The translations under genes were made by a program, and so were the position numbers. DNA of 34,057 nucleotides, taken from positions 1-34,057 of the forward strand of contig JALQTV010000007.1 in assembly GCA_023268675.1 (NCBI GenBank). The letters are read 5' to 3'. Positions 1-34,057 of this stretch are shown piece after piece (the first letter of the stretch is position 1; each line of letters begins with the position of its first letter). The stretch is from Saprospiraceae bacterium (GTDB taxonomy: Bacteria; Bacteroidota; Bacteroidia; Chitinophagales; Saprospiraceae). The notes beneath the pieces were generated by a model, which worked only from the letters and a program-made list of their open reading frames with translations, had not been told where the DNA came from and made no database searches.

Positions 1-110
1 GAAATATTGTAAGACAATTACTTAAATTACTGTTAAAATTCTGTTTTTGCGTACCATTTCGCATAGCAGAAGCCAGCTTTTCGTTTTTTATGAGCTTTTA
101 ATTTAAGCAT

Positions 111-1361
111 TTATTTTTTTAAAAGGTACCTTTTTAGCCAAAAACCCGGTTTCAATAATGCTTCCCGAACGTCAAAGTCACCGGGCATCCGGGAAAGCAA
201 CTCGATTATCCCCTGATGTCTGTTGATCCACCTTACCAAAAGGTTGCAAAAAACGGGATACGTCATGAGTTGTTGAAGTCGGTAACTCAGGCGCATTTCA
301 GCGCCTAAAATCCGGGAAACGTCCCGGTCATATCGAGATAATTTTTGTGCTGAAAAATCATCTTCCTTCAATGCTTCCAGGGCGGTCTGTGCAGCCAGGT
401 AGCCGCTGTAAACAGCATTTCCAATACCCTCTCCGGTCAGGGGGTCTATCAAATGGGCAGCATCGCCGACCAACAAATAATGGTCACCGGAAATGGAACG
501 TGCTACGGAGCCCAGGGGAAGTCCGTAGCCTTGAATTTTTTCATCTAAGAGGGCATTGGCAAAGCGAGGGGCGAGAAGAGGGTGGGTTCGGATAGTCTTA
601 GTAAGCCATTGTTTCAAATCGACCTTTCTTCGCTTCAGCAAATCTTTTCGCAATCCGGCGCCTATATTGGCACTGCCATCGGGAAGCGGGAAGATCCAAA
701 GATAGCCTGGTGTCATCCCCCGGATGAAATAAAATTCAATAGCATCGGGAGGGTTTGCCCAATTGATGTTTCGGGCATAAGCACGGATGGCAATTCCATA
801 GTGTGCAGCAATGTTCTGTAAACCGGCCTGCTCGCGACTAAACTTGCTGTAAGCGCCTCCTGCGTCAATCAATAGTTTGCAGTCACTAAGAAGAGAGCCT
901 GATTTGTCAAACAGCTGATAGCCTCTATCGTGTTTTTTAAAATTAACGGGTGCGGTTGCTTCCAGTAAAGTTATGTTTGGCTGTTTTTTGACTTCTTCTA
1001 CCAGGAAATGGTCAAAATCGTATCTTTTCATGACATATCCGGGTGCGTCGGATAGTTGCCCTGGTAAATTTTTAAAATGTATGTCCAGGGAGTTCATGTC
1101 AGGAGAATAAAAAATTGCCCGGGAGATTGCCCGGCTTTTTTCTGACAGCTGGAGGTTTTGCAGTAATTCAGGGTGGATTCTCCCCAAAATGGTAAGCGCT
1201 TTGGAGCTGATGGCATCCCCACAAATTTTGTCCCTGGGAAATTTTTGTTTGTCGAACAATGTAACGGAAATTCCTGCTTTTGCAAGCGTCAGAGCTGCGG
1301 CAGCTCCTCCCGGACCGGCTCCTATGATACAAACTGTCGTTTGTTTATTGAAATCAATCAT
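111..1361 (-). CDS. geranylgeranyl reductase family / FAD-dependent oxidoreductase
   Basis: 416-aa ORF; N-terminal Rossmann motif VCIIGAGPGGAAAALTLAKAG, later GDAAHLIDPLTGEGIGNAVYSG typical of the family. Confidence 0.9.
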   Translation of the reverse strand: MIDFNKQTTVCIIGAGPGGAAAALTLAKAGISVTLFDKQKFPRDKICGDAISSKALTILGRIHPELLQNLQLSEKSRAISRAIFYSPDMNSLDIHFKNLPGQLSDAPGYVMKRYDFDHFLVEEVKKQPNITLLEATAPVNFKKHDRGYQLFDKSGSLLSDCKLLIDAGGAYSKFSREQAGLQNIAAHYGIAIRAYARNINWANPPDAIEFYFIRGMTPGYLWIFPLPDGSANIGAGLRKDLLKRRKVDLKQWLTKTIRTHPLLAPRFANALLDEKIQGYGLPLGSVARSISGDHYLLVGDAAHLIDPLTGEGIGNAVYSGYLAAQTALEALKEDDFSAQKLSRYDRDVSRILGAEMRLSYRLQQLMTYPVFCNLLVRWINRHQGIIELLSRMPGDFDVREALLKPGFWLKRYLLKK

Positions 1362-1437
1362 ATTTGGTGCTTTTTGCAGAAACTTATCTTGTCAGCAATT
1401 TATTGACAAAGGTTTGTTTTTTTGCTTGCAGGTAACC

Positions 1438-1466
1438 TTGTTTTTTGGAGTATTATCGCATCTTTG
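1438..1466 (+). promoter_or_regulatory. candidate Bacteroidetes-type promoter (TTG ... CATCTTTG)
   Basis: TTG at 1438-1440 and CATCTTTG at 1459-1466 (18-bp spacer), about 35 bp upstream of the ATG at 1501; resembles TTTG/TAnnTTTG consensus with one mismatch. Confidence 0.35.
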
Positions 1467-1500
1467 CGAAAAGCACCGATTCGTATTCAGGTTAATTTGT

Positions 1501-1905
1501 ATGAAATTTGTAGTCATTTCTGATCATAGTACACTAGGCCTGGGCTACCTTGCTACAGCTTATTTCAGTTATTACGCCAATTCAGGTGTACAATGCTCTC
1601 TGAGCACCATCCATCAAGTTGATGATGCCACCTTTCAAATGTTGGAAAGGGTACTGGTAGAGGACAACCTCTTATTGGAAAAACCTGAGAATTTATCAAC
1701 AGAGGTAGGAGATCCACAGGTACTCATTTTGATTGAAACGGATCAACCTGCCGCCATGGCAGTTCAATCAGCACCAAGAGTATATTATGTTCGTCCCGAG
1801 CAGCCTGATCCTGGACTTTCTGAACCAGATCGCTACCGGCAATACAGAGAAGAAATCAAGCGGGAAATTTTGCGCATTATAGGGAAGGAAGAATTGGTGA
1901 GGTAG
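1501..1905 (+). CDS. hypothetical protein, degenerate low-molecular-weight phosphatase/ArsC-like fold
   Basis: ORF track starts at 1189 but ATG at 1501 follows a promoter-like sequence; layout resembles LMW-PTP (YLATAYFSYYA ~ MAEAFLRHYA; C-terminal YRQYREEIKREILRII) but lacks the CX5R loop. Confidence 0.6.
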   Translation: MKFVVISDHSTLGLGYLATAYFSYYANSGVQCSLSTIHQVDDATFQMLERVLVEDNLLLEKPENLSTEVGDPQVLILIETDQPAAMAVQSAPRVYYVRPEQPDPGLSEPDRYRQYREEIKREILRIIGKEELVR

Positions 1906-1939
1906 TATCCGACCAGGGTGTTTCCCCTGTCGGATACTA
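1903..1939. terminator. bidirectional stem-loop terminator between convergent genes
   Basis: TAGTATCCGA (1903-1912) pairs with TCGGATACTA (1930-1939) between convergent ORFs. Confidence 0.65.
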
Positions 1940-1954
1940 TTGGGTACGCTCTCA

Positions 1955-2773
1955 TTAATTGTTTCCTAAAATCAAGGGCAAACCATCGTCTCCGCTGCCT
2001 ACGACAATTACCTTGGCATTGGGTGATTTGGTAAGTTCCAGCGTAGCCTCAATCCCTTTGTCTTTCAGGATATTGTTGGTAAGACTTGCATTTAGAATCT
2101 GGTTGGCTCTTGCTTTGGCTTCTGCTTCAATGATTTTCCGCTCAGCTTCTTTGCGTTCCTGCTCAAGGATATATTCGTATTTAAGTGCAAGTTGCTCTGC
2201 CTGGATTTTCTCTTCAATAGCAGTTTTTACTTTGTCCGGAAGCGTGATATCGCGGATCAGAGTGGCTTTGAGTTCGATAAAGTTCCCCTGGAGGTTGTTC
2301 ATAAGATCCTGCTGAATGAGTTCCTGTACTTCGTTGCGACGGGTAGAGTACAACTCTTCAGGGGTAAACTGACCGATAATGGATCGGACAGAAGACCTGA
2401 TTTCCGGTCTGACCAGCGAATTGAGGTAGTCAACTCCAAATTGTTCGTGAAGGTTGGCTATGCGGTTGTAAAAAGGGTTGACCCTAACGGTGACATCCAC
2501 GCTGATGTTCAAACCATTGCTGGAGAGTACGGTCATGGATTCTTCTACTTGTTTTTCCCTCACATCATAAACAAACATTTTATTCCAGGGTGCTATGATG
2601 TGGAACCCGGGGGTATAGGTCTTGTCTTTTTCCAGCCCTCCACCGAACCTTTTGAATAGTACGCCTCTCTCACCTGCGTCTATGGTGAGAAAAGTTGCGT
2701 TGGAGAAAGAAAGAATGACAATGAGTGCGAAAAAGGCGAAAATCGCGGTAGTAATCAGTTTGCTTTGTCCCAT
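1955..2773 (-). CDS. prohibitin family protein (SPFH/Band 7)
   Basis: MGQSKLITTAIFAFFALIVILSFSNATFLTIDAGERGVLFKRFGGG...; RNEVQELIQQDL, EQERKEAERKIIEAEAKARANQI coiled segment. Confidence 0.93.
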   Translation of the reverse strand: MGQSKLITTAIFAFFALIVILSFSNATFLTIDAGERGVLFKRFGGGLEKDKTYTPGFHIIAPWNKMFVYDVREKQVEESMTVLSSNGLNISVDVTVRVNPFYNRIANLHEQFGVDYLNSLVRPEIRSSVRSIIGQFTPEELYSTRRNEVQELIQQDLMNNLQGNFIELKATLIRDITLPDKVKTAIEEKIQAEQLALKYEYILEQERKEAERKIIEAEAKARANQILNASLTNNILKDKGIEATLELTKSPNAKVIVVGSGDDGLPLILGNN

Positions 2774-3026
2774 ATTGATGTTTTATATTAGGTTGTTGTA
2801 CAATTGTAACAGCTTTTACCAGAATGTAACACCGGTATCCTTTAAGGGGTTGCCGGGCTGATGTATTCTTCTAAATTTATTGAAAAATATTTTGATTGGG
2901 TGCTGTTTGCGATGAAATGCTTGTTTTTTCCGATAATCAGCGATAATTTCCGCTCCGGCCAAAACCAGGCAAGTTGAGCTTTGTTTCTTAATTGCTTATC
3001 AATCACCCAAAATAATACCTTGTACC

Positions 3027-3365
3027 ATGTTTAAGAGAAATGTTTACCTTTTTTTACTGATAGCGATGGCTGTTTATGCCTGTGGCAACCAATCAACAGA
3101 AACTTCAACCCAATCAGAGGCGGTTGCTGTGAGTAAGCCTGTTGACGGAGAGAAAATATACAAAACTTATTGTGTTACCTGCCATGGCATTGCCGGAGAT
3201 ATGGGAGCAAGTGGGGCTGCTAATTTGCAGGATTCCAAACTGTCTCTTGAGGAGCGGGTAGCCGTCATTACCAATGGCCGCAATCTGATGAACAGTTTCA
3301 AAAGTCTGATGAGCGAAGAAAAAATCGAGGCGGTTGCTGCCTATACGATGACCTTATCTAAGTAA
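3027..3365 (+). CDS. cytochrome c (class I, lipoprotein-like)
   Basis: Signal peptide with lipobox-like VYAC; haem motif CVTCH; Met-containing C-terminal half. Confidence 0.85.
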   Translation: MFKRNVYLFLLIAMAVYACGNQSTETSTQSEAVAVSKPVDGEKIYKTYCVTCHGIAGDMGASGAANLQDSKLSLEERVAVITNGRNLMNSFKSLMSEEKIEAVAAYTMTLSK

Positions 3366-3378
3366 ATTTAATTTAATT

Positions 3379-4518
3379 GTGATGACCGAAAAAAGGGGGT
3401 ATCGCATAGCGGGCCTTATGTCTGGTAGTTCGCTTGATGGCTTGGATCTGGCCATTTGCCATTTTGAGGTAGGCAGGGACGGATCGGGGCAATTTCGTTT
3501 GTTTGATTGGTCCATCGAGTCGGGAATTACCCTGCCCTATGACGAGTCATGGCAGCAGGCCCTGGCGGGTGCGATTCACCTGAGTGGAAAAGAATTAATT
3601 CATTTGCATACTGCTTTGGGGGCTTATTGGGCTGAATTGCTGGAACCTCATCTGGATGGATTGCCATTAGACGCGATTGCTTCTCACGGACATACGGTTT
3701 TTCATGAGCCTGAAGCGGGGTATACGCTCCAAATTGGAGACGGTGCCTATCTGGCAACCAAATTGGGATACCCACTCATAGAAGGGTTTCGGTATGCTGA
3801 TATTGCAGCTGGAGGACAGGGGGCTCCCATTGCCCCGATTGCAGATAAGTGGCTCTTTCCGGAGTACGATCTGATGCTCAATATCGGTGGGATAGCCAAC
3901 ATAACCTGCAATACAGGAGATCAATGGATAGCTTTTGACATCTGTGGAGCCAACCAGATTCTTAATGCGCTGGCGGGATTGGAGGGTAAAGAGTACGATG
4001 CAGATGGAAAGATGGCAAGTGAGGGAATACTTCTCCCGGATTTGTACACACAACAGGCGTCTCTTCCTTTTTTCGGACAAGCTTTTCCCAAATCTTTGAG
4101 CAATGAATGGGTGGCACGGCAGCAAACGCAGGTTTTTCTGGAATTCAAAGCCAGGACAAGCGACAGGTTGTACACCGCTTGTCAATTGAGTGCTGATTTG
4201 ATAGTAGCAGCCATTAGCGAGTTGACAGATACTTATGCACTACGAGGCAGTAAGCCATTGCGACTGCTGCTGACCGGCGGTGGAGCATTTAATGGCTTTT
4301 TGGTAGAAAAAATCCGTACCTCGGCTATGGCAAAGGGCATGGATGTAGCACTGGAGGTGCCCGATTCTACAATTGTAGCTTTCAAGGAGGCCGCCATGAT
4401 TGCGCTCATGGGCGTATTCAGATTAGAAAATCAGCCAAATTGCATTTCCAGCGTAACAGGTGCGGAGAGAGATTCCATTGCAGGGGTGATTCATCAGGGT
4501 TGGAAAAACTTTTCTTAA
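3379..4518 (+). CDS. anmK: anhydro-N-acetylmuramic acid kinase
   Basis: GLMSGSSLDGLDLA, ASHGHTVFHEP, LNIGGIANIT, LLTGGGAFNGFLVE motifs; ATG probably at 3382. Confidence 0.93.
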   Translation: MMTEKRGYRIAGLMSGSSLDGLDLAICHFEVGRDGSGQFRLFDWSIESGITLPYDESWQQALAGAIHLSGKELIHLHTALGAYWAELLEPHLDGLPLDAIASHGHTVFHEPEAGYTLQIGDGAYLATKLGYPLIEGFRYADIAAGGQGAPIAPIADKWLFPEYDLMLNIGGIANITCNTGDQWIAFDICGANQILNALAGLEGKEYDADGKMASEGILLPDLYTQQASLPFFGQAFPKSLSNEWVARQQTQVFLEFKARTSDRLYTACQLSADLIVAAISELTDTYALRGSKPLRLLLTGGGAFNGFLVEKIRTSAMAKGMDVALEVPDSTIVAFKEAAMIALMGVFRLENQPNCISSVTGAERDSIAGVIHQGWKNFS

Positions 4519-5556
4519 ATGAGCCACGATCCTATACTTGAACAAAAAATATTGGTTACAGGGGCCAGTGGTTTGCTGGGGGCTTATCTGATTCAGCATT
4601 TGTTGCACAAAGGGTATCGCGATATACGTGCAATCAGGCGTGCGGACAGCAGGCTTGAGTTGCTAGAGGGGCTTACAGATCGGTTGGAGTGGGTGCATGC
4701 CGATATTCTGGACGTAGCTGATATGGACGAAGCCATGAGGGGCGTAGACCTGGTTTTTCATTGTGCGGCACTGGTGAGCTTCGATCCCCGCCAAAAGAAA
4801 AAGCTCATGCAGGTCAATGTAGAGGGAACAGCGAATGTGGTCAATTGTGCGCTGTCTGCGGGAGTAAAGAAATTTATTCATGTAAGTTCTATTGCCGCCC
4901 TGGGAAATGGAAAACCGGGTGAGGTACTCGATGAATCTTCTGTCTGGGAAAAAGGCAAGAGCGATCCCGGATATGGGTTGAGCAAATACTTATCTGAGCG
5001 GGAAGTTTGGCGAGGCATGGCTGAAGGCATGCAGGTGGCGATTGTCAACCCTTCCGTCATTCTGGGCAGTGGTCGTTGGGAGGAAGGACCGGGGCTGTTT
5101 TTCTCAATGATACACGGAGGCTTTTCTTTTTACCCGACAGGGGGCACAGGTTTCGTTGATGTCAGAGACGTTGCGGCTTTTATGGTCAAATTGGGGGAAA
5201 AGGATGCTGCCTTCGGCAAAAAATACATTCTCAATAGTGAGAACCTTCGCTACCGGGCTTTTTTTTTAGCGATAGCTGAGGAATTCGGGAAAAAGCCTCC
5301 GGGGATAAAGATAAATACTTTCCTGCGCTTTCTTGCAGGCCTGGTAATGTTGCCTGTTGGATTGTTTTCGAAAAGGGAAGTTATGGTCACTCCAAGGACG
5401 CTCAAACAGGCTGCTCGTTTTTCGCGCTACAACAATGAGCGCTCCAGAGCAATGTCCGATTTTGAGTACATCCCCGTAAGAGCAACCATAGCTGCCGTTT
5501 GCCAGCATTTTCTAAACACGGGCGAAGTGGGAAAATTGCTACCTCCAGTAGAATAA
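4519..5556 (+). CDS. NAD-dependent epimerase/dehydratase (extended SDR)
   Basis: KILVTGASGLLGAYLIQHLL, YGLSKYLSE active-site motif; ATG abuts the anmK stop (TAAATG). Confidence 0.9.
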   Translation: MSHDPILEQKILVTGASGLLGAYLIQHLLHKGYRDIRAIRRADSRLELLEGLTDRLEWVHADILDVADMDEAMRGVDLVFHCAALVSFDPRQKKKLMQVNVEGTANVVNCALSAGVKKFIHVSSIAALGNGKPGEVLDESSVWEKGKSDPGYGLSKYLSEREVWRGMAEGMQVAIVNPSVILGSGRWEEGPGLFFSMIHGGFSFYPTGGTGFVDVRDVAAFMVKLGEKDAAFGKKYILNSENLRYRAFFLAIAEEFGKKPPGIKINTFLRFLAGLVMLPVGLFSKREVMVTPRTLKQAARFSRYNNERSRAMSDFEYIPVRATIAAVCQHFLNTGEVGKLLPPVE

Positions 5557-5573
5557 TCATCGATCTCAGCGAT

Positions 5574-6440
5574 TCAGGAAAAAACCGCCTTTGCGTGTAT
5601 TTTGTCCCGGTAATCCAGATAACGCTGCTTTAATTCCATCGTTTTTGATCCCGGATGACCGTTTCCAATGATTGCATCGTCAATTTGGATAACCGGCAAC
5701 AGGGCTTTCGTAGAGCTGGTCAAAAATGCTTCCTGAGCAGATTTGATTTCTTCCAGTGTGATAGGTCTTTCTTCTACGGGCATTGTTTCTGATGCTACCT
5801 TAATGATGTGTTTTCTTGTAACCCCCATCAGAATATTTGTATTTGGGGTACAAAGGACTCCATTTGCATCTATCATAAAGATATTCGACCTGGCAGACTC
5901 CGAGATGTACTTTCCGTCGTAATACAGCGCATCGGATGCTCCCTGCTTTTTCAATTCTTCCAACAACCAAATACCGGTCACGTAATTGAGTGACTTGATT
6001 TCCGGCATTTCCCGGGTAAACCGATGCGAGATCATTTTGATACCTGATTCATAGCTCGATGCTGGATAGCTGGATGCAGGATATTGCAAAACCAACAGGT
6101 TCGGTGTGGTAGGCGTATAGCCGTCTGTGGCATAGCCTCCTGTGAGAAGCAGTCTGATGCCAGCGTCGGGCTGTCCATTGGCCTCCAATAGATGTAATAT
6201 TTGTTGTTGAACTTCCTCTAAAGAAAAGGGCAGATCAAGCCTGAGTAGCTTGGCCGAGTGAAAAAATCGATTGAGGTAATCCTGCAAGAAATACGGTTTG
6301 TAATCTTTTACCAGAAAATAATCAAATGCACCGTATCCTCTCAGCAGTGCAAGGTCGGTGACCTTTACAGCTGCATCCTGGACTCCGGTAAGCTCTCCGT
6401 TGACATAACAATACTGGATCATGCGTTGGCTTTTGAACAA
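5574..6440 (-). CDS. class IV aminotransferase (BCAT / D-amino acid aminotransferase / ADC lyase-like)
   Basis: YVNGELTGVQDAAVKVTDLALLRGYGAFDYF, SLNYVTGIW, YISESARSNIFMI; likely start ATG at 6422. Confidence 0.88.
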   Translation of the reverse strand: MFKSQRMIQYCYVNGELTGVQDAAVKVTDLALLRGYGAFDYFLVKDYKPYFLQDYLNRFFHSAKLLRLDLPFSLEEVQQQILHLLEANGQPDAGIRLLLTGGYATDGYTPTTPNLLVLQYPASSYPASSYESGIKMISHRFTREMPEIKSLNYVTGIWLLEELKKQGASDALYYDGKYISESARSNIFMIDANGVLCTPNTNILMGVTRKHIIKVASETMPVEERPITLEEIKSAQEAFLTSSTKALLPVIQIDDAIIGNGHPGSKTMELKQRYLDYRDKIHAKAVFS

Positions 6441-6640
6441 AAATAAAAATTACGGAATCAATTTATCAGAAAATTATCATAGCTCACCAATTGTACTGAT
6501 TTTTCTCATTATCTGTGATTTAGCGGGGGTAAAATTTTTTATTTAGGTCGAAAACGGGCTAAATTAATAGGGAATAAGGGATGGGGATGAGGATATCGCC
6601 TCTTTCCCATGAAAAACAAATTTACCTAAAATCTAATTTT

Positions 6641-8767
6641 ATGGAATACGACAGCGCCAATTTGAGAAATGTAGTTTTGTTGGGGCACTCCGGTTCAGGC
6701 AAAACCAGTCTTGCAGAATGTATGCTTTTTGAAGCAGGGGCCATCTCCAGAAGGGGATCTGTTGATGACCTTTCGGCGGTATCTGATTATACCGACCTTG
6801 AACACGACAGGAAAAATTCAATTTTCAGTACCCTGATGCATGCACGTTGGAAAGACTCCAAGATCAACCTGATTGATACACCGGGTTTTGATGACTTTGT
6901 CGGAGAGGTTGTCGCTTCCATGAAAGTTGCAGATACAGCGCTTATGTTGCTGAATGCAAAACACGGAGTAGAAGTAGGGACGGAACTTCTCTGGGAATAC
7001 ATAGAAAAGTTTCAGACGCCTACACTATTTGTGATTAATCAGGTGGAGGACGAAAAAGCAGATTACGATTTGACGCTCGAACAAGCTGTGCAGCGCTTCG
7101 GATCCAGTGTACTTCCCATTCAGTATCCTTTGGAGCATGGGGAGGGCTTTCACACCATCGTGGATGCACTTACCATGCACGCTTATGTATTCAGAGAAGC
7201 GGGAGGCAAGCCGGAAAAAGAGCCCATTCCCGAATCCGAACTCCAGCGTGCAAAAGACATGCACAATGCACTGGTAGAGGCAGCAGCAGAGAATGACGAG
7301 GGTTTGATGGAACGATATTTTGAGAAAGGTACCCTCACAGAAGAAGAACTTGCCAGCGGACTTAGAATTGCTATTGCCAACCAACAGATATTTCCGGTTT
7401 TTTGTGCATCCGCACTCAATAATATGGGCAGCGGTCGTATCATGGGTTTCATCAATGATATTTGTCCGTCTCCGGCTGACAGACCTGCCGCTCCATTGAC
7501 TGATGGAGGAAAGCTGGCTTGCGATGCCTCTGATAAGACCAGCGTTTTTATTTACAAAACCATTACTGAACCCAGAGTGGGTTTGGTGTCTTATTTTAAG
7601 GTATATTCGGGGGTACTCCGGGCAGGAGACGAACTGGTCAACAGCAAAAACCAGACAGTCGAGCGATTTGGGCAGATTTTTGTGGTCAACGGCAAACAAC
7701 GTGACCAGGTGAATGTCTTGTCTGCAGGAGATATTGGAGCTACTGTAAAATTAAAAAATTCTCATACCAACAATACCTTGAATGCCAAGGGTACAGACAG
7801 GACTATAGACCCTATTCACTTCCCTGAATCCCGGATTCGAGTGGCAGTAGAAGCTTCCAGTAAATCGGATATGGAAAAATTATTCAAGGCGCTGCACCAA
7901 CTCGAAGAGGAAGATCCTACTTTGGTAGTTGAGCAGTCTCCTACTTTGAAGCAGACACTATTGTTCGCTCAGGGGCAATTGCACCTGGATCTTGTTAAAT
8001 ACCGGGTAGAAAAGGGCAGTGGGGTAGAAATGCAGATGGTTCGTCCCAGAATTGCTTTCCGTGAGACCATCACCCGAATGGCAGAAACCCACTACCGCCA
8101 TAAAAAACAGACCGGTGGTGCCGGGCAATTTGCCGAGGTACACATGCGCGTAGAACCGTATTACGAGGGAATGGAAGATCCGGCAGGGTTGAGTGTGCGG
8201 CATAAAGAAGTGGATGATTTACCCTGGGGTGGCAAGCTCGCTTTTTATTGGTGTATCGTTGGAGGTTCCATCGATGCCAAGTATGCCAGTGCTATCAAGA
8301 AGGGGATCATGCAAAAAATGGAAGAAGGTCCCTTGACAGGATCCAATTGCCAGGATGTCCGGGTCTGCATTACCGATGGAAAAATGCACGCGGTGGATTC
8401 CAATGATATGGCGTTTATGCTGGCTTCTTCTCATGCATTCAAGGATGCCTTTGTGGATGCAAGTCCTCAGATTCTGGAACCAATTTTTGATGTGGAAGTA
8501 CTCTGCTCAGAGGAGGCTATGGGAGATGTAATGGGCGATCTGCAGACGCGTCGTGCGATCATCATGGGGATGAGTGCAGAAAGCCATTATCAAAAAATTA
8601 TGGCTAAAGTTCCTCAAATGGAATTGTACCAGTATTCTTCCACCCTGCGTTCGCTTTCGCAGGGAAGGGCTAAGTTTACCCGGAAATTTGCTGAATACCA
8701 GCCGGTAACGCCGGATATACAACAAAAGCTTGTGGAAGCACATGCTCATGTGATGGAAGAAGCCTGA
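6641..8767 (+). CDS. elongation factor G-like translational GTPase (EF-G paralogue)
   Basis: P-loop GHSGSGKTSLAE, DTPGFDDFVGEV, domain IV/V features; ORF track start 6581, ATG at 6641 fits better. Confidence 0.9.
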   Translation: MEYDSANLRNVVLLGHSGSGKTSLAECMLFEAGAISRRGSVDDLSAVSDYTDLEHDRKNSIFSTLMHARWKDSKINLIDTPGFDDFVGEVVASMKVADTALMLLNAKHGVEVGTELLWEYIEKFQTPTLFVINQVEDEKADYDLTLEQAVQRFGSSVLPIQYPLEHGEGFHTIVDALTMHAYVFREAGGKPEKEPIPESELQRAKDMHNALVEAAAENDEGLMERYFEKGTLTEEELASGLRIAIANQQIFPVFCASALNNMGSGRIMGFINDICPSPADRPAAPLTDGGKLACDASDKTSVFIYKTITEPRVGLVSYFKVYSGVLRAGDELVNSKNQTVERFGQIFVVNGKQRDQVNVLSAGDIGATVKLKNSHTNNTLNAKGTDRTIDPIHFPESRIRVAVEASSKSDMEKLFKALHQLEEEDPTLVVEQSPTLKQTLLFAQGQLHLDLVKYRVEKGSGVEMQMVRPRIAFRETITRMAETHYRHKKQTGGAGQFAEVHMRVEPYYEGMEDPAGLSVRHKEVDDLPWGGKLAFYWCIVGGSIDAKYASAIKKGIMQKMEEGPLTGSNCQDVRVCITDGKMHAVDSNDMAFMLASSHAFKDAFVDASPQILEPIFDVEVLCSEEAMGDVMGDLQTRRAIIMGMSAESHYQKIMAKVPQMELYQYSSTLRSLSQGRAKFTRKFAEYQPVTPDIQQKLVEAHAHVMEEA

Positions 8768-8800
8768 TGCGTAAATATTGTAATTAGAATTGGCAGAAGT

Positions 8801-8833
8801 CCCGAAAAGTGCGATCTTTTCGGGGCTTTTTGC
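8801..8833 (+). terminator. rho-independent terminator downstream of the EF-G-like gene
   Basis: Perfect 9-bp stem CCCGAAAAG (8801-8809)/CTTTTCGGG (8816-8824), 6-nt loop, then GCTTTTT. Confidence 0.85.
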
Positions 8834-8923
8834 GCTTAGTGGAGGACGTTTTTGTATTGTTTTGACAATCAACAGGATACTGCGAAGACAGTTTTCTCCA
8901 CTTGTGTTGACAAAACCCCCGGT

Positions 8924-11605
8924 ATGGAATGTAAACTGAATGGACAATCCCTTGCCTTTGAAGCTTCGCCCGGTACTTCCGCTGTCGAAGTGATAAGAGA
9001 ACAATTCAAATTAACAGGCACGAAAAAGGTTTGTGGGCAGGGTGCTTGTGGCGCTTGCACCGTTTTGCTGGATGGCATACCTGTATTGGCTTGCCTTACA
9101 CCGTCGGAGCACCTGGATGGAAAGACGCTGAATACCGTAGAGTCTTATCAGCATTCCGGCCTTCACCCTGTGCAAAAAGCTTTTGCAGCCAACGATGCAC
9201 TGCAATGTGGATTTTGTACTCCGGGCTTTGTCATGCAAGGTATTTTCTTGTACGATAAATATCGAAGCAAAACATCAAATAAGCCTGACCGAAAAGTCCT
9301 GGCGGCGGCCTTGTCGGGGAATTTATGTCGCTGTGGTGCTTATGCTGGTATTTTAGATGCCATGGAACAAGCCATTGCGGGGAAGTACGACGATCCGGAT
9401 TACCTGCCCGATTATCCCAGGGTAGAAGCTCTTGATAAGGTGACGGGTAAGGCTGTATTTACCGCAGACATTATGCTGCCACAGCAAATGACAGGTTTAA
9501 TAGTCAGATCTACACATCCACACGCACGCATCTTGTCCTGCAATCTGGAAGCTGCCCGCCAATTCCCCGGCGTTGAAGCGGTGATTTCGCTTTATGAGGA
9601 GACCGATCCGGTACTTCGTTATGTGGGGCAGGAGATATGCGCCATTGCTGCAGTAGATATGCCTACGGCAAAAAAAGCTGCCGAAAAGATTCATCTGGAA
9701 CTGGAGCCCTTACCTTTTGTGGTGGATCCTTCAGAGGCAGCTTTACCGGATAGTCCGCTGGTTTATAAAGGCAAGGAAAAAAACAGGGCGCCTAATGCAG
9801 CGGAGGGTATTGTGTTACCCGGTAAATGGAAGCACAATACGCGCAGACCATTGGTAGATTTGCTTTCTGTATTTCCCCGCTTGGCAAGTTTTCGTTTGAA
9901 AAGGGCGGCAAAAAGCAAGCGCAGTGCTTTGTTCAGTACAACCTTCACCACTGCTGCGCAAATCCATACCCCATTTGAACCTCATTGCTGTGTAGCGCAC
10001 TGGGAAGGCGAGGACAAGCTTCGAGTATTTTTATCGACTCAGGCAGTCCATTGGTCAGCTCGTGAAATAGCCTCCATTTTTGGGCTTAAGCCCGAAAATG
10101 TAAAACTCACTGCCAACCACGTGGGGGGAGGATTTGGTAGTAAACTGGATCTGGGGATTGAGGTTCCGGTGAGTATTAAGTTGGCTAAAATAACCGGAAC
10201 TCCTGTTAAGGTGGTTTTTTCCCGCAGGGAAGAAATGATGACAGGAGGATACCGCCCCCCAACGCGGATTGCTTTGTCGCTTGCTGCCAATAGGGATCGC
10301 AAAAAGTTAAAGGCACTTTCGGTAAAAGCAGAAACGTTCAGTGGGATTGGAATCAACACACTGGTTGGAGCCATGCTGAGGTTGGTATATCCCGGTATGC
10401 CGAGACTTATTGATGAGCGGGATGTAGTAAGCAACCTGCCTTCTGCGAAGCCTTTTCGGGGGCCCAGTGCACCGCAATCATACTGGGCTATGGAACAGGC
10501 CATCGATGCCATGGCGCTTGAACTGGGAATGACACCGCTGGAAGCACGGATACAATGGGATCCCAATCGTCTGCGACAAGAACTTTTCCGTAAGGTCGGA
10601 AAATTGACTTTGTGGCAGGAAAGACAAGAAAACGGAGCTCAAAGTGGGCGCTTTCGCACAGGAATCGGAATGGCATCGGGTAACTGGTTTAATTTTTTCC
10701 ATCCCAAAACAAAAGTAAAAGTAGCGGTGTCGGCCAAGGGTATTTCGGTTACCACTGCTACCCAGGACATAGGCACAGGTTCCCGGTCAGTCCTGGCGAC
10801 AGTAGTAGCAGAAGTTTTCGGCTTGCCTGCTGCTACCGTAAATGTTTATATTGGCAGTTCCAGCAGTGTGCAGGGACCAACTTCGGGGGGTAGCAGATCT
10901 ACCAATTCTCTGTACAATAGTGCGAAAGAAGCTGCTTTGGAGGTAAGGGGAAAACTTGAAGCAGCTGTAAAAGATAAATTAGGTGAGGAGCTTGCTTTTT
11001 TCGGCGAAGCCGGCATACATACAGCCAAGGGGCAGATAGACTGGAAAGAGCTGTTTGTAAAGGTGCCTGCCATTTCAGCTACCGTAGAAAGGGGGCACAA
11101 TACTCCATGGAATCTATTGTCCAGAGCACCACTCGGAGCGGATGACGTTGCGATGGGACCTGGGAATCTGGCATCGGTATTCGTGGTGAAAGTCGTGGTG
11201 GATACTTTGCTATCGAAGATCAAGGTTGAAAGCGTGTGGGGAGGAATTGCGAGTGGGAAGATTGTTGTACCTGAACTTGCAAAAAGTCAATGTTACGGCG
11301 GGATCATTCAGGGACTCAGTTATGCGCTTTACGAGGAGCGAGAGGTAGACAAATCCAGTGGGATACCGGTCAATCTGAATTTGGAAAATTACCACATTGC
11401 CGGGATTGGAGACGTTCCGGAGATGGATTTATTTTTCTATGAAGCAGGTTTTGAGCAGCACAAAGGGGAAGTGGCAGGTTTGGGAGAAATCTCTACCATT
11501 CCGGTAGCAGCAGCCTTAGGAAACGCCGTTTTCAATGCACTGGGTGCAACTCCCCGGGATCTGCCCCTTACTATTCCACGAATTTCAGCACTACTTTCAA
11601 AATAA
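8924..11605 (+). CDS. xanthine dehydrogenase/aldehyde oxidase family protein, fused [2Fe-2S] and molybdopterin-binding subunits
   Basis: N-terminal CGQGACGACTVLLDG...C, QCGFCTPGFVMQ, GNLCRCGAY; then Mo domain with GGGFGSKLDLG, FRGPSAPQSYWAMEQAID, GLGEISTIPVAAALGNA. ORF track start 8852 is TTG; ATG at 8924 preferred. Confidence 0.92.
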   Translation: MECKLNGQSLAFEASPGTSAVEVIREQFKLTGTKKVCGQGACGACTVLLDGIPVLACLTPSEHLDGKTLNTVESYQHSGLHPVQKAFAANDALQCGFCTPGFVMQGIFLYDKYRSKTSNKPDRKVLAAALSGNLCRCGAYAGILDAMEQAIAGKYDDPDYLPDYPRVEALDKVTGKAVFTADIMLPQQMTGLIVRSTHPHARILSCNLEAARQFPGVEAVISLYEETDPVLRYVGQEICAIAAVDMPTAKKAAEKIHLELEPLPFVVDPSEAALPDSPLVYKGKEKNRAPNAAEGIVLPGKWKHNTRRPLVDLLSVFPRLASFRLKRAAKSKRSALFSTTFTTAAQIHTPFEPHCCVAHWEGEDKLRVFLSTQAVHWSAREIASIFGLKPENVKLTANHVGGGFGSKLDLGIEVPVSIKLAKITGTPVKVVFSRREEMMTGGYRPPTRIALSLAANRDRKKLKALSVKAETFSGIGINTLVGAMLRLVYPGMPRLIDERDVVSNLPSAKPFRGPSAPQSYWAMEQAIDAMALELGMTPLEARIQWDPNRLRQELFRKVGKLTLWQERQENGAQSGRFRTGIGMASGNWFNFFHPKTKVKVAVSAKGISVTTATQDIGTGSRSVLATVVAEVFGLPAATVNVYIGSSSSVQGPTSGGSRSTNSLYNSAKEAALEVRGKLEAAVKDKLGEELAFFGEAGIHTAKGQIDWKELFVKVPAISATVERGHNTPWNLLSRAPLGADDVAMGPGNLASVFVVKVVVDTLLSKIKVESVWGGIASGKIVVPELAKSQCYGGIIQGLSYALYEEREVDKSSGIPVNLNLENYHIAGIGDVPEMDLFFYEAGFEQHKGEVAGLGEISTIPVAAALGNAVFNALGATPRDLPLTIPRISALLSK

Positions 11606-11609
11606 TCGC

Positions 11610-12557
11610 ATGCAGAGTTATTTTCCTCAGACGCTTGAAGAGGCGGGCAAATTATCCGGAGAGTATAGGGCCGGTGGGACGGATGTTCAGGCCAGGCAAA
11701 TTTCGGGTATCCAAAACGAGGCAATTATTGATCTGGGCAAGATCGAGGGTTTGGCAGAACTTGCCGTGCAAACCGAGGGGCAATATCGTTTGGGAGCCAT
11801 GATGCGGATAACTGAATTGGCCGAAAATCCGCTAATTAGAAGTCATTATTCCTTGTTGGCTGAGGCTGCCGGGGGCATTGCTACTCCGCAGATCAGAAAC
11901 ATGAGTACACTGGGAGGGGCATTGCTGCAGCGATCCCGTTGTCCTTATTTCAGAGAGCCGGATTTTGAGTGTTTGAAAAGGGGAGATGAAAACTGTGGAC
12001 TCAGGGCATCGGGGAAGGCCTTGCCACTTTGTTTTGACCTGGGCCCCTGTGCTTATCCCCATCCTTCCACTTTGGGAATGGTATTGTTGGCTTATGACGC
12101 TCAGGTTGAATTGCAGGATAAATCCCTGATAAAAGTAGCTGATCTCTATGGGCAGGGATCAGACAACAGTCTGGAGCATACCTTAAAGTCGCAGGAAATT
12201 TTGACAGCTGTGTGGTTGCCCAAGCCTATGGAATCGGAAAAATCTGCTTATTTCAGGCTCATGAACCGATCCGAGTCAGAGTGGCCATTGATTGAATGTG
12301 CTGTAAGGTTGTTTCATAAAGGGAATTTGATAGAAGATGCGAGCATCACAGTCGGGGGCATAGCCACTGTTCCCCTTCGACTGACTGTTTGTGAAGAGGT
12401 ATTGAAAGGGCAACCTGTGAGTCCGGAGTTATTCGAAAAGGCTGCCCTTGCAGTATCCCAGATGAATTATCCTATTGTGAAGGAATACAAATGGACTTTG
12501 TTGCCAAGCGTTATTCAGGAAACTCTTTCAATCGCTAGTGGCATTGGAGTAGCTTAA
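11610..12557 (+). CDS. xanthine dehydrogenase family FAD-binding subunit (subunit M)
   Basis: EYRAGGTDVQARQ, ATPQIRNMSTLGGALLQRSRCPYF typical of FAD_binding_5/CO_deh_flav; ATG 4 nt after previous stop. Confidence 0.9.
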   Translation: MQSYFPQTLEEAGKLSGEYRAGGTDVQARQISGIQNEAIIDLGKIEGLAELAVQTEGQYRLGAMMRITELAENPLIRSHYSLLAEAAGGIATPQIRNMSTLGGALLQRSRCPYFREPDFECLKRGDENCGLRASGKALPLCFDLGPCAYPHPSTLGMVLLAYDAQVELQDKSLIKVADLYGQGSDNSLEHTLKSQEILTAVWLPKPMESEKSAYFRLMNRSESEWPLIECAVRLFHKGNLIEDASITVGGIATVPLRLTVCEEVLKGQPVSPELFEKAALAVSQMNYPIVKEYKWTLLPSVIQETLSIASGIGVA

Positions 12558-13688
12558 GGCATTGGTGATAGCGGTGGCAATTTTAGGTGCATCTCTCCGA
12601 ATAATTCCCAGTATGCCACCGAGTGAGTAATTGTCATAGCCCAGAAAAAACAATCCTCTGTATTTTTGTTCTCCGATCAGGTATTTGGGAACTTCATAGC
12701 GGTCGAGCAGGCCCTCTGTATCTCCCAGAAATTCTTCTACAGCAGCTTTGTATCCTGTTGCCAGGATGATGGTGTCGATTGTAGCTTCTGAGCCATCACT
12801 GAAGCGAACCCCTGACGGCGTAATTTCATCTATACCGGGTACTACTTTTATTTTTCCTTTTTTTATCTGTTCCAATGTACCGATATCGATGACGGGAGTT
12901 TTACCGGTGACGCGCAATTGTTTTCCCGGAGGCATGGCAGGGGTAGTGATGCCATATTTTTTCAGGTTGCCGACTGTCAGGGAGCGGAGGAGGATTCCCA
13001 GGTTGTCACCCAGCCAGTTGGGAAGTTTTGCCAGTTTCATGGCTGTCAACTGTGTAGGTCTGCCAAAAGCATCCCGTGGGACAATGTTTACCGGATGACG
13101 TACAGAAATCCAGGTAGGGATATCGTGCTCGCTTAGATCCAGGGCAATTTCAGCACCGGTATTCCCCATGCCAATCACCAGGACTTTTTTGCCCCGGAAG
13201 GGCTGTGAATTTTTGAACTCCCGGCTGTGGATGATTTTTCCGCTGAAATTTTCTTGCCCTTTGAAGTGGGGGATATTGGGTATCCGGTTGACTCCGGTTG
13301 CAAACACCATCAGGGGAGAACGATAAGTTACACCAGATTCAGTAGCAGCCTCCCAGTAATCTCCGACCTTTTGGACGGCAATTACTTTTTGATGGAATTG
13401 CGGTTGGATGTCGAAATGAGCTGCATAAGACTCAAAATATCCGATCAGTTCTTTTCGGGAAACATATCTGGGGTAGGCTTCGCCAAAAGGGAAATAGGGC
13501 AGGTGTGAAAACTCTTTTACGGTGTGCAAATGCAGTCTGTCGTAATGCTGGTGCCAGGAATCGGCAATGTTTCCGCTTTTTTCAAGCAGGATATAGGGGA
13601 TGCCTTCCCTGTGAAGGCAGGCAGCTATGGCGAGGCCTGCGGGACCCGCTCCGATGATGGTTACCTGGTTTTGGATTGTATTTTCCAT
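12528..13688 (-). CDS. flavin-containing monooxygenase, YUCCA-like NAD(P)/FAD-dependent oxidoreductase
   Basis: VTIIGAGPAGLAIAACL, VLVIGMGNTGAEIALDL, GKTPVIDIGTLEQIKKGKIKVVPGI, IILATGYK. Confidence 0.9.
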   Translation of the reverse strand: MENTIQNQVTIIGAGPAGLAIAACLHREGIPYILLEKSGNIADSWHQHYDRLHLHTVKEFSHLPYFPFGEAYPRYVSRKELIGYFESYAAHFDIQPQFHQKVIAVQKVGDYWEAATESGVTYRSPLMVFATGVNRIPNIPHFKGQENFSGKIIHSREFKNSQPFRGKKVLVIGMGNTGAEIALDLSEHDIPTWISVRHPVNIVPRDAFGRPTQLTAMKLAKLPNWLGDNLGILLRSLTVGNLKKYGITTPAMPPGKQLRVTGKTPVIDIGTLEQIKKGKIKVVPGIDEITPSGVRFSDGSEATIDTIILATGYKAAVEEFLGDTEGLLDRYEVPKYLIGEQKYRGLFFLGYDNYSLGGILGIIRRDAPKIATAITNALSYSNATSD

Positions 13689-13710
13689 GGTGCTTTCGTT
13701 TTAGAAGCTG

Positions 13711-14154
13711 TCAGGAAGATAGTTTTTCTTTCTGGCGGATTTCTTCTGCAAGATAATCCGGTAAATTTACCTTTTTCAATTGTTTGTAATCGTAAGTGAC
13801 CATGTGTCCTCGGGCGATGGCGATCAATCGCTCGTATTTTTGACTGAACATATGTGCTTCCATTAAGACCCTGTCTTCCCGGATTTCGGTAATGGATATG
13901 CCAATATGGACAGTGTCCGGAAAGGTCACAGGAAAAATATATTTGCATTCCTGCCACCCCAGAATGAAATCCACTTCATTTTCAGGGCTTATCAGGTTGA
14001 TGCCAAGATCCATAAAATATTTGATTCTGGCTGATTCGAACCAGCGAAGATAGGTCACGTTGTTGACATGAGAGGCGGCATCCATGTCTCCCCACTGTAC
14101 TTCTATGCGGAGATTGGAAAAAAAATTGTTTGCTAGTGCTTCCTGAAAACCCAT
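13711..14154 (-). CDS. acyl-CoA thioesterase (4-hydroxybenzoyl-CoA thioesterase / hotdog fold)
   Basis: VQWGDMDAASHVNNVTYLRWFESARIKYF motif. Confidence 0.9.
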   Translation of the reverse strand: MGFQEALANNFFSNLRIEVQWGDMDAASHVNNVTYLRWFESARIKYFMDLGINLISPENEVDFILGWQECKYIFPVTFPDTVHIGISITEIREDRVLMEAHMFSQKYERLIAIARGHMVTYDYKQLKKVNLPDYLAEEIRQKEKLSS

Positions 14155-14157
14155 ATT

Positions 14158-14748
14158 TTATGTTTTGTTTTTTCCAAATGGCTTGTCCAACAGTATGCGA
14201 GCATAACCTCCAACCAGATCCAGTAAAAAGTGTGCGGCTATTACAGCCCAAAGGTTTTGGAGCTGCAAGAATACCAGACCCAGAAAAACAGCCATTGCTA
14301 TGATTTTTACCACAGCTTTCCATCCCTGGTACAGGTGCACTACTCCAAAGGCTATTGCGGGTAACAACAACGACAGACCTATTCCTGTTGCTTGAGTGCC
14401 GGCCATGCTGATAACATAAGAAATAAAATAAGCTCTGTATAGTATTTCTTCTGTGACAGCAGCAGTAAAAGCTACAAAAACGTAGTGCAGGTATTCTTGT
14501 CCATTGGCAGGCAAAATTGCAAGGGTAGTTTTATCCGCTTCAGACATTGTTTCAGCACTGCGAAGCCCTGCTATGAAATCTATCAGATACAAAACTGCAA
14601 AAACCAACATAATATAGAGTGGCTGACCTGCGAGGGGTGGTGGATACCCAAAGCCCAGATTCCAGAAACTTCTGCCGGAGCTAAACCATATCAGCAGTAC
14701 AATGGCAGTTAAAACCCACATGCTGAGGCTATTGGAATAATACAGCAT
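14158..14748 (-). CDS. CPBP family intramembrane glutamic endopeptidase (CAAX protease-like), main reading frame
   Basis: EEILYRAYF, FGVVHLYQGW and AHFLLDLVGG motifs. Probably N-terminally incomplete as called: see upstream fragment. Confidence 0.85.
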   Translation of the reverse strand: MLYYSNSLSMWVLTAIVLLIWFSSGRSFWNLGFGYPPPLAGQPLYIMLVFAVLYLIDFIAGLRSAETMSEADKTTLAILPANGQEYLHYVFVAFTAAVTEEILYRAYFISYVISMAGTQATGIGLSLLLPAIAFGVVHLYQGWKAVVKIIAMAVFLGLVFLQLQNLWAVIAAHFLLDLVGGYARILLDKPFGKNKT

Positions 14749-14882
14749 TTTTTTGATCTTCCAATTTTCCAGAGCCGACGGGGAAAATTATTGCCACCGT
14801 TGCCCAATGACCGTAGTGGGAGCAGCAGGCCCAGGAACAAAATGAACAGATGGTCAAAAAAATTAGGTTCAAAATGCAGCAT
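14749..14882 (-). other. out-of-frame N-terminal segment of the CPBP protease (joined by -1 frameshift or an indel at the A7 run)
   Basis: Minus-strand ATG at 14882 translates MLHFEPNFFDHLFILFLGLLLPLRSLGNGGNNFPRRLWKIGRSKK, typical CPBP N-terminal TM segment; ends in tcA_AAA_AAA, whose -1 frame is MLYYSNSLSMW of the main ORF. Confidence 0.7.
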
Positions 14883-15026
14883 TACATTGTTTCTTGTTTG
14901 TTTTGTTTCTTTGGGTGTATATGGCTTAAACTTACACGCAATTTGAAAGTGTAACGAATTAGAAGCTTTAATGTTAAGAGATTTAAAGCATTAATCAAAA
15001 GGTTTTAAACATTGAAATTATTCCCA

Positions 15027-15034
15027 TATTTTTG
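15027..15034 (+). promoter_or_regulatory. candidate Bacteroidetes -7 element (TATTTTTG) upstream of parA
   Basis: Matches TAnnTTTG about 100 bp upstream of the parA ATG; no clean -33 TTTG at ideal spacing. Confidence 0.35.
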
Positions 15035-15135
15035 TATTATTGGATTTTAAGCGGGCCAGGCTTTGAAAACAAGCAATTCACCGTATCTTGAACGGCGAAT
15101 ACAACTTAATTTAAAAAGATATCGAAACCACAGGT

Positions 15136-15909
15136 ATGGGATTAATTATTTCTATGCTTAATCATAAAGGAGGAGTCGGCAAAACAACCAGTGCTGTGAA
15201 TATCGGAGCTGCCATGGTGGAGCTGAACAAAAAAGTCTTGCTGGTTGACCTTGATCCTCAGGCCAATCTTTCTCTTTCTTTGGGAGCTCCCCGAGTGCCA
15301 CATACGATCTATGAGGCCATGCGGGGAGAGGCAGATCTAAACCCTGTCAACATCAAGGAGGGCATGGATGTGATTATTTCTACGTTGGATCTCTCGGGAG
15401 CGGAATTAGAATTGATCAATGAAGCAGGAAGGGAGTACATTCTCAGAGAGTTATTCGAGGGGATAAAAGACCAGTATGATTTCGTAATCATTGATTGTCC
15501 GCCGTCTCTGGGGCTTTTGACACTCAATGCCCTGACTTGCAGCGACTATGTCTATATACCGCTACAGGCTCAGTTCCTAGCCCTTCAAGGATTGGCTAAG
15601 ATCAAACAGGTTATTCAGAAAGTCAAGTTGCGGCTGAATAAAAAACTGCAGATTGGCGGGGTGATTGCAACCATGTACGACAATCGGAAGGTACTGAATA
15701 GGGATGTTGTAGAGACGATGATCAAGTATTTCGGCGATGCTGTGTTCAATACTTATATCCGGGAGAATGTTGCACTTGCGGAAGCACCTGCACATCGCAA
15801 GGATATTTTTGAATACAATAGGACAAGCCCGGGGGCAATTGATTACCTGGAGCTGACGAAGGAAATTCTGGAGCGTACTGCCAAAACTACGTTGGAGACA
15901 CAGGCTTAA
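15136..15909 (+). CDS. parA: ParA family ATPase (Soj-like)
   Basis: Deviant Walker A NHKGGVGKTTSAVNIG, LLVDLDPQANLS, IIDCPPSLGLLTLNAL. Confidence 0.93.
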   Translation: MGLIISMLNHKGGVGKTTSAVNIGAAMVELNKKVLLVDLDPQANLSLSLGAPRVPHTIYEAMRGEADLNPVNIKEGMDVIISTLDLSGAELELINEAGREYILRELFEGIKDQYDFVIIDCPPSLGLLTLNALTCSDYVYIPLQAQFLALQGLAKIKQVIQKVKLRLNKKLQIGGVIATMYDNRKVLNRDVVETMIKYFGDAVFNTYIRENVALAEAPAHRKDIFEYNRTSPGAIDYLELTKEILERTAKTTLETQA

Positions 15910-15987
15910 TAAGTTAATAGTTTCTTTTTGCGGCTGTAAAGTGCCCTTAATCAGGGGGTGGGTTTGAAGCCGCTCAAAACAATCGAT

Positions 15988-16482
15988 GTGAGTAAGAAGA
16001 ATTTCACTGATGGTTTGGAAAGCTTGTTCATAGAACATACTGAAGAAATCCTTCAGCGGAATCCTCTATTGGGCTATGAAGCCAGATCCGGCCATACACA
16101 GGCAGAGGAAATCTCTTCGAGTAATGAATTGAAAAATCAGTTGGAGTCATTCCTCCAGGAAAATTTTTCAGCAGGTTTTTCGCTGGATGATAACGAATCA
16201 AGTGAAAATGCCGGCGAAGAGGGGCTGCACATCACCAAACCCCTAAGTCCAAAAAGTACGCGGCAATACAACAAGCCCCTCAGTGGATTGGACTTGCTTA
16301 TCAGAGACACTGTTTCTTACGAAGACCAACCTCGTCTAAACATCAGGCGTTTCACTTTTTTCATCGAAAAGACACTATTAAGTCAGATGAAGGCTGCTGC
16401 CAGGCAGGAAGGAATGTAACTGAAAGATCTCATTATTGAAGTGTTTACCCGCTATATCGAAGAGGCACACGGCAAACAATAA
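15988..16482 (+). pseudogene. ParA-adjacent ribbon-helix-helix protein interrupted by an in-frame TAA at 16417-16419
   Basis: ORF 15958-16419 ends ...RFTFFIEKTLLSQMKAAARQEGM*, and the same frame continues LKDLIIEVFTRYIEEAHGKQ* to 16482, completing an RHH-like fold. GTG at 15988 (MSKKNFTDGLESLF) is a plausible start. Confidence 0.6.
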
Positions 16483-16487
16483 GTTTT

Positions 16488-17693
16488 TTACCGCTCCAAA
16501 ATACAGGCATATCCCTGACCTACACCTATACACATGGTAACAAGGGCATATTTCTTTCCCGTAAGCTGTAATTGAAGGGAGGCTGTTTGTAATAGCCTTG
16601 CTCCACTCATACCCAAGGGGTGTCCAATAGCAATGGCTCCTCCGTTGGGATTGATTCGGGGGTCATCGTCTGCGAGTTGGAGCGAGCGGGTGCAGGCCAG
16701 TACTTGTGCTGCAAAAGCCTCATTGATTTCGATGATGTCCATTTGATCCAGGCTTAAACCTGCTTTTTGCAAGGCTTTTCTGGACGCTTCGACCGGACCT
16801 ATTCCCATGATTCGAGGTTCTACTCCTACTACAGCGGAGGCCACTACCCTGGTGAGGGGAGTGAGTTGATGGTCTTTTAGTCCCTGTTCGGATGCAATCA
16901 ACAAGGCTGCTGCTCCGTCATTCAAGCCCGATGCATTGCCTGCGGTGACGGTACCCCCGGATTTTTTGAAAGCTGTTCTGAGGGTAGAGAGTACTTCCAG
17001 GGTGGTGTCCGGTTTGATGAACTCATCTTGATCGAACAGGATGGGGGCAGCTTTTTTTCGGGGAATTGGAACGGGGGTGATTTCTCGTGCAAGTCTGCCA
17101 CTTTGTTGGGCAGCATAAGCCTTCTGTTGTGATTCGAAAGCAAATTTGTCCTGGTCTTCACGGTTGATGTTGTATTTTTCAGCCAGGTTTTCGGCAGTTT
17201 GCCCCATGCTTTCTGTTCCGTACAACTCTTCCATCAGAGGATTGATAAACCGCCAGCCAAAGGTGCTGTCGTAAAGTTTGGCATCGTTGCCAAATGGAGT
17301 GGCTGATTTGGAGAGCACCCAGGGTCCTCGAGTCATGTGCTCTACTCCGCCGGCAATAAAAAGATCACCATCACCGGCTTTGATTCCCCTAACTGCATGA
17401 ATGGCAGCGGACATACCGGAAGCACAGAGACGATTTACGGTTTCTCCGGGTACCGAGTAAGGAAGCCCTGCGAGCAGCAGAGCCATGCGAGCTACGTTGC
17501 GGTTGTCTTCTCCGGCCTGATTGGCGCAGCCAAAAATTACATCTGCAATGGCCGAAGGATCCAGATTGGGCTGTTTCTCAAGTAAGGATTTGATAACGGT
17601 AGCTGCCAGATCATCGGTTCTTACGGCAGATAATCCTCCTCTGAGCTTTCCAACGGGGGTTCTTGTGGCATCAACGATGTAAGCATCCTTCAT
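16488..17693 (-). CDS. acetyl-CoA acetyltransferase / 3-oxoadipyl-CoA thiolase-like
   Basis: VNRLCASGMSAAIHA, EINEAFAAQVL, NPNGGAIAIGHPLGMSGARLL, CIGVGQG; ORF track start 17759, MKDAYIVDATRTPVGK at 17693 likely. Confidence 0.92.
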   Translation of the reverse strand: MKDAYIVDATRTPVGKLRGGLSAVRTDDLAATVIKSLLEKQPNLDPSAIADVIFGCANQAGEDNRNVARMALLLAGLPYSVPGETVNRLCASGMSAAIHAVRGIKAGDGDLFIAGGVEHMTRGPWVLSKSATPFGNDAKLYDSTFGWRFINPLMEELYGTESMGQTAENLAEKYNINREDQDKFAFESQQKAYAAQQSGRLAREITPVPIPRKKAAPILFDQDEFIKPDTTLEVLSTLRTAFKKSGGTVTAGNASGLNDGAAALLIASEQGLKDHQLTPLTRVVASAVVGVEPRIMGIGPVEASRKALQKAGLSLDQMDIIEINEAFAAQVLACTRSLQLADDDPRINPNGGAIAIGHPLGMSGARLLQTASLQLQLTGKKYALVTMCIGVGQGYACILER

Positions 17694-17788
17694 AGCAGCG
17701 TCATTTTTTGACATAAAAATAAGCAAAGTAGGATATATCACTTTAATTGAACAGGGCAAATGCTAACTTTAACCCAAATTTTAAAACT

Positions 17789-18244
17789 ATGCTTGCACGA
17801 ACCTTAAACACTGTATTTTTAGCAGGGGTGCTCTCTTTTTCAGCTTGCACCAACACTTCCAATGAACCTGCAGCAGAACAACAACTTTGGGAAGAGATCA
17901 TGGTTGTTCACGATGAAATCATGCCCTGGATGGGAGAACTCAACAGCATTGCCAGAGGAGTAAAAGATAAAATAGCATCCGGTGAACTTACCGAAGCGGC
18001 GTTATCAGAGTGGCAAGCCTCTTTGGGAACGTTGGAGTCTGCTGACAGAGCAATGTGGAAATGGATGAATGAATTGCAGCAAATAGATAAACTAAGACAA
18101 GACAAATCTCATCAGGAAATTATGGATTATCTTGCTGCAGAAAAAGCCGCTATTGAAGAAGTGAAAAATTTGATGGCGTCCAGTATGGCTTCCGGCAAAC
18201 TACTACTTGAATCTGCTACTTCCACCGAAAACCCAGAACAATGA
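17789..18244 (+). CDS. hypothetical lipoprotein
   Basis: MLARTLNTVFLAGVLSFSAC lipobox; helical remainder; stop overlaps the SCO gene start (ATGA). Confidence 0.75.
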   Translation: MLARTLNTVFLAGVLSFSACTNTSNEPAAEQQLWEEIMVVHDEIMPWMGELNSIARGVKDKIASGELTEAALSEWQASLGTLESADRAMWKWMNELQQIDKLRQDKSHQEIMDYLAAEKAAIEEVKNLMASSMASGKLLLESATSTENPEQ

Positions 18245-18882
18245 TAAAAATGAAACATTCTTTTTTCGCGACAGCGGTGCTTGCTTTTGTGATGCTTTCC
18301 TGTGGTGCTCCCGATTCCGGAGAACTCCCTTTCCTGGGCAATCATGAAACAGTAGACGGAGAAGTGGTATATCACCACATTCGCCCTTTCCGTTTTGTCA
18401 ACCAGGACAGTGCGTTTGTTACCAATGAAACTTTTGCCGGGAAGCTTTATGTTGCCGACTTTTTCTTTACCTCTTGTCCGACTATATGTCCCAAAGTAAA
18501 AAAGAACATGCTTCGCATTTATGAAAAATACGAAGACAGACCCGAGTTGAATTTTCTTTCGCATTCAATTGATGTCAAATACGATACGGTAGGACGCTTG
18601 AGAGCCTACGCCGATAACCTTGGGATCAATACCGATCGCTGGCATCTGATTACAGGAGATAAGGATGAAATCTATGGCATTGCAGAAGACTATATGAGTG
18701 TGGCGATGGAAGATGCCGATGCACCGGGGGGATACAATCACAGTGGTTGGATTGTGTTGATAGACGACAAGGGACGTCTGCGTTCTTATTGCGATGGTAC
18801 GGATGCTGAGGCTGTTGATAAATTCATGTTGGATATAGATTGGTTGCTGGCAGACGTTTACGGGGATGATTCAACGCAATAG
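18241..18882 (+). CDS. SCO family protein (SCO1/SenC copper chaperone/thioredoxin fold)
   Basis: FTSCPTICPKVKKNML CxxxC motif and conserved His region GGYNHSGWIVLID; lipobox LSCG. Confidence 0.92.
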   Translation: MIKMKHSFFATAVLAFVMLSCGAPDSGELPFLGNHETVDGEVVYHHIRPFRFVNQDSAFVTNETFAGKLYVADFFFTSCPTICPKVKKNMLRIYEKYEDRPELNFLSHSIDVKYDTVGRLRAYADNLGINTDRWHLITGDKDEIYGIAEDYMSVAMEDADAPGGYNHSGWIVLIDDKGRLRSYCDGTDAEAVDKFMLDIDWLLADVYGDDSTQ

Positions 18883-19441
18883 TGGGATGTTGCAACTATG
18901 GAAAAAAATCGAGGAGCAGCAGGTGTACCGTGGATGGCGGGGAATAATCAAGAAGCTGTTTGAACTTCCGGATGGCCAGATCGCTTCTTATGATGTCTTT
19001 GATAATGCAGTTTTTGTCACTGTTGCTGCTCTGACAGGCAGCGGAGAATTTGTTTTGATTCGACAGTTCAGGCCGGGGCCGGAGAAGTTGCTTTTATCTT
19101 TTGTCGAAGGACATGTAGAGTCCGGTGAGGAACCTGCGCTTACAGCAAAAAGAGAATTGCTGGAGGAAACAGGGTATGAGGCAGGAGCAATTTTTTTTCT
19201 GAAAGAAAGGCAGAGTGCTTACTCCAATGAACGACAGCTGATGTTTCTTGCCCTTGATTGTACCCTTACTGCCGAGCCACAAAGAGACCCTGACGAGTTT
19301 ATTGAAGTCCTTACCATGTCTCCGTCTGATCTTCGTCAGATGATGCTTTCTTCCGGGGATACTTCTTTCAACAACATTGATGCAGCTTATCTGGCGATGG
19401 AACGCATGAGGGTGTTGAATCTTTTCCCCACTCAATTTTAA
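18866..19441 (+). CDS. NUDIX hydrolase (ADP-ribose pyrophosphatase-like)
   Basis: NUDIX box GHVESGEEPALTAKRELLEETGYEAG. Confidence 0.9.
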   Translation: MIQRNSGMLQLWKKIEEQQVYRGWRGIIKKLFELPDGQIASYDVFDNAVFVTVAALTGSGEFVLIRQFRPGPEKLLLSFVEGHVESGEEPALTAKRELLEETGYEAGAIFFLKERQSAYSNERQLMFLALDCTLTAEPQRDPDEFIEVLTMSPSDLRQMMLSSGDTSFNNIDAAYLAMERMRVLNLFPTQF

Positions 19442-19453
19442 AATCACTTTTCT

Positions 19454-20071
19454 ATGCAGTTACGAGCTTTTTCTGAAGAAGATTTCTCCGGGATGGATCG
19501 ATTTTTTCGGATGAACCTGATCAATCAGCTGAGTGGACCACGCAGTGCTTTTCTGGTGGGGACAGCAGATCGTTCCGGAAGTACCAATTTGGCACTGTTT
19601 AATTCGGTAGTCCATGTAGGAGCCAATCCTCCCTTACTTGGGCTTGTGTTCAGGCCTCATACCGTCCCTCGACATACGCTGGAAAACATCAGAGAAACGG
19701 GGGTGTTTACCCTTAACCAGGTGCATGTAGATATGATTGAAGCTGCTCATACATGTTCTGCGAATTATTCCCGCGAGATGTCCGAATTTGATGCCAGTGG
19801 TTTGATTGCTGAATACCGAAAAGACTTTCCGGCTCCTTTTGTAGCAGAAAGCTTTGTCAAGATGGCCATGGTGCCGGAAGAAGAACACTTGATTGCAGCA
19901 AACCAGACGATCTTCATGGTAGCAAAAATTGTGGACCTTTGGGTAGCAGAAGATGCTGTCGAGGCGGGCGGACATCTCGATGAAAAAATTACCAGGCCGG
20001 CTGCTGTTATGGGCCTGGACACCTATCTTAGTACAGAACAAATCATGAGATTGGGCTATGCCAGACCCTGA
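19454..20071 (+). CDS. flavin reductase family protein (FMN-binding split barrel)
   Basis: GPRSAFLVGTADRSGSTNLALFNSVVHVGANPPLLGLVFRP, HTLENIRETGVFTLNQV. Confidence 0.88.
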   Translation: MQLRAFSEEDFSGMDRFFRMNLINQLSGPRSAFLVGTADRSGSTNLALFNSVVHVGANPPLLGLVFRPHTVPRHTLENIRETGVFTLNQVHVDMIEAAHTCSANYSREMSEFDASGLIAEYRKDFPAPFVAESFVKMAMVPEEEHLIAANQTIFMVAKIVDLWVAEDAVEAGGHLDEKITRPAAVMGLDTYLSTEQIMRLGYARP

Positions 20072-20089
20072 AAAAATGCAAAATAAAAT

Positions 20090-21001
20090 ATGGAAGATTC
20101 TTTCGTGAAGGTAGCATTGGTGCAGTATGCGCCGGTACTTTTTGACAAAAAAGCGACCCTGGATAAGATGGCAGACTTGCTGGAAGAAGTCGGCAAAGAA
20201 GGGGCCGACGTTGTCGTTTTTCCTGAAGCCTTTATCCCGGCCTATCCCTGGGCCATGAGTTTTGGAACGGTTATCGGCAGTAGGAGTCCGCAGGGCAGGG
20301 ATGCGTTCTTACATTATTGGGAAAATGCAATTCGCATTCCGGGACCGGAGACGGATCGGATCGGATCGCTGGTCAAGAAAATAAGTGCGGTGACGGTTGT
20401 CGGAGTCATAGAAAAAGATCTGACGGGCACGCTGTATTGTACCCTGGTGTATTTTGATGCAGATGGCAGTTTACTAGGCAAGCACAGGAAATTGAAGCCT
20501 ACAGCAGCGGAGCGCGTCATCTGGGGGGAGGGGGATGGCACAGACCTGCAGGTTCATGATACTGCTAAAGGCAAAATTGCAGGACTTATCTGTTGGGAGA
20601 ATTACATGCCCCTGGCCAGATTTGCACTTTATGAGCAGGGAGTAGAATTGTATTGTGCCCCTACGGCAGATGCGCGAGATTCCTGGCAAGCGAGCATGCG
20701 TCATATTGCGATGGAAGGGCGTTGTTTTGTATTGGGATGCAATCAATATGTGACCCTGGATATGTTTCCCGAGGCTTACCGGGAAGAAGTTTCCGCCAAA
20801 GGAGAAATTCTTTGCAGAGGGGGCAGTGTAGTAGTCTCCCCCCTGGGAGAAGTACTCGCAGGGCCTCTGTTTGATAGGGAGGGCATTTTGTATGCCACAC
20901 TTGACAGGAGAGAAATAGGAAGAGGGAAGATGGATTTTGATGTGGCAGGTCATTACAACCGTCCTGATGTATTTAGTTATGAATGGACGAAAGGGAAATA
21001 A
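20090..21001 (+). CDS. nitrilase / carbon-nitrogen hydrolase
   Basis: VVVFPEAFIPAYPWA (Glu), GKHRKLKPTAAERVIWG (Lys), GLICWENYMPLARFALY (Cys). Confidence 0.92.
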   Translation: MEDSFVKVALVQYAPVLFDKKATLDKMADLLEEVGKEGADVVVFPEAFIPAYPWAMSFGTVIGSRSPQGRDAFLHYWENAIRIPGPETDRIGSLVKKISAVTVVGVIEKDLTGTLYCTLVYFDADGSLLGKHRKLKPTAAERVIWGEGDGTDLQVHDTAKGKIAGLICWENYMPLARFALYEQGVELYCAPTADARDSWQASMRHIAMEGRCFVLGCNQYVTLDMFPEAYREEVSAKGEILCRGGSVVVSPLGEVLAGPLFDREGILYATLDRREIGRGKMDFDVAGHYNRPDVFSYEWTKGK

Positions 21002-21077
21002 TATTGTCCCCATGAAACCAAGTTGGCTTTAGTTTGGTTTCATTTTGTATTATCGGAAAAATAAAAAACAAAATATC

Positions 21078-21830
21078 ATGGCAAGACGAAACTTTCTTAA
21101 ATCAAGCAACCCCTTTCTTAGCGAAAAATCCTTGATGCGAGGAGGAAGTTCCGGAGGATTTGCCGGTATTTCCACTGACCGCATGACCGTTGCCGGGGCA
21201 GTCAATAAAACCCTTTTGCTGGCAGGAATTATGTTGGTAACTGCAACGATCGGATTTAGCAATGCCAACCCCTTGTTCATTTGGGGAGGGGCTATTGGCG
21301 GTTTGGTAGTAGTATTGATTGCCTCCTTTAAGCCAAACTTGTCTCCTGTCCTTGCACCTGTTTATGCAGCTTTGGAGGGATTGTTCGTGGGAGGTATTTC
21401 AGCAATTTATGCTGCCGCTTTCAATGGAATCATATTTCAGGCGGTCACACTGACGCTTGCGGTATTGTTTATGATGTTGTTTGTATATAAATCCGGGATG
21501 ATTCGGGTGACCGACAAATTTCGCAGAGGAGTGGTAATGGCGACGGGAGCCATCCTGGTAGTGTATCTGCTCAACTGGGTTTTGTCGATGTTCGGAGTAA
21601 ATATGCCTTACCTCCATGAGGGCGGTATGTTTGGGATAGGCATCAGCCTGGTTATCGTAGGGGTAGCAGCACTCAATTTATTGCTTGATTTTGACGCTTT
21701 CGAGAAGGGAGAGCAAATGGGAGCCCCTGCATATATGGAATGGTTTATGGGGATGGGTTTGTTGATTACCCTGGTGTGGTTGTACGTAGAAATATTGAGA
21801 TTGATCGCGATGTTTAGTTCTAACGATTAA
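21078..21830 (+). CDS. Bax inhibitor-1/YccA family membrane protein
   Basis: Multi-TM; SPVLAPVYAALEGLFVGGISAIY, LLLDFDAFEKG; ORF track start 21045, ATG at 21078 better. Confidence 0.9.
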   Translation: MARRNFLKSSNPFLSEKSLMRGGSSGGFAGISTDRMTVAGAVNKTLLLAGIMLVTATIGFSNANPLFIWGGAIGGLVVVLIASFKPNLSPVLAPVYAALEGLFVGGISAIYAAAFNGIIFQAVTLTLAVLFMMLFVYKSGMIRVTDKFRRGVVMATGAILVVYLLNWVLSMFGVNMPYLHEGGMFGIGISLVIVGVAALNLLLDFDAFEKGEQMGAPAYMEWFMGMGLLITLVWLYVEILRLIAMFSSND

Positions 21831-21838
21831 GCTCATTG

Positions 21839-21870
21839 AAGTCCGAATGGACTTTGGTTCTTTCGGACTT
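21839..21870 (+). terminator. stem-loop downstream of the Bax-inhibitor gene
   Basis: AAGTCCGAA (21839-21847)/TTCGGACTT (21862-21870); alternative smaller hairpin AAGTCC-GAAT-GGACTT; no strong T-tract. Confidence 0.5.
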
Positions 21871-22358
21871 GTTCAAAATAAAACAGGGCACTAAAGCTGA
21901 TTGCATAGTACCCTGTATAACCCCAAAAAACCAAATGAAAACAATCTACATATGAATATTCTTCGTATGATTTCTCAATTGTGTGGCTGATAGCCATTTT
22001 ATCTTTTGCAATAGGTTTACACTCATTTGTGCCTTACTTCTTGTCAAATTTAACAGATAATTAAGGATCAATTTAATAAAAAAAGGACAATTGTGACAGG
22101 GGAAAGTGTATGATTGCGTCACGAAGAAAGGTTTAATTGTCTGATTATTAGATTTGTGTGTTTTTTACACTTGTATATTTTGTTATTTTTTTGCGGCAAA
22201 AGCAAACTTAGTCCCTCCTTTATTTGGCAAATAACCCTCTTGACCTTGTTATTGTTTTGATTAGAGGGGTTTCTGGTGCAAAAACAGACTCTACGCGCCA
22301 ACAAATATTATTGTAACTTTAGTGTCAAATTATTTTTTATCTTCAAAAGCAATTCATT

Positions 22359-23729
22359 TTGGCTAAAGTCAAAACCATTTTTGTTTGTACCGATTGTGGC
22401 AGCACTTCACCCAAGTGGATGGGTAAGTGCCCGGCTTGCGGTGAGTGGAACACCCTTCAGGAGGAAGTGATGGTACGGGATAAAAGTGTACCTGCTACGG
22501 TAAAGGCCGGTGGACAATTGTATCAGCCCAGTCAGCCCCAGTTGTTGTCCGATATTGCTACGGGCCAGACCCGCCGCTTGATCACCCCGGACAATGAATT
22601 TAACAGGGTGCTGGGCGGAGGTATTGTGCCGGGGTCCATGGTCCTGATAGGAGGCCAACCCGGAATAGGGAAATCTACGCTGTTGCTTCAACTGAGTTTG
22701 CAGCTGAAGCACAAAGTGCTGTATGTTTCAGGTGAGGAGAGTGAGGAGCAAATCAAAATGCGGGCAGAGCGTCTGGAAGGCAGACAGGAGGATTGTTATA
22801 TTCTTACCGAAACAAACGTAGAGCGCATCTTGAATTTTGCGTCCGAGCTCAAGCCTGATTGTATCATCATTGATTCTATCCAGACTGTTTCATCTGGCGA
22901 GCTGGATGCAGTGGCGGGCAGTATATCCCAGATCAGAGAATGTGCTGCGCTTATCCAGCGATTTGCCAAAACCAGTCATATACCGGTATTTATTATCGGT
23001 CATATCACCAAAGACGGCAATATTGCAGGACCTAAAATCCTGGAACACATTGTTGATGCGGTCTTGCAATTTGAAGGGGACCGGCATTATACCTATCGCA
23101 TCCTTCGAACCATAAAGAATCGTTTTGGATCAACCGATGAGATGGGTATTTACGAGATGCGGGCCAGTGGCCTTCGGGAAGTAAGCAATCCTTCGGAATT
23201 ATTGCTGTCGCAAAAAGATGAGGATCTGAGTGGCTCAGCCGTGGCTGCTACCATGGAAGGCATGCGCCCCATGCTCATCGAATGTCAGGGCTTGGTCAGC
23301 AAAGCGGTCTATGGCAATCCTCAGCGGACTGCTACCGGTTTTGAACTCAGGCGCCTGAGCATGCTGCTGGCAGTGCTGGAAAAAAGGTGTGGCCTGCCCT
23401 TCGGGATGAACGATGCTTTTCTTAATCTGGCAGGAGGAATAAGAGTCGATGATCCGGGGATAGACCTGGCCATCGCGGCAGCACTTATTTCTTCTCTTGA
23501 CAATACCCCTATTCCGGGAGATACCTGCTTTGTCGGAGAAATTGGCCTTTCCGGGGAAATTCGCTCGGTCAGCCGCATAGAACAACGCATTCAGGAGGCG
23601 GGGAGGTTAGGCTTTAAGCACATATTCTTGTCGAAATACAATGTTAAAGGATTGGGAGGAAAGCAGTTTCCCATCACTTTACATCCGATTGGAAAACTTG
23701 ATGAACTGATCAGCGGTCTTTTTCGCTGA
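22359..23729 (+). CDS. radA: DNA repair protein RadA
   Basis: N-terminal zinc finger CTDCGSTSPKWMGKCPACGEWNT, GGQPGIGKSTLLLQ, KNRFGSTDEMGIYEM; TTG start. Confidence 0.97.
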   Translation: MAKVKTIFVCTDCGSTSPKWMGKCPACGEWNTLQEEVMVRDKSVPATVKAGGQLYQPSQPQLLSDIATGQTRRLITPDNEFNRVLGGGIVPGSMVLIGGQPGIGKSTLLLQLSLQLKHKVLYVSGEESEEQIKMRAERLEGRQEDCYILTETNVERILNFASELKPDCIIIDSIQTVSSGELDAVAGSISQIRECAALIQRFAKTSHIPVFIIGHITKDGNIAGPKILEHIVDAVLQFEGDRHYTYRILRTIKNRFGSTDEMGIYEMRASGLREVSNPSELLLSQKDEDLSGSAVAATMEGMRPMLIECQGLVSKAVYGNPQRTATGFELRRLSMLLAVLEKRCGLPFGMNDAFLNLAGGIRVDDPGIDLAIAAALISSLDNTPIPGDTCFVGEIGLSGEIRSVSRIEQRIQEAGRLGFKHIFLSKYNVKGLGGKQFPITLHPIGKLDELISGLFR

Positions 23730-23780
23730 TTTTTTCAACATTCATTCCTTCACTATGTTACAATTTACAAATTCCGGTTT

Positions 23781-24182
23781 GTGAAAGATTTTCCAGTGGT
23801 ATTCTTTGACGGACAATGTAATCTCTGTAACAGCTCTGTGCAGCTGCTTCTCCGACTGGATAAAAAAACATTGTTTAGGTTTGCATCTCTTCAATCGGCT
23901 TACGCCAAAAAAGAACTGAGCAAGTGGCTGGGAGAGGAGCATTGGCCTGATTCCATTGTGTTGCTTGCCGACAACCAAGTGTATGTACGCTCTGATGCCG
24001 TGCTGAAAACAGGTTGGCTATTGGGAGGCTTTTGGAAACTGTCCGTAGTGGGGTATTTGTTGCCCCGATCTCTTCGGGACTATCTGTACGATCGCATAGC
24101 GGCCAATCGCTACCGCTGGTTTGGAAAAAGAGCTGCTTGTATGGTTCCTACGCCTGAGCTGAAGAGTAGGTTTTTAGGATAG
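23781..24182 (+). CDS. thiol-disulfide oxidoreductase DCC family protein (DUF393)
   Basis: FFDGQCNLCNSSVQLLLRLD; GTG start. Confidence 0.9.
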   Translation: MKDFPVVFFDGQCNLCNSSVQLLLRLDKKTLFRFASLQSAYAKKELSKWLGEEHWPDSIVLLADNQVYVRSDAVLKTGWLLGGFWKLSVVGYLLPRSLRDYLYDRIAANRYRWFGKRAACMVPTPELKSRFLG

Positions 24183-24225
24183 AAGTTATCTTCAAAATAC
24201 ATTTCACCATTTAAAATCCAATTAC

Positions 24226-25128
24226 ATGATTACTCGAAGGGGGTTTCTGTCCAACGCTTCCATGGCTATGGGAGCTACCTTGTTGTCAGGACAACAGGGG
24301 CTGTTGAAAAATCTATTTCCGTTTGCACATGACATGCATGTTTTGAGGAATAATGTCGGAATCTACCTTGACAGGGGAGGCTCTATTGGCTGGATGATAG
24401 AAAAAGACGGGATAGTAGTTATTGACACTCAATTTCCTGAGCAGGCTGCCAATTTTATTGGTCTTATGAAAGAAAAAGAAGATCGCAAAGTGGACATTTT
24501 GTTCAATACACACCATCACGGAGATCACAGTTCGGGCAATATTGCTTTCAAGGGACTGGCAGACAAGCTGGTGGCACATGCCAATTCCAGAGCCAATCAG
24601 GAGAGAACCGCTGCGGAGCGCAATGCTCTGGATAGCCAATGGCTTCCGGATACGGTGTTTGAGGAATCCTGGAGTCAGAAAGTGGGTTCAGAAACCGTCA
24701 CAGCCAGGTATTTTGGCCCCGGCCATACCAATGGGGACAGCGTTATCCATTTCGAAAATGCCAACATAGCTCATACGGGTGACCTGATGTTCAATCGCCG
24801 TTTTCCCTATATCGATAAAAGTTCGGGAGCATCCATAGAGAATTGGATCAGTGTATTGCAGCAGATTCGCAATACCTATGACAGCGACACTTTGTTTATT
24901 TTCGGGCATGGGAAGGTCAATGAATTGAGCACCGGGAGCAAGGAGGATCTTCAGGCTTTCGAAAATTACCTTGAGCAGTTGCTGAATTATGTCAAAAAAG
25001 GAATGGCGGAAGGGAAAACGGCGGATGAACTTGCTGCTGTAGCTTTTATTCCGAATGCTCCGGAATGGACAGGAGACGGGATCAGGCGCAGTATTGATGC
25101 TGCGATGATTGAATTGCAGGGCAATTAG
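24226..25128 (+). CDS. MBL-fold metallo-hydrolase with Tat-like signal
   Basis: MITRRGFLSNASMAMGATLLSG; HHHGDHSSGN; GPGHTNGDSVIHFENANIAHTGD. Confidence 0.92.
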   Translation: MITRRGFLSNASMAMGATLLSGQQGLLKNLFPFAHDMHVLRNNVGIYLDRGGSIGWMIEKDGIVVIDTQFPEQAANFIGLMKEKEDRKVDILFNTHHHGDHSSGNIAFKGLADKLVAHANSRANQERTAAERNALDSQWLPDTVFEESWSQKVGSETVTARYFGPGHTNGDSVIHFENANIAHTGDLMFNRRFPYIDKSSGASIENWISVLQQIRNTYDSDTLFIFGHGKVNELSTGSKEDLQAFENYLEQLLNYVKKGMAEGKTADELAAVAFIPNAPEWTGDGIRRSIDAAMIELQGN

Positions 25129-25239
25129 GAGCAGTGTAAAATTATCGGCTTTCATCCCCGAAAGCTTCAATTTTCTGTGTATTTTCGCAGCGCTTTTTAA
25201 ACTTAGAAGCGTTGCGACGCTATTCAAAACCCTGTGTTT

Positions 25240-26706
25240 ATGGATTCCAAACAAGACCTGCAGCAAGGCATAGACAGCCGCAGAACCGTGATAGCTCAAT
25301 TGATAGACAACCCGAAAACAGGCCAGGAGGTCTGGGTAATGGGTTGGGTAAGGGCTTTCAGAGGCAATCAGTTCATTGCGCTCAACGATGGTTCTACCAT
25401 CAAAAACCTGCAAGTTGTGGTTGATTATGAGCAATTTCCGGAGTCTTTGATCAAAAAGATTACCTTCCATGCTTGTATAGCAGTCAGGGGAAAGGTAGCG
25501 GAGTCTAAGGGGGCAGGGCAAAGCATAGAAGTTGTGGCTGAAGAGTTGGAAATTTTTGGCGCAGCCAATCCGGAAACTTACCCTTTACAGCCCAAGCATC
25601 AGACGATGGAGTTTTTGCGCGAGAAGGCGCATTTCCGCATGCGTACCAACACTTTCAGTGCTGTTTTTCGAGTGAGGCACGCTGCCGCTTATGCTGTGCA
25701 TAAATTTTACAACGACCGCGGTTACTATTATCTCCACACGCCGATTGTTACCGGAAGTGATGCGGAAGGGGCGGGTGAGATGTTTCGCGTAACAACGTTG
25801 GATCCCAAAAATCCGCCCATGACGGAAGCTGGGGCAATTGATTGGAGCCAGGATTTTTTTGGCAAAGCTACCAACCTGACTGTTTCCGGTCAGTTGCAAG
25901 GTGAAATAGGCGCTCTTGCATTGGGTAAGATTTATACCTTTGGACCTACCTTCCGGGCTGAAAATTCAAATACCTCCCGTCACCTGGCTGAATTCTGGAT
26001 GATTGAGCCGGAAGTAGCGTTTTTCGATATTTACGACAACATGCAGCTGGCAGAGGATTTTGTGAAGTATGTCATCAGTTATGTACTGGAGCACAATGCC
26101 GATGATCTTGCCTTCCTGGATCAGCGCATCAAGGATATGGAAAAACAAATGAAGGCACAGGATCGAAGGGAGATGGGCTTGCTGGAAACCCTGAATTTTG
26201 TCGTTTCCAATGACTTTGAGCGCATTACTTACACCGAAGCTATTGAACTGTTGCACAACTCTACTCCTTACAAAAAGAAAAAATTTAAATTCCCAGTGGA
26301 GTGGGGGTCTGACTTACAGGCTGAGCACGAGCGCTGGTTGGTTGAAAAGCACTTCAAAAAGCCCGTTATTGTCCGCAATTATCCGAAAGACATCAAGGCG
26401 TTTTACATGCGGCTAAACGATGATAACAAAACAGTTGCGGCTATGGATGTTCTTTTCCCGGGTATTGGTGAAGTGATAGGTGGATCCCAGCGGGAGGAGC
26501 GTACAGATGTGCTATTGCAGCGAATGGCAGAGATGCATATTCCTGCTGAAGAGTTATGGTGGTACCTGGAATTGCGCAATTTTGGAGGTGCGCCTCACGC
26601 AGGTTTCGGCCTTGGTTTTGAGCGTATGGTCCAGTTTATCACAGGTATGGGGAATATACGCGATGTGATTGCTTTTCCTCGCACACCCGGTGTAGCAGAG
26701 TTTTAA
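25240..26706 (+). CDS. asnS: asparaginyl-tRNA synthetase
   Basis: TYTFGPTFRAENSNTSRHLAEFWMIEPE, GFGLGFERMVQFITGMGNIRDVIAFPRTPG. Confidence 0.97.
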   Translation: MDSKQDLQQGIDSRRTVIAQLIDNPKTGQEVWVMGWVRAFRGNQFIALNDGSTIKNLQVVVDYEQFPESLIKKITFHACIAVRGKVAESKGAGQSIEVVAEELEIFGAANPETYPLQPKHQTMEFLREKAHFRMRTNTFSAVFRVRHAAAYAVHKFYNDRGYYYLHTPIVTGSDAEGAGEMFRVTTLDPKNPPMTEAGAIDWSQDFFGKATNLTVSGQLQGEIGALALGKIYTFGPTFRAENSNTSRHLAEFWMIEPEVAFFDIYDNMQLAEDFVKYVISYVLEHNADDLAFLDQRIKDMEKQMKAQDRREMGLLETLNFVVSNDFERITYTEAIELLHNSTPYKKKKFKFPVEWGSDLQAEHERWLVEKHFKKPVIVRNYPKDIKAFYMRLNDDNKTVAAMDVLFPGIGEVIGGSQREERTDVLLQRMAEMHIPAEELWWYLELRNFGGAPHAGFGLGFERMVQFITGMGNIRDVIAFPRTPGVAEF

Positions 26707-26749
26707 TTGTGGGATTTTGACAATAATTTAGCAAGGCCGGTATTTTCTT

Positions 26750-27142
26750 GTGTACAAATGTGTTATCTTTCAACAGGAAAATACCGGCTTTATGAAAGAA
26801 CCTACCTGCCAAATCAGTTTTTGGGGACAAATGAGGAGTTTTATACCTCACCTCAATCCTCGCGACTTCCTACAGTCTGTACAAAATTGTCCTGATGCCT
26901 GCCTGCTAGATGTTCGAACCCCTGAAGAATTCAGAAAAGATGGCCTGAAAAATGCTAAAAACCTGGATTATCTGGGAGCATCTTTTATTGACGAACTATT
27001 GTCTTTGCCTAAAGATTCCTCTTATTTTGTCTATTGTCGTTCGGGTAGGAGAAGCTTGCGGGTATGTACGCTCATGCACAATTGTGGATTTTCAAAGGTG
27101 TATAATTTGGATGGTGGGTTGGCTGTGATGTTTGAAAAATAG
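26750..27142 (+). CDS. rhodanese-like domain protein
   Basis: CLLDVRTPEEFRKDGLKNAKNL, active-site loop VYCRSGRRS, VYNLDGGLAVM; start uncertain (26750 or an internal Met). Confidence 0.88.
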   Translation: MYKCVIFQQENTGFMKEPTCQISFWGQMRSFIPHLNPRDFLQSVQNCPDACLLDVRTPEEFRKDGLKNAKNLDYLGASFIDELLSLPKDSSYFVYCRSGRRSLRVCTLMHNCGFSKVYNLDGGLAVMFEK

Positions 27143-27261
27143 AATGATTATTTGTGTAATCTTATTTGGTCGGAAAGAATAAATAGCACAGAAATACACG
27201 TCCAAATTTTATTCTATTTTGTATAATTTTAGTACTTTTCGTTTTATTGCCTTATAAAAGA

Positions 27262-27858
27262 ATGATTATGACGGAATCTACCTCTTGGTTGGATATAATA
27301 AGTCAGCCCTGGTCTTGGTATGTATCAGGGGCTGCCATCACCCTGGTTGTTTTTTTGAACAATTGGCTGGGTAAGCGTTTTGGGATTTCGGGCTCTTACG
27401 AAGTTGCCTGTAGCTTACTGGGAGCCGGAAAGAAAATTTCTTTTTTCAAGCGCGATTTAAAGGGAGATATTTGGATCATTGCCTTTGTACTGGGCAGTAT
27501 TTTGGGAGGTTACATTGCTTCACAATATTTGACAAGTGATCAGGCGGTAGTTATTTCTGAATCGACCATTGCTTACCTCAACGAACTGGGCATTGCTTAT
27601 CCCGATGCTGATACCAGGGGGTTGGGGATGGTTCCGGATACCATTTTCAACCTTTCAAGCCCGAAAGGAATATTGCTTGCTGTTTTGGGTGGCTTGCTGG
27701 TAGGTTTCGGCTCGCGTTATGGAAGGGGCTGCACTTCCGGACATGCCATCAACGGATTGGCTCACTTTCAGTTGCCTTCTTTGGTGACAGTAATCGGGTT
27801 TTTTATTGGGGGTTTGTTGATGGTACATTTTATTTTTCCCTGGTTGAATGCGCTGTAA
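27262..27858 (+). CDS. YeeE/YedE family membrane protein (half-transporter, thiosulfate/sulfur uptake type)
   Basis: GGLLVGFGSRYGRGCTSGHAINGLAHFQLPSLVTVIGFFIGGLL; ORF track start 27247 (TTG), ATG at 27262/27268. Confidence 0.9.
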   Translation: MIMTESTSWLDIISQPWSWYVSGAAITLVVFLNNWLGKRFGISGSYEVACSLLGAGKKISFFKRDLKGDIWIIAFVLGSILGGYIASQYLTSDQAVVISESTIAYLNELGIAYPDADTRGLGMVPDTIFNLSSPKGILLAVLGGLLVGFGSRYGRGCTSGHAINGLAHFQLPSLVTVIGFFIGGLLMVHFIFPWLNAL

Positions 27859-27913
27859 GCTAAGAGCCAAACCCTTCAATACAGTGATTTAGGAAGACTT
27901 AAACTTGTAAAAA

Positions 27914-28333
27914 ATGAAATTCAGGCATCTCTTATTTTTTATAGTGGGTATATTTTTCGGCATTGTGATGTTCAAATCAGAAGTAGTATCCTGGTTTAGA
28001 ATACATGAAATGTTCAGGTTTGAGAGCATTCATATGTATGGAGTGATTGGAACAGCCGTAGTTTTGAGTGCCATTATGTTTATCCTGTTTGAAAAATTCA
28101 AATTCAAAAATCTGGATGGGAATTACCCCAAATACGATCCGCTACCATGGAATTTCAAGCGCCATATCATTGCAGGAACCATATTCGGACTGGGTTGGGG
28201 TTTGCTCGGAGCATGTCCGGGGCCTATGTATGTGCTTCTGGGGAGTGGCTATGGTATATTCCTGATAGTCGTTCCCTCGGCTGTTGCCGGAGCCTATTTG
28301 TATGGTTTGGTCAGGGACAAGCTGCCTCACTGA
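27914..28333 (+). CDS. YeeE/YedE family protein, second half (DUF6691-like)
   Basis: FIVGIFFGIVMFKSEVVSWFRIHEMFRFESIHMYGVIG, GLGWGLLGACPGPMYVLLGSG. Confidence 0.9.
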   Translation: MKFRHLLFFIVGIFFGIVMFKSEVVSWFRIHEMFRFESIHMYGVIGTAVVLSAIMFILFEKFKFKNLDGNYPKYDPLPWNFKRHIIAGTIFGLGWGLLGACPGPMYVLLGSGYGIFLIVVPSAVAGAYLYGLVRDKLPH

Positions 28334-28415
28334 TCTGAACGCTTAAGGCTTTTGCTTGCTTGTAGGGGCAATTTATCTGGAGTCTTGCCTCATTCAGATT
28401 CTCCTTTGTGCAAAC

Positions 28416-28462
28416 CTATGCGATTTTTGCGCGAAACTCGAGTTTAAGGGTTTCACGCATAG
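28416..28462. repeat. imperfect palindromic element with nested inverted repeats
   Basis: CTATGCG (28416-28422)/CGCATAG (28456-28462) flanking GCGCGAAAC...GTTTCACGC and a perfect palindrome AAACTCGAGTTT (28434-28445). Confidence 0.5.
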
Positions 28463-28529
28463 TTCGAAAAGCATATCTTCTAATAATCAAGATAAGACCG
28501 CTTGCTGAATAGTTACGAATAAGTTAAGT

Positions 28530-28619
28530 AACATTAAGGATTTGCTAAAACAGCGAGGGGTGACTCAGGTAGCGAAGAGAGTGAATTTGTGTTAAAAATT
28601 GATTGTCAATAATTTGTAA
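28530..28619 (+). pseudogene. decayed XRE/Cro-type HTH remnant
   Basis: Frame reads NIKDLLKQRGVTQVAKRVNLC*KLIVNNL*, resembling an XRE HTH (IKDLLKxRGxTQxxLAKRxNLSxxTVNNL) with one residue lost and an in-frame stop. Confidence 0.4.
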
Positions 28620-28725
28620 ATTATTTTTTCCGTCGGAAAATATCAGTCATGATACGTAAGTGATGTTTGTTACGGAGCAGGGAGGGTTTTATCCCCACCT
28701 TTGTTTTAAACAAAAACTCATTATC

Positions 28726-29418
28726 ATGAAAGCAAGATATTTCTTATTCAGCGCATTACTTCTCGGATCAAGTTTGTTCTACACCAGTTGTGAAAAAGAC
28801 AAGGCACAACCTGATCCCTACCTTGAAGTGGACAGTGATGGCAACACCCGATTCAACAACAACCTACAGACCTATGTAGATGACCTCCCTGTTGAGGATT
28901 TGAATACAGGAGAGCTTGCGTCCCTGGCCTATATCAGAGAAGAAGAAAAACTGGCACGTGATGTTTATACAGCATTGTATAGCTTATGGTCCAAAAATGT
29001 ATTCAACAATATCAGTGGCAGTGAAGCTACTCACATGGGGGCAGTATTGGTATTGCTCGATAAATACGAATTGGAAGACCCGGCTGCTGGTACAGACTAT
29101 GGGGTTTTTAACAATCCCGAATTGCAGCAGTTGTATGATGATCTTTTGGCTTATGGCCAGGTGAGTCTGGTGCAGGCTCTGGAAGTGGGAGCTACCGTAG
29201 AGGAAGTAGATATCATTGACATCCAGACGGATTTGGATGAATTTGTAGACAACCAGGACATTGAAATGGTTTATGAAAGTCTGATCAAAGGTTCCAGAAA
29301 TCACCTACGTTCTTTTGTACGAAACCTTGAACAAGAGGGTATAACTTACACTCCGCAGTTCCTCGATCAGGCAACTTACGATGCTATCATTAATGCTCCC
29401 ATGGAAACAGGGAACTAA
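28726..29418 (+). CDS. DUF2202 (ferritin-like) lipoprotein
   Basis: Lipobox SLFYTSC; YIREEEKLARDVYTALYSLW, SGSEATHMGAV, SLIKGSRNHLRSFVRNLE; ORF track start 28660, ATG 28726. Confidence 0.88.
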   Translation: MKARYFLFSALLLGSSLFYTSCEKDKAQPDPYLEVDSDGNTRFNNNLQTYVDDLPVEDLNTGELASLAYIREEEKLARDVYTALYSLWSKNVFNNISGSEATHMGAVLVLLDKYELEDPAAGTDYGVFNNPELQQLYDDLLAYGQVSLVQALEVGATVEEVDIIDIQTDLDEFVDNQDIEMVYESLIKGSRNHLRSFVRNLEQEGITYTPQFLDQATYDAIINAPMETGN

Positions 29419-29436
29419 TTTATAAAATTGAACACC

Positions 29437-30141
29437 ATGAAAACGATCAAAAGCTTATTGCCTGCCTTTCTTCCGCTCTTATTATTGCTGCCATCGTGGC
29501 AAATGAACCCAGCTTTGGATGCTGAAGAAGCGACTTGGGTGGCCATGTTGGAAGAAGAAAAGTTGGCGCGTGATGTGTACACTTATTTTCACGACAGCTA
29601 CAATCAGCAAATTTTTGCGAACATCGCAAGCTCTGAAAACCAACACATGGATAAGGTAAAGGCCGTATTTACCGGAAAAGGATACGAGCTTCCTGCCAGT
29701 GTAGCGAATGATGAAGCTGGTAAATTTACAGTTGAAGCCATTCAAAAGTTGTATGATGAGTTGACTACGAAGGGAGATGTTTCGCTTACAGAGGCCCTGT
29801 CCGTAGGTGCCTGGATCGAAGAAAAAGACATATTTGATCTGAATGCGATGATAGCTACGGAGGAAGATGCCGAAGTAAAACAGGTATTGGGAACTTTGCT
29901 AGAGGCTTCTCACAATCACATTCGGGCATTTTCCCGACAATTGGGAGGGGATTATATACCGCAGATCCTGTCTGCTGAAGCATACAACGAGATTCTTGGT
30001 CAGGGGAATGCAAAAGGCATGAGTCATGGCAAGGGCAAAGGCCAGGGAAAAGCCATGGCGGGCTGTTCGGGTAATTGTGGAGGAAGTTGCAAGGGAGGAA
30101 GTTGTAAAGGTGGTGGATGCAAAGGAAGCGGCAGCCATTGA
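29437..30141 (+). CDS. DUF2202 (ferritin-like) secreted protein with Cys/Gly/Lys-rich C-terminal tail
   Basis: Signal peptide; MLEEEKLARDVYTYFHDSY, IASSENQHMDKV, LLEASHNHIRAFSRQL; tail GKGKGQGKAMAGCSGNCGGSCKGGSCKGGGCKGSGSH. Confidence 0.88.
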   Translation: MKTIKSLLPAFLPLLLLLPSWQMNPALDAEEATWVAMLEEEKLARDVYTYFHDSYNQQIFANIASSENQHMDKVKAVFTGKGYELPASVANDEAGKFTVEAIQKLYDELTTKGDVSLTEALSVGAWIEEKDIFDLNAMIATEEDAEVKQVLGTLLEASHNHIRAFSRQLGGDYIPQILSAEAYNEILGQGNAKGMSHGKGKGQGKAMAGCSGNCGGSCKGGSCKGGGCKGSGSH

Positions 30142-30169
30142 GTTGAGCGAAATGAAAAATCAGGTAACA

Positions 30170-30210
30170 AAAACCCTCATTCAAATAAAGTTGGATGGGG
30201 GTTTTGTTTT
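30170..30210 (+). terminator. rho-independent terminator downstream of the DUF2202 pair
   Basis: 15-bp stem with G-U pairs AAAACCCTCATTCAA (30170-30184)/TTGGATGGGGGTTTT (30191-30205), loop ATAAAG, then GTTTT. Confidence 0.75.
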
Positions 30211-30278
30211 AGGGCGAAGATTTTTGTACTTTCCCTACACTATAGAAACTTATAATTAACATTATCAACCAACTCTTT

Positions 30279-30743
30279 ATGAAAAATCGGGTCGTAAAAA
30301 TCGTTGTCTATGCGTTGGCGGGCTTTTTGGTCATTGCTCAATTGTTCAGAATTGATAAGACCAACCCTGCGGTAGATGCATCAGTAGATTATCTGGCAAC
30401 TGTGGAGGTACCTGCTGAGGTCTCTCAATTATTGAAGGCATCTTGTTATGATTGTCACTCCGACGAGACGGCTTACCCTTGGTACACCAATATAGCGCCG
30501 GTTTCCTGGTGGATCAAAAAGCACATCAACGATGGGCGAAAGCACCTCAATTTCTCTGTTTGGGGTACCTATACAGCGAAGCGAAAAGCGCACAAAATGG
30601 AAGAATGTTATGAAATGGTAGAAGAAGGTGAAATGCCGATGGCTTCTTATACCTGGATGCACGGAGATGCTGCTTTAGACGATGATCAAAAGGCACTGCT
30701 GGTTGATTGGTTCAAAAAGCAAGAGGCAGCTTTTAAAGAGTAA
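30279..30743 (+). CDS. haem-binding domain protein (cytochrome c-like)
   Basis: LLKASCYDCHSDETAYPWYTNIAPVSWWIKKHINDGRKHLNFSVW, typical of Haem_bd domain. Confidence 0.9.
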   Translation: MKNRVVKIVVYALAGFLVIAQLFRIDKTNPAVDASVDYLATVEVPAEVSQLLKASCYDCHSDETAYPWYTNIAPVSWWIKKHINDGRKHLNFSVWGTYTAKRKAHKMEECYEMVEEGEMPMASYTWMHGDAALDDDQKALLVDWFKKQEAAFKE

Positions 30744-30763
30744 GACACCAAAAAACGCATGAT

Positions 30764-31696
30764 ATGCCATTCAAATTTCGAAGCCTTCTGCTGTTGTTGA
30801 TTGGAGTGCCTTTGTTGCTCCTTCCCGATACAGCCATGGCGCAAAAAAAGCTTAAGAAAAAACGCATCGCCGTTTTTACATTCAATGACATGTCCCGGTC
30901 CGGGTACTTTTGGTTTAATCAGCAAACCATTGGGGAAGGGCTGAGTGATATGATTGTTACAGAGCTTGTACAATCAGATCAATACACGGTACTGGAAAGG
31001 GATCGCTTGAACGATTTGCTACGCGAACAAGATCTGGGAGCTGCCGGAGTCGTAACGCCTGAAACAGCAGCTGCTATGGGGAAAGTGTTGGGAGTAGAAC
31101 TCGCTGTATTTGGGTCAATTACAGAATTTGGACACAAGGGTTCAGGTACAGGAGTCAGCATCCCTGCGACTGGCATCAGGGTAGGAAAGCAAACCGCTGT
31201 GACTGCGATTGATCTTCGCATTGTAGAAACAGGTACCGGGGAAATTTTAAAGGCAGAGAGTGTGCGTCGTGAAAAAACGGCCTTGTCAGGTGGAGTGAGG
31301 ATAAAAAATTTCCGCTTTGACAACAAGGATCAGTTCGATGGGACGCTGGTGGGGAAGGTTACCCGCGAAGCGGTAGAAGATGTGGTAGCTCTGCTCAACG
31401 ATGTAGCGGAATCTACTCCCTGGTCAGCCAAGGTAATCATGATGCAAGGGGACCAGGTTTACATCAATAGCGGAGCGCAGGATGGGGTTGAAGTGGGCGA
31501 AGAGTTTGACGTTTTCCGTGAAGGGCAGACGCTTATAGACCCCGATACCGGATTGTCGCTGGGTTCCATCACTACCCGGATAGGCAGGATACGTGTGGTC
31601 GATGTGACCTCTATTGGAGAGGGCAAAGCCGCCATTTGTACAGTTGTCGAGGGTGGCGACTTTGAAAAGGGCGATATTGTAAAAGAAAAAGAGTGA
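30764..31696 (+). CDS. CsgG/HfaB-type protein with FlgT-like C-terminal region
   Basis: KKRIAVFTFND, LSDMIVTELVQSDQYTVLERDRLNDLLREQ, AAAMGKVLGVELAVFGSITEF. Confidence 0.85.
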   Translation: MPFKFRSLLLLLIGVPLLLLPDTAMAQKKLKKKRIAVFTFNDMSRSGYFWFNQQTIGEGLSDMIVTELVQSDQYTVLERDRLNDLLREQDLGAAGVVTPETAAAMGKVLGVELAVFGSITEFGHKGSGTGVSIPATGIRVGKQTAVTAIDLRIVETGTGEILKAESVRREKTALSGGVRIKNFRFDNKDQFDGTLVGKVTREAVEDVVALLNDVAESTPWSAKVIMMQGDQVYINSGAQDGVEVGEEFDVFREGQTLIDPDTGLSLGSITTRIGRIRVVDVTSIGEGKAAICTVVEGGDFEKGDIVKEKE

Positions 31697-31698
31697 TA

Positions 31699-32580
31699 TC
31701 AAGAGAAGATGCCTTCTGAAAGGTAACGATCTCCCCGGTCGCAGATAATTGCAACTACCAGTGCCGGGTCGGTAAGTTCTGAAAGTACCCGCCCGGCAGC
31801 TGCGACGGCTCCTCCACTGCTCATTCCGGCAAATACAGAAGCCTCTTTAGCCAGTCTTTTCATAGTGGCAGTAGCATCCTCCTGACTTACATCTACAATT
31901 TGATCTACCCATTCTCTTTGGTATATCCGGGGAAGGTATTCCGGAGACCAGCGCCGGATGCCGGGTATGTTGGAACCTTCTACAGGTTGCACTCCAATTA
32001 TCTGAATAGCAGGATTTTGTTCTTTCAGGTACTTCGATACTCCCATGATGGTTCCGGTTGTACCCATAGACGATACGAAGTGGGTGATTTTACCATTGGT
32101 ATCCCGCCATATTTCAGGGCCGGTTGTAAGGTAGTGGGCCCTCCAGTTGTCGTCGTTGGCAAACTGATTGAGCATGAAAAATCCCTCGGTAGCCATTTCT
32201 TCTGCTAATTGACGAGAATATTCTATGGTTTTTTCTTTAGGTGTGAGGATGACTTCTGCTCCGTAGGCTTTCATGGTGTCGATGCGTTCCCGGGTAGAAC
32301 CTTCGGGCATGATGAGGTGCATTTTCAGGCCGTAGGCATTGGCTATCATAGCCAGGGCTATACCGGTATTTCCACTGGTGGCCTCTACCAGTTTGTCACC
32401 CCTTTTGATTTCTCCCCGGTCCATTGCTGCTTTGATCATATTGTAGGCTGCCCGGTCTTTGACGCTTCCTCCGGGATTTTGCCCTTCCAGTTTTCCCAAT
32501 AGCCGCCCCTGTGCAGAGGGGAAAAGCATGGAGAGTTCTGCGAGAGGGGTATTGCCAATTAATTCGGGAATGGTAGCCAT
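31699..32580 (-). CDS. cysM: cysteine synthase (CysM-type)
   Basis: IPELIGNTPLAEL, GGSVKDRAAYNMI (PLP Lys), EATSGNTGIALA, MGTTGTIMGVSKYL; start MATIPEL at 32580. Confidence 0.92.
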   Translation of the reverse strand: MATIPELIGNTPLAELSMLFPSAQGRLLGKLEGQNPGGSVKDRAAYNMIKAAMDRGEIKRGDKLVEATSGNTGIALAMIANAYGLKMHLIMPEGSTRERIDTMKAYGAEVILTPKEKTIEYSRQLAEEMATEGFFMLNQFANDDNWRAHYLTTGPEIWRDTNGKITHFVSSMGTTGTIMGVSKYLKEQNPAIQIIGVQPVEGSNIPGIRRWSPEYLPRIYQREWVDQIVDVSQEDATATMKRLAKEASVFAGMSSGGAVAAAGRVLSELTDPALVVAIICDRGDRYLSEGIFS

Positions 32581-32582
32581 GT

Positions 32583-33389
32583 TTAGGATTTTTTGATTTT
32601 TTGTGTAGTAAAAGCTTCGTAGTAGATGCGGGAAGCAGGAGGAACACTTTCGGTGAGCCATACGTTGCCACCGATGATGCTGTCATGCCCGATAACGGTT
32701 TGTCCGCCCAGAATGGTTGCTCCCGAGTAGATGACTACGCGATCCTGGATGGTAGGGTGACGTTTCGTTCTGGCCATTTCTTTTTTGACGCTGAGTGCGC
32801 CCAGCGTGACGCCCTGATAGATTTTGACATCGGTTCCAATTTCCACCGTTTCTCCGATCACGATGCCTGTTGCGTGATCGATGCAAAAGCGCTCGCCAAT
32901 TTGTGCGCCGGGATGAATATCGACACCGGTTTTGGCATGAGCATATTCTGTGAGGATTCTGGGAAGGAGGGGCACTCCCTGTCGGAAAAATTCGTGAGCT
33001 ATCCGGTAAACGGCTATCGCCAAAAAACCGGGATAGGTTCTGATGACTTCTCCTGTGTTGACTGCTGCCGGATCCCCCTCCAAAATGGCATTGGCATCTT
33101 TTATCAGTTTGCTGCGAATGTCAGGCAGACTGTCCAGAAAAGCATCTTCAATTTCTTTGGCAGAGTGCTCCATTCTTTCCCGGAGGAATTCCAGGATATT
33201 GTACAATTCGAGGTTGAGGGCATTGAAGTGTTGTTCCAGAGTTCTGGAAGAGGAGTAGCGACTGTCGGAAAGTTCGGGAAACAGTAGTTTCAACAAACCT
33301 TCCAGCCATCCGTACACCATAGAAGGAGGAGGCATGGGGTCTGTAGCCTGATGAGCTCGAAACAAGTCGTCTATAAATGATTTTCGCAT
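32583..33389 (-). CDS. cysE: serine O-acetyltransferase
   Basis: GVDIHPGAQIGERFCIDHATGIVIGETVEIGTDVKIYQGVTLGALS, hexapeptide repeats; 2 nt upstream of cysM. Confidence 0.93.
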   Translation of the reverse strand: MRKSFIDDLFRAHQATDPMPPPSMVYGWLEGLLKLLFPELSDSRYSSSRTLEQHFNALNLELYNILEFLRERMEHSAKEIEDAFLDSLPDIRSKLIKDANAILEGDPAAVNTGEVIRTYPGFLAIAVYRIAHEFFRQGVPLLPRILTEYAHAKTGVDIHPGAQIGERFCIDHATGIVIGETVEIGTDVKIYQGVTLGALSVKKEMARTKRHPTIQDRVVIYSGATILGGQTVIGHDSIIGGNVWLTESVPPASRIYYEAFTTQKIKKS

Positions 33390-33419
33390 ATTATGGATCA
33401 GTTACAATAGTTTTTCACC

Positions 33420-33438
33420 CCGTTCACTGCTCACTGTT
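33420..33438. repeat. 19-bp direct repeat copy 1 (CCGTTCACTGCTCACTGTT)
   Basis: Identical to 33571-33589; both embedded in TCACTG-type short tandem motifs. Confidence 0.8.
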
Positions 33439-33570
33439 CACCGCTCACCGCAGGGCTATTAATTTGCTACAAAGTTGATAATTATGCCATCTCCTTGCGG
33501 GGTTTTTCTTTGCGATGGATTTCGCCCCGGGGGCATAAATAGTTCATTATTGCCAAAGGCTAAAGGCCAA

Positions 33571-33589
33571 CCGTTCACTGCTCACTGTT
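33571..33589. repeat. 19-bp direct repeat copy 2 (CCGTTCACTGCTCACTGTT)
   Basis: Identical to 33420-33438. Confidence 0.8.
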
Positions 33590-33668
33590 TACTGTTGAGG
33601 ACCATGATTATTGCACCTGCTTCGGGGTTTGGGGTTGTTGTGCATCTATACGATGGGTTGTCACCCAC

Positions 33669-33830
33669 CGCTGGGGAACAAGGGTATTCGTGACCGATAA
33701 TCCTTTTGACTCCTGGGACGGAACGTATCAAGGCAAGCCCGTAAACCCTGGGGTTTTTATTTGGAAAATTGAATATTCCTGCGAAAATCAGGAACGACTG
33801 ACTTCTGGAACGGTCACCATTCTTAGATAA
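33669..33830 (+). pseudogene. orphan C-terminal fragment of a T9SS type-B sorting domain (CHU_C / gliding-motility-associated C-terminal domain)
   Basis: Frame reads RWGTRVFVTDNPFDSWDGTYQGKPVNPGVFIWKIEYSCENQERLTSGTVTILR*, characteristic RWG...WDGTYxGKxVNPGVFxWxIEY...GTVTLIR; no long ORF upstream. Confidence 0.75.
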
Positions 33831-33848
33831 ATGACATTTTTAATTAAG

Positions 33849-33895
33849 AGGCTGTATCAAAAGACAAACTATTTCATGTCCTTCTGATACAGCCT
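33849..33895. terminator. strong inverted repeat (terminator, or IS/MITE end)
   Basis: AGGCTGTATCA (33849-33859)/TGATACAGCCT (33885-33895) with additional partial pairing inside, followed by TTATTTTTT. Confidence 0.6.
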
Positions 33896-34057
33896 TTATT
33901 TTTTCCCCCTTGTCCCAACCCACCTCTACACATCAATACATCGTATAAAAAATTGGCTTTCGCCAAATAATAGCCTGTGGGGGAAATGAAATTGAAAATG
34001 GACAATTCCTGATTCGAATTCAATCCCTTTTTTATTAAATCTTGCCTTCGTCAAATT

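Follow-up and report, generated by a model that had tools for sequence, protein, structure and literature searches.

A predicted CPBP protease gene split between two reading frames in a Saprospiraceae draft genome, very probably by an isolated indel

Programmed -1 frameshifting at A_AAA_AAA or A_AAA_AAG is known from bacterial dnaX genes and from the transposases of IS elements. In the window, by which we mean the whole stretch of 34,057 nucleotides of Saprospiraceae DNA that was analysed, a protease gene is split in the assembled sequence between two reading frames that overlap at such a heptamer. Is this a site at which ribosomes are made to change frame, or is it a gene broken by an indel in the genome or its assembly?

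The basic layout agrees with a preliminary description of the locus. The minus-strand reading from the ATG at 14882 (MLHFEPNFF...GRSKK in translation), the run of seven As (A7) in the phase of the upstream frame, and the switch from this run into MLYYSNSLSMWVLTAIVLL are all present in the sequence. The early stop that had been described for the upstream frame is also found, as the ORF continues past the junction for 12 out-of-frame codons and its stop is the TAA at 14711-14709. Relative to the upstream ORF, the downstream one is in the -1 frame; it is open back to 14787, preceded by a TAA at 14790-14788; the last A of the A7 run is the A of its ATG. The break could lie somewhere in the 77-nt overlap, upstream of the conserved YY-NS motif, and A7 would be its natural site but an unproven one. 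In close orthologues, helices one and two are connected by a loop of 24-27 residues that varies in sequence; this loop has 26 residues in the joined reading of the window, and the break cannot be pinned to one base because the length and sequence of this loop vary too much among orthologues.

Table 1. Features of the split protease locus and its neighbours, in window positions. G001 is the same-genus genome used for comparison.
Feature	Position	Strand	Description	Basis and comparison
Thioesterase neighbour, 4HBT_2	13711..14154	minus		Pfam; order same in G001
Downstream ORF	14158..14748	minus	196 aa from ATG 14748; remainder of predicted CPBP/Rce1-like membrane protease	
Two-frame overlap	14711..14787	minus	77 nt open in both frames; A7 run inside	
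A7 run, A_AAA_AAA	14754-14748	minus	In slip phase (tcA AAA AAA) of upstream frame	
Upstream ORF	14882 to 14709	minus	57 codons; N-terminal segment and first membrane helix of predicted CPBP protease	
ParA/Soj-type ATPase neighbour	15136..15909	plus, divergent		Pfam; 94% identical in G001; synteny

The predicted product is a standard Rce1-like (CPBP) intramembrane protease. The downstream ORF matches the family domain PF02517 in Pfam over residues 86-179 with 58.7 bits against a cut-off of 22.4 (E=7.2e-16). It contains all the catalytic motifs of the family, EExxxR, FxxxH (here FGxxH) and HxxxD/N (here HxxxD), as EEILYR, FGVVH and HFLLD, aligned with those of the orthologues. Like the family, the window protein combines a domain score above the curated cut-off and retained catalytic motifs with a multi-helix membrane topology, and its N-terminal FDHL...P helix is as in Saprospiraceae orthologues. 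It differs in that its gene occupies two frames in the present assembly.

Comparison within the genus was made with one genome, G001, since the genus search gave no other and there was no second genome of the species; a scan of genome contigs turned up nothing except Saprospiraceae bacterium MAG_85, a MAG of this genus. The orthologue in G001 is a continuous frame of 257 aa with 56% identity to the joined reading over query residues 1-228. It includes the N-terminal MLxFEPxFFDHL, and residues 1-45 of the upstream ORF align with its N-terminus. The order of the ParA, thioesterase and FMO-like genes around the protease is the same in G001 and the window. Because G001 has both parts in one frame with the same neighbours, this comparison shows the two ORFs to be one predicted CPBP protease gene, and the orthologues thus bear out the earlier proposal that the two parts belong together. 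In a DNA alignment, neither A7 nor the heptamer is present at the corresponding place in G001.

Elsewhere in the window, a 728-aa EF-G-like translational GTPase gene (6581-8767 (+); PF00009 and EFG domains) is missing from the syntenic position in G001, at which ~140 nt separate the matches to its flanking genes (L033 2110-2247). Additionally, a molybdopterin dehydrogenase pair (8852-12557 (+)) consists of a 917-aa protein that fuses 2Fe-2S and MoCo-binding domains and a FAD-binding subunit whose gene overlaps the preceding fusion gene.

We searched 398 Saprospiraceae genomes, including the window's own, and found protease matches at E<=1e-6 in 89 of them (88 of 397 without the window's genome). 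None of the 88 other matching genomes has a break at this place, and among the matches listed only the window's own has internal stops. Our alignment contained 49 loci, with ~35 family orthologues well aligned across the break region. The comparison shows the frame break to be private to the window's genome among the genomes compared. A seven-base homopolymer occurs somewhere in the surrounding segment of three more distant orthologues, with the frame unbroken. Only one other homologue looks frame-split, that of G251, in which the boundary of the two pieces falls between query residues 108 and 121. This gene (L064 1300-2100 (-), G251:C66) appears to be broken elsewhere, close to T runs, and looks like a case of independent decay or an assembly problem.

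The draft genome that contains the window totals 3.35 Mb over 555 contigs, with a completeness of 88.5%. To sample the rate of frame breaks, ~298 kb of this genome was compared with ~1.31 Mb of G001. In the sampled parts, 67 G001 genes had homologues at 50% identity or more, and 65 of these were full length in one frame (66 of 68 in the reverse comparison); the assembly is therefore not generally full of frame errors. The two exceptions among the 67 are the CPBP gene, the only clear break, and a weak ORF with internal stops. Differences from G001 at the three codon positions number 12/3/18 in the 31 codons of the N part and 57/31/113 in the 179 codons of the C part. These mainly third-position differences, used alone because NG86 dS was saturated, show both parts of the predicted protein to be under constraint at the protein level relative to G001. 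Amino-acid changes are not clearly more numerous on the branch of the window (14 vs 7 and 39 vs 35), and the break is therefore young or not real.

A programmed -1 ribosomal frameshift would control how much full protease is made relative to a short N-terminal peptide. The heptamer does lie in the overlap in the correct phase, as in dnaX and the IS elements, and a 7-A cassette gave ~10% frameshifting in a published reporter assay (PMC3711429), so that some rescue by slippage is possible even without a selected signal. Selection against A/T runs that is attributed to transcriptional slippage becomes visible in many genomes only at lengths of about nine bases and more (PMC1088944). Unlike in those systems, the frame arrangement of the window gene is not conserved, the break being found in no orthologue and the heptamer being absent from the nearest one; the preliminary description had itself named such an outcome of the alignment as speaking against its proposal. 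The window site also differs from them in having no stimulator. SD-like motifs, searched with the set used in PMC4066793, are missing from the 30 nt upstream of the heptamer. The stimulatory structure that had been suggested as a check on the downstream RNA was not found, as this RNA folds no better than its shuffles (z=0.61; z from -1.0 to 2.1 over 16 folding windows), and Rfam gave no match in the window. Stimulators are not mandatory in every bacterial programmed -1 frameshift. A7 occurs 23 times on either strand of the window compared with 25.7 +/- 6.1 times in dinucleotide shuffles, and four apparently unbroken window genes (111-1361, 8852-11605, 12528-13688 and 16488-17759) have A_AAA_AAA in this slip phase as well; the heptamer alone is therefore not beyond chance. 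The peptide made without a frameshift would consist of one helix, for which we know of no use. Altogether, we consider programmed frameshifting highly unlikely here. The chance that A7 is a recoding site of recent origin, specific to the species, through which the CPBP protease continues to be made in lower amounts, is slightly better but still very small.

Two further readings have also been weighed. Switching of the gene by changes in the length of A7 is suggested by the homopolymer at the break. A phase-variable tract is expected to be unusually long and conserved or variable among strains, whereas this run has only seven As, A7 is no more frequent in the window than expected by chance, and the same-genus orthologue has none. 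Phase variation, which had been listed among the possible explanations, is the least probable of those considered here. Alternatively, the gene could in practice be the 196-aa protease from ATG 14748, with the upstream ORF as a non-functional remnant or leader. This ATG lies at an A-rich site and the PF02517 domain is complete in the downstream ORF, but constraint relative to G001 is about equal in the upstream part and the rest, and the first-helix region is in the same frame in close family orthologues. We regard this reading as improbable, though the least improbable of the alternatives.

The remaining explanations of the preliminary description, a recent frameshift mutation or a sequencing or assembly error, are supported, since the orthologues are intact and the break occurs in one genome alone among those compared, the pattern that characterises an isolated indel. 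One isolated indel, either an assembly or sequencing error or a recent mutation of the lineage, is very probably the cause judging from these comparisons, and a single error and a single recent indel fit about equally. Against it, the sampled assembly is otherwise clean, and A7 in perfect slip phase would be present within only ~1% of random 77-nt stretches by our own estimate from shuffles. Indels favour homopolymers anyway. The case resembles the singleton frame-broken genes of the GeneTack survey (PMC3711429), which are ascribed to error or recent indel, in being single and unclustered with a joined product validated by homologues, and we found no difference from them. In that survey, unclustered, BLASTp-validated frame breaks are expected to be mostly sequencing errors (PMC3711429).

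We infer the cause of the break and any residual expression as follows. The indel would sit in the short loop that connects the first membrane segment of the protease with the second. Either the draft consensus would be wrong at or near A7, or a frameshift mutation would have arisen recently in the sampled lineage. With a real mutation, translation would mostly terminate after 57 codons, and small amounts of product may still arise by slippage on A7. Alternatively, a start at ATG 14748 would yield the 196-aa protein, with all catalytic motifs and without the first helix.

A literature search for frameshifted CPBP genes returned nothing relevant. The case matters for annotation and for little else: the proper entry is a single CPBP protease gene that comprises both pieces and has a frame break private to this genome, and the site does not belong in lists of programmed frameshifts. 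The in-phase A_AAA_AAA is common in the window's genome and is by itself no evidence of frameshifting; the four intact genes that carry it provide a useful control for frameshift calls based on the heptamer.
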